Shown here in pieces: positions 1-64,000 of a DNA stretch of 64,000 nucleotides. Numbering within the stretch: position 1 is the first letter of the stretch; every line of letters starts with the position of its first letter. The notes beneath the pieces were generated by a model. The model ran no database searches, had not been told where the DNA came from, and worked only from the letters and a program-made list of their open reading frames with translations. Source of the DNA: Oscillatoria princeps RMCB-10. Its GTDB lineage: Bacteria; Cyanobacteriota; Cyanobacteriia; Cyanobacteriales; Oscillatoriaceae. The translations under genes were made by a program, and so were the position numbers. Location of the stretch: contig JAHHHT010000022.1 of assembly GCA_019359235.1 (NCBI GenBank), positions 1 through 64,000 on the forward strand, written 5' to 3'.

Positions 1-224
1 TTGGGCTAAAGCCCTACTACAAACTTTGGGCTAAAGCCCTACTACGAACTTTGGGCTAAAGCCCTACTACGAACTTTGGGCTAAAGCCCTACTACAAACT
101 TTGGGCTAAAGCCCTACTACAAACTTTGGGCTAAAGCCCTACTACAAACTTTGGGCTAAAGCCCTACTACAAACTTTGGGCTAAAGCCCTACTACGAACT
201 TTGGGCTAAAGCCCTACTACAAAC
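1..224. repeat. 25-bp tandem repeat, nine units
   Basis: Nine head-to-tail copies of a 25-bp unit whose core is the palindrome GGGCTAAAGCCC followed by TACTAC(A/G)AAC. Units differ only at one A/G position. The array starts at the window edge, so its real length is unknown. The same core occurs in reverse orientation as three 26-bp units at 22479-22556 and as single copies near 27700 and 32775. The rest of the stretch up to 362 holds no gene that I can see. Confidence 0.95.
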
Positions 225-362
225 GAAACGCTAGTGGGTTTGTGACCGCAACCCGGTCTGGCGCTTCTTTCGGGCGCTACACAGCTTTCCCTGGCTCGAA
301 CAAAAAGAACCCTGTAGGGACTAGGGGGGAGCCTGGGAACGAGAGAAAACGAAAGGCAATCG

Positions 363-947
363 CTAATGAAACAGCCAAGTGGTAAAGCAATATTTTTTCC
401 CTTCCCTTACCGGCAGGGATTGATGAGGATGGGTGTAGTAAGACGGAAACACCAAGACACTGCCACTTTGGGGCTTTACTTTCAAATTTTGCCGGTCAAA
501 TAAAGTCTCTCCTCCTTCAAAATCCTCATTCAGGTAGCCTACAATACTGATATCCCTGATTGGTATTTCATTGGCGGCTTCTTTAAGCCGGCTGTCCAGC
601 AGTAAGTTATCAATATGGCGCTTGTATAATTGTCCTTTTTGATAGCGGAGGATGGAGCAAGTTTCGACGTGTTTAAATAGGATACCGTAGTGCTGGTAAA
701 GCATGTTTTGAATGACCGCAACCGCACCAAGCAACAGCTCATTGGTGGAGTCCAAAAGGGAGCTGCCCTCTAGCCGCAGCTGCTGATTATTGCGAAGCTG
801 TGGGTCTGCGGTTTCCAGCGCAATTCCGGCTTGAGCAAACTGGGCGCACTCGGCAATCTGGATGATATGGTCACACAGGGAGGAATTGAGCAGTCGCTCG
901 ACTAGAAAGATTTCATTACCTAAATCTGTCAGAGAGGGTTCTACCAT
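363..947 (-). CDS. 2OG-Fe(II) oxygenase (prolyl 4-hydroxylase-like)
   Basis: A 194-residue protein of the 2-oxoglutarate/Fe(II)-dependent dioxygenase superfamily. Visible signs are the proximal H-x-D pair (RHIDN), a GYLNEDFEGGETLF stretch typical of prolyl-4-hydroxylase folds, the distal His in YYTHPHQS and a following basic residue (GKKY) that would bind 2-oxoglutarate. The reaction would be oxidative hydroxylation of an unidentified substrate, probably a protein or peptide. An in-frame ATG at 1061 would add 38 residues, but that extension contains a TTATTATAC -10-like box near 1000 and looks untranslated, so the ATG at 947 is preferred. The gene stands alone, divergent from the next gene. 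Family assignment is firm, substrate unknown. Confidence 0.8.
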   Translation of the reverse strand: MVEPSLTDLGNEIFLVERLLNSSLCDHIIQIAECAQFAQAGIALETADPQLRNNQQLRLEGSSLLDSTNELLLGAVAVIQNMLYQHYGILFKHVETCSILRYQKGQLYKRHIDNLLLDSRLKEAANEIPIRDISIVGYLNEDFEGGETLFDRQNLKVKPQSGSVLVFPSYYTHPHQSLPVREGKKYCFTTWLFH

Positions 948-1216
948 GAGTGAGAGCGATTTACGAAGTGAAATTTTAGATTTTAGAGGGGGTGTGCGAA
1001 TGTATAATAAATTAGAAACTCCCGCTCTTGGCAACTCACTGAAGAATGAATGAGCGGGCAACCCCTGGCGAGCCAGCCCTTAAATTGACCGGCAAGTCAA
1101 ACCGAGAAACAGCAAAACACAGGACAGTTCACGGGCGGGAGGGGATCGCCTGGTCAAATGCTAGCGCTGTCCGCTAGGCTAATAAAGCAGTACCCAAATT
1201 CTAAGCTTTCAAGCCG

Positions 1217-2731
1217 ATGTCAAGCTCAGATGTAACTTCCAAGCAGTTTTTCCAACCGCTCGACCGCGCGGCCATTTTGCTGATACTGGTGCTGAGCGTG
1301 CTAATAGGGCTGCTTTTGTGGCAAGGCGACCAGACGGTGCCCCGCGTGCGGGACTTCAGCTGGGCAAATAAACAAGTGGGAGCCTCGGATACGCGCTTCA
1401 TCCTCACCTTCAGCCGCCCGATGGATCGCACCAGTGTGGAAGAGAACCTGCGCATAGAGCCGCCCCTGCCCGGTAAGATAAGCTGGGCTGGGCGTCGGAT
1501 GGCCTATACGCTGACTGCGCCGCCGGCCTATGGCACCGCCTACAAGCTACAGTTGCAAAAGGCGCGAGATATGTACAGCTTTGGCAGTGGCAAGAAAGTG
1601 CAAATTGAGCCTTTCACCGGCCAGTTTAGCAGCCGCGACCGCGCCTTTGTCTATCTCGGCGTTGAGGGAAACGAAGCGGGAAGGTTAATGCTGGTGAATG
1701 TCACACAAGGGCAGAAACCGGTCCCCCTGACCCCGCCAGAGCTGGTGGTCATGGAATTTGAGCCATATCCTGATGGGGACCGGATTCTATTTTCAGCTGA
1801 AAACCGCTCGGAGTTTGGTAAAGGCTCCTTTGACGCGCGGCTGTACGCGGTGACCACCGGCATTCACCCGAACTCCCCGGAAAAATCCGGCTCGCGCCCC
1901 GAAAAGGCCGGTAAAATTGAGCGGATTTTAGACAGCGCCGACTACCAGAACCTGAGATTTGACCTGTCGCCGGATGGCAAGACAATCGCCGTGCAGCGGG
2001 TGAGCAGGAAAAATCCGGGCAAAGATTTTGGCATCTGGATAATTCAGCCGCCCGCCGCGCCGAGGCGTTTGGAAACGCAACCGGGGGGCGAGTTTCTGAT
2101 TGCGCCAGATAATAATTCTATGGCGATTGCCCAAGGACAAGGGGTGGCGATTCTGCCGCTGCAACCGCAGGAGGAATCCCAGGCAAAACCGCTGGATTTT
2201 CTGCCGAAGTTTGGCCGGCTGCTCAGCTTTGCCAAGGATAATTCTGCGGCGGCAATGGTGCAATTTAACCAGGATTACACCCGCTCGCTGTTTTTGGTGA
2301 CTAACCGAGGCGTGCAGAAAGAACTCCTGCGCACCACCGGCTCGATTATCAGCGCCCAGTTCGACGCTGGTGGCGCAACTGTCTATTGCTTGCTGACGCA
2401 GTTGCTCAAAGGTGAGCAATACCAGGAAGAACCTTATATCGCGGCGATTGATCTCAAGACTGCTAAAGTGACGCCGCTGGTTGTTCTCCCGCAGCAGCGG
2501 GACATACAAATGAGTCTGGCACCGGACGGTTTGGCGATTTTGTTCGACCAGCTGGTCATCGACCGGCAAAACAAGTCGCAAACCATCGGTCCGCGCACCT
2601 CTGCGGGGGAAACGGTTACAACCAGTCGCATGTGGCTGCTGCCGCTGGTGCCGCCTGGGGAAAATGCCGGCACCCCCACGCAGCCGGAGCAGCTGCCCTT
2701 TGTCGGTGTCCGCCCTCGCTGGCTGCCTTGA
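1217..2731 (+). CDS. Membrane-anchored Ig-like / beta-propeller protein
   Basis: 504 residues. Residues about 18-38 form one hydrophobic segment (signal anchor), followed by a region about 45-115 with the pattern of a bacterial SbsA-type Ig-like domain (LTFSRPMDRTSVEENLRI, TAPPAYGTAYKLQL). The rest has repeated WD40-like/TolB-type blades (for example LSPDGKTIAVQRV, LAPDGLAILFDQL), so a periplasmic or surface beta-propeller is likely. No catalytic motif is seen. Upstream and downstream genes are not close enough to form an operon. A shorter start is possible, but the predicted anchor sits well with the ATG at 1217. Function is unknown; a scaffold or sensor role outside the membrane is only an inference. 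Confidence 0.75.
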   Translation: MSSSDVTSKQFFQPLDRAAILLILVLSVLIGLLLWQGDQTVPRVRDFSWANKQVGASDTRFILTFSRPMDRTSVEENLRIEPPLPGKISWAGRRMAYTLTAPPAYGTAYKLQLQKARDMYSFGSGKKVQIEPFTGQFSSRDRAFVYLGVEGNEAGRLMLVNVTQGQKPVPLTPPELVVMEFEPYPDGDRILFSAENRSEFGKGSFDARLYAVTTGIHPNSPEKSGSRPEKAGKIERILDSADYQNLRFDLSPDGKTIAVQRVSRKNPGKDFGIWIIQPPAAPRRLETQPGGEFLIAPDNNSMAIAQGQGVAILPLQPQEESQAKPLDFLPKFGRLLSFAKDNSAAAMVQFNQDYTRSLFLVTNRGVQKELLRTTGSIISAQFDAGGATVYCLLTQLLKGEQYQEEPYIAAIDLKTAKVTPLVVLPQQRDIQMSLAPDGLAILFDQLVIDRQNKSQTIGPRTSAGETVTTSRMWLLPLVPPGENAGTPTQPEQLPFVGVRPRWLP

Positions 2732-2766
2732 TCAGCGCGGGAGCGCTATCGATGCCGGTTGCAGTG

Positions 2767-2906
2767 GTAGGGGCGGATTCACCCGCAATGATTATAGCAC
2801 AACGAAGGATCTCAGTAAACCCGCCCCCACTTTGCATGTTGCTAGGGGCGGGCTCACCCGAAATTATTATAGCGAGCGCGAAGGATGTTAGTAAACCCGC
2901 CCCCAC
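2767..2906. repeat. Two tandem copies of a GGGGCGGG-ended dispersed repeat
   Basis: Two ~64-bp copies (2767-2830 and 2842-2906) that begin GTAGGGGCGG or CTAGGGGCGG and end AAACCCGCCCCCAC, so the ends are inverted repeats. The middles carry ATTATAG and GAAGGAT in both. Relatives lie at 15572-15636, 39262-39325, 40874-40940 and 41420-41486 in the other orientation. The stretch 2907-3265 has two GCAGACC motifs, including an inverted pair 3015-3022/3051-3058, but no gene. Confidence 0.8.
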
Positions 2907-3087
2907 TTTGCTTGCAGACCTTGAATCGGGTCTGGGAGCTGGGGGGAAAAAATTAACACTTCCCATGCCGGCGGAAGTGATATAATCAGTTGTGAGCTGT
3001 TGGTTCTTTGTTCGCAGACCTTCGCTCTAAGAAGGGCGCTGGGGCGTTACGAGGTCTGCAAGCCGGTTAAAAAAAGAAACGGTACTG

Positions 3088-3119
3088 AGAAACCCGGTTT
3101 CTTAAAGAAACCGGGTTTC
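3088..3119. repeat. AAACCCGGTTT hairpin, copy 1
   Basis: Near-perfect inverted repeat: arm GAAACCCGGTTTCT, 3-base centre, arm AGAAACCGGGTTTC. It is one of at least seven such copies in the window (8448, 24508, 33209, 33760 and 44336, plus two separated arms inside the MITE at 15225-15366). It could fold as a stable hairpin on either strand. Confidence 0.85.
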
Positions 3120-3265
3120 AAAGGGCGTACTTCATCCAACTGAAACCCGCTACAGATTTGCCGTGACGCACTTTCATGGCTTTATTACCGCCTGAGACAA
3201 TTGGGGTTTTTTATATCTACCTGCTTATTGAACATCTCGACATATAAAATCCCTAGAGGTGATTT

Positions 3266-3604
3266 ATGCGATTTCGCGACCTGCATTACTTGCAGGATAT
3301 TCTCATCTCTGCCAGACTGGCTTTTAGCTATGTATCCGGGCATACATGGACAAGATTTTTGCAGGACACCCAATTGCAAGATTCTGTGCTTCGCCGGCTA
3401 GAAATTATGGGCAAGGCGGAGCGACGCCTTTCTGAAGAAACTCGCATCCACCTGTCTAATATTCCCTTTGTCTTGATGCGCAACCGGATTTTCCAAGAGT
3501 ATGATAAAGTGGATTTAAGCGACGTTTGGGATGTCATTCATCAGGATTTGCCGGGCTTGATTGCGCAACTGGAAAAAGTTGTCCTGTCGCACGAGAAGTC
3601 GTGA
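3266..3604 (+). CDS. HepT-like (DUF86) protein, catalytic His replaced
   Basis: 112 residues matching the HepT/DUF86 all-helical HEPN fold: an N-terminal RDLHYLQDIL helix, RRLEIMGKAERRLS in the middle and the C-terminal pattern DLSDVWDVIHQDLPGL. HepT toxins are RNases or AMPylation targets working with an MntA nucleotidyltransferase. The active-site motif R-x(4-6)-H-x-Y reads R-N-R-I-F-Q-E-Y here, with Gln in place of His (codon CAA at about 3494). No MntA-type gene lies beside it, so it is an orphan. A good ribosome binding site (AGGTGAT) sits 8-9 bases before the ATG. Membership in the family is clear; RNase activity is doubtful because of the Gln. Confidence 0.75.
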   Translation: MRFRDLHYLQDILISARLAFSYVSGHTWTRFLQDTQLQDSVLRRLEIMGKAERRLSEETRIHLSNIPFVLMRNRIFQEYDKVDLSDVWDVIHQDLPGLIAQLEKVVLSHEKS

Positions 3605-3840
3605 GAGGAAAAGAGCCCCCGGCACGCTGAACGCAGGGGCGGGTTTGCCGCGCCGGCACGCCCGATTTCTGCTGTCTGACCAGCTAAATTATTGTAGCAC
3701 ATTGCGGTTTGTCAAGGTGCCGGTGGCAAGTTTGTTTTGGATTTTGGAGGCAAGTATTTTGGATTTAAAAAGGGCAGTAAAGCCTTTTCAGCCAGAGTTA
3801 AAATACTATGTCTCTCCACTTGGTAGAAGCTGTTACGATT

Positions 3841-4134
3841 TTAATCGGCTGATTGGAGAAAGGGAGGCGGAGCCTCCTGAGTTCGTTCCCAGGCGGAGCC
3901 TGGGAACGAGGAATCATATCTCAGGGATTTTATGAGACTTGGGAGAGGGAAGCTTCCCTGAGGCAAGCGGGATTCCTCTACTTCCATCCTTGCTAAAGTG
4001 GTAGCCGTATCCGCCAGATACAGGGCGATAGTCGCTCTTTTGTCGGGGTCTTTTTCTTGCCACAGGTTAGTGGCATAGATCATTACAATATTGCGGTATT
4101 CTCTTAAGGATTCTGAATCGTTCGCGTCAGTCAT
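3841..4134 (-). CDS. Small hypothetical protein with repeat-derived tail
   Basis: 97 codons. The first ~55 residues (YRNIVMIYATNLW, ATIALYLADTATTLARME) look like genuine helical protein, acidic at the start. The last ~30 residues (SSFPGSAWERTQEAPPP) are a translation of the CGTTCCCAGGC palindrome at 3884-3908, which occurs elsewhere in intergenic DNA. So either the palindrome inserted into the 3' end, or the gene really ends earlier and is damaged. No clear ribosome binding site is seen. Function unknown. Confidence 0.35.
   Translation of the reverse strand: MTDANDSESLREYRNIVMIYATNLWQEKDPDKRATIALYLADTATTLARMEVEESRLPQGSFPLPSLIKSLRYDSSFPGSAWERTQEAPPPFLQSAD
3864..3908. repeat. REP-like palindromes (CGTTCCCAGGC family)
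   Basis: Two adjacent palindromes: GGAGGC-GGA-GCCTCC at about 3864-3878 and CGTTCCCAGGC-GGA-GCCTGGGAACG at 3884-3908. The second is repeated exactly at 32801-32825, with relatives at 18521-18543 and 27648-27671. This dispersed family is otherwise intergenic. The stretch 3605-3840 upstream holds no other feature. Confidence 0.85.
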
Positions 4135-4336
4135 AGTTTTAGATGTCGGTCATATCAAAGGGCAGGTGCTGAACGAAAACTCTGAGGAGTTGTCTTTCAG
4201 GATATAGATACACAAACCTCACCTATAGCAATTCATTTGCCAACAGAGTTACCTCTTGACTGGCTTCTGGTGGGCTGACTGATTCATGGAAGGCAACGGC
4301 GGTGTGCTGACCGGGAGGCATGTTGGGGAACTGAGC

Positions 4337-4864
4337 CTAAGCATACCGCAAGTTAACCGGCTTCCGGTCAACAACGGTGCCATCCTGCCTCAGGATTGCC
4401 AGGAAGGCAACTCCTTCTACAGAAGTCATGGCATTCTCGTTCTGGTTGCGAATTGTAATAAAAATGTCTGACATGGCTCTATTATAAGGCAAGATAGCCG
4501 GCGCTTTTCCCTTGAGCGGGGGTAGGGGCGGGTGGGAGCATGTCACTTTTGCGAGTTTCCTGGCGAGCGCGTTCCTCACGCAAGGGCAGACTTTCCCCCG
4601 CCTGCGCCGGCTAATTGTACGAACGCGCCCGTCGCGTCCCCACACGAGTCCGGATTCAAAAGTGACACGCTTCCGGGCGGGTTCATGCAAGAAATAGCGG
4701 TTCTCAGTTGGATGAACTATGGCCCAGAAACCCTGTTTCTTTAACAATACCTTCGCCAATTCAGCTGAGGTTGCTACCAGGGTAAACGCATCAAAATTCA
4801 AGTAAGAATTCAGGTCAAGGATGAAAGAGTAACCAAACTTGACAGCAAATATAGCAGTAGCCAC
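4337..4864 (-). other. Doubtful open frame, mostly repeat-derived
   Basis: An open frame of 175 codons. Its middle (SHPPLPPLKGKAP and RRRRGKVCP stretches) has the composition of translated intergenic DNA, so a single long gene is unlikely. A 45-codon sub-frame from the ATG at 4474 (MSDIFITIRNQNENAM...) is preceded by TTGCC and a TATAAT box only 8-10 bases upstream and could be a small leaderless gene. The N-terminal part near 4864 has no motif that I recognise. The rest of 4135-5035 contains no other gene. Confidence 0.25.
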
Positions 4865-5035
4865 TTAGGGCACGGACGTAGGACAGGGGTAGCTGTAGCG
4901 TAGCGGCTCCGCAGGAGCTACCGCGCAGCCCGCACGGAACGGCCTGTCCGCCCCCCTGCGCCTTCCTGGACGTTGCACAGGCGTCTCGCCTGTGCCCGCC
5001 CCGCTGACAACCAACATTTAAAACGCACAATCTCC

Positions 5036-6193
5036 CTATCGTCCCAACTGGCGGCGCAAATTAGCCAGCCGCTGTCTCGCCTTCAGGTGATTGGGAGTAA
5101 CTCTCAGCGCTCGGTCATAAGAATTGATCGCGTCTTCGTAGCGTTTCAGCTGCTCTAGCGCCACACCCCGGTTGTACCACGCATTAGAAGGGCTGGTATC
5201 CATTCCCCACTCCCCCCTGCTTTGCAAGGCTTTGTCATAAGCTTCTATCGCATTTTCGTACTGTTCCAACTGCAATAAAGCTGTAGCGCGATTGTACCAG
5301 GCCAGGGCAAATTGCGGATTGATGCCAGTCGCTTTGTCAAAAGCTGCCAGCGCTTCTTCTTTGCGCCCCAACTTCCACAGCGCCGAACCTTTGTGACTCC
5401 AAGCGGCTTCAAGGGTTTCCCCGCCCCACTCATTATTCACTTGAATCGCCTTGTCAAACGCCTGCGCCGCCTCTTCGTTGCGGTTCATGTCCCTGAGCAC
5501 GACGCCTCGCTGGAACCAAGCCAGAGAGTAATCGCCCTTGAGATCCGTAGCTTTCTGCAAAGCGGCAATCGCGGCGTCATACCGGCTCAATTCTCGGAGC
5601 ATCGCCCCTTTGCCCGCCAGAGCCGCAGCTGAATCCGGCTTGAGGCTGAGAGCCTGCTCGTAAATGGCCAGCGCTTGTTCGTACTGTTTCCTGCTCGCCA
5701 GATACCGCCCTCGGTTCAGCAACTGCAGCAAATCCCCAGACTCTGAAGCTGCCGGCTTGTCGGGAGTTGCCGGCTCGGGTTTGACGGGAGTAGTTGGGGT
5801 ATTCTGAGCCGGTGCCGGCTTGTCGGGAGCTGCCGGCTCGGGTTTGACGGGAGTAGTTGGGGTATTCTGAGCCGGTGCCGGCTTGTCGGGAGCTGCCGGC
5901 TCGGGTTTGACGGGAGTAGTTGGGGTATTCTGAGCCGGTGCCGGCTTGTCGGGAGTTGCCGGCTCGGGTTTAGCGGGCGTTTCTGGGGTGTTCTGAGCCG
6001 GTGCCGGTTTGTCTGAAGCTGCCGGCTCTGGCTTGGCGGGCGTTTCTGGGGTATTCTGAGCCGGTTTGTCTGAAGCCGCCGGCTCTGGCTTTGCCTGCGC
6101 TGCGGCGTCATTGCCCTCAGCCCAAACCGGCACTTGAACGCCAATGCTAACAGCGGCAGTAATAATAGAGACCCATTTGAGAGTGCGCTTCAT
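5036..6193 (-). CDS. Exported TPR protein with proline-rich repeat linker
   Basis: 385 residues. The start at 6193 gives a typical signal peptide (MKRTLKWVSIITAAVSIGVQVPVWA, cut after the Ala), whereas the longer frame from 6244 adds an unlikely Cys-rich lead. Residues about 35-150 are a proline/alanine/lysine linker of near-identical 21-residue units. The remainder is a run of about six TPR motifs (for example YEQALAIYEQALSLKPDSAAAL, AWYNRGVALEQLKRYEDAI). TPRs bind other proteins, so this is probably a periplasmic or cell-wall-spanning scaffold. The linker may pass through peptidoglycan, which is an inference. Monocistronic. Confidence 0.85.
   Translation of the reverse strand: MKRTLKWVSIITAAVSIGVQVPVWAEGNDAAAQAKPEPAASDKPAQNTPETPAKPEPAASDKPAPAQNTPETPAKPEPATPDKPAPAQNTPTTPVKPEPAAPDKPAPAQNTPTTPVKPEPAAPDKPAPAQNTPTTPVKPEPATPDKPAASESGDLLQLLNRGRYLASRKQYEQALAIYEQALSLKPDSAAALAGKGAMLRELSRYDAAIAALQKATDLKGDYSLAWFQRGVVLRDMNRNEEAAQAFDKAIQVNNEWGGETLEAAWSHKGSALWKLGRKEEALAAFDKATGINPQFALAWYNRATALLQLEQYENAIEAYDKALQSRGEWGMDTSPSNAWYNRGVALEQLKRYEDAINSYDRALRVTPNHLKARQRLANLRRQLGR
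5751..6091 (-). repeat. 63-bp in-frame minisatellite in the TPR gene
   Basis: About five to six head-to-tail 63-bp units (21 codons) encoding proline-rich segments such as PAPAQNTPTTP and KPEPAAPDK. The three central units are almost identical at DNA level; the flanking ones carry Glu or Ser changes and one is 6 bases shorter. Because the unit is a multiple of three, copy-number changes keep the frame open and only alter linker length. Confidence 0.9.
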
Positions 6194-6330
6194 AGGACTA
6201 TATCTATAAGAGTCAGTGCCACCGCAATTGTAACAGTGGGTCAACTTTCGCGATATACCCTCGTTCCCGGGCTGCTGCCGAAGCTCTCGGTGGTGGCAAG
6301 GTTCTAAACTAGATTAACCTGCCTCCCCCG

Positions 6331-6363
6331 CTTTTGGGGCGCGGGTTTCGAGCGCCCCAAAAG
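6331..6363. repeat. Perfect 12-bp inverted repeat, intergenic
   Basis: Arms CTTTTGGGGCGC (6331-6342) and GCGCCCCAAAAG (6352-6363) with a 9-base centre; no T-run follows. It lies in the 430-bp gap between the TPR gene and the pentapeptide gene. A second small palindrome, GGTGCGTT-TTG-AACGCACC, lies near 6526-6544. The gap contains no gene that I can support and presumably holds the promoters of both divergent genes. Confidence 0.7.
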
Positions 6364-6625
6364 CCGCCGGTGCCAGACGGGTGAGACACTCCACCGGCAA
6401 TTACAGCCAATCCAGATAGACTGGGGATGACGGACGGCAACCTTTTACGGATTTTTTCTATCAGGTGTTCTACCGCTACCGCCACCGGCACTGCCCTCAC
6501 ACCGTGTCCCCAACTCATACAGCAGGGTGCGTTTTGAACGCACCGCGCAGCTTGCTGCCGGTGCTGAATTTTGCCTGAGTCGTATCAGAGCTATCCGCTA
6601 TCGCTAACCTGCCCTAAGGGCCAAA

Positions 6626-8362
6626 ATGCAAGTCAAGGAGCTTCTCGATCGCTATCAACAGGGAGAGCGGAATTTTTCCCACATTGACCTCGCCGGTGCC
6701 AGCCTGAGCGGGGCGAATCTGCGCAATATCGACCTGACCGGCTCCGATCTGTGCGGTGCCAACCTCAGCTGGGCATCGATTACCCACAGCCAGCTTACCG
6801 GCGCAATCCTGCGCCGCGCCGATCTCCGCAGCGCAGCGCTCACCGGCAGCAATCTCAACCAAGCCATATTGAGTGGCGCAAATCTCAGCAAAGTGGATTT
6901 GCGGATGGCTTCCCTGCAGGAAGCCGACCTCAACTGGGCCGTTCTGCAAGAAGCCGACCTCACCGGCTGCGATCTCACCGGCTCCAAGCTCGACCAAATC
7001 AATCTGGAAAGGGCAAAACTCAACGGTGCCCAGCTGTTGCGGGCGGAATTGATGGAAGCCAATTTGCGGCGAGCCAGCCTCACCGGTGCCAACCTGACGG
7101 GTGCCAATCTGCGGGAGAGCCACATGGAAGAAGCTTCCATGCGAGAAGCGATCTTAATTGGAGCCAACCTGATTGAAGCTAACCTCAGCGGTGTCAATCT
7201 GCGTCTGGCAAATCTCAGTCAGGCGGACTTGCACCGGGTGGTTCTCACCGGCGCGGACTTGAGCGAAGCGACGCTCGACAGCGCGGACTTGAGTCGAGCC
7301 AACCTCACGGGAGCCTACCTGCTGAAAACCAGCTTCAAAAACTCCCATTTACTGCGAGCCAACCTGCAAGATGCCTACCTGTTGCGCTCAGACTTAACAG
7401 AGGCTTCTTTGCGGGGAGCGGATTTGCGGCGGGCGGACTTGAGTGGGGCGTATCTGAGAGACGCCACCTTGAGTGAAGCTGATTTGAGAGACGCCTATTT
7501 ACTGGAGAGCCGGCTGATCCGCACCAATCTCGATGGCGCGAAAATGACCGGCTGCTGCACCCACAACTGGCACCTGGAGGAAGTCGATTTCTCAAAGGTG
7601 GACTGCCGGTACGTCTTTACTGACTTCAACTACGCCACCAAAAGCCCCAAGGAACGCTACCCAGCCGGTCGGGATTTTGAGCCTGGAGAGTTGGGCCGGC
7701 ACCGGCAAGTCAAGGAGTCAATCGTAGAAGTTTCGTTCAAAGAAGCTCCCAACTGGCAGGCTTTAGTGTTTGCGCTGGCTCAAGTGGAGCTGGAAAGCCA
7801 CGAACTCACCCTGACGGTGCAGTCGTTTGAATCCAGGGAGGATGGCTATTTGCTGCAGTTGAAGGCGAACCATGTTGTCAACGCCAAACTTGTGGCGGGG
7901 CGGATTTTGCAGCTTTACCCGGAGGTGCTGCGGCGCTTTAACTCCCGCCGGTTGGACATCTTTCGCCTGCTCAACATCTCAGGGCTGCTGAACAATTCCG
8001 CGCCCTCATCAGCGCCCGCCCCTCAGCCACCGCCCTTCCCGCCGTCGCGAGAGCAACCGACATCGGGGAAGCGGCTGCAGGTGTATCAAGAGGTGGTGCG
8101 CCAGATTCAATATATCCTCGCCAACCAAGCGCCGGAGCAATTTGTAGAAAGCGTGCAGCGGTTGCTGGAATACCTGAAAAGCCAGGGGATTTCCACCGAA
8201 GAACTTCAGAAAAAAGCGATTGTTCAGGTGATAGCCCACAGAGCGAAGCAAGATCGGGCCTTCGGAGAAAATCTGGTGCGCTGGCAGAAAACAGCCACAG
8301 AATCTGCTCGTTTATCAATGGTGGGGGAAGCAATTTGGTTGGCGCTCACACTGCAGGGTTAG
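6626..8362 (+). CDS. Pentapeptide-repeat protein with helical C-terminus
   Basis: 578 residues. From about residue 15 to 320 the protein is an almost unbroken run of A(D/N)LXX pentapeptide repeats, which fold into a right-handed quadrilateral beta-helix. From about 330 on comes a different, partly helical region containing a proline-rich break (SAPAPQPPPFPPSREQP) and a final helical segment. Cyanobacteria carry many such proteins; their roles are mostly unknown, with DNA mimicry known only in a few families. No signal peptide or membrane segment is visible, so it is probably cytosolic. The stop codon lies inside the TTAGGGG-type tandem repeat that follows. Confidence 0.9.
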   Translation: MQVKELLDRYQQGERNFSHIDLAGASLSGANLRNIDLTGSDLCGANLSWASITHSQLTGAILRRADLRSAALTGSNLNQAILSGANLSKVDLRMASLQEADLNWAVLQEADLTGCDLTGSKLDQINLERAKLNGAQLLRAELMEANLRRASLTGANLTGANLRESHMEEASMREAILIGANLIEANLSGVNLRLANLSQADLHRVVLTGADLSEATLDSADLSRANLTGAYLLKTSFKNSHLLRANLQDAYLLRSDLTEASLRGADLRRADLSGAYLRDATLSEADLRDAYLLESRLIRTNLDGAKMTGCCTHNWHLEEVDFSKVDCRYVFTDFNYATKSPKERYPAGRDFEPGELGRHRQVKESIVEVSFKEAPNWQALVFALAQVELESHELTLTVQSFESREDGYLLQLKANHVVNAKLVAGRILQLYPEVLRRFNSRRLDIFRLLNISGLLNNSAPSSAPAPQPPPFPPSREQPTSGKRLQVYQEVVRQIQYILANQAPEQFVESVQRLLEYLKSQGISTEELQKKAIVQVIAHRAKQDRAFGENLVRWQKTATESARLSMVGEAIWLALTLQG

Positions 8363-8405
8363 GGGTTAGGGGTTAGGGGTTAGGGGTTAGAGGTTAGGGT
8401 TAGGT
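8356..8405. repeat. Heptamer short tandem repeat (TTAGGGG)
   Basis: About six copies of a TTAGGGG-type heptamer, the last ones degenerate. The first overlaps the stop codon of the pentapeptide gene. Similar arrays occur at 37380-37450, 37510-37545 and 61860-61900 in the opposite sense. These match the short tandem repeats well known in filamentous cyanobacteria. Confidence 0.9.
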
Positions 8406-8447
8406 GGCAAGTTCGCGGACATTATTAAGGATAATATGGCGGCCTCC

Positions 8448-8480
8448 AGAAACCGGGTTTCTTAAAGAAACCCGGTTTCT
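8448..8480. repeat. AAACCCGGTTT hairpin, copy 2
   Basis: Arms AGAAACCGGGTTTCT and AGAAACCCGGTTTCT around a 3-base centre. It lies 85 bp after the pentapeptide gene. The remaining gap to 8804 holds AAATCC-type short repeats near 8698-8732 and nothing that looks coding. Confidence 0.85.
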
Positions 8481-8804
8481 TGATGTTCCGTTTATTTTTG
8501 CCGGCCTACCCCTACCCAGTCCAGATCAGATGTTGCGCATTTAATTTGCGTCACTCCTCTCTACAAATATCTCCCTTTATCTCACTTTAACAGACCTCTG
8601 TAGGCTCCGCCCCTGCCTGCAACAAGCAGATTAAAAGCATAACAGCTCCTCTAGCATTTTTTCCTGTGGCTGAAAAGGCTTTCCTGCCGTTTTGTGCAAT
8701 CCAAAATCCGGGCATCCAAAATCCAAAATTCGTATTAGCTCCTGCCACCGTGAAACCTCAAACCGCACCAGAGCACCAGAGAACCCCCTCAATCGTCATT
8801 AGAG

Positions 8805-9959
8805 TTAATCAGCCAGACGCGATTTAAGTGGCAGCGTCACCGTCACTGCAGTGCCTGCTCCCACTTCCGAGTCTAGGGCAATTTTGCCGCCGTGCAAATC
8901 CACACACCGTTTAACAATTGCTAGCCCCAATCCTGTACCGGGGAGCGTGCCGACATTGCTGCCCCGGCTGAAGGCATTAAACAGTTTCCCCAAGTCGGCT
9001 GGGGGAATGCCAATGCCGCAGTCAGAAATGCGGAAAATAGCGGCATCGCTTTCCCAAGTCAGTTCCAACCGCACAGAGCCACCGTTGGCAGAATATTTGA
9101 TGGCATTAGAGAGCAAATTGGTCAAGATTTGCCGCAGGAGTTTTTCATCGAGTGCGGCGCGGGGAAGGGTGCTCTCCGGTGAGTGGTGGCAAACAAAAAT
9201 GATTTGGTGCTGGGGACTGGCTGTGAGTTGGGCTTCCGCCACCAAATGCCGGCAAAATGCTTCTAGATCCAGTGGGGCGGGTTTGAAGGTGAGTTTTCCG
9301 GCTTCGGCTTGGCTGATGCACAGCATGTCGCCCACCAAATCGTTGAGGTGCTGAGCGGCGGCTTGAATGCGGTGGAGGTGTTCGAGTTTTTTCTCCTCGC
9401 TCCACTGGTTGCCGTAATATTCCAGCAATTCAGCAGACGACAAAATGGCGGTCAGGGGGTTGCGGTACTCGTGGGACACCATGCTGACAATGCGGGATTT
9501 GAGGTCAGAGAGCTCTTTTTCTCTCTGCAGCGCCTTGAGAATTTCTGCCTCCGCCTGCCGTTCTTGCAGCAGCCGGCGCACGCGCAGCCGCAGCACCGCC
9601 CAGTGGATGGGCTTGGTGATGTAATCGGTGGCACCGACCTCGAAGGCTCGATCTACCGACTTTTCGTCTTCCAGGCTAGTAATCATCAGCACCGGCGTGC
9701 GGCTGCTGCTGTCAGTGGCTTGCAATTTGCTGCAGCAGGTAAAGCCATCCATCACCGGCATCTTGGCATCCAGCAGCACCATATCCGGGTTGAGAAGCGC
9801 GTAGGCATCTATTGCTTCGGCACCGTCACTGGCTTCGGCAACCTGATACCCTTCTTGTTCCATCGCCCGGCGCAGGATCTTCCGCGTCGTCCTGTCATCG
9901 TCCACTATCAGGATCAGGGGCGTATTTTTCTGGAAGGCGGTGATGTTCATGTTTGCCAC
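8805..9959 (-). CDS. Response regulator / histidine kinase hybrid
   Basis: 384 residues. An N-terminal receiver domain (residues about 14-130) shows the acidic pair in LIVDDD, the phospho-acceptor in MVLLDAKMP and the Lys in DYITKPI. A short coiled linker follows, then the dimerisation/His domain with SHEYRNPLTA (H-box, His about 163) and a complete HATPase domain with N box (NLLSNAIKY), G1 (DCGIGI) and G2 (GTGLGLAIV). No membrane segment or input domain other than the receiver is present, so it is a soluble kinase probably driven by phosphotransfer from another kinase. The partner is not evident; the OmpR-type regulator at 14250 is 4 kb away and is only a possible partner. Confidence 0.93.
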   Translation of the reverse strand: MANMNITAFQKNTPLILIVDDDRTTRKILRRAMEQEGYQVAEASDGAEAIDAYALLNPDMVLLDAKMPVMDGFTCCSKLQATDSSSRTPVLMITSLEDEKSVDRAFEVGATDYITKPIHWAVLRLRVRRLLQERQAEAEILKALQREKELSDLKSRIVSMVSHEYRNPLTAILSSAELLEYYGNQWSEEKKLEHLHRIQAAAQHLNDLVGDMLCISQAEAGKLTFKPAPLDLEAFCRHLVAEAQLTASPQHQIIFVCHHSPESTLPRAALDEKLLRQILTNLLSNAIKYSANGGSVRLELTWESDAAIFRISDCGIGIPPADLGKLFNAFSRGSNVGTLPGTGLGLAIVKRCVDLHGGKIALDSEVGAGTAVTVTLPLKSRLAD

Positions 9960-10340
9960 TTGCGGTCATTTCTATTATGGCCCCAGGAAGGCCGCACCTT
10001 GGGCCGCTGGAGGTAGCTTAATCTCTGGGCGCTCCCCAGGCTGTCACGCTCCTAATTTTCCTCTTTATTGCGCGTGCTATTCACTCGAAATTGCTCTAAA
10101 AGTCGTTTGACTCGCACGAGAATCCCCTCCTTTTCTTCTCGCCCTTATTCATTCTCTCCTCGCCCGCGCTTCACGCGCCTCGCCTCCGCTCTTTTCTAAA
10201 AAAACTATAAACAGCAATTTAAATGTACAACTTTGCATTTTTTTCCCGCAGTTCCCATGCGGCGTGGAAATTCCGGGTCAGGCAACCTAATATTCAATTC
10301 GGATGATTAATTATTATAACCTGGCGGGGGGAATTAGCAA

Positions 10341-10374
10341 TGCCCGGTGCCCGGTGCCCGGTGCCCAGTGCCCC
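10341..10374. repeat. GGTGCCC tandem heptamer
   Basis: Five copies of a GGTGCCC heptamer, the last ones degenerate, next to the 3' end of the NACHT gene. The gap 9960-10378 is otherwise AT/CT-rich and shows no gene. Confidence 0.85.
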
Positions 10375-10378
10375 ATTT

Positions 10379-13300
10379 TTAATTTTCAATGGTGAACTGT
10401 TTGAGCTGCTCGCTGGCAAACTCGCGCACCTTGTCATCGGGGTCGTGGGCTAGCCGGTCTTGCAGCAGGGGCTGCGTTTCGGGGTGGTGAGGGTAATGCT
10501 GGACAATTCCCACAAGTGCCTTGAGCCGGGGGTTGTCTTCAAAATCATACTGGCGCTCAAACGACTGGGTGACAGCGCAGCGATACAAAAATTCAAACAT
10601 GCCGGAGGTTTGCGACCAGCGCAGCGCTAATTGCTCCAGAGCCCACGACCGCACGCTCTCATCACTCTCGAACTGAGCCAGATTTTTCAGCAAGGGCAAG
10701 AGGGCGGGGTCATGCGGCCACCTCTCGGCCAGGGCCCGCACGGCTGTCCTTCGCAGGCAGTCGCTCTCACCCAACTGAGCGAGAGTTTTCAGCAAGGGCA
10801 AGGTGTCAGGCTCATCTGGCCACCCCTCAGCTAGGGCCACGGTGTCGCCCGCACATAATCGCTGTCATCCAACTGCGCTAGGGTTTTCAGCAGCGGCAAA
10901 ATGTTGGGGTCAGCCGGCCAGCATTTGGCCAATTGCGCCACAGCCGTGACTCGGACGCTCTCAGAGGTATCGGCTCTCACCAAAGCTACCAGCAGGGGCA
11001 AGGTGTCGGGGTCATTTGGCCAGCCTTGGGCCAATTGTACGGCAGCCGTCACCCGCACTTCCCAGTGTTCCGATGAACTCCCCAGGATCTTGAGCAGGGG
11101 CAAAGTGTCGGGGTGGTCTTTCCAGTGGGTGGCGATGGCTCTGACGGCTTTGATGGCAATCCAAGATTCGCTGCGACCTGCCAAACTTTCTAGCCGGTCG
11201 AGGGCGCGGTTGGCTGCGGCGGCGGTGGGGTGGCGGTTTCTCACTTCACCGAGGCACTCAGCTGCTAAAAACACGTTGGCGAACTCTTCTGAAAAGCCGC
11301 TTTCTTCGAGCAGGCCGTCAATCAGAACGGCGGCAAATCTGGCATCAATGGTGCCGGCAATCAGGCGCAGCACTTCATGCCAAGCTGGGTCGCGCCAGTG
11401 CTGCGCAAAAACTTCCCGCTTCAGGTCTTCAATCGTAAGAGTCTGCTTTTCCTTAAACTGCCAGACGAAATACCAGGCGCAGAAATATTCCAAAAAGGTG
11501 CGGTGCACGAAGGCGTAGTAATCCGCACGCCCAGTGGCACAAAATAAAATTGCGCTCGCGCAGCTGCTCAATAATTAACTTGGCAGCCCTTCTGGGATTG
11601 CTGACCTCCAGGGTTTTCAAATAGCGAGTGAAGATATTTTCCAGGTCGTCTGCATGAATCAGGTTGCCGGCCAGTCCTTGGGGGGCGGCTTGCATGTGAT
11701 AGGCTACTTGGCGCAGCATCTCCTGTTTTTCCCGGCGGTCGATGGTGTCGCTCGCCACCGGCAAATCTCTTTCCACGTCCCAGTTTTCCAGCAGCACCTG
11801 CGAAGCCTGGCTGTAGAGTTCGGCGCGATTGCGGGGCAGTTCCTGATTGCGGTTGAGAATTGCCATCATCGTCAGCAGCAGCGGGTTGCCGGCGAGTTCG
11901 CCTATCGCCGGTGAAGACTCAATGGCAGCTTGCAAGCGAGCGAGCTTGCGCTGTTTTTCTGTCTCGTCGCCAATCGCTAGCCGGTGCCATTTTTGCAAAA
12001 ATTCGCGGATTTGTTCGGGGGAGAGGTCTTGCAGGGTAAAGTGCCGGAACTGAGCGTCCCGCAGGGGTTGCGACTTGTAGCCAATGATCCGAGAGGTCAC
12101 CATCACCCGCACTTTGGGGTAGTCCGTGGTGAAGCGGACAATCTCCCTGATCGCGGCACCTCTGGTGTCTCGGTCAAAGACTTCATCGAGTCCGTCGAAG
12201 ATGACAAAGGCATTGCCGGCCATCAGCTGCTGGTGAAGCTGCTGCCGGTTGAGCCGGCAGATAACGCGACTGCCTTGATGGTAAAAGTCCAGGAAGTCTT
12301 TGGGGAGGTTGCGGTCGCGGGTGTAGTTGCGCAGCTCGATCAGCAGCGGAATCGTGTTGCTGGGTTTTTCCGCCCAGTTGAGAGCGAGGTACTGAGCCAA
12401 GGTAGACTTTCCGGAACCGGGATCGCCCAAAATCACTGTGTGCTGGCAGCTCGGATCGCTGAGGATTTCCAGCACTGAGCGGACGGACTTCTCGGCGGGC
12501 CGAAATGAAAGCTTTTGCGGCAGCTCAATTTCTCGGTCGCGCTCCAGTTGCTCGTCGAGCAAGTCCGCAACTCTTAGCCGTTTTTGATGCTCTTTGGGGA
12601 TGTCTCTCACCGGCAGCCCTTCGCGGGCGTTCTGCGGCACGAACATCTGCCACAATCGCAGCTTGTATTCGTAAGCGTCTGTCGATAGGGCGTCTAAGTT
12701 GAGGTGCCCGTAAACTTTGCGGATGCTCTCTCGATACTGCTGCAGGTCAAAATTCGGCACGAGCCCAGCCAGTTCTTCGGCGCTGCGCCGGATGGCTTCG
12801 AGATTTTGCGAGTCCAGGATGCTGCGCAACTCCTCAGATTCTCTGAGCAGGGCTTTGACTTTTCTGAGATACTGCTTGCCGATGGCTTCCCAGTCAAACT
12901 GGGAAGGCAGGGGCGGCAACCCCAGATTCTCCCAAGTTTTCGCAAGCCCAGCAGTGTCTAGCGCTTTGCAGTCTTCCTTAAAAGCGGTGCCTAATATTTT
13001 TTTGACCGATTTGGCGTAAATGAACTGATTTAAGGCTTTTTTGTACTGCTTGAGGTCTGCCGGAGAGCACCCCCAAGTCTCCAGTTCCTCCTGTAGCAGC
13101 CTCAGGAATTCCTTGAGGGCGCGACCCGCCGCCACATTCAATTCATACTTGCTGGCCAGGGTGGCTAGATTGCTGATGCAGTCACAAAAAAGGTCACTGG
13201 CGTAGTCTTCCAGTCTCCCTTGCGCCAGTCCGAGGAGGATGTCTTGAAAGACAAACCCCGTCAGTTCTTTTACTCCCCAGGCAACTAACCAGTCTACCAT
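10379..13300 (-). pseudogene. NACHT NTPase with HEAT repeats, two frameshifts
   Basis: A ~970-codon gene read in three pieces. The first (13300 to about 11545) holds a helical N-terminal region, then a NACHT/STAND NTPase: P-loop GDPGSGKST near residue 295, Walker B FVIFDGLDEV near 365 and sensor-like MVTSR. The second piece (about 11560 to 10845) resumes at RADYYAFVHRTFLEYFCAWYF, the conserved end of NACHT modules, and then HEAT repeats (WPNDPDTLPLLVAL). The third (10840-10379) continues the HEAT repeats to the end. The first junction needs one base removed, the second needs one base added, and pieces one and three are in the same frame. STAND proteins act as regulated signalling or defence switches. 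This copy is either inactivated, or carries assembly/sequencing errors. Confidence 0.85.
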
Positions 13301-14249
13301 GTTGCAATGCCTGAAAGCTTATAGCAATCTATGATAGTCCGCACAGAGCGCGGGGGCGCACCGGCATCGGGAGGCCGCCGGCAGCACCGAGCCTCCCGAT
13401 GCCCCCTGCCGAACAGCCTTGCAAGGCTGCCGGTTTTTTCTCTCCCCCTCTCCCGTAAACCCCTCTTTCCCGACCCTGATATTTTTGTCCATCTGGAACC
13501 CTCCCCAACTGACCTGTCCCCTCCGCTCCGGCCCCCTCTATTTTCCGGATGTAAAGTTTTCCTTTAACCAGCGGTCACAAGTCATACACTATAATAAAAG
13601 CATTAATTTTAAAGAAAAAACTGGGCATTGTTTTTAAAACAAATAAAACGGATAGACGGGAGGGCGTCCCCGGAGGGAGGGGGCTGGCGAGAGCAGGTTT
13701 TTTCTGCAAGTCTTCAGGAGCCGGCGGGCCTGAGCAGCTCAAACCTCGATATTCACGTCAATTCTCCCCCAGCGCCCCACGCCCAGAGGGGGTGCCCAGC
13801 CCCCTGTTCAGAACCCCCTTCCTGCAAAACTCACTCCCGAAAAGGGTGCACAATTCTACTTTCTCAGTGTCGCAGCCCACTTTCTCGGCAATTTTCGCTC
13901 GCCCGCGCACGGCTTTTTCACGCTCTGAGTCTGACAATATTTTAAGTTATGGTAGTATGGGACAGTCTCTATACACGGCTGCTAACCCCCCTCTCATTTA
14001 AGGAATAGCTAACAAAAAGTTACTTTTCGTTGCGCTAAACTCCTGACACGAGTTCCAATCTCGTGCCGGTAGGTTAAGATAGTTGACCGCTAGGTTCCTC
14101 GCCGATAATTTTCTAAAATGCTGGATAAACGACTGTGCGGGGAGGCTATTTCCCTCACGGTTGCGTAGATTGCTGCCAGGGCTTCACCTGGCGAAAGCCA
14201 TCGGTCTGACGAATCTTTCTTGCCCATTTGTTAGAGCAAGGTTGTGGAC
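13301..14249. other. Long intergenic region, no gene seen
   Basis: About 950 bp between the divergent NACHT and response-regulator genes. It holds a perfect 13-bp inverted repeat (GGCATCGGGAGGC at 13363-13375 with GCCTCCCGATGCC at 13391-13403), close to the NACHT start and possibly in its leader. A short hairpin CACGAG-TTCCAAT-CTCGTG lies at 14047-14065. Open frames here are proline/serine-rich and lack support. Promoters of both genes should lie here, but I cannot place them with confidence. Confidence 0.5.
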
Positions 14250-14963
14250 ATGGCCCCTGCCAAGATTCTTGTCGTTGATGACGACCCGGCAATCCGGAAT
14301 TTAATCCATCGCTTTTTGAGCAAGCAAAACTATGAAGTGGAGTCTGCAGAGGACGGTAAGAGCGCCCTAGAGCTGTTTGAGCACCTGAATCCCGATCTGG
14401 TGATTCTGGATGTCAACTTGCCGGACACCACCGGCTACCAGCTCTGTCAAGAAATGCAGCAGCGCACCGGCGTGTTTGTCCTGATGCTGACCAGCCGCAC
14501 GGACGAAGCTGACATTATCCAGGGCTTTTCCCAAGGTGCGGATGACTACATCACCAAGCCGTTCCGTCTGGTTGAGCTCGCCGCTAGAGTGGCGGCGATT
14601 TTGAAGCGCCGGCGGATCGTCACCGCCAACGAACTGCAAACCCTCACTTTCGGCGGGCTGTACATCGATCCGGTGCGCCGCGAGGTAATGCTCAACAGTG
14701 AGATGGTGCCCTTAACCGCCCTCGAATTTGATTTGCTGTATTTTTTGGCCAGCCACCCCAATCGGGTTTGGCGCAGAACTGAACTGCTGCAACAAGTCTG
14801 GGACTACGACTATGTCGGCGACCAGCGGGTGGTGGACGTGCATATTGGCCAAATTCGCCGCAAGATTGAACCCGATGCCACCCAGCCTTCCCTGATTCAA
14901 ACTGTTCGCGGCGTCGGCTACAAGTTCGAGCTACCGGCCACTTCTGGGACCTCTAAGGCGTGA
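14250..14963 (+). CDS. OmpR-family response regulator
   Basis: 237 residues. A receiver domain (residues about 5-120) has the acidic pair in VVDDD, phospho-acceptor Asp in VILDVNLPD, Thr/Ser in MLTSR and Lys in DYITKPF. A winged-helix DNA-binding domain of the OmpR/PhoB type follows (LTALEFDLLYFLASHPNRVWRR, VDVHIGQIRRKI, QTVRGVGYKF). It would regulate transcription in response to a sensor kinase. The ATG at 14250 has AAGG 8 bases upstream; the GTG at 14244 is too near that site. The sequence does not match RpaA or RpaB well, so no symbol is given. It is not beside a kinase gene. Confidence 0.92.
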   Translation: MAPAKILVVDDDPAIRNLIHRFLSKQNYEVESAEDGKSALELFEHLNPDLVILDVNLPDTTGYQLCQEMQQRTGVFVLMLTSRTDEADIIQGFSQGADDYITKPFRLVELAARVAAILKRRRIVTANELQTLTFGGLYIDPVRREVMLNSEMVPLTALEFDLLYFLASHPNRVWRRTELLQQVWDYDYVGDQRVVDVHIGQIRRKIEPDATQPSLIQTVRGVGYKFELPATSGTSKA

Positions 14964-15224
14964 GGGAGCCAGCACGGCGCAGGCTTTGGCTGAAACCCCG
15001 CCAGCCAGCACCAGCCCCGACTTGCCCCCTGAAGCCGTCAGGCGTCTGTCCGGGGTGTGACGATTAGATAATTGAATCGCCGGACATTCCCTGACATTTC
15101 TCCCAGTGGCCGGCTGCTGTATGACATATCACTTGCGCGGGCTAGCTGCTGGCGCAGCCGCTGCGAAGCACGCAGCGGCTCCGCAGGAGCGCTTTTGCTT
15201 CGGGTCACCGGCACCCTCACCTTC

Positions 15225-15366
15225 AGAGACTGTTTCTAAATAATTGTTAAGGCCGCCAGGGGTTGAGAAACCGGGTTTCTTTTGCTGGGTCAAGTGATAT
15301 GTAATGGCCCAAAGCCACAAGAAACCCGGTTTCTGGCTCCTTCACTTTTCTTTAGAAACAGTCTCT
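15225..15366. mobile_element. MITE-like element with 16-bp terminal inverted repeats
   Basis: A 142-bp non-coding element bounded by perfect 16-bp inverted repeats AGAGACTGTTTCTAAA (15225-15240) and TTTAGAAACAGTCTCT (15351-15366). Inside, a GAAACCGGGTTTC arm near 15266 and a GAAACCCGGTTTC arm near 15320 form a second inverted pair, so the whole element could fold into one long hairpin. No clear target duplication is seen. It sits between the OmpR-type regulator and the decayed tnpB, in the only part of 14964-15459 with recognisable structure. Confidence 0.75.
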
Positions 15367-15459
15367 CACGCGGGCGTGTGTGTGACAATTTGATAAGACG
15401 CAATCAATGACTGAAAAATTCTGATATAATCTGATTGGGGTGCGGCCAAAATAACTCTC

Positions 15460-16752
15460 GTGAAAGTCGCAGAAAGGCATTACATAGATAGACAGCACCG
15501 ATTTTTCCTTTCCTTGGATGAGTTATCCTTTAAGTCCAAGAACTTGTATAACTTGTCGGCATACTACATGAGGCGGGGGCGGGTTTATGACAATCCTGAG
15601 CTGTGTCACAAGGATTTCGGGCGAACCCGCCCCTACAATCGAGGTGCCATCTGAGTGACCGCCTGACCCTCAAAGAGCTTTATGCGGTACTGAAACCGAC
15701 AGAAGCGTATAAAGCCTTACCAGCTAAGGTAAGCAATCAGATTATTAAGCAGGTTATTCACGATGGGTCGGCGTGTCAAGAGGCAACACTTGCATACCTA
15801 GACGACAGCAGCAAGTTCCAAGGGCAACCTCAAATTCCTAAATACAAGCATAAAACTTGTGGCCGCAATCTGGTACGATAATCAATCTATAGGTCAGAGA
15901 GGGAAACACAAGAATAGCGGATTGTTGCGCCTGTCCCAAACTAACATAGTTGTTCAGACACGAGTTCTGGATGTCGTAGAGGTGCGGCGCAGTACCCAGA
16001 GTGGCCTCTGACGTTATTGAGGTGGTCTATGAAAAGCCTGCGACTCTTGCTCAGCTGAACCCCCGGCTGGTAGCTGGAATATATTTGGGGATTGACAATC
16101 AGGCGGCATTAGTGTCAAACTTTCCCCGGTTTTGTGCCGATTTTAGTGGGCGGCGATCGCCTGAAGTCTATCAATCAGGGCTATAACAAGAAGGTGGCTG
16201 TTCTTAAATCTTGCGTTACAGGGAAAATGTCAAACTAGCAAGCGGATACAGCAGATTACTTTTAAGCGCAATAAACAAGTTGATGACTATTTGCACAAAG
16301 CCAGTCGCTTCATTGTAGACTGCTTGGTAGAGTCGCAAATAGGCCAGCGAGTTATCGGAAAAAATCCTGAGGGTCAGCCAGAAGTCGATTTGGGTAAAAA
16401 GAGCCACCAGAGTTTCGTTTATATTCCCCATGCTAGACTCATCGAAATGATTACTTATAAAGCTGAAATCGCTGGTATTAAGGTGGCTGTTACCGATGAT
16501 TCCTATACCAGTAAAACTTCCTTTCTTGATTTGGGCTGGCGCGAAAAGCGTGAGTCTTATCAGGGCAAAAGGGTCAAGAGAGGGCTGTTTAGATCCAGCA
16601 ATGGTGCGCTAATTAATGCGGACGGTAACGGAGCTTTTAACATAATCCGAAAAGTCAGCGGAAACGAGCCTTTTAATCAGGTTACGCTCCGTGTGGGAGG
16701 TGGCAAGCAGTTTCACCTGTACGGGTTTCTCCCGTGCGAAAAACAACCCTGA
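15460..16752 (+). pseudogene. tnpB: Decayed tnpB (IS200/IS605 OrfB-type)
   Basis: Fragments in several frames add up to one TnpB. The N-terminus reads VAERHYIDRQHRFF and SKNLYNLSAYY (GTG start near 15460). YKALPAKVSNQIIKQ and GQPQIPKYK follow at 15660-15881, AGIYLGIDNQAALVSN at about 16070 (RuvC-I Asp in GID), and a long C-terminal piece runs from about 16205 to 16752 with ESQIGQRVIG, SFVYIPHARLIEMI, DDSYTSKTSFLD and NADGNGAFNIIRKV (RuvC-III Asp). TnpB is the RNA-guided nuclease of IS605-type elements. At least three frame breaks plus an inserted 65-bp repeat at 15572-15636 mean it is dead. No tnpA is present and the element ends could not be placed. The 731-bp stretch after it up to 17483 has no gene. 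Confidence 0.85.
15572..15636. repeat. GGGGCGGG-family repeat inserted in tnpB
   Basis: Starts GGCGGGGGCGGGTTTA and ends GCGAACCCGCCCCTAC, the same ends and inner motifs (CAATCC, CTGTGTC, GATTTCGGG) as the copies at 40874-40940 and 41420-41486. It falls inside the conserved N-terminal region of the tnpB remnant, directly after LYNLSAYYMR, so it inserted there. Confidence 0.8.
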
Positions 16753-17130
16753 AAGTTAGGTAATGTCGCGCATTGTCCCGCTTTTGGTGAACTGTTTGTC
16801 CAGTTTCTCTTCCCGGCCACACGTCCGGGCCCGCACCTGCTCCAGCCCTGATTGGATATTCTCAGTTTCGGTTGAATACTTTTATTTTGGCGGCAGGTCG
16901 CAGTGCTGTCGTCTCGCCTGCCGTCTGGCTTTTATGCTCGTAAGCCAGTGTTTATTCAATAAGCAACAAGCCGTATATTAGAGGAGTTTTGCCGGCCCTC
17001 CCTGACGCGGCTCCGGCAGCCGCAGTCAGGAGGCCGCGCTGCGAGCGAAAACAAATTAATTAACCGGACAAAAGCCTAAAACATCTGAGTCCGTGGCGCT
17101 GTCAGGAATCTTACCTGTATATTAAATTTA

Positions 17131-17275
17131 CTCAAGTTGCTACCTGCAAGTCATTGCATCCAGATCCCCCCTTTCCCCCCCTTAAAAAGGGGGGCGCAAG
17201 AGATTGTCCCCCCCCTTTTGAAGGGGGGGCTAGGGGGGGATCTCCACGCTCGTACTGCGTGCGTAGCAACTTGGG
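17131..17275. mobile_element. MITE-like element A (AAGTTGCTAC ends)
   Basis: Terminal inverted repeats AAGTTGCTAC (17134-17143) and GTAGCAACTT (17263-17272). The inside carries GATCCCCCC, CCCCTTAAAAAGGGG and the reverse GGGGGGGATC, making the whole element a long imperfect palindrome. A 7-bp direct repeat TTAAATT flanks it (17123-17129 and 17276-17282), as expected for a target duplication. Element B at 53483-53641 is the same sequence type in inverse orientation. Confidence 0.75.
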
Positions 17276-17483
17276 TTAAATTCAACTTGGCAGCCGGTGA
17301 AATAAAGACTGGGCAGACAGCAGTTAAAAAAAGTGATTAACCGGAGTGAAGGCGGCGCGAGTTGCTAACCCCGGCGGGGAGGGGGCGCAGGGATTGCCCA
17401 CAGAAAAGCGATGCCGGTGCCGGTGCCATTACAATGGATCGCATCTGCTCTGCGCAGAGCAAGCGGTGTTGTCGTGAGAGATT

Positions 17484-18485
17484 ATGTCGATTATCGTGGC
17501 TGATGACCTGAGCAAGGTCTATCCGGTGGCGGTCAAGGAACCGGGGCTCAAGGGGACGTTGCGCCACTTCCTGCGCCGCACTTACCGCCAGGTGCGGGCA
17601 GTTCAGGGGGTTTCCTTTGAAATTGAACCCGGCGAGGTGGTGGGATTTTTGGGGCCAAACGGTGCCGGAAAAACCACGACCCTGAAAATGCTCACCGGCC
17701 TGATCTATCCTTCTGCCGGTCGGGTGCGGGTGGCAGAACAGGTCCCTTTCCGGCGGGAGGCTTCGTTTTTGCAAAAAATTACCCTGGTGATGGGGCAAAA
17801 GCAGCAGCTGATTTGGGACTTGCCGGTGCTCGACTCCCTGAGGATCAATGCTGCTGTCTACGGCATCCCCGACAAAGAGTACCGCCGGCGTGTCAGTCTC
17901 CTGACAGAAATGCTCTCCCTGGAAAACAAGCTCAATGTGCCGGTGCGCAAGCTTTCCCTCGGTGAGCGCATGAAGGCAGAGCTGATGGCGGCGCTGCTCC
18001 ACCAGCCCCAAGTGCTGTTTCTGGACGAGCCAACCCTGGGACTGGATGTCAACGCCCAGGTGGCGGTGCGGGAATTCCTGCGCGAGTACAACCAGCGCTA
18101 CGGGGCGACAGTGCTGCTGACTAGCCACTACATGGCAGACATCACCGCTCTGTGCCGGCGGGTTATTTTAATCCACGAGGGTCAGCTCGTTTACGACGGC
18201 AGTTTGGACTTGTTGCTAGAGCGCTTCTCCCCCTACCGGGAAGTTCAGGTGGAACTCGCCCACCCCCTGCCGGTGCAGACCCTGCAGGCTAGCTCCCTGC
18301 TGTCTTCCTACGGGGAAGTGGAATCGGTGGATGGCCAGTCGGTGCGTCTCCTGGTGCAGCGCGAGTCGCTGACCGGCACGCTGACAAGGATTCTCGCGGA
18401 GTTAGAGGTGCTGGACTTGAAGGTGACAGACCCGCCGGTGGAAGAAGTGATTGGCCGGGTATTCCGCACCGGCGCGGTTTCGTGA
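17484..18485 (+). CDS. ABC-2 type exporter, ATP-binding subunit
   Basis: 333 residues with a complete ABC ATPase: Walker A GPNGAGKT near residue 59, Q-loop MGQKQQ, signature LSLGERMKAE near 155, Walker B QVLFLDEPT and switch His in LTSHY. An N-terminal extension before the ABC core and a C-terminal ~90-residue regulatory segment are typical of the ABC-2/DUF990 group. It would power export of an unidentified substrate together with the permease that follows at 18644. Both genes are co-directional with 158 bp between them, which holds a GTTCCGGGGC palindrome. Start ATG at 17484. Confidence 0.92.
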   Translation: MSIIVADDLSKVYPVAVKEPGLKGTLRHFLRRTYRQVRAVQGVSFEIEPGEVVGFLGPNGAGKTTTLKMLTGLIYPSAGRVRVAEQVPFRREASFLQKITLVMGQKQQLIWDLPVLDSLRINAAVYGIPDKEYRRRVSLLTEMLSLENKLNVPVRKLSLGERMKAELMAALLHQPQVLFLDEPTLGLDVNAQVAVREFLREYNQRYGATVLLTSHYMADITALCRRVILIHEGQLVYDGSLDLLLERFSPYREVQVELAHPLPVQTLQASSLLSSYGEVESVDGQSVRLLVQRESLTGTLTRILAELEVLDLKVTDPPVEEVIGRVFRTGAVS

Positions 18486-18520
18486 CAGGCTTTACGCTTG
18501 TACAGTATTTTTATAACCTC

Positions 18521-18543
18521 GTTCCGGGGCAGAGCCCCGGAAC
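18521..18543. repeat. Palindrome between the two ABC genes
   Basis: Perfect inverted repeat GTTCCGGGGC-AGA-GCCCCGGAAC, followed by a smaller AGGCTCTGCCT palindrome. It belongs to the same GTTCC...GGAAC family as 3884-3908 and 32801-32825. Its position between two genes of one operon could stabilise or attenuate the message. Confidence 0.75.
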
Positions 18544-18643
18544 ACAAAGGAGGCTCTGCCTCTTGTTGTTCAGCGCTTCCGGTTTAACCGCGATCCAGGG
18601 CCGGCAGCGAGAGACAATAGAAAAGTATTCAAGCGTAAATAAT

Positions 18644-19432
18644 ATGAGTCGATTTTTCAGAATTGCCAAAACCTTGCTGGTGACTTATTACGCATACATG
18701 CTGGAATATCGAGCCGAGCTGTTTTTGTGGGCGCTGTCGGGCTCGCTGCCGCTGATCCTGATGGGCATTTGGATGCAGGCGGCGCAAGGTGGGCGGTTTG
18801 GGTGGGAGCCGGTGGAGTTTGCCCGCTATTTCCTGGCAGTTTTTATCGTCCGCCAGTTTAACGCAGTTTGGGTGATATGGGAGTTTGAGAAAGAAGTTGT
18901 GCAGGGGAAGCTGTCGCCGAAGCTGCTGCAGCCGATAGATCCAGTTTGGCACCACATCACCTCCCACATTTCCGAACGGTTTGCCCGCTTGCCGTTCATT
19001 GTGGGGCTGGTGCTGCTGTTTTTTGCCCTGTATCCCCAGTCCTTTTGGCTGCCGAATCCGGGGCAGTTTTTGCTGTTTGTGCTGGTGGCGGTGCTGGCAT
19101 TTTTCCTGCGCTTTCTCATCCAGTACACCTTTGCTATGTTCGCGTTCTGGATGGAGCGAGCGAACGCTATTGAGCAAATCTGGCTTCTGTTTTACCTGTT
19201 TCTCTCTGGCGTAGTTGCCCCGCTGGAAGTTTTCCCCGAGCCGGTGCGCCAGGTGGTGCTGTGGATGCCGTTTTCCTATCTGGTTCATTTTCCTGCAGCG
19301 CTGCTGGTGGGGCTGCCGGTGGATGTGGGGCGGGGGCTGCCGGTGATGCTGGGTTGGGGGGTGCTGTTCTTTCTTTTGAACCGGTGGTTGTGGCGGCGGG
19401 GGTTGAAGCACTATTCGGGGATGGGAGCCTAG
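18644..19432 (+). CDS. ABC-2 type permease (DUF990-like)
   Basis: 262 residues, about six hydrophobic segments (for example LFLWALSGSLPLILMGIWM, LPFIVGLVLLFFALYP, FLLFVLVAVLAFFLRFLI). The pattern fits the ABC-2 membrane subunits of the DUF990 type, which work with the ATPase encoded just upstream. The start at 18644 (MSRFFRIAKTLLVTYYAYMLEYRAE) matches how such proteins begin; the open frame extends 54 codons further upstream through the palindrome and is unlikely to be translated. Many relatives come as two permease genes; a second one is not next to this pair. Confidence 0.88.
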   Translation: MSRFFRIAKTLLVTYYAYMLEYRAELFLWALSGSLPLILMGIWMQAAQGGRFGWEPVEFARYFLAVFIVRQFNAVWVIWEFEKEVVQGKLSPKLLQPIDPVWHHITSHISERFARLPFIVGLVLLFFALYPQSFWLPNPGQFLLFVLVAVLAFFLRFLIQYTFAMFAFWMERANAIEQIWLLFYLFLSGVVAPLEVFPEPVRQVVLWMPFSYLVHFPAALLVGLPVDVGRGLPVMLGWGVLFFLLNRWLWRRGLKHYSGMGA

Positions 19433-19820
19433 GGAGCGCCGGGCGACAGGTGGGGGGTGTGGCCCGTACAGTTCTGGGGAAAGACAGTGGGGGGATTGCC
19501 GGTGCCGGTCGGCTGGGAGGGGCGAGGGCGCTGGAGAGCGAATCTGGATCGATACCCAGTTCTCGCAGTCTGGCGGCTAGCTGTTGCGCTCGCCGGCGCT
19601 CAAGCTCGAGCATAGATTCTGCCCGCTCAAGCCCCTCCTGTAGCTGCTCAGCTTGCTGGCGCAACTGCTCTATCACTTCTTCTGGCACCGGGTATCTGTT
19701 CCCGCTGCCTGAGCAATACTGCTCAGATGATTCTGGCGCAGCCTCTGGAATTAAAACCCCTTTTAGCCCCGCATGCAAAAACAAAATTGCTTTGATTCGA
19801 TTCCCGCATTGACAGCCCAT
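19167..19820 (-). CDS. Hypothetical coiled-coil, proline-rich protein
   Basis: 217 codons. Residues about 45-95 form a clear coiled coil (EEVIEQLRQQAEQLQEGLERA, ERRRAQQLAARLRELGIDPDSL), a pattern also seen at the C-terminus of Uma2-type proteins. After that it is proline/alanine-rich, and the last ~88 codons overlap the end of the ABC permease gene antisense, which is unlikely to be real coding. It may be a remnant whose 3' part is lost. Function unknown. Confidence 0.4.
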   Translation of the reverse strand: MGCQCGNRIKAILFLHAGLKGVLIPEAAPESSEQYCSGSGNRYPVPEEVIEQLRQQAEQLQEGLERAESMLELERRRAQQLAARLRELGIDPDSLSSALAPPSRPAPAIPPLSFPRTVRATPPTCRPALPRLPSPNSASTPAATTTGSKERTAPPNPASPAAPAPHPPAAPPAALQENEPDRKTASTAPPGAPARGKLPAGQLRQRETGKTEARFAQ

Positions 19821-19824
19821 AACG

Positions 19825-19838
19825 GTAGCTAAATATAC
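19825..19838 (+). promoter_or_regulatory. NtcA-type box upstream of nirB
   Basis: GTA-N8-TAC (GTAGCTAAATATAC), an exact match to the NtcA consensus, 70 bp before the nirB start. NtcA activates nitrogen assimilation genes in cyanobacteria under ammonium limitation. The -10 box expected 22-23 bases downstream is not obvious; TAAGAT at 19873-19878 is the nearest candidate and lies further off. Confidence 0.6.
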
Positions 19839-19907
19839 AAAAAAACCGCTCTTAAAAATGGCTAAATCTAAATAAGATAACTGAGACAGAGGCGGTGCAA
19901 AAATTCA

Positions 19908-22454
19908 ATGACAGCCAAAAAAAACCTCGTTGTTATCGGCAACGGCATGGTAGGGCACAAGTTCCTAGAGCTGATGGTCAGCAAAGGAGCGGCGCAGAAT
20001 TGGAACTTAATTACCTTCTGTGAAGAACCTCGTGTCGCCTACGACCGCGTTAATCTGAGCGGCTACTTCGCAGGCAAAACGGCGGGAGATTTATCTCTAG
20101 TTGAACCTGGGTTTTATCAAGAAAACGGTATTCAAATCCATATTGGCGATCGAGCAGTTGCTCTCAACCGGCAGAAAAAAATCGTTGAGTCAGCCAATGG
20201 TTTAAAAATCGCCTACGACAAGGCTGTCCTCGCCACCGGCTCCTATCCCTTTGTGCCCCCCATCAAGGGAAATAACGCCACCGGCACTTTCGTTTACCGC
20301 ACAATTGAAGACCTGGAAAAAATAGCCGCTTACGCTAAAAACTGTAAAGTTGGCGCAGTTGTTGGCGGCGGGTTGCTGGGGCTGGAAGCAGCAAGCGCCA
20401 TCAAAAATATGGGACTGACTGCCCATGTGGTTGAGTTCGCCCCCCGGCTGATGCCGGTGCAAATTGACGGTGCTGGCGGCGCTATTCTCCGCAGCCAGAT
20501 AGAAGCGCTAGGAGTTTCGGTTCACACCAGCAAACACACTACGGAAATTGTAACCGAAAACGGCAAAGTTGTCAAGATGCTGTTTGCCGACGGTTCCGAG
20601 TTGGAAACAGATATAATCGTGTTTTCCGCTGGGATTCGCCCCCGCGACGAACTCGCTAGAGCCTGCGGGCTGGCGGTAGGCGAGCGCGGCGGCATCGTTA
20701 TCAGTGAATCCTGTCAAACTTCAGATCCCGATATTTACGCGATTGGAGAATGCGCACTCTATCAAAATCAAATCTACGGCTTAGTCGCTCCCGGGTATGC
20801 AATGGCTGGCGTAGCAGCGGATATATTGAGCGATACAGCGACGAATACTTTTACCGGCGCGGATATGTCCACCAAACTCAAGCTTTTGGGGGTGGATGTG
20901 GCCAGTTTCGGCGATGGATTCGCAAAGACTCCGGGAGCTAGAGAAATTTCCCTGACAGATACAGTTCAGGGGGTTTACAAAAAACTGGTTCTCAATGAAG
21001 ATGGCAGCCGGCTTTTGGGCGGCATTCTCGTCGGGGATGCTTCCGCTTACGGCACTTTGCTGCAATTTGTGAAAACCGGCACGACTCTGCCACCCTATCC
21101 AGAAGATTTGCTGCTGCCGGCACGCGAAGGAAAGCCGGCATCTGCTATAATGGGAGTGACCGGCTTGCCGGATACCGCCCAGATTTGCTCGTGCAATAAT
21201 GTCAGCAAGGGACAAATTTGCGATGCGATTCGCGAGCACAGCCTCACCGACGTAGCCAGCGTCAAGAAATGCACGAAAGCCGGCACGGGTTGCGGCGGTT
21301 GCGTGCCCCTGGTGACGGATCTCTTCAAGGCTGAGATGAAGAAAGCCGGTGTGGCGGTGAAGAATCACCTCTGCGAGCACTTCGCCCATTCCCGCCAAGA
21401 GCTCTATCATTTGCTGCGAGTCAACCGGATTCGCACCTTCGACGAGGTGATTCAAAAATTTGGCAAAGGACTGGGCTGCGAAATTTGCAAGCCGGCTGTG
21501 GCTTCCATGCTCGCTTCCACTTGGAATGAGCATGTTTTAGATGCGCCCCACGTCAGTTTGCAAGATACCAACGATTACTTCCTGGCTAACATTCAGCGGG
21601 ATGGCACGTATTCGGTGGTGCCGCGAGTGCCGGGGGGCGAGATTACGCCCGACCAGCTGATTGCTTTAGGGGAAATTGCCAAAGAGTTCGGACTTTACAG
21701 CAAAATCACCGGCGGACAGCGGATTGATTTGTTTGGTGCCCGCGTGGAGCAATTGCCTCATATTTGGCGGCGGCTGGCAGATGCCGGCTTTGAATCCGGA
21801 CACGCTTATGGCAAGGCGCTGCGCACGGTGAAATCTTGCGTTGGCAGTACGTGGTGCCGGTTTGGGGTGCAGGATTCTACGAGTCTGGCGATTGAGATAG
21901 AACTGCGCTATCGCGGTTTGCGAGCCCCCCACAAATTGAAGTCTGCTGTTTCTGGCTGCACGCGGGAGTGCGCTGAAGCTCAAAGCAAGGATTTTGGGAT
22001 AATTGCCACAGAAAAAGGCTGGAATCTTTATGTTTGCGGAAACGGCGGTATGAAGCCGCAACATGCGGTGCTGCTAGCGGCGGATATAGATAAGGAAACG
22101 CTGATTAAGTATTTGGATCGGTTCTTGGTTTTCTATATTCGCACGGCTGACCGGCTGGAGCGCACGGCGACTTGGCTCAACAAGCTCGAAGGCGGGCTCG
22201 ACTACCTGAAGGGGGTGATTGTTGAGGATTCCCTGGGCATTGGCGCTGAGTTGGAAGCGCAGATGGAGCACCATGTCGCGACCTATCAGTGCGAGTGGAA
22301 GGCGACGATTGACGATCCGGAGAAGCTCCAGCGGTTCCGCCACTTTGTGAATTCCGATCTGTCCGATCCGAATATTGTCTGGGTGGAGGAGCGGGGTCAA
22401 AAACGCCCCGCATTGGAGCACGAAAAGCGCACGCCTGCGCCCTCGGTGACGTAG
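19908..22454 (+). CDS. nirB: NAD(P)H nitrite reductase large subunit
   Basis: 848 residues, full length for NirB. The N-terminal FAD/NAD(P)H oxidoreductase part has VVIGNGMVGHKFLE and a second nucleotide site GAVVGGGLLGLEAA, followed by a BFD-like [2Fe-2S] domain (CSCNNVSKGQICDA, Cys about 427, and GTGCGGCVP). The siroheme/[4Fe-4S] reductase half has the paired Cys motifs CVGSTWC (644, 650) and GCTRECAE (684, 688). It reduces nitrite to ammonium in the cytosol using NAD(P)H. Most cyanobacteria use the ferredoxin enzyme NirA instead. nirD lies 680 bp downstream with cutA between. An NtcA-type box precedes it. Start ATG at 19908. Confidence 0.95.
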   Translation: MTAKKNLVVIGNGMVGHKFLELMVSKGAAQNWNLITFCEEPRVAYDRVNLSGYFAGKTAGDLSLVEPGFYQENGIQIHIGDRAVALNRQKKIVESANGLKIAYDKAVLATGSYPFVPPIKGNNATGTFVYRTIEDLEKIAAYAKNCKVGAVVGGGLLGLEAASAIKNMGLTAHVVEFAPRLMPVQIDGAGGAILRSQIEALGVSVHTSKHTTEIVTENGKVVKMLFADGSELETDIIVFSAGIRPRDELARACGLAVGERGGIVISESCQTSDPDIYAIGECALYQNQIYGLVAPGYAMAGVAADILSDTATNTFTGADMSTKLKLLGVDVASFGDGFAKTPGAREISLTDTVQGVYKKLVLNEDGSRLLGGILVGDASAYGTLLQFVKTGTTLPPYPEDLLLPAREGKPASAIMGVTGLPDTAQICSCNNVSKGQICDAIREHSLTDVASVKKCTKAGTGCGGCVPLVTDLFKAEMKKAGVAVKNHLCEHFAHSRQELYHLLRVNRIRTFDEVIQKFGKGLGCEICKPAVASMLASTWNEHVLDAPHVSLQDTNDYFLANIQRDGTYSVVPRVPGGEITPDQLIALGEIAKEFGLYSKITGGQRIDLFGARVEQLPHIWRRLADAGFESGHAYGKALRTVKSCVGSTWCRFGVQDSTSLAIEIELRYRGLRAPHKLKSAVSGCTRECAEAQSKDFGIIATEKGWNLYVCGNGGMKPQHAVLLAADIDKETLIKYLDRFLVFYIRTADRLERTATWLNKLEGGLDYLKGVIVEDSLGIGAELEAQMEHHVATYQCEWKATIDDPEKLQRFRHFVNSDLSDPNIVWVEERGQKRPALEHEKRTPAPSVT

Positions 22455-22478
22455 CACAGGCGGAGACGCCGGCGCACC

Positions 22479-22556
22479 GTTTGTAGTTGGGCTTTAGCCC
22501 TACCGTTTGTAGTTGGGCTTTAGCCCTACCGTTTGTAGTTGGGCTTTAGCCCTACC
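22479..22556. repeat. 26-bp tandem repeat, three units
   Basis: Three head-to-tail units with the core GTAGTTGGGCTTTAGCCC, period 26 bp. This is the reverse-complement form of the 25-bp array at 1-224. It lies between nirB and cutA. Confidence 0.95.
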
Positions 22557-22709
22557 GCCTCCCTGGAAGTGCAACAGGCGTCTCGGCGGCGCACCGCCTT
22601 CGGGGCGGCAGAATTGGGCAAAGAGCCAGACGCTTGTGGCACACTGGTGGGACAGGCATCTTACCCGCACTCTGGGAGGATGCCGGCACCACAAGAAATG
22701 GACAAAGCG

Positions 22710-23069
22710 ATGAAGCTCTACTACATCACCCTCAGCAGCTCCGAAGAAGCCCGTAAGGTGAGTCGCGCCTTACTTGAGGAACAGCTGGCTGTCTGCACTA
22801 ACTGGTTTCCGATCAATTCTGTTTACCGCTGGGAAGGCAAGATTGTCGAACAAACAGAAATTGTGCTGATTGTCAAGACTCAGGATGGCTATCGCGAAGA
22901 ACTCCACCGGGCGATCGGCGAACAGATTGACTATACGAATACCATCGCAGAAATTTCTGTAGAGTCCATCAATCAGGATTTTCTCGAATGGCTGGACGCC
23001 GAGGTGCCGGCTGTCCCTCAGAAAAAGCGACCGGAAAAGTTTATTCCAGTTTTGACTGATGAGGGCTGA
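22710..23069 (+). CDS. cutA: CutA1-type divalent-ion tolerance protein
   Basis: 119 residues matching CutA: it opens MKLYYITLSSSEEARKVSRAL, then LAVCTNWFPINSVYRWEGKI and the conserved TEIVLIVKTQ and HPY-region equivalent (YTNTIAEIS). CutA forms a trimer with a ferredoxin-like fold and has been linked to copper tolerance, although its role is debated. The start at 22710 fits the family; an ATG at 22698 would add four residues. It sits between nirB and nirD, and all three run in the same direction, so co-transcription is likely. The C-terminus carries a short basic extension (PQKKRPEKFIPV). Confidence 0.88.
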   Translation: MKLYYITLSSSEEARKVSRALLEEQLAVCTNWFPINSVYRWEGKIVEQTEIVLIVKTQDGYREELHRAIGEQIDYTNTIAEISVESINQDFLEWLDAEVPAVPQKKRPEKFIPVLTDEG

Positions 23070-23136
23070 TTTCCCTGAGCTAAACGCCAGCCGGTCAAAC
23101 CGACAGATTTAAACGCTCAAAAAAAAGGAAGAAAAC

Positions 23137-23496
23137 ATGGTTCAAGCATTACCGGTTCGCGATTCAGTTGCAGCGTGGGTGGATGTCTGCCCGCTGTCCG
23201 CAATCCTGCCCAATACGGGGGTTTGCGCCCTGGTAGAAGGCCAGCAGGTGGCCATTTTCCGAGTGGGAGACGGGACAGAGCTTTACGCTCTCAGCAATCG
23301 CGATCCGTTTAGCAAGGCGTTTGTGCTGTCGCGGGGAATTGTGGGCGACCGCAATGGCATTCCCAAAGTTGCTTCGCCAGTTTACAAGCATAATTTCAGC
23401 TTGCTGACAGGAACGTGCCTGGATGATGAAACGGTTAAAATCCCGACTTTTCCGGTTCGGGTTGCAGGGAGCCTGGTTCAGGTAGGTATTGGCTAG
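23137..23496 (+). CDS. nirD: NAD(P)H nitrite reductase small subunit
   Basis: 119 residues of the NirD family, a Rieske-like fold. Signs are WVDVCPLSAILPNTGVCALVEG, VAIFRV and LYALSNRDPFSKAFVLSRGIVGD, with the iron-sulphur ligands of true Rieske proteins absent as usual in NirD. It joins NirB to form the soluble NAD(P)H nitrite reductase. A purine-rich ribosome binding site (AAAGGAAGAAAAC) lies just before the ATG. It starts 67 bp after cutA. Confidence 0.93.
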   Translation: MVQALPVRDSVAAWVDVCPLSAILPNTGVCALVEGQQVAIFRVGDGTELYALSNRDPFSKAFVLSRGIVGDRNGIPKVASPVYKHNFSLLTGTCLDDETVKIPTFPVRVAGSLVQVGIG

Positions 23497-24047
23497 CTGC
23501 CGTAAAGGAAAACATCTTCTTTTTGAAAAAGACAGAACCTTCTAACCCCCTTCCCTTTTAGGGAGGGGGTAAATATTTATAGGTAGTGCGTTATAAGTAG
23601 TGATTGAATGAACCGCAGAGACACAGAGGGCGCAGAGGAAGAATAAGGAGAAGAAGAGTGTTTGTTAGGAGGTAATTTTACTTGTTGTTTAGCGCTAGCT
23701 AATTATATACAATCGTGTCAATTTTATCGCGCGGTATTTGACTTAAATCTATAATGGCGGACGCACGGGACTAAGTATCTCAGGGGCTTTTTCCTTTAGG
23801 TTAGCTTTCCAGTCGCGCAATTAAACCCCGCCTGCGGCGAGACGCGCTACTGACTCGCCCCATCCCCCATTGCAGCGCGGGTGCGGGGTATTTCGGGGTG
23901 AAAGTGACCCATTCACCCCCGCACCGCAACAGAGGGGACTCGGATCGCCCCACCGCTGACAGGAGGTGTCACAGGAGGTGGCGCGACGAAATAGGTTTTT
24001 GCTCCTAGGCTACAATCTTATGTACACCGCACCACCGCACACCGCCC
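23497..24047. other. Intergenic region with overlapping palindromes
   Basis: No gene is seen in this 551-bp gap. Near 23545-23571 an ACCCCCTTCCC/GGGAGGGGGT hairpin could end the nir operon but lacks a T-run. A short repeat of the CAGAGACACAGAGG type lies at 23610-23640. At 23881-23924 are outer arms GTGCGGGG/CCCCGCAC and inner arms GGGGTGAA (23895-23902)/TTCACCCC (23912-23919). This palindrome is ~125 bp before the CsoR-like gene and is a candidate operator. Confidence 0.5.
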
Positions 24048-24476
24048 ATGATTAAAGCTAACCCACGCGCTGACAAAACTTTTCCCCTGGATGACAGGGG
24101 CGAACCCCTGTCTCAGGAGATAGACGACCTCCACCACCAGCACCCTCACTCACACGATCATTCCGCTCACACTCACGTTCACAGCGAGGAGTCGCTGCGA
24201 CGCCTTGTCAACCGGCTGTCTCGCATCGAGGGACACATCCGGGGCATTAAAACAATGGTGCAAGAGAGCCAACCCTGTCCGGATGTCCTAGTCCAGATTG
24301 CTGCAGTCCGGGGCGCACTCGACCGCGTGGCGAGGATTATTTTGGACGAGCATTTAAGTCAGTGCATCGCTCGCGCTGCCAAAGCGGGAAATATTGAAGA
24401 TGAAATCGAAGAGTTAAAAGCCGCCCTCGACCGATTTTTACCCCGCGAAAAGAAACTTGACAGAAGTGACAAGTGA
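24048..24476 (+). CDS. CsoR/RcnR-family metal sensor (InrS-like)
   Basis: 142 residues. The N-terminal ~45 residues include a His-rich stretch (HHQHPHSHDHSAHTHVH), as in RcnR/InrS-type nickel sensors. The core is DUF156/CsoR: LRRLVNRLSRIEGHIRGIKTMV, then the metal-site residues Cys in SQPCPDVL and His...Cys in DEHLSQCI (the C-H-C set). The protein is an all-helical tetramer that lets go of DNA when it binds metal, usually nickel or copper. No transporter gene is adjacent in the window. The promoter may include TACAAT near 24010. It is convergent with the CHAT gene. Family certain, metal uncertain. Confidence 0.9.
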   Translation: MIKANPRADKTFPLDDRGEPLSQEIDDLHHQHPHSHDHSAHTHVHSEESLRRLVNRLSRIEGHIRGIKTMVQESQPCPDVLVQIAAVRGALDRVARIILDEHLSQCIARAAKAGNIEDEIEELKAALDRFLPREKKLDRSDK

Positions 24477-24507
24477 ATTATCTCGCTCTCAGGCTAACTC
24501 AGTCACA

Positions 24508-24540
24508 AGAAACCGGGTTTCTTAAAGAAACCCGGTTTCT
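24508..24540. repeat. AAACCCGGTTT hairpin between convergent genes
   Basis: Arms AGAAACCGGGTTTCT and AGAAACCCGGTTTCT around a 3-base centre. It fills the 67-bp gap between the 3' ends of the CsoR-like gene and the CHAT gene, so it could act as a two-way transcription stop. Confidence 0.85.
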
Positions 24541-24543
24541 GGC

Positions 24544-26151
24544 TCAGTTCCAATTTCCAATCAGCGTAAACGCCGACCAGAAATAGGGGTGGGACACCTT
24601 AATCTTCCCTTGCGCCGCAATTTCGCGGGGGAGAGGGATAACCTGCCGGTCAGATCCGCGCAGCTGACCGCCCTCCAGTTGCACTTGTCCTCTCAGCATG
24701 GCCAGCTGCGCTTGTCTGAGCGCCTCTGCTTTGTTCCCCGTCACACTCAACTGCGTGTAAAACTCATTCATCAGCGCCAAGGTGCCGGCGTCGCTGATGT
24801 ACCACAGACTTGCCAGCGCGGATTTTACACCGGCATTAACCGTTAACCCAGCAAATCCCAATTCCGCTTGCTCATCTCCCAGTGCCGTCCTGCAGGCGCT
24901 CATAACCAGCAGTTCCACCGGCGCGGTGTTCGCCGCATTCCAGCCCAATTCTTGTGACAGTCTCCTGAGTTCAAGCATATTCACTTTTTTGTTCCAAAAC
25001 TGGATGTAGGAATTGCTCAACTCTCCTGTCCGGAATTCCCCGTGAGTGGCTAGGTGAATAATATTAAAGTGCTGCTGCCGGTTCAGCACCTTGAAATTCT
25101 CCAGAGTAAACTGTTCGTTGAGGAACCTTTGCCCGCGCCAAGCCCCACTCATGATTTCAGATAGCTCCACCGGCACGGCTGGTAAGGGATTTTGGTCTTT
25201 AAATTCCGAAGCCCCCATCGCCAAAACTTGCGAGTTCCTCAAATCCACATAGCGGGTGTCCGTCAGCCCAAAGCTGGGAATCAGTGCTACGCCGTATTTT
25301 TCGATGAGAAACTGTTTGCCGTCGTGCAAAGCCGCCAGCGGCATGGAGCGCAACCCAGAATCCATCACAAACACTACAATATCTACTTTATTGGCTTGCA
25401 GTTCTGGCTCTATTGGCGAGACAATCCACTGATACAGCTGTTGGGCGGACTTTAAATAGCTGGTGGTCGCACTTTTGACAGGATTGGTGACTTCTTGGCG
25501 AAACTCTCTGGCAACTTTGTTTACCGTTTTGCGAGCAACCGGCACGACTTTGCGAATCGATGGGTCGTTAACTCCCTCGGTTAGCGTCCCTGGATTCTGC
25601 GGAAAAATCGTCAGGGAATCTAGCCTGTTTTCCAGGGCGATAATGTAGGTGATTACTGCCTTTTTTCCGGTCGCTTGGTAGAGAGTGAAGAGCGCCTTAC
25701 CTATCTCGTCAATTGTCGGCGCTTTACCGTATAAACGTATGGCGAGTTGGGCGCTAAATTCTACCGCTTGCGCTTCTTCCACCGTTTGGACGGCTTCACC
25801 AGTCTCTCCCGCTCGCACAATCGCCTCAAAACCCGCCCGGTCAACTTCACTCCCTCCGCTTGTACCAGCGGTTCCAGATGTTTCAGCTGTTCCAGAAACG
25901 CTATCCGTTGGGTCAGAAGTCTGCGCCGCATTTGTCTTGGCTGTATTCGGCGTCTCTCCGCTGACCGGCGGTGTTGCAGAGAGGGGCTCCGGTGGGGCGG
26001 GACTCTCTGGCTCCGTTATAACAGTAGTCGTGTCCGGCACATTCGGGAAGCCATCGGACTGGTTGCCGGTTTGGTTGAGAGCCGGTCTGGCTGACAGCAA
26101 AATCAGCAGCAAAGCCAAACTGAAATTGACGCTAAACTTGAATAACTTCAT
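24544..26151 (-). CDS. Exported CHAT-domain protease-like protein
   Basis: 535 residues. The N-terminus is a signal peptide (MKLFKFSVNFSLALLLILLSARPALNQ). Residues about 30-105 are low-complexity Ser/Thr/Pro/Gly. A helical region follows, and the C-terminal half is a CHAT domain: IIHLATHGEF with His 370 and LLVMSACRTALGD with Cys 420, the catalytic pair of this caspase-like family, ending HPYFWSAFTLIGNW. Most cyanobacterial CHAT proteins also carry TPRs; none is seen here. The signal peptide implies it works outside the cytosol. It starts 11 bp after the stop of the barrel-like gene at 26163-27431, so the two are an operon. Confidence 0.9.
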   Translation of the reverse strand: MKLFKFSVNFSLALLLILLSARPALNQTGNQSDGFPNVPDTTTVITEPESPAPPEPLSATPPVSGETPNTAKTNAAQTSDPTDSVSGTAETSGTAGTSGGSEVDRAGFEAIVRAGETGEAVQTVEEAQAVEFSAQLAIRLYGKAPTIDEIGKALFTLYQATGKKAVITYIIALENRLDSLTIFPQNPGTLTEGVNDPSIRKVVPVARKTVNKVAREFRQEVTNPVKSATTSYLKSAQQLYQWIVSPIEPELQANKVDIVVFVMDSGLRSMPLAALHDGKQFLIEKYGVALIPSFGLTDTRYVDLRNSQVLAMGASEFKDQNPLPAVPVELSEIMSGAWRGQRFLNEQFTLENFKVLNRQQHFNIIHLATHGEFRTGELSNSYIQFWNKKVNMLELRRLSQELGWNAANTAPVELLVMSACRTALGDEQAELGFAGLTVNAGVKSALASLWYISDAGTLALMNEFYTQLSVTGNKAEALRQAQLAMLRGQVQLEGGQLRGSDRQVIPLPREIAAQGKIKVSHPYFWSAFTLIGNWN

Positions 26152-26162
26152 GGTTTTTAATT

Positions 26163-27431
26163 TTATCTGAAAGAAAATCCGTAGCCAATCCCCAGAATGA
26201 ATCGGGCACCGTCACCGGCATTATTCGTGATATCTGTCACCGCCGGCGTGATGACTAGCGGCAGGTTCCGAAATGGCACAAAGGAGACTGCCAGGGTCAA
26301 ATCCTGACCCGTCCACTCGGCGATTGCACTCACAGGTTCAGCCACTCGCACAGCAACGCTGCCGAAACCGCCAATTGAACCGATATCTTTATTTATATCC
26401 AACTCTGAGCGGAACTGTCCGCTGCCAATGCCAGCCGAAACAAAAAGCCGGCTGAAAGGTTTTGCCGTGCTTTCTTGCAGGCGAAACATCTTGGTGACGG
26501 CACCGTAAACGCTGCTGCCGGCATCGGTTTCCCCCCAGACAATCGCATTCTGCCAGCCGAGGGCAACGGCAAAATCATCGGGAAGGGCGCGGTGCAGCTT
26601 GAAACTGACTCCGCCCCGATCTCCAAAACTGTCTGACAGATTGAAAATCGTCACCCCCACATCTAAACCCACTGCTTCCCGAGAGTCGCCAAATCCCATG
26701 CCATAGGCAATCGCTCCATCCGATTTATCAGTATAGCGAGTCCGCCCTTGAAACCCAACTCCAACCCCCGCACTCCCCCACGATTTGCCGTAAGCTGATG
26801 GGGTAACAGAAGTAATGCCGGGAGATGCGATCAGTCGCTGGCGCTGCTGGCGGTTTCTCGACGGGCGCAGGGGAACTCTTTCCGGTAGAAATTGCTGCTC
26901 TCCGGGTGTGGCGGGTTCCGGCGCTAGCGTGGGTGGCGAACCGGCACCCTCCGCGATTGCCGGCGGTGCGGCTGCTGTGTCGCCAGATCCTGCCTCACCG
27001 AACTGCGCCTGGGGTGCCGGCATTAACAATTCAGCGCGGTTCGCCGTCTGGGGAGGTGCCGGCAATTCAACCGCTAAGCCCGCAGTAGCACCCAAATTTT
27101 TTCTGACATTTTTCTTGAGGAAGCCACTCAAAGCAACCCCGTTTCTCGCGCTTGGGGATGGCGGTTGTGGCGGAAAAATAGGGGCTGCAAACACTGCTGC
27201 CGGTGGCCCGGTTGTGGGGCTTTTCTCACTGATGGGCGCTGCGCACTCCGCAGCAGCCGGACAGTCAGGATTAGCCAGCTGAGCGCGGCAGGTTTGAGCA
27301 GCGGTAACGGTAACAGCGATCCCTGCCAGACTGGACATCGCCAGCTGGGAAACAACTATTAAAGCCGAAACCCTATAATGAGCCGGTGAGCCATTGGCGA
27401 ACTCCCGAATAGATTTCCCTGACACTATCAT
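26163..27431 (-). CDS. Exported beta-barrel-like protein, CHAT operon partner
   Basis: 422 residues. A hydrophobic export segment lies at about residues 20-45 (ALIVVSQLAMSSLAGIAVTVTA). A long Pro/Ala-rich linker (about 50-200) follows, and the C-terminal ~215 residues alternate in the way of outer-membrane strands (GVGVGFQGRTRY, AVGLDVGVTIFNLSD, LFVSAGIGSGQF), ending in GYGFSFR. I recognise no named family. Being the first gene of a two-gene operon with an exported CHAT protease suggests a joint job at the cell surface; this is inference. Confidence 0.75.
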   Translation of the reverse strand: MIVSGKSIREFANGSPAHYRVSALIVVSQLAMSSLAGIAVTVTAAQTCRAQLANPDCPAAAECAAPISEKSPTTGPPAAVFAAPIFPPQPPSPSARNGVALSGFLKKNVRKNLGATAGLAVELPAPPQTANRAELLMPAPQAQFGEAGSGDTAAAPPAIAEGAGSPPTLAPEPATPGEQQFLPERVPLRPSRNRQQRQRLIASPGITSVTPSAYGKSWGSAGVGVGFQGRTRYTDKSDGAIAYGMGFGDSREAVGLDVGVTIFNLSDSFGDRGGVSFKLHRALPDDFAVALGWQNAIVWGETDAGSSVYGAVTKMFRLQESTAKPFSRLFVSAGIGSGQFRSELDINKDIGSIGGFGSVAVRVAEPVSAIAEWTGQDLTLAVSFVPFRNLPLVITPAVTDITNNAGDGARFILGIGYGFSFR

Positions 27432-27647
27432 GCTGCCTGAAACTCCTGCCTGTCGATTTTAGAAAAGCATATTTTAGAGCCTAGCTTCCTTGACAACTGC
27501 TACAATACCTGTTCGACTTTTCCCTATTTTGGCGCTTTTAATCCTACCACACCGAGAGCGCGAATTTGCTCTTCTGGGATGGAAAATAAGCTGTTAAACT
27601 TTTAATATGCCTGTCTGTTGAGAGGGGGCAGCAGCCCCCCAGAGGAT

Positions 27648-27725
27648 CGTTCCCAGCATGAGCTGGGAACGAGGGGAACGAGGGGAAACGAGGGGAACGG
27701 GGCTAAAGCCCAACTACAAACGGCA
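27648..27725. repeat. REP-like palindrome and GGGCTAAAGCCC motif
   Basis: CGTTCCCAGC-ATGA-GCTGGGAACG at 27648-27671 with GAGGGGAACGA repeats after it, then one copy of the window-edge repeat core (GGGCTAAAGCCC...ACTACAAAC) ending near 27722. No gene is seen in 27432-27880 apart from this. Confidence 0.8.
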
Positions 27726-27880
27726 TCCCGCTAAAGTGGCCAATCGCCCGACGCCCTTGGGCCCACCTGCCAGCAGCCTGCCGGTGGCGAAACCGTAATA
27801 ATAGAACAAGCAGTCGCTAGCCGGTCGCCGGTCGGGTGCGGCTGCGCCAAGCCATCTCAACCTTAGCGGAAACAAAGACC

Positions 27881-28036
27881 ATGAAACTCTTTGGCTGTTG
27901 CTTAAAACTGATTCGCAAAAGCTTCGGCTTGCTGTTCGTCCTTCTCGGAAGCATTCCCACCTTCCTGATCCCTGGCATTGGGCTATTCCTCGGTTTGCCC
28001 TTCCTGCTCATTGGTGCCATTTTGCTAGGGTGCTGA
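27881..28036 (+). CDS. Small membrane protein, 51 residues
   Basis: Short gene: a basic N-terminus (MKLFGCCLKLIRKSFG) then two hydrophobic segments (LLFVLLGSIPTFLI and IGLFLGLPFLLIGAILLGC). The start at 27881 is chosen because the hydrophobic protein begins there; the frame is open for 15 further codons upstream. A strong hairpin that could end transcription follows at 28086. Composition suggests a real small membrane protein; no family recognised. Confidence 0.55.
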   Translation: MKLFGCCLKLIRKSFGLLFVLLGSIPTFLIPGIGLFLGLPFLLIGAILLGC

Positions 28037-28085
28037 TCCCGCACAGTCGGGCCCACCGGCTGCCGGTAGCCCCTTAAAAACGTTT

Positions 28086-28115
28086 AGAGCCTAGCCGGTG
28101 GGGCTAGGCTCTTTA
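28086..28115 (+). terminator. Hairpin terminator after the small membrane gene
   Basis: Perfect 11-bp stem AGAGCCTAGCC (28086-28096) / GGCTAGGCTCT (28102-28112) with a 5-base loop, followed by only three Ts. The stem is strong, the T-run weak. Confidence 0.6.
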
Positions 28116-28165
28116 GTTACGAACGATAGATTTATCAACGAGTCAAACAAAAACGACTACTGGAT

Positions 28166-29614
28166 CGAGTGCAAACAATCAACAACTAGGGTGGACAATG
28201 TACTCAGGGACTCTCGACAGGGGACACCGGGTCTAAGCCCATCATCAAGAAGAACTGGTTTTCCATCACTCCTTTTTGCTCTGGACTGCTTTTCAACACT
28301 CTGGTTGGTGTCCACTATTAAATTAACACAGCCCTCTGGAATGCGAGCGATTCCTTTACAAAATTTTACATGACGCCGGCTTGACGGTCGAGTGAGCGAG
28401 CGCTGCCGATCAGTCCGCCCGAAAACTCCAGTGGGTTCAGTCAGCGATGACCGAACCCACTAGACGAAGGTTTTATAACTCAACTAGCAAAGCTGGGGTT
28501 TCCCAGAAAGAACAAGTAAAAACGGTTCGAGTGCAAACAATCAACAACTAGGGTGGACAGTGTGTTCTTGGACTCTCGACAGGGGACACCGGGTCTAAGC
28601 CCATCATCAAGAAGAACTGGTTTTCTTTCACTCCTTATTTGCTCTGGACTGCTGTTCAACACTCTGGTTGGTGTCCACTATTAAAGTAACACAGCCTTTG
28701 GGAATGCGAGCGATTCCTTTACAAAATTTTACATGACGCCGGCTTGACGGTCGAATAAGCGAGCTATGCGGAGGAATCCGCCCGAAAACTCCAGTGGGTT
28801 CAGTCAGCGATGACCGAACCCACTAGACGAAGATTCTGTGATTCAACGAGTTAAGCTGGGGTTTCCCAGAAAGAACAAATAAAAACGGTTCGAGTGCAAA
28901 CAATCAACAACTAGGGTGGACAATGTGCGCTAGGACTCTCGACAGGGGACACCGGGTCTAAGCCCATCATCAAGAAGAACTGGTTTTCTTTCACTCCTTT
29001 TTGCTCTGGACTGCTTTTCAACACTCTGGTTGGTGTCCACTATTAAAGTAACACAGCCTTTGGGAATGCGAGCGATTCCTTTACAAAATTTTACATGACG
29101 CCGGCTTGACGGTCGAATAAGCGAGCTATGCGGAGGAATCCGCCCGAAAACTCCAGTGGGTTCAGTCAGCGATGACCGAACCCACTAGACGAAGATTCTG
29201 TGATTCAACGAGTTAAGCTGGGGTTTCCCAGAAAGGACAAATAAAAACGACTGGTGATTTCGAGTGTGGACAATCTACAACTAGGGTGGACAATGTGCTC
29301 AGGGACTCTCGACAGGGGACACCGGGTCTAAGCCCATCATCAAGAAGAACTGGTTTTCTTTCACTCCTTTTTGCTCTGGACTGCTGTTTAACACTCTGGT
29401 TGGTGTCCACTATTAAAGTAACACAGCCTTTGGGAATGCGAGCGATTCCTTTACAAAATTTTACATGACGCCGGCTTGACGGTCGAGTGAGCGAGCTATG
29501 CGGAGGAATCCGCCCGAAAATTCTAAGGGTCCAGTCAGGATGACCGGACCCACTAGACGAAAGTTATCTGATTCAAAGAGTTTAGTTGGGTTTGCGAAAA
29601 AGAACAGTTAACTA
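28166..29614. repeat. Four tandem ~360-bp structured non-coding units
   Basis: Units start at CTAGGGTGGACA at 28186, 28548, 28911 and 29281 (periods 362, 363, 370), with a further start at 29615. Each holds in order GACAGGGGACACCGGGTC, a GTGTCCAC that can pair with the opening GTGGACA, a GGAAT/ATTCC hairpin followed by CCTTTACAAAA, TTGACGGTCGA, a GCGGA-GGAA-TCCGC hairpin (not in unit 1), a long hairpin GTGGGTTC...GAACCCAC and a CTGGG-GTTT-CCCAG hairpin. In unit 4 the long stem reads GGGTCC/GGACCC instead of GGGTTC/GAACCC, a compensated pair change, which argues for a folded RNA. No long gene lies inside. An IscB omega-RNA (HEARO)-like identity is possible but unproven; no iscB is in the window. 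Confidence 0.85.
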
Positions 29615-29870
29615 CTAGGGTGGACAGATATTGCAGCTTCGCCTCTAACTTGTTCGCATTGTCTTTCCGGACTTTGGTTTGGCTGCGCCCCTTCGGGGCC
29701 TCTAGCCACTTTTTGCTATGCTAGTTAAGGTTCCACTGCCTCGGGCTTGGACAGGAGACACCGGGTCGCAGCCCACAGATGCTTGTTTCAACCGTTTTAT
29801 TCATCTTTCGGGTGCCTACTATCAAGTTATCACAGCGTTTTTTGACCGGCAACCCCTTTTTACCAAGATT
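29605..29870 (+). ncRNA. Diverged fifth unit of the structured array
   Basis: It begins ACTACTAGGGTGGACA like the tandem units, then keeps only islands: GACAGGAGACACCGGGTC, AGCCCA, GGTGCCTACTATCAAG and TTATCACAGCG. The conserved islands keep the order and rough spacing seen in the intact units, which helps define what matters in them. It ends about 175 bp before alaS, so it lies in or near the alaS leader. Whether it is transcribed is not known. Confidence 0.5.
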
Positions 29871-30045
29871 TACTCTTATTTACATTCAGCAATATTTGCC
29901 TTACATAGCTTTACGATTGGCCGGCCTCATCTGCGGGACGGGGGGGCGAGGGGGCGGCGGAGCGAGACGGGAGGCACGCACCGCGCACCGGCAGCGAGTG
30001 TAACAATAGAAACACATCGATCCATACAGTTGTCTTGGCACACCT

Positions 30046-32676
<2,631 letters not shown>

Positions 32677-32800
32677 GTGTGCCGGTAGAAGCACCCTCGT
32701 TCCGGGGGCAGTCTCCGTGTGGCAGCCGCGCGGTGTCAGGGCGGCCACGGGGGGCCGCCCCTACAGGTTCGCAGTTGGGCTTTAGCCCAAAGGTTCCCCT

Positions 32801-32825
32801 CGTTCCCAGGCGGAGCCTGGGAACG
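32801..32825. repeat. REP-like palindrome CGTTCCCAGGC
   Basis: Exact copy of the palindrome at 3884-3908, with a single GGGCTTTAGCCC core about 25 bp upstream. Both lie in the gap after alaS. Confidence 0.85.
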
Positions 32826-32942
32826 CACTCCTAGAGGATCTGCCTCGTTTTCACCCTCTTTTTCCTGTTTCCCCTCCTCGCTCCCAAAGTGCTCCCGGGA
32901 ACAAAAAATCGAAAAAAAACATCTAAAATTGCAAATCGCGTT

Positions 32943-33203
32943 ATGCCTAGATTTGAACCCTACACCCTCCACATGCAAATTAACCGCATGTTTGCGGAAG
33001 GTCAGTCATTTTTCGCCCCGATAAAGGTGCAGGATTGGCTGCGGGAGCGCAATCAAGATCCAGCAAACTACGAGATTGTTTTCCACCAAAAGCCCGCTCC
33101 CCCCGGTTCCGGCAGAATCATCGATATCGACATTGAGCTGCGGCGTAAAGACGGACAGCCGGTTGACCCCTGGCTGCAAGAAGAAGTCAACCGCCACGCT
33201 TGA
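32943..33203 (+). CDS. Conserved small hypothetical protein
   Basis: 86 residues, starting MPRFEPYTLHMQINRMFAEG; the start at 32943 drops an AT-rich lead that is probably the ribosome-binding region. The protein is mixed in charge with DWLRERNQDPANYEIVF and IIDIDIELRRKDGQP. No signal peptide or membrane segment. I do not recognise a named family; the composition is that of a real soluble protein. It is followed by AAACCCGGTTT hairpins. Confidence 0.7.
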   Translation: MPRFEPYTLHMQINRMFAEGQSFFAPIKVQDWLRERNQDPANYEIVFHQKPAPPGSGRIIDIDIELRRKDGQPVDPWLQEEVNRHA

Positions 33204-33208
33204 GAGCT

Positions 33209-33273
33209 CAAGAAACCGGGTTTCTTGCACCGAAGCCACAAGAAACCGGGTTTTTAAAAGAAACCCGGTTTCT
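33209..33273. repeat. AAACCCGGTTT hairpins, tandem pair
   Basis: Three arms: CAAGAAACCGGGTTTCTTG near 33209 (itself nearly palindromic), CAAGAAACCGGGTTT near 33239 and AGAAACCCGGTTTCT near 33259, the last two forming a hairpin. It starts six bases after the stop of the small gene. Confidence 0.85.
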
Positions 33274-33312
33274 GGCCCCATCCATGCTGAACCTTTATCT
33301 GATAAGAGTATT

Positions 33313-33711
33313 ATGAAAGTTGGCGCAATAAAGCCATCAAATCGTGTCTGGGTTATAGTCTCCGCCGGCTACTTCGCGTTTCTCTTCTTCCTCATGGTTT
33401 CAGCGGATATCGGAAACTTACCCATTGCGCTAATCCAGCGCTCTCCTTATGATAAAGGGGCGCATTTTATTTTATACGGAATTGCTTCTTACCTCAGCCA
33501 TCGAGCCCTAGGCCGGCGCATGATGGCTTTGGGCAATTATCCCATTCCGCTGGGGCCATTTCTGTTTAGCGCTATCACGATATTTGAAGAAATGTTGCAA
33601 TCAGTTTTGCCCAACCGCTCCGCAAGTCTGGAAGACCTGGCTGCTAGCCTGTTCGGCATAGTGCTGTTCTACTGTGGCGGAGAAATTTGGGAGCGTCAAA
33701 GGCGCTCCTGA
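33313..33711 (+). CDS. VanZ-like membrane protein
   Basis: 132 residues with about four hydrophobic segments (VWVIVSAGYFAFLFFLMV, HFILYGIASYLSHRAL, PLGPFLFSAITIFEEML, SLEDLAASLFGIVLFYC). The pattern D-K-(G/x)-x-H-F at YDKGAHFILYG and EEMLQSVLPNRSASLEDLAAS is typical of the VanZ family. VanZ confers low-level teicoplanin resistance in enterococci; the cyanobacterial role is unknown. The start at 33313 follows an AAGAGTATT and suits a membrane N-terminus; a longer open frame upstream runs through the hairpins and is rejected. Confidence 0.8.
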   Translation: MKVGAIKPSNRVWVIVSAGYFAFLFFLMVSADIGNLPIALIQRSPYDKGAHFILYGIASYLSHRALGRRMMALGNYPIPLGPFLFSAITIFEEMLQSVLPNRSASLEDLAASLFGIVLFYCGGEIWERQRRS

Positions 33712-33759
33712 AGCGAGATGACTGGAATATAGCGTTTCTATTTGAGCTGTGAGAGGGGA

Positions 33760-33791
33760 GAAACCCGGTTTCTTTGAGAAACCGGGTTTCT
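33760..33791. repeat. AAACCCGGTTT hairpin, copy after the VanZ-like gene
   Basis: Arms GAAACCCGGTTTCT and AGAAACCGGGTTTC around TTG. It lies between the VanZ-like gene and gatB. Confidence 0.85.
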
Positions 33792-33866
33792 GGCCCTCTT
33801 GAACGGGGATTTTTTGGGGAGCCGGTGGGGAATGCGCCCCCCACCGGCTAAAATAGTAGGGATTGG

Positions 33867-35378
33867 ATGAAAAAGCCGCAATCTAGACAGCTTATGACCA
33901 CAGCCGCACCGGTAAAAACTCAGTACGAAGTCATTATTGGTCTGGAAACCCACTGTCAGCTCAGCACCGCCACCAAGATTTTCTGTAACTGCTCGACGGA
34001 GTTTGGAACTCCCCCAAACACCAATATCTGTCCCGTCTGCATGGGAATGCCCGGGGTGCTGCCGGTGCTGAATCGAATGGTGCTGGAATACGCCGTGAAA
34101 GCCGCTCTGGCGCTCAACTGCGAAATCGCTCCCCACAGCAAGTTTGACCGGAAGCAGTATTTTTATCCGGACTTGCCGAAAAATTATCAAATCTCCCAGT
34201 ACGACTTGCCGATCGCTAAGGGCGGCTGGCTGGAAATTGAGCTGGTTGACGAGGCGGGGAACCCGACGCGCAAAAAAATTGGCATCACGCGCCTGCACAT
34301 GGAGGAAGATGCCGGCAAGCTGGTGCACGCCGGCAGCGATCGCCTCTCCGGTTCCGCCTACTCTCTGGTGGACTTCAACCGCACCGGCGTCCCCCTGGTG
34401 GAAATTGTCTCGGAACCGGACATCCGCTCTGGGGCGGAAGCGGCTGAGTACGCCCAAGAACTGCGCCGCATCCTGCGCTATCTCGGTGTCAGCGATGGGA
34501 ACATGCAGGAAGGTTCGCTGCGCTGCGACGTGAATATCTCCGTGCGCCCGGTTGGGGAAGAGAAGTTTGGCACTAAGGTGGAGATTAAGAATATGAACTC
34601 TTTTAGTGCTATCCAGCGGGCGATTGAGTACGAAATCGACCGGCAAATTAAAGCCATTGAAGCCGGTGAGCGGATTGTGCAGGAAACTCGGCTGTGGGAA
34701 GAAGGCAGCCAGCGCACGATCAGCATGCGCAGCAAGGAAGGCTCTAGCGATTACCGCTACTTCCCGGAACCGGATTTGCCGGCGGTGGAGGTGTCCGCTA
34801 GCCTGCAGCAGCAGTGGAAGGCCCAACTGCCAGAACTGCCGGCGTCGAAGCGCCACCGCTACGAAAGCGAGTTGGGCCTTTCTGCCTACGACGCCCGGGT
34901 GCTGACAGACGACCGGCAAGTGGCGGAGTATTTTGAAGCGGTGGTGGCGCAGGGTGCCAATCCCAAGCAAGCCGGTAACTGGGTGATGGGCGATATCGCG
35001 GCTTATCTCAAGGAGAATAAACTCGGCATCGGGGAAATTGCCCTGACGCCGGCAACTCTGACGGAACTGATTTCTCTGATAGACGCCGGCACCATTAGCG
35101 GCAAAATCGCTAAGGACATCCTGCCCGAACTGCTGGCTAAGGGCGGATCTGCCAAGGAACTCGTGGAGAGCAAGGGGCTGATCCAAATCTCCGACACCGG
35201 CGCTTTGGAAAAAATTATTGATGGGGTTCTGGCGGCGAGCCCGAAGGAGCTGGAGCAGTACCGCGCCGGTAAAACCAAGCTGCTGGGCTTCTTTGTCGGA
35301 CAGGTGATGAAGCAAACGGGCGGGCGGGCTGATCCGAAGCTGACTAACCAGCTGCTGGCGAGCAAGCTGAACGGTTAG
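33867..35378 (+). CDS. gatB: Aspartyl/glutamyl-tRNA amidotransferase subunit B
   Basis: 503 residues. Part of GatCAB, which turns Glu-tRNA-Gln (and Asp-tRNA-Asn) into the correctly amidated tRNA. The catalytic cradle shows [28 protein letters not shown] and [19 protein letters not shown], which are family signatures, and the YqeY-like C-terminal helical domain ends with [13 protein letters not shown]. The ATG at 33867 has AGGGA upstream; the ATG at 33894 ([12 protein letters not shown]) is where several relatives begin and is a fair alternative. gatA and gatC are elsewhere. A strong terminator follows. Confidence 0.96.
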
Positions 35379-35489
35379 CCCCCAAGCCCCCTGTTCTGTC
35401 AGGGTTTCTTGACACAAAGGCGGAATTGGGGGTTACACCCCACATCCCCAAAATAGTATATTGTGATATGTAGATGCACCCTGATGGCA

Positions 35490-35518
35490 GGGAGAGTCAC
35501 CCGACTCTCCCTTTTTTT
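35490..35518 (+). terminator. Rho-independent terminator after gatB
   Basis: Perfect 9-bp stem GGGAGAGTC / GACTCTCCC with loop ACCC, directly followed by seven Ts. It is the cleanest terminator in the window, 110 bp after the gatB stop. Confidence 0.9.
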
Positions 35519-35612
35519 GTGACTGGGCATGGGGCATGGGGCATGGGGGCAGCGGCTTGTGCGGGGCATGGGGCAGCGGGCGATGGGATCAGCTCACCCA
35601 ACTGCCCTTGGC

Positions 35613-35914
35613 TATTTTGTGAACAATTCGCACACATTTCTTACTTCCGGTAGAAAGCATATATACAAAACCCGTCTAAAGTCGGATATTTGTAAAAACC
35701 TTTCTTTCGGATATCCCTAAATTTGAGGGGTTTGCCTCCCCGAGGCACCCAGTCTGGGGCAGATGTCCAGTGGACACTGACCAAATTTCAGCCTGTGGTG
35801 GGGGAGATTTTGTGAACAATTGGCACACATTCCTGACTTCCGGTAGAAAACATATATACAAAAACCGTCTAAAGCCGGGTATTTGTAAAAACCTTTCTTT
35901 CGGATATCTATAAA
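35613..35914. repeat. Duplicated ~105-bp block between gatB and argJ
   Basis: Two direct copies (about 35613-35724 and 35807-35914), each running from TTTTGTGAACAATT through GCACACATT, ACTTCCGGTAGAAA, CATATATACAAAA and CCGTCTAAAG to ACCTTTCTTTCGGATATC. They are more than 90 per cent alike by eye. The flanks of 35379-36104 hold GGCATGG heptamers (35525-35575, 35985-36005) and no gene. Copies keep CATATATACAAAA intact, so a promoter or RNA element is possible. Confidence 0.85.
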
Positions 35915-36104
35915 TTTGAGGGGCCCTGGCGTCCCGCAAATACCTGGCATGGGGCTTCCAGTGCGAGCGTGCCCAGTGCCCAGTGCCCCATGCCCCATGC
36001 GAGCGTGCCCTGGGATGATAAAGAAGAAATAAGGAATGAACAGTGTCCCGGAGGTGGCTTGATATAATCGCCTCTCGGTCAGACTGAAGGCTTTAGGAAA
36101 GAAT

Positions 36105-37346
36105 ATGGCAGATTGGCAGGAAATTTCAGGTGGTGTGACAGCGCCGAGAGGGTATCGGGCGGCTGGGATTGTGGCGGGGCTGAAGCCTTCGGGGCTTCCG
36201 GATTTGGCGCTGATCGTCTCAGAGGTGGATGCGATCGCAGCGGGTGTGTTCACCACCTCGCAAGTGCGGGCGGCGTGCGTGGACTACTGCCGGCAGCGTC
36301 TGGAAGCGAAAGCTAGCGCCCGCGCTATCTTGTGCAATGCCGGTCAAGCTAACGCCGCCACCGGCGCTCAAGGCTGGGAAGACGCCCTCGAATCCGCCCA
36401 GTTGCTGGGGGAAGCGCTGAATATTCCCCCGGAATCGGTGCTGCTGGCGTCCACCGGCGTGATTGGTCACCGGATTAAGATGGAGGCGCTGCGGGCGGGG
36501 ATTCCCCGAGTGGTGGCGGAGGCGTCGGAAACGGGGGGCGACGCGGCGGCGAAGGCGATCTGCACGACGGATTTAGTGACGAAATCGATTGCGCTGGAAA
36601 CGCAGTTTGGCGATCGCCCGGTGCGCGTCGGCGGGATGTGCAAGGGTTCGGGGATGATTCACCCGAATATGGCGACGATGCTAGCGTTTGTCACTTGCGA
36701 TGCGGCGGTGTCCCCTCATTTGTGGCAGGATATGCTGCGGCGGGCGGCTGATAAGAGTTTCAACCAGGTGACGGTGGATGGGGATACGAGTACGAATGAT
36801 TCGCTGATTGGTTTGGCTAATGGGCTGTCTCGCACGCCGGCAATTACGGAAATGGGTGCGGAGGCGGAAAAGCTGGAGGCGATGCTGACGGCAGTTTGCC
36901 AGCATTTGGCGAAGGCGATCGCGCGAGATGGGGAAGGGGCGACGTGCTTGCTTGAGGTGCGGGTTGCCGGTGCTAAGGATGATGCGGCGGCGCGTCAGGT
37001 GGCGCGGACGATTGCCGGTTCGTCTCTGCTGAAGTCGGCGATTTTTGGGCGCGATCCCAACTGGGGGCGGATTGCGGCGGCTGCAGGGCGTGCCGGTGTC
37101 CTCTTCGATCAGGAAAACCTGCGCATTCAGCTGGGGGATTTCTTGCTGATGGAGAATGGGCAACCCCTGCAGTTCGACCGGCAGGCGGCGAGTCAGTATA
37201 TGAAGAAGGCGGCGGCGGGGGCGTATCTGAAAGAGGATACGGTGCTGATTTCGGTCAGCATTGGCAATGGTGCCGGCACTGGTGCCGCTTGGGGCTGCGA
37301 CCTCAGCTATGACTATGTGAAGATTAACGCTGAGTATACGACTTGA
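36105..37346 (+). CDS. argJ: Bifunctional ornithine acetyltransferase / N-acetylglutamate synthase
   Basis: 413 residues. ArgJ recycles the acetyl group in arginine synthesis: N-acetylornithine plus glutamate give ornithine and N-acetylglutamate, and in the bifunctional form it also uses acetyl-CoA. The self-cleavage and catalytic site is MIHPNMATMLAF with the Thr after Ala as nucleophile. Other signatures are SVLLASTGVIGHRI, KGSGMIHPNM, DGDTSTNDSLIG, FGRDPNWGRI near the end and GAGTGAAWGCDLSYDYVKINAEYTT at the terminus. Start at 36105 agrees with the family. Confidence 0.96.
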   Translation: MADWQEISGGVTAPRGYRAAGIVAGLKPSGLPDLALIVSEVDAIAAGVFTTSQVRAACVDYCRQRLEAKASARAILCNAGQANAATGAQGWEDALESAQLLGEALNIPPESVLLASTGVIGHRIKMEALRAGIPRVVAEASETGGDAAAKAICTTDLVTKSIALETQFGDRPVRVGGMCKGSGMIHPNMATMLAFVTCDAAVSPHLWQDMLRRAADKSFNQVTVDGDTSTNDSLIGLANGLSRTPAITEMGAEAEKLEAMLTAVCQHLAKAIARDGEGATCLLEVRVAGAKDDAAARQVARTIAGSSLLKSAIFGRDPNWGRIAAAAGRAGVLFDQENLRIQLGDFLLMENGQPLQFDRQAASQYMKKAAAGAYLKEDTVLISVSIGNGAGTGAAWGCDLSYDYVKINAEYTT

Positions 37347-37349
37347 TGG

Positions 37350-37545
37350 GCGTTGGGGCATGGGGCGTTGGGCATGGGGCATGGGGTATGGGGCATTGGC
37401 TTTCCCCTAACCCCTAACCCCAAATCCCCAAATCCCCAAATCCCCAAATCCCGGCCCAAATCCCCACCGGTCAATTTTGGATGCCCGGATGCGTGGATTG
37501 GGCATTGGCTTTTCCCTAACCCCTAGCCCCTAACCCCCAACCTGA
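37350..37545. repeat. Short tandem heptamers after argJ
   Basis: GGGCATG/GGGGCGTT heptamers just past the argJ stop, then AAATCCCC units at about 37419-37450, and a second CCCCTAAC run at 37515-37545. They resemble the array at 8356-8405 in the opposite sense. Confidence 0.85.
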
Positions 37546-37601
37546 TACGGTAGGGCCGGCTTTGCTGGCCCTATTTTGGGTTTTCGGGCCACTCTGGCTA
37601 G

Positions 37602-37776
37602 AATTTATGGGGGTAATAAATTATCTAGCGAGTCTAAATCATTCGCGCAATTCCTGTAGAGGCAATCCCTTTGTGGTTGCCCCCTCCTGTGCGAGGAAGG
37701 GACTTTCACAGAACTCATTTACACTCGCTATATCAGAGTTAAAAAAATGGAAAATAATTTATGGGGGTAATAAATT
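37602..37776. repeat. Direct repeat AATTTATGGGGGTAATAAAT
   Basis: A 20-21-bp sequence, AATTTATGGGGGTAATAAAT plus T, occurs at 37602-37622 and again at about 37756-37776. Between them is 130 bp without coding features. The gap 37347-38069 holds no gene that I can support. Confidence 0.75.
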
Positions 37777-38069
37777 CGGGGCGCGAAAAGGGCGTCCCAG
37801 GGGGATCTTGGCCAATTCGCACGCAAATACAAGCTCTGGGGAGTGGCCGGCACGCGCTCGTTTTGTGAGGTTATTGGGTCAATCAATTCCTGTGCCAGCA
37901 ATGTCCTTCAGGCTCTCGCCTGGCGGGGCCAGAAAAAAATTTCCTCACCCCCTTGACGGTTGCCAAGACCTTCCTTATAATGGGGGAAGATACAAAAAGA
38001 GCGCCGCAACAGCTCCTAGGCTGGGACAGCGCTCAAGTCAAAATACAAATAACTAAGGACAACTGTAGC

Positions 38070-39170
38070 ATGAAAAGGAAAGAGCGTCAACAAGCTGTTC
38101 AGCTAGAACTGTTCGCCCCCCCGGTTGCGCCGGCAGGCACCCCAGAGCCATTAGCGCCGCAAAGCTTGCCGGCGCAATCCCCGCGCAAGCCCCGCCGAGA
38201 GCCGGTGCAGCTGGATTTGTTCGCCCCCCAGGTTGCGCCGGCAGGCACCTCAGCCCCAACAGTAGAGTTGGATGTGCCAGCCGTTGCGGTTGCAGGTTCA
38301 GACGCCGGCGCGGCGCAGTTGGAGGTGCCGGTGGAACTGGAAACGAGTTCAACCGCAGCCAGTGCGCAGTCAGATGTGCCGGTGGAAGCACAAGCAGGTT
38401 CAGATGCCGGTGATCAGCAGTCAGATGTGCCGGTGGAAGCAGAAGCTCGCACAAAAGCCCCTGCAGTGAAGCCTGTCAGTCAAAAGCAATCCCGTAAAAA
38501 GCAATCCCCAGATCGACCGGCGGTTTCCCCACAGGCGCAGCAGTCTCCAGAGGAGATTGTGGTTCCCTATGCCGGTGTTGCAAGTAAGAGCGAGCAATCC
38601 CCAGACAAGCCGGTGGTTAAGTGCCACATCCGCATCGAGAAGATTGGCGTCACGAAGCGGGGGAATACGCCTTATATAGTATATCACACGCAATATGGAA
38701 AGTGCTGCACATTTCTGTCGCGCGAGTATTTTTGGCAGTCACTGCTCAACCTGTTTGGGATTAAGCAGCAGCGTTTTGACAGTGTGACGGGGTTTGCGGT
38801 AACTGAGAGCAGTGTTGCCTTGCTGGAGGGAGAGAAGCGACACACCATTGCCGGTGATGAGTTGCGGGCGTTTCTGGCGCGGCAAAATCAAATGGCGCTG
38901 GATGGGTTGGAAGTGACATTGGAACAGAAGAAGGTGTCTGTGTGGAATCCCGCTAGCCGGCGGGTTCATGTGGTGACTTCTCAGGGATGCAATTGCGAGG
39001 ATGCGATGTACAGCAAGCAGATTTGCAAGCATCAAATTGCCGCTCACTTGCATTTGCAGAAGTTGGGGTGGGGTTTGCTGGAGGGGTATTTGGCGCTGGA
39101 TTACAGTTCGATGCCTACTGAGCAATTGATGGTGCTGGGGGCGGAATGTATGGCGGATTTGGGTTGGTAG
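38070..39170 (+). CDS. SWIM-type zinc-finger protein
   Basis: 366 residues. The N-terminal ~185 are low-complexity and carry two copies of a VQLELFAP/VQLDLFAP motif followed by VAPAGT, plus three SDVPVEA-like repeats. From about 190 the sequence is compact (HIRIEKIGVTKRGNTPYIVYH) and then comes a Cys/His site, GCNCEDAMYSKQICKHQIAAHL, which is the C-x-C-x(n)-C-x-H pattern of SWIM zinc fingers. SWIM domains bind DNA or protein. The start at 38070 has AAGGAC 11 bases before it. No recognised partner nearby. Confidence 0.75.
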   Translation: MKRKERQQAVQLELFAPPVAPAGTPEPLAPQSLPAQSPRKPRREPVQLDLFAPQVAPAGTSAPTVELDVPAVAVAGSDAGAAQLEVPVELETSSTAASAQSDVPVEAQAGSDAGDQQSDVPVEAEARTKAPAVKPVSQKQSRKKQSPDRPAVSPQAQQSPEEIVVPYAGVASKSEQSPDKPVVKCHIRIEKIGVTKRGNTPYIVYHTQYGKCCTFLSREYFWQSLLNLFGIKQQRFDSVTGFAVTESSVALLEGEKRHTIAGDELRAFLARQNQMALDGLEVTLEQKKVSVWNPASRRVHVVTSQGCNCEDAMYSKQICKHQIAAHLHLQKLGWGLLEGYLALDYSSMPTEQLMVLGAECMADLGW

Positions 39171-39180
39171 TATAGAGCAC

Positions 39181-39325
39181 AGTAGGGTGCGTTCCACCGG
39201 CACGGCACCTCGCCCAGACGCCTTACCCGCAATGCGGAACGCACCCGACAGCACTGCAAGCGGGGGGCGGGTTTAGTGCAATCCGGCGCGCTCGTCTCAG
39301 GGATTGCCGGTGAACCCGCCCCTAT
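39181..39325. repeat. Composite repeat, GTGCGTTCC plus GGGGCGGG parts (copy 1)
   Basis: A TAGGGTGCGTTCC ... GCGGAACGCACCCGACAGCACTGCA block followed by a GGGGCGGG-family repeat at 39262-39325. The same order recurs at 40797-40940 and 41345-41486. Confidence 0.8.
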
Positions 39326-39418
39326 AGCAGGCGGGGGGTGCAGCACATCGCCCCACCAGTGTGCAACACCGGCAGCTCTGTGGCATAATCAGTCCCAAGC
39401 GTTGCGGAGTGGTGAGGG

Positions 39419-40792
39419 ATGGTTTGGGCAACAGGGCACAGCTTGCAGGGCGGGCGGTACGTCATCGAACAAGTTTTGGGACAAGGTGGCTTCGGGATTA
39501 CCTATAAAGCGCAGCCCCAGCTTCTCAAACAGCCGGTTGTGATTAAAACGATCAATGAGAGTTTGAGAGATGACCCAGAATATGATAAGTATGTGAGGCG
39601 ATTCATCGAGGAAGGGCGGCAAATGGAAAACCTGTCTGAAAAGCAGCATCCTAATATTGTGCGCGTCAGGGATTTGTTTCAAGAGGGAGGTACATACTGT
39701 CTAGTGATGGATTTTGTAGCGGGGGAGAGTTTGTGGGATCTGGTGCAGCGGCGGGGGGCGTTACCGGAATGGGAAGCGGTGGATTATGTGCGACAAATTG
39801 GGGAAGCCCTAATGGTGGTGCACGCGGCGGGGCTTGTGCATCGGGACGCTCACCCCGGTAATATAATGGTGCAGAGTGATGGCAAGGCGGTTTTAATTGA
39901 TTTTGGCATTGCTGGGGAAATTTTTCCTGCTGTGAATAGTTCCATGCATCCTGCCAATCGAGCTTTTGCCCCTTACGAGCAGATAGACGGCGTTCGAGAG
40001 CCGGCGGTAGATATTTACTGTCTGGCGGCTTCTCTCTATTATGCCATAACGGGTCAGCTTCCGGCATCTTCTTTAAAGCGCAAGCTGAACAATGTGCGAT
40101 TAGTTCCGCCGAAGCAACTAGCTGAGGGTATCGGGGATGAGTTGAATCGGGCGATTCTCAAGGGGATGGAGTTGGAAGCGGAGAAACGCCCCCAGTCGAT
40201 GCGGGAATGGTTGAAGTTGTTGGAATCGGCGAATCGCACTCAGCCGGTGTCCCCACCGCCAGGGAGAAATAAGCCGGTTGTCAAACAGGGGCTAAGAGTT
40301 ATCCCTTGGTTGTGGTTAGCAGCAGTTTTGTTAAGTTACACTATTTTCGGCTTCTGCTTAGCACATGAGTTAGTGGTTTGGGCTTTGGCTTTGGTTTTGG
40401 CTTGGGCTTTGGCTTGGGCTTTGGCTGGGGCTTTGGCTGGGGCTTTGGCTTGGGCTTTGGATTTGGCTGGGGCTTTGGCTGGGGCTTTGGCTTGGGCTTC
40501 GGCTTGGGCTTTGGCTTCGACTTTGGCTTCGGCTTTGGCTTCGACTTTGGCTTCGGCTTTGGCTTTGGCTTCGGCTTTGGCTTTGGCTTTGGCTTTGGCT
40601 TTGGCTTGGGGTTTGGCTTTGGCTTTGGCTTCGGCTTTGGCTTTGGCTTTGGCTTCGGCTTTGGCTTTGGCTGAAGAGCAGCTGCTAAAATCCTTCACCC
40701 GATTTCACACCTTTCTGATTGTGACTGGAACCTCTTGGTTAGGACTGGGGTTTGGGTTGTTGGTGTATCAGATATTTCCGGTATTTCAGTAA
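39419..40792 (+). CDS. Serine/threonine protein kinase with repeat-coded tail
   Basis: 457 residues. The Hanks-type kinase domain spans about 8-270: glycine loop [10 protein letters not shown], Lys in PVVIKTI, catalytic loop VHRDAHPGN (Asp kept; the usual Lys two residues on is replaced by His), DFG in LIDFGIAGE and APYEQ. After a Pro-rich linker ([12 protein letters not shown]), one hydrophobic segment ([16 protein letters not shown]) leads into about 100 residues of Ala-Leu-Ala repeats coded by GGCTTT hexamers (40378-40674), and a final segment ([22 protein letters not shown]) that is hydrophobic too. So it is a membrane-bound kinase with an unusual, length-unstable membrane part. GTGAGGG precedes the ATG. 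Confidence 0.88.
40378..40674 (+). repeat. GGCTTT/GGCTTG hexanucleotide array in the kinase gene
   Basis: About 50 hexamers, mostly GGCTTT, with GGCTTG, GGCTTC and GGCTGG variants. It codes Leu-Ala or Trp-Ala pairs in the kinase frame. The next frame on the same strand is also open (Gly-Phe repeats) and so is the opposite strand (Lys-Ala repeats), a consequence of the repeat, not of extra genes. Confidence 0.95.
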
Positions 40793-41645
40793 GACAGTAG
40801 GGTGCGTTCCGCCAATACAACACATCGCCCATACGCCGCAATGTCAATGCGGAACGCACCCGACAGCACTGCAGGCGGGGGGCGGGTTTAGTACAATCCG
40901 GCGCTGTGTCTCAAAGATTTCGGGTGAACCCGCCCCTACAGAAGGCGGGGGGCGGATTTAACACTACTTTTCTGAAGTCCGCGAAGGCGGACTTCGTTTG
41001 TCGCAGTGAGTTTCAAGAAGCTGTTGGCGAATTGATGTGGGGTCTTACACCCTAGGCTTTCTTTTGGGGGTGGGTTTTTGGGTTTGTTTGTGGGTAGCGC
41101 TAGGGGCACCGGCGTTGCATGAGCGGATGTAATCTTTTCCCTGAGTCCCACAAATGGTCGCGCTCATGCTTCGCCCCTACATCGGACTTGTGTAGGGGCT
41201 TTCGCATTGGCGGGACAAGCTTTGGGACACCACCCGATATCTTCATTCGCCAATGCTTCGCCCTCTTCGAGCGAACAGCGAAAAGGTCTAACCCCTCACC
41301 GATTCGCCAACAGTCTCTTTCAATCGCCTGGGATCTAATCAGCAAAGTGCGTTCCGCCAATACGACATATCCCCAATACACCGGCAATGTCAATGCGAAA
41401 CGCACCCGGCAGCACTGCAGGCGGGGGGCGGGTTTAGTACAATCCTGCGCTGTGTCTCAAAGATTTCGGGTGAACCCGCCCCTACAGAAGGCGGGGGGCG
41501 GATTTAACACTACTTCTCTGAAGTCCGCGCAGGCGGACTTCGTTTGTCGCAGTGAGTTTCAATCGCCAGGGATCTAATCAGCAAGGTGCGTTCCCCCTAT
41601 ACGACACATCGCCAATACACCGGCAATGCGGAACACACCCCACAG
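40793..41645. repeat. Intergenic region with a ~220-bp duplicated block
   Basis: Two direct copies, about 40797-41022 and 41345-41562, share GTGCGTTCCGCC, a GGGGCGGG-family repeat (40874-40940; 41420-41486), GGCGGATTTAACACTACTT and a GAAGTCCGC...GCGGACTTC hairpin, then GTTTGTCGCAGTGAGTTTCAA. A third GTGCGTTCC stub begins at 41585. Between the copies a CGCTCATGC-type stretch and CCCCTACA/TGTAGGGG arms (about 41174/41192) form further hairpins. Open frames here translate these repeats and are not genes. Confidence 0.85.
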
Positions 41646-42464
41646 CTAGGATTCAACAGCTTCGTACTCAGCTAGCAACTTAGCAAACTTTCGACGAGTC
41701 CACAGAATTGCATGATCGTGGGATTCCTGGAGATTATCCACATAAATCCGCACCACCATATCCTCGCAGAAACGCACTGCTTCCAAACCCTCAGATTCTG
41801 GGATATAGTTACGGGCAATGCGACGATCTCCTGCTTGACGCTCCCAAATTTCTCTCATCTTAGCAGCCTTCACTCCAAACAAACCCAGGTAAACATAATC
41901 CGTCCACCGGGCAAACTCTATGGGTTTGCAACCGAGAGAGTCCAACAGGTCAGTGTAATCATTGCGGATAGGGATACCCCGGCGTCGCGATTCCAGCCAG
42001 CGAGTCAGATTTCGGCTGTCTTTGGGCAGGTATCCGCCCTTGACAGCAGCGTACACATCGGCGTAGAAGCCCTTAATCGCAAACCAGGTGAGGAAGTCCA
42101 CAACCTTCGCGATTGTAGCTTTAGAGATACGGCCAGGGTGCTTGATCACGTCAGCCACCAAAGCAACCCAGTCTGAGGCTTCCAGCACCATATAGGTGTT
42201 CCCGTCCGCCGGCGAAAAAATCTCAAGCACATTGAAAGTCTTGCCAGAAGGGAGTTTCAGGCTGTGAGCGCCATTTTGCTCAAGCACCCATCCAGAAAGC
42301 GTACTGTTGTGGATTCCCACATACTTCTCTATCATGCGGAACCCCAGCCCCACGGTGGGCTGGCCTTGGCCCAAACCGTTGGGATCGATGACAATCACCT
42401 CAAAGTCCCTGGACTCGTAGGTCAGCTTGATGCGTTGCCCCGGTTGCGCTACAATTTTACTCAT
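41646..42464 (-). CDS. Hypothetical protein
   Basis: 272 residues, soluble. It starts MSKIVAQPGQRIKLTYESRDFEVIVIDP and has an excellent ribosome binding site (AAGGAGGT, 5 bases before the ATG). The middle is helical (LRLTWFAIKGFYADVYAAVKGGY-type composition); the C-terminal third (TDYVYLGLFGVKAAKMREIWE, GLEAVRFCEDMVVRIY, HAILWTRRKFAKL) resembles in style the helical C-terminal parts of phage antirepressor-like proteins, but I cannot assign it. The strong initiation site implies it is well expressed. Confidence 0.7.
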   Translation of the reverse strand: MSKIVAQPGQRIKLTYESRDFEVIVIDPNGLGQGQPTVGLGFRMIEKYVGIHNSTLSGWVLEQNGAHSLKLPSGKTFNVLEIFSPADGNTYMVLEASDWVALVADVIKHPGRISKATIAKVVDFLTWFAIKGFYADVYAAVKGGYLPKDSRNLTRWLESRRRGIPIRNDYTDLLDSLGCKPIEFARWTDYVYLGLFGVKAAKMREIWERQAGDRRIARNYIPESEGLEAVRFCEDMVVRIYVDNLQESHDHAILWTRRKFAKLLAEYEAVES

Positions 42465-42556
42465 TCAGACCTCCTTGGTCTGTGAAAAGATATTGATCCA
42501 AGCTTCCCAGAGGTAGTAACTCTGGCGAAGCTCATTTTTTTGCATTATACCCTCCA

Positions 42557-43117
42557 ATGGAGCGCCTTTCACCTGAAAGTCCCCAGAAATGCCCTCAGCG
42601 CATTGCGGTGGTTGGCACAACCGGCTCTGGCAAAACAGCCCTAGCCCGTCAACTAGCACATTGCCTTACAATTCCCCATATCGAACTCGATGCTATCCAC
42701 TGGGAACCCAATTGGACAGAAATCCCAACTCCCCTCTTCCGAGAGCGCCTAGCACCGGCACTCAGCGGAAACAGCTGGGTTGTGGATGGCAATTACAGCC
42801 AAGTGCGAGACATCATCTGGAGTCGCGCTGACACAGTAGTGTGGCTCGACTATCCCTTGCCGGTGGTCCTGCACCGGCTCGTGCGGCGCACATTTCGGCG
42901 CGTGGTGGCGCGAGAGCAACTCTGGAATGGAAACCGCGAGACACTGGCAACAACCTTCAGCCGCGATTCCGTCGTGCTGTGGGCAATTCAGACACACCCC
43001 CAAAGGCGAAAAGAATTCCCCATCCTCCTCAAGCAACCTGAATACGCCCATCTCACCGCAATTCACCTGCGCTCCCCAAAAGCCGCGCAAGACTGGCTCT
43101 CACGGCTAAAACCCTAA
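42557..43117 (+). CDS. P-loop adenylate-kinase-like protein (FlaR-type)
   Basis: 186 residues. Walker A at residues about 18-26 (VVGTTGSGKTALA), then IPHIELDAIHWEPNW and WVVDGNYSQVRDIIW, VVWLDYPLPVVLHRL-VRRTFRR. These are characteristic of the small kinases annotated as DNA topology modulation protein FlaR or adenylate-kinase-like ATPases. It probably phosphorylates a small molecule; the real substrate of the family is not known. It starts 92 bp from the divergent hypothetical at 41646. Confidence 0.82.
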   Translation: MERLSPESPQKCPQRIAVVGTTGSGKTALARQLAHCLTIPHIELDAIHWEPNWTEIPTPLFRERLAPALSGNSWVVDGNYSQVRDIIWSRADTVVWLDYPLPVVLHRLVRRTFRRVVAREQLWNGNRETLATTFSRDSVVLWAIQTHPQRRKEFPILLKQPEYAHLTAIHLRSPKAAQDWLSRLKP

Positions 43118-43191
43118 AAAACTCTCTCCCCTCCCTCCCCCCCTCCCTCCCTTAGCGCACAATAGAAGAAAACCCACCCAGCACACCCGCC

Positions 43192-44328
43192 ATGCTACAA
43201 CAGCTCATCTCCTCCCGCCGGCTCCTCAAAGCCCAACTCCTGCAATTCTTAGGACTCCCCGAAACCTCCAAAGAAAACAAAGAAACCCTCATCCCCCAAA
43301 TCCTCACCCTCCTCGAAACAGACGCCGCCGAAAAAGAAAGATTCCTCGAAACCTTCAAAAGCGAACTCGCCGTCGAGCCGGTGGAATTAGAAGAACTTCT
43401 CGGCTGCACCCAAACCGAACGCAAGCGGTGGATAAAAGAAGGCAAACTCCCCGTCCTCGAATACCGCTATTTCCGCCAGTCCGGAACCAATTTGCAATAC
43501 CCCGTCCACGACCGGCGCTTTGTATTGAGCTTATCCCAAGCCGGCATTCAGCAGTGGCGCGAAGAGCACCAAGCCCGCATCAAGCAGAACCGGCACACCG
43601 GCTCCCAAGCTGCTGCGAAAAGTCGCAAAGAAAATCAGAGAGCCAGACAAGATTTTGTCTCAGCTTGGGATAGAATACAGACAGAGTGGCTGCAAAAAAG
43701 CTCTCCCGAAATTTCTGCTGCCCTCCAGCTAGCCTACTGGACAGTCTGGGCGTCTCGCTGGGCGAAAGAAAACCAGCTCAAGAGAGAGAGAGCGCTCAAA
43801 CACGCTGAGCTTTACAGCCGGCGCAAAGAGGAGTGGTACGAGCGCAAGAATCAAGCCGTCGAGTTCCTCTCCAAAACTCCCTGCGCCACACTCTCCTTCT
43901 ACCGCCCCGAATACCCCGATAAAATCACTCTCCGCCTCTGCGACGAACACTGTGAGATGATGTGGGACTTATCTTGCTTTGACAAATGGGAGTTTCTCTC
44001 TTATAATAAGAGTTCTGTGCTAAACTGCCCCGACTGCCTGTACCGTGAGGAGGAAGATTACTATTCCCTCTACTACTTGCAGATAAAAACAGAGCGGGTT
44101 CCAGAGTTTAGCTTCTCCTTCCACACGCCCTACCCGATTGGCAAACAATTTTGGCCAAGCCCCAAAAGCCTGCCGAAACTAGAGCATGTAGAGGAAGATG
44201 GGCTTTTCCGGTTTGGCAGACCTTTGCTGGAGCAGGAGAAAATCATTCACAGAGAAAAGGATGTTTTAGCTAACTTTGAGAGGGCGCTTGCCGGTGCCAA
44301 AGGCTGCTTGCCGGTGTGGGGTTTATAG
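43192..44328 (+). CDS. Hypothetical protein with two Cys pairs
   Basis: 378 residues. The N-terminal third is acidic-helical with a helix-turn-helix-like LEELLGCTQTERKRWIKEGKLP, which resembles a MerR-type or excisionase-type turn. The middle is strongly basic and coiled (AAAKSRKENQRARQDFV). The C-terminal part holds LRLCDEHCEMMWDLSCFD and LNCPDCLY, so possibly a zinc site. No family recognised. An AAACCCGGTTT hairpin follows. Confidence 0.7.
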   Translation: MLQQLISSRRLLKAQLLQFLGLPETSKENKETLIPQILTLLETDAAEKERFLETFKSELAVEPVELEELLGCTQTERKRWIKEGKLPVLEYRYFRQSGTNLQYPVHDRRFVLSLSQAGIQQWREEHQARIKQNRHTGSQAAAKSRKENQRARQDFVSAWDRIQTEWLQKSSPEISAALQLAYWTVWASRWAKENQLKRERALKHAELYSRRKEEWYERKNQAVEFLSKTPCATLSFYRPEYPDKITLRLCDEHCEMMWDLSCFDKWEFLSYNKSSVLNCPDCLYREEEDYYSLYYLQIKTERVPEFSFSFHTPYPIGKQFWPSPKSLPKLEHVEEDGLFRFGRPLLEQEKIIHREKDVLANFERALAGAKGCLPVWGL

Positions 44329-44335
44329 GAGACTG

Positions 44336-44368
44336 AGAAACCCGGTTTCTTTAAGAAACCGGGTTTCT
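44336..44368. repeat. AAACCCGGTTT hairpin after the Cys-pair protein
   Basis: Arms AGAAACCCGGTTTCT and AGAAACCGGGTTTCT around a 3-base centre, seven bases past the stop codon of the preceding gene. Confidence 0.85.
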
Positions 44369-44456
44369 GGGGCGGACTTCATCCAAGTGAGATCCGTTAT
44401 ATAATTGATTGGCCAAATTTATGTTTTAAAATTTAACCCAAAAATCTCAAATCGAG

Positions 44457-45644
44457 ATGAAATTCCTGCAATACACCTTACTGGCGCTGACTTATTTGGG
44501 GTTGGGGCTGGGATACATTCCCAGCCTGCGCCTCAACCGCGCCGGCATTGCTTTGGTGGGAGCCGGCTTTATCATCGCTTCCGGCGCGATCAACCTCAAA
44601 GAAGCTTGGCTAGCCATAGATCCGGGCATCATCATCTTCTTGCTCTCGATGATGATTGTCAATGCCAGTCTTGCCGGCTCCGGTTTCTTTCAGCTCGCCC
44701 TGGAATTCATCACCGGCATCACCAAAAGCCCCTTCGGCTTGCTCGTCGCCCTCACCTTCGGGAGCGGCTTCCTGTCGGCGCTGTTTCTCAACGACACCAT
44801 CGCCATCCTCCTGACACCGCTGACTGTCACCCTGACGCGATCGCTCTCCCTCAACCCGATTCCCTACCTGCTCGCCTTGGCGGGTGGGACCAACCTCGGC
44901 TCTGTAGCAACCGTGAGCGGGAACCCGCAAAACTTGCTGATCGGTTCTTTTTCCGGGATTGGCTACCTGGATTTTGCCAGGGCGCTGACGCCGGTTGCCT
45001 TATTCAGCTTGTGCGTGCAGGTGGGGTGGCTGTGCTGGCTTTACCCGGAGGTGCGATCGCTGCAACCTTACCCCAGCCGCGAGCCGGCGCGCTACCGGCT
45101 CTTCAAACCGCTGCTGCTGAAAAGCCTTGCTGTCACCGGCGCTCTGCTGGTGGCTTTTTTAGCCGGCGCACCCCTGGCGGAATCCGCCTGGGTAGCCGCC
45201 AGTTTGCTGCTGCTGAGCCGGCGGGTGAAGGCGCAGCGGCTGTTGGGGGCGGTGGATTGGAACTTGCTGGTGATGTTTGCCGGCTTGTTCGTCATTACCG
45301 AAGCGACTGAGCGACTGGGATTGCTGCGCGGGTTCGCCGGCTTCACCGGCACGCCTGCAGGGCTGCTGGGGGTGACAGTGGTGCTGTCGAATTTGATCTC
45401 CAACGTGCCGGCGGTGCTGGTTTTGCAGCCGCTTATCCCCCACGGCGACACGCAGGCGTGGCTGCTGCTGGCGGCGGCGTCTACCCTCGCCGGCAATCTG
45501 ACGCTGCTGGGTTCGGTGGCGAATTTGATTGTCGCTGAAGCGGTGACGCGACAGGGTTACCTGCTGTCTTTCCGCGAGCATTTGCGGTTTGGCTTACCGC
45601 TGACTTTGGTGACTTTGGCGATTGCTTATTTGTGGATTTACTGA
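44457..45644 (+). CDS. ArsB/SLC13-type anion transporter
   Basis: 395 residues, about ten membrane segments. SGFLSALFLNDTIAILLTPL and LAGGTNLGSVATVSGNPQNLLI are the paired signature loops of the ion transporter superfamily (ArsB, CitMHS, NhaD, SLC13). The second half repeats the design (VVLSNLISNVPAVLVLQPL, LGSVANLIVAEA). Substrate could be arsenite, an organic anion or sodium; sequence alone does not say. No arsenic regulator gene is adjacent. The start at 44457 gives a short N-terminal helix directly; the ATG is preceded by an AT-rich stretch. Confidence 0.87.
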   Translation: MKFLQYTLLALTYLGLGLGYIPSLRLNRAGIALVGAGFIIASGAINLKEAWLAIDPGIIIFLLSMMIVNASLAGSGFFQLALEFITGITKSPFGLLVALTFGSGFLSALFLNDTIAILLTPLTVTLTRSLSLNPIPYLLALAGGTNLGSVATVSGNPQNLLIGSFSGIGYLDFARALTPVALFSLCVQVGWLCWLYPEVRSLQPYPSREPARYRLFKPLLLKSLAVTGALLVAFLAGAPLAESAWVAASLLLLSRRVKAQRLLGAVDWNLLVMFAGLFVITEATERLGLLRGFAGFTGTPAGLLGVTVVLSNLISNVPAVLVLQPLIPHGDTQAWLLLAAASTLAGNLTLLGSVANLIVAEAVTRQGYLLSFREHLRFGLPLTLVTLAIAYLWIY

Positions 45645-45713
45645 TGGCGGTGTGCCGGTGGGGGAAAGGGTGTAGAGCCGGTGGGACCGCACCGCGCGCC
45701 GATATTACTATAG

Positions 45714-45822
45714 GGAGCATCCCCGTTGTGCAAATCTGCCCAAATGAATGCGACAATGATTTCAGCAGGGGGTAGGAGCGGATGATTTTTGGCCAGCTGA
45801 ATCCTGGAAACGGGATTGAAAC
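45714..45822 (+). repeat. Solo CRISPR-repeat-like element A
   Basis: A 109-bp sequence ending in a 37-bp segment (45786-45822) that closes with GGAAACGGGATTGAAAC and holds an AATCCTGG/ACGGGATT inverted repeat, the layout of cyanobacterial type I/III CRISPR repeats (GATTGAAAC end). The preceding ~70 bp include GAATGCGACAATGATTTCAG and GCAGGGGGTAG and are shared with element B at 58690-58798. Similarity stops exactly at GATTGAAAC. Only one repeat unit is present, so it is not an array. Confidence 0.65.
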
Positions 45823-46380
45823 TATAACGATAGCGTGCCGCAGACCGGCCCACTGCTCCCTCTTGACAGCCAGCACCCGCTCAATCTCTTCCGGGAATTC
45901 CCGCTTGTACAGCCGGCGCTGCTCCTTAAACGCCTGACTCACCGCCCCCAAAGATTTGCGGTCGGAGCACCGCTGAATCGTTTCAATAAACCCGTCCGCC
46001 CACCGGCGACACAACCGCTTCCTGGCAAAATACCCATCTCTGCGCTCAATCGCGTGCTCAATCGCCACTCGCGCCCATGCGCTGTGCCGGTAGCGCTTCA
46101 GCCCCGACCGCATCCCCAAACGCACCGCTTTCCAGGTTTCCCAGTCCGCAATCTCGCCCATCGCCTTCACCAGGCGCTTAATCGTCGCCTCAAACTGCCA
46201 GTACCCGACAAACCTGCCACCCATCCCCTTAATCGAGACGAGCAAGCGCCCCTTGTACTCCCTCCAGCCGATAATTTTATTCACCGCCACCTTTATCACC
46301 TTAGCAATCTCTACCTTGCCAATCAGCCGGTTGAGGAAGCCGGCGTCTACCAGAGTTTGCCAATCCCAACGAGTTTTCAT
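45823..46380 (-). pseudogene. Hypothetical gene truncated by solo element A
   Basis: 186 codons remain, beginning MKTRWDWQTLVDAGFLNRLI. The protein is basic and helical (VAVNKIIGWREYKGRLL, FEATIKRLVKAMGEIADWETW, YARKRLCRRWADGFIETI). At about 45822 the reading frame runs into the element at 45714-45822 and then stays open, antisense to the transporter gene, to 45481; that C-terminal part is not real protein. I read this as a 3' truncation by insertion or rearrangement. No family recognised. Confidence 0.6.
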
Positions 46381-46399
46381 ACCACCCTGACTCCTTTTC

Positions 46400-46600
46400 T
46401 ATAATTTGCTGCTGGATCAAATGCATTAGCAGTCCCGTTTCCTTTTGTTAGTGAGTCAAGGAGGTTGGGAGACTTTATATTGGTTTCCCTAGTCGCTGAC
46501 TGACTGTTTCAGTTGTGCACCGACCTCTCAAAAGCTTGAAGGGCTTTTGAGGGGCTTCTAAGATTGCTGCCGGTTTTTCTAACCGACTTTTTTATTTAGT
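46400..46600 (+). ncRNA. Candidate small RNA with terminator
   Basis: TATAAT at 46400-46405 could start a transcript on the plus strand, divergent from the truncated gene. The region then holds a 12-bp hairpin CCTCTCAAAAGC (46533 on) / GCTTTTGAGGGG and ends with CGGTT-TTTCT-AACCG followed by ACTTTTTTATTT (about 46571-46597), a good intrinsic terminator. No open frame explains it. A promoter -35 element is not clear. The stretch to 46753 holds no other gene. Confidence 0.35.
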
Positions 46601-46753
46601 TTTGCCTGTGCCGGCAGTATAGCACAGCAGCAGGCAGATTGTCAAGCACTTGCCGGAAAATTGGAAAAATCCAACAGCCGCAAGGGTTTGCGGGCTCGCC
46701 GGCGCGTGTTGGGGGGAGGGCGGGCTTTCCCCCCCCGTGAGGGATGCCGGTGC

Positions 46754-47209
46754 CTAGTCGAAATTGTAGTTATAAGCCGGCTCGCTTCCCGAGCGAGGGA
46801 CAATCGCCCACGTCAAGCCCGAGAAGGTATCCGGCATTTCCAAGCGAAAGATCCAGTTCTCGTCAACGGTCTCCCCGTCCTCAGGAAGAAATCGATACTC
46901 CGGATCGAGCAAGTGAGCCTCGGAACCGGGCTGGTTCATGCGCTCGCGAAGAAACTCAGCGATAGCGGCGACATCCGCGTCCTCAGCTAGCTCATAGGCT
47001 CCGGGATCGTTCTGAACCAAGCCAACCAGACTGTCAATCCTGTCCCCATATTCAAGAACGCTCTTAATCGCACTGCGCAGAGCCTCCGCAAAGCTCACAG
47101 AGCCACCCAGAGCGGTTTGGTCAGCCACGTGCTGGGAGTCCGCCACAACCGTCAGCTCCGGAACCCCAAGCTCATCCTTTACCTTCTGAATATCCGCCTC
47201 TAAAGACAT
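46754..47209 (-). CDS. Hypothetical protein
   Basis: 151 residues, acidic, soluble. It opens MSLEADIQKVKDELGVPELTVV and includes SFAEALRSAIKSVLEYGDRIDSLV and AEFLRERMNQPG. A G-rich ribosome binding site (AGGGGGGGG) sits four bases before the ATG. No family recognised and no motif that hints at an enzyme. Confidence 0.7.
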   Translation of the reverse strand: MSLEADIQKVKDELGVPELTVVADSQHVADQTALGGSVSFAEALRSAIKSVLEYGDRIDSLVGLVQNDPGAYELAEDADVAAIAEFLRERMNQPGSEAHLLDPEYRFLPEDGETVDENWIFRLEMPDTFSGLTWAIVPRSGSEPAYNYNFD

Positions 47210-47355
47210 ATTTCCCCCCCCTCAACATTTTGTATAGCAGTAACCATTTAGGTTAGGACGTAGGACAGGCGTCTCGCCTGTCCCTGTCCCTACTGGAAAG
47301 TGAGATGCCCTGTCCTAAACTGGTGCTGCTATAAAACCCGCCGGCGTGCTATTTC

Positions 47356-47829
47356 TCAGGAGATATCGCCCTTCTTCTTCTTCTTAGATCGCCCCTTCTC
47401 CTGGGGAAAAATCCGCTTAAAGCCCTCCGCACTTTCATTCATCTCATTCAACATTCTCTCGCTTTCCTGATAATATTCGCGCCGCTCAGATTCCGAACTA
47501 AAACCGATTCTTTCTTGCTCCAGGGCCAGCTCATCCAATTTCTCCTCATAAACCTCAGTAAATTCATCGGCCCTCTCAGCCATAACTTCACCGTACATTC
47601 TCAGCTCCTCAGGCGTCATGCAGTCAAATGCCTTCTGGTGAGCCTCCGTTGCCTCATCGAACCTTTGGAGCAGCCACAGGGCAAAAAAACGCCCCATCCA
47701 GGCGCTATATTTCTTGGGTTTTTCTGCTAATATTCTGTCAGACAAATCCAGTAACTCCTGACCCCGCTGCTGCTTTATTAACTCCAGCATTTTCTCCTCG
47801 AACCAGAGGCTGGAATAGTCTTCGCGCAT
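47356..47829 (-). CDS. Hypothetical helical protein with basic tail
   Basis: 157 residues. The first ~75 residues look TPR-like (ELLDLSDRILAEKPKKYSAWMGRFFALWLLQRFDEATEAHQKAF), the middle is an acidic coiled helix (YEEKLDELALEQERIG), and the end is lysine-rich (KGRSKKKKKGD). It may be a helical adaptor protein. It lies 146 bp downstream of nothing obviously related and is transcribed toward the hypothetical at 46754. Confidence 0.65.
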   Translation of the reverse strand: MREDYSSLWFEEKMLELIKQQRGQELLDLSDRILAEKPKKYSAWMGRFFALWLLQRFDEATEAHQKAFDCMTPEELRMYGEVMAERADEFTEVYEEKLDELALEQERIGFSSESERREYYQESERMLNEMNESAEGFKRIFPQEKGRSKKKKKGDIS

Positions 47830-48051
47830 AGCTTGTCATCTCCCACAATCTTTGCAACTGCCATCTTAAATCAAGATAGCTCAAATTGTCCGAAAATTTT
47901 ACAAAATCTTCCCGCCGGCTCCCTAAGGGGGGCGGTGCGGGCAAAACGCCTCAAGAAGCGGGCGCAGACAAATCAGCGGCTGTTCCGCGAGAGAAACCAG
48001 GTTGCTTTCCCCGCGCCGGTACACTAGATATAAAAAGAGAACCCAGCCGCT

Positions 48052-49575
48052 ATGAAACCCATCTGGCATTCCCTCATCGCCCTCAGCCTAGTGCTGCTGC
48101 AGCCAGCTCCCCAGATTCTAGCAGAACCGGCAGCCACACCGCCGGCTCCTGCCGGTGCGCCGGCACAACCCACCCCAGAAACCGAGGCGCTAACCGATTC
48201 CCAGCAAAAACTCGCCGAAGCCGACAAACTCTATCTAGCGGGAGATGTCGCCGCAGCCGAGAAACTGTACCGGCAAGTCAAACCCCCCTTTCCCCAAGAG
48301 TCACAGCTTGGCGTTACAGACAAACTCCCAGAGCCCCTCTCAGATCCAGAGCAACTCTCACCCGCCGGAAAAGTCTACTGGCGGGAAGCCCAAGCCGGCT
48401 GGGAGATGGGGCTAGCAACCCGAATCCTCATCCCGCTGAAAATGCTAGTCGAGCGCCATCCCGAATTCATTCCCGGACAGCTGCTGTACGCCCGAGCTGT
48501 CGAACAGTATAACGGAGAGGACACTGCCCTGAGCGTCCTGGAGCGAGCGACGGCGATGTTTCCCAACCACCCGGATTTGCTCAAAGCCAGAATTGAGGGA
48601 CTTGGCAACCGCCAGCAGTGGCTGGAAGCCTCCGTGGCGGCTAGGCAATTTGCCCTGCTCAACCCCGAACACCCGCAAGCGGCTGAATTTACCGAGCTAG
48701 CAGAGCAAAACCTGGAACGCTTTCGCTCGCAGTTGCGGAAGAAAATAACCGGAAACGCCATTGCCGGTGGCATCACCGGCGTTTTAGGCTTCGCCCTCAC
48801 CGGCAGTCCCCTGGGAGCCTTTTCCGCAGTTCAAACCGCCGCCTTGCTCATGCAAGGGGAAACCGCCTTAGGAGAGCGAGTGGCTGCTTCCGCAAAGCGC
48901 CAGCTCAAACTCGTAGAAGATGAAGCCGTCACCGGCTATGTCAAAGACCTCGGCGACAAACTAGCCTTCCTCAGCGGTCGAAAGTTTGAGTACGAATTCT
49001 ATGTCGTCCTCGACGAAGAGTTGAACGCCTTTGCCCTACCCGGAGGCAAAGTGTTCGTCAATGCAGGAGCAATCTCGCACACCGACTCAGAAGCCGAACT
49101 CGCCGGCTTGCTCAGCCACGAATTAGCCCATGCCGTTCTTTCCCACGCCTTCCAGCAGCTCACCGAAGGAAACTTGCTCGCCAACCTCACACAATACATC
49201 CCCTTTGGCGGACCCCTCACCGATTTAGTCATGCTCGACTACAGCCGAGATCAAGAGCGTCAGGCGGATGTGCTGGGCACTCGCATGCTCGTAGCTGGCG
49301 GCTACGCGGCAGACGGCTTGCACAACTTGATGGTAGCGCTCAAAGAGCAAAAAGGAGGCGGAAACTCTTTCGAGAGCTTCTTCTCAACTCACCCCGCCAC
49401 AAACGAGCGGATTAGCTACCTGCAAAAACTGATTCAGCGCAGCGGCTACAACCGCTACGCCTACGAAGGAATAACCAAACACGCCCAAGTGCAAGCGCGA
49501 GTGAAACAGCTCCTCGCTGAACACAAAAAAGACAAAGAAAAAGACAAAGACGATGAATCCGAACAGCCGCAATAG
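48052..49575 (+). CDS. M48-family metalloprotease with TPR-like N-terminus
   Basis: 507 residues. A signal peptide (MKPIWHSLIALSLVLLQPAPQILA) opens it; residues about 65-230 contain TPR-like helices (KLYLAGDVAAAEKLYRQV, ALSVLERATAMFPNHPDLLKARIEG). The M48 zinc protease follows: LLSHELAHAVLSHAFQ with HELAH at 356-360 and the third ligand region DQERQADVLGTRM. It ends with a charged tail (DKEKDKDDESEQ). Such proteins (BepA/YfgC-like) survey envelope proteins in the periplasm. Start ATG at 48052. Confidence 0.9.
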   Translation: MKPIWHSLIALSLVLLQPAPQILAEPAATPPAPAGAPAQPTPETEALTDSQQKLAEADKLYLAGDVAAAEKLYRQVKPPFPQESQLGVTDKLPEPLSDPEQLSPAGKVYWREAQAGWEMGLATRILIPLKMLVERHPEFIPGQLLYARAVEQYNGEDTALSVLERATAMFPNHPDLLKARIEGLGNRQQWLEASVAARQFALLNPEHPQAAEFTELAEQNLERFRSQLRKKITGNAIAGGITGVLGFALTGSPLGAFSAVQTAALLMQGETALGERVAASAKRQLKLVEDEAVTGYVKDLGDKLAFLSGRKFEYEFYVVLDEELNAFALPGGKVFVNAGAISHTDSEAELAGLLSHELAHAVLSHAFQQLTEGNLLANLTQYIPFGGPLTDLVMLDYSRDQERQADVLGTRMLVAGGYAADGLHNLMVALKEQKGGGNSFESFFSTHPATNERISYLQKLIQRSGYNRYAYEGITKHAQVQARVKQLLAEHKKDKEKDKDDESEQPQ

Positions 49576-49767
49576 AAAAAACCCCCGGCGTGGCAAAGTA
49601 GAAGAATGATTCAAACTTTTTCCCTCATGGGAAACCCCCCTCTTGCCTCCCCCTCCCCGCTGGCGGGGAAGGTGGGGCCCCCTCTGGGGATAAGGGGCTG
49701 GGGTTGGGGGGTGGGGTTCATCCCAGCTCCTCATCTGCGTTCACCGGCGGTTAAGATTACAAAACAG

Positions 49768-50463
49768 TCAAACCGATTCGCCAGCAGGTTCGAGCCGGTG
49801 GCGCTCAATCACCTGACAGCACTCAGCCACCGGCAGCCGCTGCGCCATAGCCGCCACCAGAGCTTCGTAAGCCGGCTGGTGGGATTCAATCAAAGTCCGC
49901 GCCTGCAGACAAGCCCAGCGCTCCTTCAGCGCAGCCTGTTCCGGACGCCGCAACTGCGCCATAACCGCTCTGAGTTTCTGCCGGTCTTCCGTCCCGCCCC
50001 CCGATCGGCCATACACGAAGTTTTCAGCCGCAATTCCTGCCATCCACACAGTGCAGTAGCGTTCTAGCATTTGTGATGACAGCACGCCACTCTGGAGCTG
50101 TCCGGCTAATTCCTCATCTTCAAAGCGGACGCCCCCCTGAGCGGATTGCCCCTGGCGGAAAGCTTCCCAGGCGTTGAGAGCGTAGCCGGTGACGCTAATT
50201 CCCAGCAAATGCGCCACCAAAAAGTGGCCCGCTTCGTGGCGGAGAACCCGCTCGCGGCGCTCCGGGGAGGCACCCTCAAGCCAGTCCATCAGGAGAGTGC
50301 CTGCGCCCGCCGAGCTGAGACTGTCCAGGGTTGCCAGTCCCAAAATCACAAAAGTGGCGATTGCCGGCACTGCCGGTGGCAGATTAAACAGGGGTCCGAG
50401 CAGGCTAGAAGCCGTCAGGGCAAAAATTGTAATTGCAATCAGATTTATCGCAGTTTGACTCAT
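49768..50463 (-). CDS. M41 (FtsH-type) peptidase domain without ATPase
   Basis: 231 residues. Two hydrophobic segments at the N-terminus (AINLIAITIFALTASSLLG, AVPAIATFVILGLATLD), then RHEAGHFLVAHLLG with the HEAGH zinc motif typical of FtsH M41 proteases. The C-terminal part has the acidic and tyrosine pattern of the M41 helical domain (YCTVWMAGIAAENFVYG, GTEDRQKLRAVMAQL). The AAA ATPase of FtsH is absent, so unfolding must come from another subunit or not be needed. Similar stand-alone M41 proteins occur in cyanobacteria and plastids. Confidence 0.82.
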   Translation of the reverse strand: MSQTAINLIAITIFALTASSLLGPLFNLPPAVPAIATFVILGLATLDSLSSAGAGTLLMDWLEGASPERRERVLRHEAGHFLVAHLLGISVTGYALNAWEAFRQGQSAQGGVRFEDEELAGQLQSGVLSSQMLERYCTVWMAGIAAENFVYGRSGGGTEDRQKLRAVMAQLRRPEQAALKERWACLQARTLIESHQPAYEALVAAMAQRLPVAECCQVIERHRLEPAGESV

Positions 50464-50488
50464 TATTTGTTAGCTTTTATTTGTATAT

Positions 50489-50523
50489 AGTAGGGTGCGT
50501 TGCTGGGAGCAACGCACCCTACT
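50489..50523. repeat. Perfect 15-bp palindrome between minus-strand genes
   Basis: Arms AGTAGGGTGCGTTGC and GCAACGCACCCTACT with loop TGGGA. It belongs to the GGTGCGTT...AACGCACC family found at 6526, 39181, 40797 and 41345. It follows the stop of the VanY-like gene and precedes the M41 gene; no T-run is present. Confidence 0.85.
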
Positions 50524-50540
50524 GGGGAGCGAAGAAAAAA

Positions 50541-51341
50541 CTATTTCTTGCCGCGAGCTTTGTAAAAGGTTTCTAAGCTGTTGATGTCGCCGACAAAGCG
50601 CCAGTGCCAGGATTCGTAACTGACGCCTTGGGCATTGTCTTTCGGGAAGGAAATCTCAAAGCTGTAGCGCGCGGCATTGGCTTGCAGCCACTTGAAAGCA
50701 GCGGTATATTCAAAATCCGGGCTGACATTAGCCGCCGGCACATTGCCATCCCCGATATCCACCGCATAGCCGGTGTGGTGTTCGCTGTAGCCCGGAGGGG
50801 CGCTGACTTCCGCCCGCTTGGTGGCGGTTTGCCCCCGTTCCGCCTTAACATCAAAAAACAAGTGCTGCTGGTCATCGACGCTGCGAAATGCGGAAAGCGG
50901 CACCAAGCTGACGCCATCTGCAGCCGCCGCAGCTTCCATAGCTTGAAAGGCTTCAGCGGCTGCTCTGCGCATCCTAATGCTGCCATCCGCCGAGACGGGT
51001 GCCAGTTCCGAGGTGGGCGCTTCCTCATACTGAAAGTGTCCCAAGAGTGTGTTTGCGTCGCTGGGAGTGGCTGCAGCCGTTTGCGGCTCAGCCGGCTCGG
51101 CGGTGGCGGGGGGGACATCTTCCACTGGGCGAGACGCCACAGAGCGGGTTTCTACCAAAGCAAACCCCAAACCGGCAAACAGCGCCAGCGCCACCAATCC
51201 CAGTCCCGCAAGCAGCAAGAGCTGTTTAGGCCCCAGCAGCTGGGAGCTTGACTGAGGAGTGTCCCGGAAAGCGACAGGAATGTCGTCCACCGCCGGTGCG
51301 GGGATTTGCGAGAGTTTTTCAGACGAATCAACCTTGTTCAC
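50541..51341 (-). CDS. VanY-type D-Ala-D-Ala carboxypeptidase-like protein
   Basis: 266 residues. An N-terminal tail of ~40 residues precedes one membrane segment (LLLLAGLGLVALALFAGLGFALV), a Pro/Ala linker follows and the periplasmic domain carries LSAFRS, SEHHTGYAVDIGD (zinc ligands His and Asp) and ESWHWRFVG (His), the LAS-type signature of VanY/DacB peptidases. It would trim peptidoglycan stem peptides. The GTG at 51341 is chosen because AGGAG lies 8 bases upstream; a GTG at 51350 overlaps that site. Confidence 0.9.
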   Translation of the reverse strand: MNKVDSSEKLSQIPAPAVDDIPVAFRDTPQSSSQLLGPKQLLLLAGLGLVALALFAGLGFALVETRSVASRPVEDVPPATAEPAEPQTAAATPSDANTLLGHFQYEEAPTSELAPVSADGSIRMRRAAAEAFQAMEAAAAADGVSLVPLSAFRSVDDQQHLFFDVKAERGQTATKRAEVSAPPGYSEHHTGYAVDIGDGNVPAANVSPDFEYTAAFKWLQANAARYSFEISFPKDNAQGVSYESWHWRFVGDINSLETFYKARGKK

Positions 51342-51648
51342 GGGAGCCACTCCTGCACGTCATCCAACACACAATATTACAGATTGTATCTGCAGACAGA
51401 TTTATCAACACGAACGGTTCCATCCCAGATCGTTGCTGGATAATTACTTCACCGGCACTCGCATCCAGTCCCGACAAACGGCACCGGCACTCCCAACCGG
51501 ACTGGGTTGAGGGCAGCCGGGGCATATTTTATTGATGAGTAAATCCTCCCGCTGGCGCGCTTTCAATCGCCCGCCCGCTTCACGCGCCCAGAGCCGGTTA
51601 ATGTCAAATGGTAAACCACTGCCGACCGTTCAGTCAACCGCGCACAGT

Positions 51649-52569
51649 ATGGGAATTGAACTGCTGAACCTCTATCTCAAGCTTGCCGGTGGAGTCGTCC
51701 TGGGACTGGTTCTCGGCTGGACACTGCCGCCAAGCGCTCCCGCCTATCTGGGACAGTTTCTCTTCTGGGTGGGGGTGCCTGCCGGCATCGTGGCATTTCT
51801 GCGCGATGCGGACTTGTCTGGGTCGATTTGGATTGCGCCGGTGGCGGCGTGGGCGGCAATTTTGCTGGGGGCGGGGCTCGCTTGGGCGTGGCTGAAGCTA
51901 GAAGGCAAAGCAAAGTCCTGGAGTTTGGCGAGCCAGGGCAGTTTTTTGCTGGCGTCAATGGTGGGAAACACCGGCTACCTGGGCTATCCCGTCACACTCG
52001 CCCTGGTGGGAGACAAATATTTCGCATGGGCGCTGTTCTATGACATGCTGGGAACTCTGCTGGGAGCCTATGGGTTGGGAGTGGCCCTGGCGGCTCGCTT
52101 TGGCACCGGCACCGGCAGTCGCTGGCAGCTAGCTCTGGCAGTGCTGCAAAATCCCGCGCTCTGGAGCTTCGGGTTTGGCTTGGCTTTCCGGGACCTCCCC
52201 CTGCCGGTGCGGGCAGAACAGGGCTTGCGGGGGTTTGCCTGGGCAACACTCGCCCTCTCCCTGGTGCTGATTGGCATGCGGCTGTCGCAGCTGTCTTCCT
52301 GGGGCAGCCTGCGACCGGCATGCCTGAGTCTGGGAATTAAAATGCTGCTGGTGCCTTTAATTTTGGGAGCCGGTTTGCCGCTGGTGGGCGTCACCGGCTC
52401 GGCGCGGCTGGTGCTCGCCCTGCAAATGGCCATGCCGCCGGCCTTTGCCACCCTGGTGCTGGCAGAAGTCTACAATCTCGACCGCGATTTGGCTGTCACC
52501 GCTTTGGCGGTTGGCTGTGCCGGTTTCTTGCTCGCCTTGCCGGTGTGGCTGTGGCTGTTTGGCATTTAG
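51649..52569 (+). CDS. AEC-family transporter
   Basis: 306 residues, about ten hydrophobic segments. SMVGNTGYLGYPVTLALVG and the closing MAMPPAFATLVLAEVYN are typical of the auxin efflux carrier (Mem_trans) family, whose bacterial members move malate, malonate or unknown anions. The start at 51649 (MGIELLNLYLKLAGGV) begins straight with the first helix; the frame is open to 51532 with ATGs at 51532 and 51601, but that part has the make-up of non-coding DNA. Confidence 0.83.
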   Translation: MGIELLNLYLKLAGGVVLGLVLGWTLPPSAPAYLGQFLFWVGVPAGIVAFLRDADLSGSIWIAPVAAWAAILLGAGLAWAWLKLEGKAKSWSLASQGSFLLASMVGNTGYLGYPVTLALVGDKYFAWALFYDMLGTLLGAYGLGVALAARFGTGTGSRWQLALAVLQNPALWSFGFGLAFRDLPLPVRAEQGLRGFAWATLALSLVLIGMRLSQLSSWGSLRPACLSLGIKMLLVPLILGAGLPLVGVTGSARLVLALQMAMPPAFATLVLAEVYNLDRDLAVTALAVGCAGFLLALPVWLWLFGI

Positions 52570-52669
52570 TGTCCAATCCCGCATCTGGCTAAAGGTTCTA
52601 ATTTTAACCGCAGATGGACGCTGATGAACGCAGATAAATGCCGCTGTTATCTGCGTTTAGGTTTATATT

Positions 52670-53224
52670 TCAGCGGTTTGAATACATTGGGGGTAGGGGT
52701 GATAATTGCACATGAGTGGGAGAATTTGCCGCGAGTTCAGCTGGGCTGATTTGCTCGTAGCGCTCAAAGGGCTGGTGAATCCAGGGGCTGTCAGGGAGGT
52801 AATCCCCACAGTAATCCGGCGTCACGCAGGAGCAGGCTTTGTGCCAAAGCACAGCAGTGCGGATTTCCTCAATATCAGCACCGTGGTGGCTCTTCAGCCA
52901 GCTGGCGGTTTGCTGCAAGGAGATGCCAGAATCTACCAAGTCATCGACTAAGAGGACGTGACTGCCTAGCTTGCTGGCGGTCATTGTCAGGTAGTTCGAG
53001 AACTTGACAGCGCCTCGCACTTGACCGCCGGCACCCCCGTAAGAGGAGACCGCTAAAATTGCCAGCGGCTGCCGGTAAATCCGGGAGAGGATATCGCCAA
53101 CCCGCAGCCCCCCTCTGGCAATGCAGACAATTTGGTTGAACTGCCAGCCGGACTGGTAAATTTTGGCAGCTAATTGCTCAATTTTTTGGTGGTACTCCGA
53201 CCAAGAAATATAAAGGTCGCGCAT
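52670..53224 (-). CDS. Phosphoribosyltransferase family protein
   Basis: 184 residues. The PRPP-binding motif VLLVDDLVDSGISLQQT is clear, with the upstream IVCIARGGLRVGDILSR and SSYGGA elements of xanthine/hypoxanthine-type transferases. It would join a purine base to PRPP in salvage, although some relatives have other substrates. The C-terminus is Pro/Ser-rich. Monocistronic, convergent with the AEC transporter gene. Confidence 0.87.
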   Translation of the reverse strand: MRDLYISWSEYHQKIEQLAAKIYQSGWQFNQIVCIARGGLRVGDILSRIYRQPLAILAVSSYGGAGGQVRGAVKFSNYLTMTASKLGSHVLLVDDLVDSGISLQQTASWLKSHHGADIEEIRTAVLWHKACSCVTPDYCGDYLPDSPWIHQPFERYEQISPAELAANSPTHVQLSPLPPMYSNR

Positions 53225-53482
53225 AGTTGGGAGAAGTCAGGAGAGATTAAGCTTCTCTCTATGATAAAAGCAGAACACCCACTGATACACTCTTAAAATA
53301 TTCTTACAGCCGGCTGCTCGCACCGGCATGTTATAGCTGTGACCGCCCCGCTGTTCAGGAAAGCAGATTGCCCGCTCTCCAGTCTGGGCCATTCATCCGC
53401 CCCTGTGAGGGCCGGTTGAATCAAAGCAGACCGGCAGAAATCTGGCGCGAACCCTCCCCTCAAGCGTCCGAGCCACACTATA

Positions 53483-53641
53483 TTAAGGCAAGTTGCTACT
53501 TACCAGTGAGTCAGGCGAGATCCCCCCCTAGCCCCCCCTTAAAAAGGGGGGGAATTCTCAAAGCCCCCCTTTTTAAGGGGGGTTTGGGGGGATCTGGATG
53601 CTTAGACTTATAGGTAGCAACTTGAGTTATCTTAAGGCAAG
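53483..53641. mobile_element. MITE-like element B (AAGTTGCTAC ends)
   Basis: Terminal inverted repeats AAGTTGCTAC (53490-53499) and GTAGCAACTT (53614-53623). Inside are GATCCCCCC, two CCCCTTAAAAAGGGG-type palindromes and GGGGGGATC; the inverse order matches element A at 17131-17275. TTAAGGC flanks the element (53483-53489 and 53632-53638). The rest of 53225-53768 has a CCCG-TTCGCG-CGGG hairpin with a T-run near 53700-53720 and no gene. Confidence 0.78.
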
Positions 53642-53768
53642 GAGAGCCCACCTCGCCCCGGAGCCGGCAGAATCAATTCTGCCCAGACACTGGTCAAGCC
53701 CGTTCGCGCGGGATAATATTTTTTTATGATTAACCCCAGTTGCGTCTGCACACCCCCCATTCAAAGTA

Positions 53769-55259
53769 ATGACTGACACTCACTCTTCTACCCCACCCCC
53801 CGCCCCACCGGCAAGCGAAAAGCTGAGTTTATTGACAAAACTGGCCTACGGCGCTGGAGATTTGGGCTCCGCTATCACTGCGAACATTCTGATTTTTTAC
53901 CTGTCGCCCTTCCTCACCGATGTCGCCGGTTTAGCGCCAGGGTTAGCCGGCTTGACGCAGCTGGTGGGCAAATTTTGGGATGCCGTCAATGACCCGATTG
54001 TCGGGGTGCTCAGCGATCGCACCAAGAGTGGCTGGGGACGCCGCTATCCCTGGATGATATTTGGCGCGATTCCGTTTGGGATTTTCTTCTTTTTGCAATG
54101 GGTAGTGCCCTTCCCCAGTACGAATCAGTGGGGGCTGTTCTGGTATTATACCGCTATCTCAATTCTTTTTAACGCTTTCTACACCGTCGTCAATTTACCC
54201 TACACCGCCCTCACCCCCGAACTGACTCAAGACTACGACGAACGCACTAGCCTCAACAGCTTTCGGTTTACCTTCTCGATTGGGGGCAGCATCCTGTCGG
54301 CGGTTGTTTTCGGAATCATAACTTCTTTGATTCCTGATGAGCGCAACCAGTATTTAGTGGTGGGAATTGTCTGTGCGGTTCTCTCCGTAGTGCCCTTGTA
54401 TTTGTGCGTGTGGGGCACCCGCGCCCGCGTGGCGGCGGTGGCGCAGCAACACCCAGAGGAGGAGGTTCCTGTCTCCATGCCGGTGTTGGAACAGCTGCGG
54501 GTTGCTTTCAGCAACCGGGCTTTCTTGTTTGTCGTGGGAATTTACCTGTGCTCTTGGCTGGCGGTTCAGCTCACCGCCGCTATTATACCTTACTTTGTGC
54601 GCAGCTGGATGCGCCCGAGCGAGAACCCGCAGCAGATCCGTCAAATGATTGTGTTTGTCATCCTGGCAGTACAGGTAACCGCCATGAGCATGCTGTTTGT
54701 CTGGAGCTACCTCAGCAAGCGGTTTGGCAAAAAAGCTGTTTATTTTATGGGCATGTCTCTGTGGATTATCGCTCAAGCCGGCCTGTTTTTCCTGCAGCCC
54801 GGTCAAGTGGTACTGATGTATGTCCTGGCGGTGATGGCGGGGTTTGGTGTCTCGACTGCTTATCTGATTCCTTGGTCGATGCTTCCCGATGTGATTGAGC
54901 TGGATGAACTCAACACGGGGCAGCGCCGCGAAGGCATTTTTTACAGTTTTATTGTTTTCTTGCAAAAGGTTTGTTTGGGGATTGCGGTGTTTTTGGTGCT
55001 GCAAAGGTTGGAGCTGGCTGGGTATGTTCAGCCCACCCCAGAAATCGCCCTGCCGGTGCAGCCGGATGCTGTGCTTTTGGCAATTCGCGTTTCTATAGGG
55101 CCTTTGCCCACTCTGGCTTTGATTGCCGGTATGGTGCTGGCTTATTTCTATCCGCTCACGCGCGAGGTGCACGCTGAAATTTTGCTGAAGCTTCAAGAGC
55201 GCCGGTTGCGGGAGGGTTTGATCAACCGCCAAGACGCCAAGGACGCCAAGGAGGAATAA
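53769..55259 (+). CDS. GPH-family (MelB-like) sugar:cation symporter
   Basis: 496 residues, 12 hydrophobic segments. It opens LLTKLAYGAGDLGSAITANILIFYLSPF and has the family loop DAVNDPIVGVLSDRTKSGWGRRYPWM, typical of glycoside-pentoside-hexuronide:cation symporters of the MFS. Further marks are LPYTALTPELTQDYDERTSLNSFR and GFGVSTAYLIPWSMLPDVIELDE. The last residues (NRQDAKDAKEE) come from a CGCCAAGACGCCAAGGA-type dispersed repeat that supplies the stop codon. Substrate unknown. Start ATG 53769. Confidence 0.92.
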   Translation: MTDTHSSTPPPAPPASEKLSLLTKLAYGAGDLGSAITANILIFYLSPFLTDVAGLAPGLAGLTQLVGKFWDAVNDPIVGVLSDRTKSGWGRRYPWMIFGAIPFGIFFFLQWVVPFPSTNQWGLFWYYTAISILFNAFYTVVNLPYTALTPELTQDYDERTSLNSFRFTFSIGGSILSAVVFGIITSLIPDERNQYLVVGIVCAVLSVVPLYLCVWGTRARVAAVAQQHPEEEVPVSMPVLEQLRVAFSNRAFLFVVGIYLCSWLAVQLTAAIIPYFVRSWMRPSENPQQIRQMIVFVILAVQVTAMSMLFVWSYLSKRFGKKAVYFMGMSLWIIAQAGLFFLQPGQVVLMYVLAVMAGFGVSTAYLIPWSMLPDVIELDELNTGQRREGIFYSFIVFLQKVCLGIAVFLVLQRLELAGYVQPTPEIALPVQPDAVLLAIRVSIGPLPTLALIAGMVLAYFYPLTREVHAEILLKLQERRLREGLINRQDAKDAKEE

Positions 55260-55361
55260 TATCCAGTTGAGATAGCTAGTAGTTTTCCCTCTAGCTGAAA
55301 ATGCTTTACTGTCCTTTCTTCAATCCAAAATCCAAAATCCGAAATCCAAAATTGAGACATT

Positions 55362-55961
55362 ATGAGTGAGGTTGAAAGTCCGAATTTCTGGGAAGCGCGC
55401 TATCAGGAAGGTGCGGCGCGCTGGGATATTGGCCAGCCGGCACCTGCTTTTGTTAAGTTTTTGAACTCGCCTGGGGCTCCTGTTGATGGGCGGGTGGCGG
55501 TTTTGGGCTGCGGGCGCGGTTACGAGGCGCTGCTGTTCGCCTCTCGCGGGTTTGAGGTGGTGGGATTTGACTTCGCCCCTTCCGCTATCGCCGCCGCCTC
55601 CCGTCTCGCCCAAGCTGCCGGCATCTCCGCCCGGTTCCTCCAGCGGGACATTTTCGATTTGGTTGATGAATTTACCGGATATTTTGATTTTGTGGTGGAG
55701 CATACCTGCTTCTGTGCTATCTCGCAGGATAAACGCCAAGAGTATGTCCGTCTAGTTAATTCTATATTGACTCCGGGCGGGGAACTGATTGGCCTGTTTT
55801 TCACCCACTCGCGGGCCGGGGGGCCACCTTTTGGCGTCACGCCGGCAGAAATCGAAAAGTATTTTGCCGGAGATTTCGACATAATCTCCCTAGCGCCGCC
55901 GGCGGAGTCCGTGCCGGCACGTCAGGGCGAGGAGCATTTCGCTCTCTTCCGCCGCAAGTAG
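55362..55961 (+). CDS. TPMT-family methyltransferase
   Basis: 199 residues. It starts NFWEARYQEGAARWDIGQPAPAF, the classic opening of thiopurine S-methyltransferase-like enzymes. The SAM site is VAVLGCGRGYEALLFASRGFEVVGFDFAPSA, then IFDLVDEFTGYFDFVVEHTCFCAI and a final EEHFALFRRK. It transfers a methyl group from SAM to an unidentified small thiol, selenium or halide acceptor. AAATCC-type short tandem repeats lie directly upstream (55323-55355). Confidence 0.9.
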   Translation: MSEVESPNFWEARYQEGAARWDIGQPAPAFVKFLNSPGAPVDGRVAVLGCGRGYEALLFASRGFEVVGFDFAPSAIAAASRLAQAAGISARFLQRDIFDLVDEFTGYFDFVVEHTCFCAISQDKRQEYVRLVNSILTPGGELIGLFFTHSRAGGPPFGVTPAEIEKYFAGDFDIISLAPPAESVPARQGEEHFALFRRK

Positions 55962-56152
55962 GGGTGAGGTGCGCACCGGCGCACCCCTCCCACTCCAAGC
56001 AACCTCACCATTTATCCGCTTGAATCAATATTTTTCTCTCCCTCTCTTGGCGTCCTTGGCGCTCTGCACTGCGGGCAGCCGCTTCGCGTCTGTGGCGGTT
56101 CAATTAAACTCCACTATAATGTAACAGAATGTAAACTTTTGTAAAGAAGCCG

Positions 56153-56827
56153 ATGAGTCAGCTCAGCCTAGAGAAAATTTCCGCCCAGTTAGAAAGCGCG
56201 AATTCCCGCGATCGCATGGTAGCGCTCGCCTCACTGCGGGAAGTCCCCGCGACAGATGCGGTGCCTTTAATCAAGAAAGTTTTGGAAGACAAGAACCTGC
56301 AAGTGAGGTCGATGGCAGTATTCGCGCTCGGCATCAAGCAGACAGAGGAGTGCTATCCGATACTGGTGCGGTTGCTAGAAACCGATCCGGATTACGGGAT
56401 TCGGGCTGACGCCGCCGGCGCTTTGGGATATTTAGAAGACCTGCGAGCATTTGAGCCGCTGGTGCGGGCGTTTTACGAGGATACCGACTGGCTGGTGCGC
56501 TTCAGCGCGGCGGTGGCGCTGGGGAATCTGAAAGACCTCCGGGCTCACGAGGTGCTGATTGAGGCGCTAGACAGTGAGGAAGTGGTGGTGCAGCAAGCGG
56601 CGATCGCGGCGCTCGGAGAAATCAAATCTGTCGAAGCTGTCGAGCACATACTGCGTTTCGCCCAGTCAGATGACTGGCTGGTGCGCCAGCGGTTGGCGGA
56701 GGCGCTGGGGAATTTGCCCTGCGCCAAGAGTGTGTCGGCGCTGAAGTATATGGCGAAAGACAGCCACCCCCAGGTTGCTGAGGCGGCGAATATTTCCCTG
56801 CAGCGGTTGGCGGAAGCCGGTTTTTAG
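56153..56827 (+). CDS. HEAT-repeat protein (CpcE/NblB-like)
   Basis: 224 residues made entirely of about six HEAT-type units (NSRDRMVALASLREVPATDAVPLIKKVL, YGIRADAAGALGYLEDLRAFEPLVRAF, WLVRFSAAVALGNLKDLRAHEVLIEAL). The sequence style is that of the PBS-lyase HEAT proteins of cyanobacteria, a group with CpcE, NblB and others. A role in phycobilisome attachment or breakdown is supported only by family likeness and by the CpcS-type lyase gene that follows. A terminator sits between them, so they are not clearly one operon. Confidence 0.85.
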   Translation: MSQLSLEKISAQLESANSRDRMVALASLREVPATDAVPLIKKVLEDKNLQVRSMAVFALGIKQTEECYPILVRLLETDPDYGIRADAAGALGYLEDLRAFEPLVRAFYEDTDWLVRFSAAVALGNLKDLRAHEVLIEALDSEEVVVQQAAIAALGEIKSVEAVEHILRFAQSDDWLVRQRLAEALGNLPCAKSVSALKYMAKDSHPQVAEAANISLQRLAEAGF

Positions 56828-56851
56828 GGGGGAGTGCTGCGGAAAGCAGTC

Positions 56852-56870
56852 AGGACTTCAGTCCTTTTTT
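56852..56870 (+). terminator. Terminator after the HEAT gene
   Basis: AGGAC-TTCA-GTCCT followed by six Ts. The stem is short but GC-containing, and the T-run is good. A second, similar AAGGATTAAAGTCCTT palindrome follows 15 bp on. Confidence 0.6.
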
Positions 56871-57052
56871 GTTCGCGCCATAAAGGATTAAAGTCCTTAC
56901 TGCCCACCTGAGAAAGCATTACCCTCTATCCCGATAGGTCAAGCGTGCTCCTCTGCGAAAGCACCCACCGGCACCCCCCACTGGGCCAGCCGGCAGGCGT
57001 CCCCTTTCGCGTAAGATACTTTAAAGAAACACTGACGCCGAACCGCCCATAC

Positions 57053-57610
57053 ATGGACATCATCGAGTTCTTCCAGCAGAGTGCTGGTAAATGGTTTTCC
57101 CAGCGCACCAGCCACTACATGGCACCCCCCCAACTAGAAACCGGCACCACGGATCTCTGGATTGACATCCTCTCCCCCAGCGATCCCGAGGTCATCAAAC
57201 TCTGCCGGCAGTACCGGATTGAACCATCTCTAGCACTATCAGGCGCTCGTGTCAAGTGGAACGGCACAGTGGGAGCCAGTCAGCGCAAACAAGCCGGTTC
57301 CACCGTTCTAGTCCCCATTGCCAGCCCCGACAGCCCCAACACCGGCAAGCTGCTACAGCAAACCCTCAACCTGAACGCCCCGGTTGCCGGTCGCTATATC
57401 ATGGGCAGTGACGGGTGCCTGACACTGATTACAGAAGCGCCAGACCTGTATTCCGAAGAGCGCCTGTGGTTCGAGAGCCCCAACTTCCGGCTGCGCACCA
57501 GCACCGTCAAGCGTCCCGATGGCGTCAGCGTCGCCTCTTTTTGCTCCGAGATTCGCATGGGCGGCGCACAGCCTGCCGCCAAAACCGCAGCTAGCGCCCA
57601 GCCGGCGTAG
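57053..57610 (+). CDS. cpcS: CpcS/CpeS-type phycobiliprotein lyase
   Basis: 185 residues. It begins MDIIEFFQQSAGKWFSQRTSHY, a strong family signature, followed by DPEVIKLCRQYRI, KWNGTVG, GSTVLVPI, APVAGRYIMGSDGCLTLITE, SEERLWFESPNFRLRTS and VASFCSEIRMGG. The protein is a lipocalin-like fold that attaches phycocyanobilin to the Cys-84-type site of phycobiliproteins. Start 57053 fits the family. It follows the HEAT gene at 225 bp and ends 22 bp from the convergent hypothetical. A short Ala-rich tail (QPAAKTAASAQPA) extends past the family core. The exact class (CpcS or CpeS) is not certain. Confidence 0.92.
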   Translation: MDIIEFFQQSAGKWFSQRTSHYMAPPQLETGTTDLWIDILSPSDPEVIKLCRQYRIEPSLALSGARVKWNGTVGASQRKQAGSTVLVPIASPDSPNTGKLLQQTLNLNAPVAGRYIMGSDGCLTLITEAPDLYSEERLWFESPNFRLRTSTVKRPDGVSVASFCSEIRMGGAQPAAKTAASAQPA

Positions 57611-57632
57611 GGAGCGGGGGAGCGGCCCAATA

Positions 57633-58622
57633 TCACTCCTCCACCGGCACCGCTGTCTCAACATCCAATTCTGTGACAGCGATTGTGCCGGCTCTGTCAG
57701 CGGCAGAATCCTCAGGCGGCTGGGCGACCGCCTTCAGCTTGGCGTGGAACTCGGAAGATTCCACAGCCGGCGTAAACCGGACAATGGGATTTCTGATCGC
57801 CTCCCAGCGCGACCAATCCGCCTGGTACTGAACCTTAGGCACTTTCTTGGGTTTCCACTGCGAGAGGACTTCGTTTGTTTTTGCCGCCGGCACCGTTTCG
57901 AGCAAAGGCTCGCTCACCTCAGCAGCCAGCCGAACCAAATCTGCCAAAGTCTTCCCCATTATCCTGGGGATCGGCGCAGTCGGGCTGGAAAACTCTGGAT
58001 CGGGCGGTTCCGGCGGCGGGGGGGGCGGTTCTGCCGGTGCGGCGGTGCCGGTGCGTTCCACCGGCAGAGAATCCGCAGCGGCGGCACTCTGTACAGATGC
58101 GATCGCCGCTGTCCTCACCTCCTCAAACCAGTCACTGTCTTCGCTTGGCGTCAGGGCGGGCGGTTCCCGGCTGCTGTCGCTCTGTGGTGCCGGCGTCGGC
58201 GAGCCCAACTCCTCCCCTTCCCCAGCAAGGGCTTTCGGCTGTTCGCGGATGGCGTTCGGCGCTTCGCCCTGCCTGGGAGACACAAGCGCTGCGGGGACTG
58301 GGGAGCCGGCAGGCCAGCTAAAGCGCTTAGCGGTGAAGCGGTCGGGAAATTTCCGGCAAACTAATCGCTCAAAATCGCCGTTGAAATGGTATAATGCCTC
58401 GCCGCGCCGCTGCCAGCAGGCTAAAATTTGCGCCACAGAAACCGCCTTGTAACGCCCTTGATAGAGCGCCTCAATCACGGCCAAACGCACCCAGCTAGCC
58501 TGATAGTCCCTGAGCCACTGGTCGATCAATTGCTCAGCAGTGTAGCCACCCAGCTCAAAACTGTAGTGAGTCAGTAGCGCAGCGGCGCTGGCAACCGCAG
58601 TGTCCTTGGCCGTTTCGGTCAT
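57633..58622 (-). CDS. Hypothetical protein, proline-rich C-terminus
   Basis: 329 residues. The N-terminal ~100 residues form a well-ordered domain (LLTHYSFELGGYTAEQLIDQWL, VRLAVIEALYQGRYKAVSVAQILACWQRRG, YHFNGDFERLVC) that looks conserved. The remainder is Pro/Ala/Ser-rich with one further ordered stretch (MGKTLADLVRLAAEVSEPLLETV). It may be a scaffold with a compact helical head. I do not recognise a family. It is convergent with the lyase gene. Confidence 0.72.
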   Translation of the reverse strand: MTETAKDTAVASAAALLTHYSFELGGYTAEQLIDQWLRDYQASWVRLAVIEALYQGRYKAVSVAQILACWQRRGEALYHFNGDFERLVCRKFPDRFTAKRFSWPAGSPVPAALVSPRQGEAPNAIREQPKALAGEGEELGSPTPAPQSDSSREPPALTPSEDSDWFEEVRTAAIASVQSAAAADSLPVERTGTAAPAEPPPPPPEPPDPEFSSPTAPIPRIMGKTLADLVRLAAEVSEPLLETVPAAKTNEVLSQWKPKKVPKVQYQADWSRWEAIRNPIVRFTPAVESSEFHAKLKAVAQPPEDSAADRAGTIAVTELDVETAVPVEE

Positions 58623-58689
58623 CGCTGTAGCGGTTTGAGATTTGAGAAAAGAGATTCCAGATTTTAGATTTTAGGCAGCAAAATCCTCA

Positions 58690-58798
58690 GGAGCATCCCG
58701 GCTGTGCGAAGAAGCCCAAATGAATGCGACAATGATTTCAGCAGGGGGTAGCAGGAGAAGATTTTTGGCCAGCTGAATCCCGGAAACGGGATTGAAAC
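58690..58798 (+). repeat. Solo CRISPR-repeat-like element B
   Basis: Second copy of the element at 45714-45822, more than 80 per cent alike by eye over 109 bp. The last 37 bp (58762-58798) hold a perfect AATCCCG-GAAA-CGGGATT palindrome and end GATTGAAAC. The flank before it (GAATGCGACAATGATTTCAG, GCAGGGGGTAG) is shared with A. It lies in the 207-bp gap between the two minus-strand genes. Confidence 0.65.
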
Positions 58799-58829
58799 AA
58801 ATCCTCCATCCAAAATAAACTCTCCTGCC

Positions 58830-61370
58830 TCAATCATAATCGCGACGGACGCCTCCCTCTACCGGGCGCACCTCACTGTCCCCATAAAACGGTCTAGCCC
58901 CGCCCGTCCAGTTAAAGTCGCTAATCCGCAGCGTCAGCGAGCCAATTTCCTTAACGGGGTTGTAGCGCAGGACGATGCCGTAGGTGCGCCGGCTGTACTC
59001 CACAAGATAGTCCGTATCAATCCCCTCGCCCGTATCCAGATTGATCGAGGTTTGAAAGCCAACCCGAAACGGGCCGTAAAGTTGCTGGCTGATCCCAGCG
59101 CCGAGAACCTTGGTATCGACGATGCGGTCGAACAAAAAGGGAGACGCACCGTCCTGCAACACCTGGCTGTAAACCAGATTGAACGCGGTGTAGTCCAGCC
59201 AAGGCCGCGAGAAATGGCCAAATTGCCCGAGGAGCCCAACCGAGCCAATCAGGGCGGATTGGCTGTCCCCGCTGGTGTAGGCGCTGGTGACGCCAACCAG
59301 TCCCAGCACGACCTGCAAGTAGGGCACCACCGGCACCGGCGTGTATTTCAACCCTTCGCTGGCGCTGGGAGGCAGTGCAGTCCCTTTCCACAGCCGAATC
59401 CCCCGGGTGAGAGTGGCGCTGGCTTGAAAGCGGCTCAAATCGACGCGATTGTCTTCCCGCACCGGCTCGAGCAAATCCAGCCGGTCGGTGTCGGCGTTGA
59501 TATACTGAGCCCCCAGCTGGTAGTTGAGATTGATGCCGCTATTGCCCAAAGCAATCCTCGGCGAAGTCAGGACAGCCCCCACCGCACTCTGAACCGTTTG
59601 ATACCCCAGCGAGCCATTAAACAAGCGATCGCGGTAAGAATATTCCCCTGTCAAACTGTGAGTCCCCACCTGCTGGCGCAGCCGCAGGCTCGCCCGCCAA
59701 TCCGTGTCGATACTCCCCAAGTCAAAAGTCCTGAACACCGCAGATCCCTGAACGGTAGTGCGCGGTCCGAAACTGGCATTCAGCCGCCCTTTCATCCCGA
59801 ACAGCGACTCCGGACTGCCGCCTCCGTCTTCAAAGGCTCTCTGAATATAAAACTGCGGTGTCAGCTTCAGGCGAAACTGCGGCTGGGAAATCGGGTAGAA
59901 GCTGCGCTCAGCGTACACCCCGCCCCGTTCCGGGCGGTCGTAACCGAAACTGACCACAGCCGGGTCGCGCTCGCGGCGGTCGATCACCGTCCGGTCTTTC
60001 AAAATCGGCACCGACAGACCTCCATCGAACACCGCGCGGGGGCGAGTGGCCACAATTTCATCTTGATAGGGCGACAGGCGAGTCCAGCGAGCTTTGTCCG
60101 CCCGCATCTCTAGCTCTGGCGGTGAAAAGGGGTCATTGGTAAACCGAATGTTGGTGGCGACCCCTCCTTCTGGGGTGAAGTCCACCCGGTCGGCTTGATA
60201 GCGCAGACGCCTGACCGCACCGGCTTGCTGGAAACCGCCATTGCGCCCCGCTCCCAGACCGACGGTGACGCCGCCCGGATTCGTAATGTTTTCCTGCGGC
60301 TGGCTGGCAAGGATGCGATCGCTTAAGGGGCGCTCTTGCGTTGCTAGCGCAGTCACATCGAGCGGTAAATTTGGGGAGAAATCCTGTCCCGATGTGGCGG
60401 TGTAAAGCTCGCCGCTGGCTTGCCGCACGGTGCCGGTTTCCTGGAAAAAGTTGTACTCAAATCGCTGCCCCCGCAGCGCCTGCTCCCCGCGCCGCAAGGC
60501 CACATTCCCTTCGGCGACTGCCGTGCGAGTCAGCAAATTAATTTGCAATCTGTCGGCATCGAGCACCGACTGCCGGAACCGCATCACCACATTGCCCTCT
60601 GCAGTGATAATTTGCTGCCGCTCGTCGTACTCCTGCCGGTCGGCAGTTAATTCTACCACATCCTCTGGCACCATTGGCGGCAGCCGCACCGGCACCCCTG
60701 TCCCGGGTGGGGGCTGCTGTGGCGGCGCGTCTGTTTCCCTTTGCCTTTCCCCGGATCGCTCACCCCCCTGTTTCCCCCCAGCGCGGGGGGGAGATACGGG
60801 CGCGTCTTTTTTTTCTGGGGGGGGAGCGGAGAAACTTTTGCTGAAAACTTGGCTTTCGGTCGTCGCCTGTGGGGGATTCTGCGTCTGGCTGGCGAGGTGC
60901 CCCAGTAAATCTAACCCACTTGGCTCCCTGTTGCTGACAGGCGGGACGCCCGGACTGCGCCCGCTGCTATTTTCCGCCTCACCGGCGACCGTAAATAGCG
61001 ACTGCAGCGATAGGGGCGCAAGCTCCCCGGCGGCTCTTGTGGCTGGCGCGGGAAATAGGTCGGGACTTCTGCCGGCGCTTGGGTTGCTTTCCGGAGTTGA
61101 AGAGGGCGAGAACAGCTGCAATCCAACATCTGCCGGTGGCTGCAGCAGAGACGCTCGCGAGTTTCTCTGCAGTGCCGGCAGGGAACTCGATTGCAAGCCT
61201 TCCGGCTCTAGCGAGTCAGGCCGGCCCGGCGTGGGAGGAGTCGCCGGTGCGGGAGTTTCTGTCGCTGCTAGCAGAAGGTTAGCGTGCAAGACTCCGGGGT
61301 GGGGCACTTGCGAGGGCGCTAAGAAATCTACTAGCGGTGACGGTTCAGGCGGCGGAACCGGATACAGCAT
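58830..61370 (-). CDS. LptD-like outer-membrane protein (DUF3769)
   Basis: 846 residues. The first ~235 are Pro/Ser-rich with no clear signal peptide at this start. Residues about 240-330 match the OstA/LptA type beta-jellyroll (VVELTADRQEYDERQQIITAEGNVVMRFR, LDADRLQINLLTRTAVAEGNVALRRG). The C-terminal ~450 residues are beta-strand-rich (FRLKLTPQFYIQRAF, WRASLRLRQQVGTHSLTGEYSYRDRL, GIVLRYNPVKEIGSLTLRISDFNWTG) and end as an outer-membrane barrel. This architecture fits the cyanobacterial LptD relatives named DUF3769, which insert lipopolysaccharide into the outer membrane. It lies 119 bp downstream of psbI. Confidence 0.88.
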   Translation of the reverse strand: MLYPVPPPEPSPLVDFLAPSQVPHPGVLHANLLLAATETPAPATPPTPGRPDSLEPEGLQSSSLPALQRNSRASLLQPPADVGLQLFSPSSTPESNPSAGRSPDLFPAPATRAAGELAPLSLQSLFTVAGEAENSSGRSPGVPPVSNREPSGLDLLGHLASQTQNPPQATTESQVFSKSFSAPPPEKKDAPVSPPRAGGKQGGERSGERQRETDAPPQQPPPGTGVPVRLPPMVPEDVVELTADRQEYDERQQIITAEGNVVMRFRQSVLDADRLQINLLTRTAVAEGNVALRRGEQALRGQRFEYNFFQETGTVRQASGELYTATSGQDFSPNLPLDVTALATQERPLSDRILASQPQENITNPGGVTVGLGAGRNGGFQQAGAVRRLRYQADRVDFTPEGGVATNIRFTNDPFSPPELEMRADKARWTRLSPYQDEIVATRPRAVFDGGLSVPILKDRTVIDRRERDPAVVSFGYDRPERGGVYAERSFYPISQPQFRLKLTPQFYIQRAFEDGGGSPESLFGMKGRLNASFGPRTTVQGSAVFRTFDLGSIDTDWRASLRLRQQVGTHSLTGEYSYRDRLFNGSLGYQTVQSAVGAVLTSPRIALGNSGINLNYQLGAQYINADTDRLDLLEPVREDNRVDLSRFQASATLTRGIRLWKGTALPPSASEGLKYTPVPVVPYLQVVLGLVGVTSAYTSGDSQSALIGSVGLLGQFGHFSRPWLDYTAFNLVYSQVLQDGASPFLFDRIVDTKVLGAGISQQLYGPFRVGFQTSINLDTGEGIDTDYLVEYSRRTYGIVLRYNPVKEIGSLTLRISDFNWTGGARPFYGDSEVRPVEGGVRRDYD

Positions 61371-61489
61371 AGATCAGCTTTTAGGGGTCAATTTCCTATG
61401 GTCGCACCAACCCGCGCTCACAGGCACCCGCCGCCGGCAGCCGAACCGCAGCAGCACTCCTCCCGCCTCAGGCGCAAGTATTGAGCCGG

Positions 61490-61609
61490 TTATTCCGACA
61501 AATCCCGACGCCCGGGGTTGCGGGACGGGTCGTTGGACAAAAAGCCAAACACGAATAAACCAACGAAAAAGCTAACTACGATGTAAACAATGACTTTCAG
61601 GGTCAACAT
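61490..61609 (-). CDS. psbI: Photosystem II reaction-center protein I
   Basis: 39 codons. The product begins [19 protein letters not shown] and ends [17 protein letters not shown], the exact layout of PsbI: one membrane helix followed by the conserved NDP-x-RNPGR stretch facing the cytosol. PsbI is a small subunit of photosystem II beside PsbA and CP43. The ribosome binding site GGAG lies 8 bases before the ATG, and a -35/-10 pair (TTGCGG, TATAAA) sits 55-90 bp upstream. It is transcribed toward the LptD-like gene. Confidence 0.95.
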
Positions 61610-61671
61610 ACGGGCATCTCCGACAGATTTAGAACAGCTGAGGGTATTTGCGATTGAGCTGAGACAGCTTC

Positions 61672-61699
61672 TTTATACTATCTAAATATTTGACCGCAA
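61672..61699 (-). promoter_or_regulatory. Candidate psbI promoter
   Basis: On the minus strand TTGCGG (61699-61694) and TATAAA (61677-61672) are 16 bp apart, giving a leader of ~55 nt to the psbI start. The stretch 61700-61886 has only TTAGGGG-type heptamers and no gene. Confidence 0.45.
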
Positions 61700-61886
61700 A
61701 AGTCGAGCCCTTTGAGGAAAACTTTTTTTTAGGGGATAGGGGTGAGGGGACAGGAATGGCAGCGGTTTTCATATCGCTGTGGCGCACACCCTCGCAGGAC
61801 AGGCGTCTCGGCTGTCCTTTGGGGCAGGCGTACCGCCTGCAGGGCAGGTTGTGGCCACCTGACACCCAAACCCCATCCCCTAACAC

Positions 61887-63503
61887 CTAACCCCTGACCC
61901 CGATCAGCAGCCGCACCCACTGCCAAATCTTGACAGCCGTCTGTTCCAGCCACAGCAGGGCCCGATCCAGCCACTCCAGCAACACCTCTAAGGGATGCTT
62001 GATATACTCCTTCCAGGTGACTTCGGCTTCTATCCAGTCCGGAGTGTGCTTGACACCGGCTGGCTGGCGTGCCGGCAGTTTTTCACTCTGGGCTGGGGCG
62101 TACCGCACCGGCTCGCCGGCATCCTTGGCGGTGGAAGGCAAAAATTTCTGCACCGATTGCCGGTAGCGCCCGACTGGGTGGCCTGCGGCTCGCCCCGCCG
62201 GCACGCCTTCCGGCGAGTGCGGCACAGCTGTTGCCGGTGCTTGCTGTCCGAAAATATCGCTGCCGGTGAGCCACAAGTCCGCTTCGGCGTCGGAAGCTTG
62301 ACTCAGCTGAGACGCCGGCGCGTCCGCCGCTCGCCCGCTCAATTGCTCGCCCCGCTCTCCAAAAAAGTAATTGATGGCTGAGCGAATCAGCGCTTGCATG
62401 CTGTTCCCCTCCGCCGTCTCTCGGAGTTCCGGCGGTTTTGAATGTGCCGGTGAGTCGGTCACCAGAGCGATGAAAGGCTTTTGCGCTCGCTGCAGCAGTT
62501 CGGAACTCCCCTCCGCTACCGCAGTGGTTATGGCGGACATGGCGGGCAGGCTCAGCGCTGCCATCACCGTTACCGTGCGCTCTAAGACTGCTAGCGCCCC
62601 TGCCGGGATCAGATTCTGGATTTTGATGGGCGGCTCCCACTTCTTGACAAGTCGCGGCAGGGGGTGTATAATGTCACCCCCCATATACGACTTGGGGGAT
62701 TGGCCGCTGGGGAGGGGAGCCGGGATTGGGGGATTTGGGGATTGAGAATTTTCCTGAGCCGCTGTTTGTTGGGGTTCTGGCTGGCTGGGCTGCCAAACGA
62801 GGCTCGATTGCCCCAAGCGGTTGAGCGCAGCTGCTATGGGGTTGGTTTGTATCCAAGCCATGACATTGGCAAACAGGCGCGCCGGCGCGACTGGATTGGC
62901 TTGCGCAGCCGCTGGCGCAGCGGGCGGGGCGGCGAGCCTGCGAATCCGCCAGTAGTCATCCACTTCCCTGCTGATTTGCTGATCCAGGAAAAGCTGTTGC
63001 TGCGGGGTGAGGATGTTTGCAATTTGGTTTTGACCGGCGACCAGTACCAGGGTTTGTGTCGCTAGCAGGGTGGCGAATCCCCGGATGGCAGCACTGTTAG
63101 CGCCCCCAACTTTTGCCGGTTGCGCCAGTGCCGGTGTTGCTTCTGTCGGGCTCGGGCTGTCTTCCGACGGAAACTCCTTGACAAAACTCTCTGGCAGTGA
63201 TAAACTTCGTGCTGCTTCCAGCACTCGCATCAGGGGAGTGTCAGCTGCGAGCTGCTGTGGTGACTGAACCCGAGACTCCGACTGGGGTTGCGGTGACGGC
63301 GACTCACCGGGTAGCAGGTTTTTGCTGGCAAGTCGGGCTGCTTCAAACAGTGCGTAAAACGGATATAGGAATATTTGCGCACTCCAAGTTGTGGCGACTT
63401 TGACGTGCCGCAAGGCGCGGGCGCACTCGTCAGCAAACCGGCGGGTTTGCTGGTTTATCAGGTTAAATACTCTGCTTTGATAGCGACCAGAAGAACCGGA
63501 CAT
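61887..63503 (-). CDS. Large hypothetical protein
   Basis: 538 residues. The N-terminus has a basic-helical segment (YQSRVFNLINQQTRRFADECARALRHVKVATTWS) running into a hydrophobic stretch (IFLYPFYALFEAAR). The middle is helical (NQIANILTPQQQLFLDQQISREVDDYWRI), with Pro/Ser-rich linkers, then one more hydrophobic segment (LAVLERTVTVMAALSLPAMSAITTAV). The C-terminus (DWIEAEVTWKEYIKHPLEVLLEWLDRALLWLEQTAVKIWQW) is strongly amphipathic. I recognise no family; a membrane-associated protein is likely. It is 56 bp from the divergent mannosidase gene. Confidence 0.72.
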   Translation of the reverse strand: MSGSSGRYQSRVFNLINQQTRRFADECARALRHVKVATTWSAQIFLYPFYALFEAARLASKNLLPGESPSPQPQSESRVQSPQQLAADTPLMRVLEAARSLSLPESFVKEFPSEDSPSPTEATPALAQPAKVGGANSAAIRGFATLLATQTLVLVAGQNQIANILTPQQQLFLDQQISREVDDYWRIRRLAAPPAAPAAAQANPVAPARLFANVMAWIQTNPIAAALNRLGQSSLVWQPSQPEPQQTAAQENSQSPNPPIPAPLPSGQSPKSYMGGDIIHPLPRLVKKWEPPIKIQNLIPAGALAVLERTVTVMAALSLPAMSAITTAVAEGSSELLQRAQKPFIALVTDSPAHSKPPELRETAEGNSMQALIRSAINYFFGERGEQLSGRAADAPASQLSQASDAEADLWLTGSDIFGQQAPATAVPHSPEGVPAGRAAGHPVGRYRQSVQKFLPSTAKDAGEPVRYAPAQSEKLPARQPAGVKHTPDWIEAEVTWKEYIKHPLEVLLEWLDRALLWLEQTAVKIWQWVRLLIGVRG

Positions 63504-63559
63504 ATCTTTTAGACGCGACAGGCTGCCATCTCTATTTTCTGCTATAAGGGGCGTAAATT

Positions 63560-64000
63560 GTGAGTGACTCTGAAATTTCTGAATCGATTGACAGGTTGCG
63601 CCGGCTGACTCGGTTTAATGTCCAAGACGGCTGGCGGTATTGCTTGGCAGATTTGCCGGTGGCTGAGGTGTTCGCCACATCTGTGCAGCACTCGCCTGTT
63701 GCCGGGCTTAATGCTAAAGGTTACATCATCTGGCCCGCTGGCCGTCAAGTGCTCTGGCTTTTTCAGCGCCTGACTGTTCCCCACGACTCGCACGGCTATC
63801 CTTTACAAGGATTAACCATGCGGCTGTCGCTGAGTTGGTGGGCTGAAGACGCCCGCGTTTTCGTCAATGGCGAGCTAGTCCTGACGGGAGATTTGTTTGA
63901 TTCCTCATCGAGACTGCTGCTGGCCTGCGAGGCCAGCCCGGGCGAAGAGTTTGCGGTGGCTTTGCGGCTGGTGAGCCCCGGACACGATGCCGGCGCTTTG
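63560..64000 (+). CDS. GH38-type alpha-mannosidase, 5' part (runs off window)
   Basis: 147 codons to the window edge, no stop. The GTG at 63560 starts VSDSEISESIDRLRRLTRFNVQDGWRY. The following GLNAKGYIIWPAGRQVLWLFQRLTVP, MRLSLSWWAEDARVFVNGELV and EFAVALRLVSPGHD are the N-terminal region of glycoside hydrolase family 38 alpha-mannosidases of cyanobacteria. The catalytic Asp region lies outside the window. The protein trims mannose from glycans, probably in glycogen or polysaccharide metabolism, but the substrate cannot be read here. Confidence 0.78.
   Translation, partial: MSDSEISESIDRLRRLTRFNVQDGWRYCLADLPVAEVFATSVQHSPVAGLNAKGYIIWPAGRQVLWLFQRLTVPHDSHGYPLQGLTMRLSLSWWAEDARVFVNGELVLTGDLFDSSSRLLLACEASPGEEFAVALRLVSPGHDAGAL

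Follow-up and report, generated by a model that had tools for sequence, protein, structure and literature searches.

In Nostoc sp. PCC 7120, the small RNAs 2462444f (258 nt, 151,091 reads) and 268249f (340 nt, 608,990 reads) have been described as abundant, Northern-confirmed transcripts whose induction under nitrogen limitation persists in ntcA and hetR mutants, and the passages of that report drawn on here place their homologues in heterocystous strains only, in 24 and 18 of 27 genomes (PMC4734099). NsiR1, in the source excerpts used, is a HetR-dependent RNA with a model of 60 nt. In Synechocystis, the excerpted account of PsrR1 presents it as an RpaB-regulated sRNA that acts in high light (PMC13421787). 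The binding site of RpaB is given in the cited passages as KTTACAWWN2KTTACAWW, and it activates when located at about -66 to -45 and represses when located over the start (PMC13421787, PMC11633204).

Here we analyzed a 64,000-nt stretch of the Oscillatoria princeps RMCB-10 genome (the window), which contains a tandem array of repeated units. We propose, with a probability of about 0.6, that these units are minus-strand RNA genes whose products act in trans, which are under RpaB-type control and which have been amplified in tandem.

Organization of the Array

The array spans positions 28078-29876 and comprises four short units and a fifth, longer and divergent unit adjoining alaS, all of them on the minus strand (Table 1). 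The original prediction of four near-identical units was confirmed: they are spaced 363, 362, and 370 bp start to start and are 89-98% identical to unit 3, the reference in BLAST comparisons; the fifth unit beside alaS had been missed. Only these four close copies were found by BLAST in the 8.49 Mb genome, and profiles R1 and R2 (see below) added only the fifth. Each of the five units has the same minus-strand elements: an HLR1-like box, an extended -10 element, a 5' pseudoknot strand, a GUNNACCYUAG motif, and a terminator-like hairpin. Judged from the comparison of these parts with those of relatives, each unit is very probably an independent gene on the minus strand, encoding a structured non-coding RNA of about 236-300 nt.

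Table 1. Features of the array, its neighbors, and other ORFs of the window.
Feature	Positions	Strand	Details
RNA gene copy 1, short type	28078..28372	-	box 28372-28355, -10 28328-28320, predicted start ~28313
Copy 1 RNA parts		-	pseudoknot 28313-28307 with loop 28228-28222, motif 28197-28186, terminator-like hairpin 28111-28087
RNA gene copy 2, short type	28418..28735	-	box 28735-28718, -10 28691-28683, predicted start ~28676
Copy 2 RNA parts		-	pseudoknot 28676-28670 with 28590-28584, motif 28559-28548, terminator-like hairpin 28464-28427
RNA gene copy 3, short type	28781..29097	-	box 29097-29080, -10 29053-29045, predicted start ~29038
Copy 3 RNA parts		-	pseudoknot 29038-29032 with 28953-28947, motif 28922-28911, terminator-like hairpin 28827-28790
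RNA gene copy 4, short type	29143..29467	-	box 29467-29450, -10 29423-29415, predicted start ~29408
Copy 4 RNA parts		-	pseudoknot 29408-29402 with 29323-29317, motif 29292-29281, terminator-like hairpin 29189-29152
RNA gene copy 5, long type, divergent from alaS	29518..29876	-	box 29876-29859, -10 29832-29824, predicted start ~29817, RNA 29817-29518
Copy 5 RNA parts		-	pseudoknot 29817-29811 with 29762-29756, motif 29626-29615, terminator-like hairpin 29551-29527
Copy 5 extra domain		-	GCAG/CTGC closing pairs near 29739 and 29637
alaS (presumed), divergent neighbor	30046..32676	+	likewise in many relatives
Conserved small ORF, 51 aa	27881..28036	+	convergent with the array
ORF, presumably resembling the C-terminal part of a TnpB/OrfB transposase	16291..16752	+	
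Kinase-like ORF	39419..40792	+	C-terminal part is a long ALA/LEU/TRP repeat run, the opposite strand is open too, with AKAKAEA repeats
TPR-like ORF	5036..6244	-	several near-identical Pro/Ala-rich repeats (PEPAAPDKPAPAQNTPTTPVK)

The divergent neighbor is an ORF that, from its sequence, we take to be alaS, coding for an alanyl-tRNA synthetase. The 51-aa ORF on the other side also adjoins the RNA in several relatives (loci L027, L028, L034, L035, and L055). In Oscillatoria sp. PCC 10802, there are five copies of the short type and one of the long type. Units 2-4 share 94-97% identity among themselves and 85-89% with the inner copies of that strain, which are in turn 93-99% alike; the end copies are 86 and 90% identical to their positional partners there. 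Since inner copies are more alike within than between genomes, they have been homogenized or re-expanded in each genome.

Strand and Terminator-Like Hairpin

Comparison of the copies indicated that the RNA is encoded by the minus strand. Using a scoring neutral between strands, the wobble pairs of 50 distinct terminator hairpins in the minus-strand reading amounted to 32 G.U versus 2 A.C, and to 42 versus 3 when close copies were counted in (62 of 88 copies). TTTT occurs within 12 nt 3' of the hairpin in 38 of the 50, versus 3 of 50 for the mirror sign of a plus-strand RNA. Among the first 42 distinct copies, 41 have a G+C-rich minus-strand hairpin of 9-17 pairs located 3' of the unit and followed in most of them by a T-run, which is not clear in L031, L035, and L040; in L057 the script picked an internal stem. 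A hairpin of the set score was absent from the stretch searched in 26 of 88 copies, many from Microcoleus or of type B. The strand assignment draws mainly on these hairpins, since the pseudoknot cells of alignment A5 (see below) gave a less decisive 10 G.U versus 6 A.C.

The long stem of the original prediction has A.C mismatches on the plus strand that become G.U pairs on the minus strand, with TTTT at its 3' side there, and it looks like a minus-strand terminator. Its change from GGGTTC/GAACCC to GGGTCC/GGACCC, which had been attributed to unit 4, is in the sequence, but this version of the hairpin lies at the end of the fifth RNA. The selection on RNA structure read from that change is borne out by the wider alignments, although on the minus strand instead. 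The hairpin followed by CCTTTACAAAA, taken at that time as part of an RNA layout, had to be abandoned: CCTTTACAAAA is the promoter box read backwards and lies outside the RNA body.

Conservation of a 5' Pseudoknot

The folding energy of unit 3 is not unusual (z -0.63 on the plus and -1.65 on the minus strand), and the structural case therefore rests on comparison. The 5' end of units 1-4, GGACACC, can pair with GGTGTCC in the loop of the first hairpin, and this helix was put forward unprompted by RNAalifold. For pairing analyses, 91 of 99 matches were taken, 88 of them distinct; five short 3' pieces, L093 1501, L127, and L076 (a repeat of L056) were left out. Alignment A5 was obtained by setting 8 copies aside and aligning 35 of 48 diverse 5' domains, the other 13, mostly short-type or long-linker copies, being left out by hand. 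Alignment A1 held 19 copies, of which A2 retained 18 and A3 17.

In the 35 diverse 5' domains, the seven pseudoknot pairs are 95.1% paired, versus 31-56% in slid controls, and 34 cells are doubly changed versus 11.4 in shuffles (0/500); weaker measures gave 26/500 for pairs with both sides changed and 55/500 for pair types. Variants of the helix include GGACATC/GATGTCC, AGACACG/CGTGTCT, GGATACC/GGTATCC, and GGCACAA/TTGTGCC. In 17 long-type copies, pairing across the four named helices amounts to 91.3%, and 11 pairs are doubly changed versus 4.7 in shuffles (0/500); further pair types, a weaker measure, gave 40/500, and the outermost new helix is just 76.5% paired. When partners were searched with the own 5' strand of each copy, the mean score was 6.97, versus 6.06 with swapped-in strands and 4.79 with shuffled targets, the best pairing falling at the 3' motif or the linker instead of the loop in some copies. 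These comparisons indicated that the 5' pseudoknot is a conserved part of the RNA. A different pairing suggested by the short units, of 5' GUGGACA with UGUCCAC, was discarded, as by eye it is not preserved in copies with UGUAAACC.

Predicted Promoter Elements

The extended -10 element TGNTANNNT is present in 90 of the 91 copies, and an HLR1-like box in reverse orientation precedes it at a fixed spacing: of 88 copies, 66 have their best-scoring box 25-27 nt before the -10, and 16 have it at 36 nt. At the fixed position, a score of 12/16 or more was reached by 38 of 50 diverse copies, versus 1.4% of shuffles. The remaining 12 of 50 lie below 12/16, and on visual inspection the Thermosynechococcus-like copy seems to have a weak box. 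On the 35 A5 segments there was no excess (10.26 versus 10.17 of 16), because these segments cut the box by two bases. Measured from the predicted start, the box is located at about -59 to -41, in agreement with the activating position of about -66 to -45 given for RpaB, and because of this location activation in low light would be expected. In long-type copies (e.g., L056, L026, L090, and L036), the box is preceded at a distance of ten bases by a third TGTAAA-like half-site, suggesting an arrangement of three tandem half-sites.

Distribution and Types

The RNA belongs to a family widely distributed in cyanobacteria. BLAST searches with unit 3 gave matches in 10 of 60 relatives. A 22-mer pattern matched in 33 of 243 genomes of the order, including Microcoleus, Tychonema, Lyngbya, Trichocoleus, Limnofasciculus, and Aphanothece; since the reversed control gave about 30 hits, mismatch-bearing hits were kept only when other parts were present, and another named hit, Aestuariicella, is a non-cyanobacterium and probably due to chance. 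Among 386 genomes of the phylum, profile R1 (long type) matched 67 and profile R2 (5' domain) 94 at E ≤ 1e-3; about five of the R2 matches, from small f47 and f54 genomes, are probably due to chance. In Nostocaceae, R2 matched 212 of 217 genomes at E ≤ 1e-5 (203 of 206 of good quality), mostly with two copies. By eye, these copies fall into type A, with RGACACC and a GAC..GTC hairpin, and type B, with GGTACA and a TTAGAGC..GCTCTAA hairpin. Type-B-like copies (GGCACA) also occur in other orders of the class, one of them in a genome that we presume to be that of Thermosynechococcus elongatus BP-1. The predicted length from start to terminator is 263-271 nt in 7 of 9 type A loci and 342-346 nt in 6 of 7 type B loci, three of these 16 Nostocaceae loci not having been recognized by the script.

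Using the array as query, no match was found in phage and plasmid collections, and a literature search yielded no description recognized as being of this RNA family. In the portion of the Nodularia start data used (PMC3610870), there was no start at two predicted places. Rfam 15 gave no match in the window at gathering scores, none in 27500-30100 at E ≤ 5, and none on the RNA in 32 relative loci. Two observations concern neighbors of the RNA in other genomes. In two related genomes, NsiR1 matches flank an RNA copy at a few kb (L119 near 1055 and 4425; L124 near 962 and 4355). In one Nostocaceae genome, the terminator of a type A RNA is followed at a short distance by a clear HEARO RNA on the same strand (L100 1166-1411, minus strand, E 3e-29), so that a HEARO element seems to have inserted next to the type A gene.

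Alternative Explanations

The original prediction assumed a plus-strand RNA and offered an orphan guide-RNA array of the HEARO type as one hypothesis. The hairpins do fold on the plus strand too, but the G.U and A.C counts and the T-runs favor the minus strand and no HEARO match was found: model RF02033 had no match in the window (gathering score) or in 27500-30100 (E ≤ 5), although it works elsewhere in the genome. Among the ORFs next to the array, no iscB or isrB was noticed. We thus excluded HEARO and consider a plus-strand RNA of any kind hardly credible. HEARO-like RNAs in the same genome were located at G000:C50:150522-150735, C26:201077-201301, C8:41658-41846, and C16:46149-46362, one of them over the cut-off. 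That the units encode a small peptide, or an RNA of dual function, is very unlikely: four related copies (L033, L044, L045, and L046) do have a Shine-Dalgarno sequence and frames sharing AVSPVC.PSAA, but a Shine-Dalgarno sequence, a start, and at least 10 codons are found in just 13 of 88 copies, with otherwise unrelated peptides, and no phase is kept open (24, 14, and 16 of 88). Apart from those four copies, a conserved frame was not seen. A role in cis on alaS, as a leader, an antisense RNA, or divergent-promoter control, would fit the occurrence of this gene on 42 of 105 loci (with overlapping loci from a single genome counted separately); in each of the 21 loci with the strict motif, alaS and the RNA are on opposite strands. 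The RNA, however, is directed away from alaS, which does not occur in the 1.5-5 kb flanks of Nostocaceae, Microcoleus-WJT46-like, and Thermosynechococcus-like loci; its absence from the fetched Nostocaceae flanks in particular makes such a role very improbable.

The mode of action of a trans-acting RNA is a separate matter. The GUNNACCYUAGU stretch is the best-conserved part of the 3' half of the RNA, and its accessibility is only slightly above that of the whole RNA (0.516 versus 0.467), being higher in 41 of 62 copies. In the genome, a 15-mer complementary to the motif gave the five copies at up to one mismatch and ten other two-mismatch places, versus eleven for the reversed control; the motif complement thus marks no target in the genome. 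An RNA working through protein binding instead of base pairing, either 6S-like on RNA polymerase or as a sponge for an RNA-binding protein, would suit the large conserved structure and homogenized inner copies, the lack of a pairing target, the motif that is not clearly accessible, the dose provided by the array, and the protected 5' end. No protein partner is known, though, and the Rfam scans showed no resemblance to 6S RNA, and we regard exclusive protein binding as unlikely.

Proposed Function and Comparison With Known Systems

We lean, by a little, towards the array RNA being a trans-acting regulator under RpaB-type light/redox control. The redox/light regulator RpaB would bind the HLR1-like box, a predicted site; the RNA would be stabilized by its 5' end being locked into the first hairpin loop; and an abundant RNA would act in trans, either through its conserved GUNNACCYUAGU stretch or by capturing a protein, with a higher dose provided by the array. 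More speculatively, this might be a core light/redox-controlled cyanobacterial RNA, like 6S RNA in spread and abundance, with a pseudoknot-locked 5' end and two ancient paralogues, of which type A occurs within the order and type B beyond it as well; such an RNA was overlooked since plain sequence searches saw only genus-level pieces, and a trimmed form of it would have been amplified into arrays in Oscillatoria-like genomes. The family, unnamed and wide in cyanobacteria, has promoters that look light-controlled and is probably an abundant regulator so far unrecognized. As a structured RNA retained by almost every Nostocaceae genome analyzed as well as by distantly related cyanobacteria, it would fill a gap in the picture of light or redox acclimation. 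It may rank among the most abundant sRNAs in Nostoc, and the arrays suggest that its dose is under selection.

The array RNA and HEARO or omega-RNA are alike in being structured RNAs of a few hundred nt; the former differs in having no RF02033 match and in having its own promoter and terminator-like parts. RNAs 2462444f and 268249f provide the strongest lead from the literature: as described in the cited passages, they are two per genome, abundant, and free-standing, with lengths near those of types A and B. However, their homologues are reported there only in heterocystous strains, fewer than R2 finds, and those passages mention neither a pseudoknot nor an RpaB box and do not connect the two RNAs with each other (PMC4734099). 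On length, number, and abundance, types A and B are likely candidates for 2462444f and 268249f, respectively; the nitrogen induction described for these would not be predicted by the RpaB model by itself. Like the array, NsiR1 (RF02399) of Nostocales consists of sRNA genes in tandem upstream of a conserved gene, but RF02399 had no match to the array units in the window or in 27500-30100. With PsrR1, in the account cited above, the array RNA would share membership of the RpaB regulon, proposed here from the box; PsrR1 acts in high light, whereas the box of the array RNA is at the activating, low-light place.
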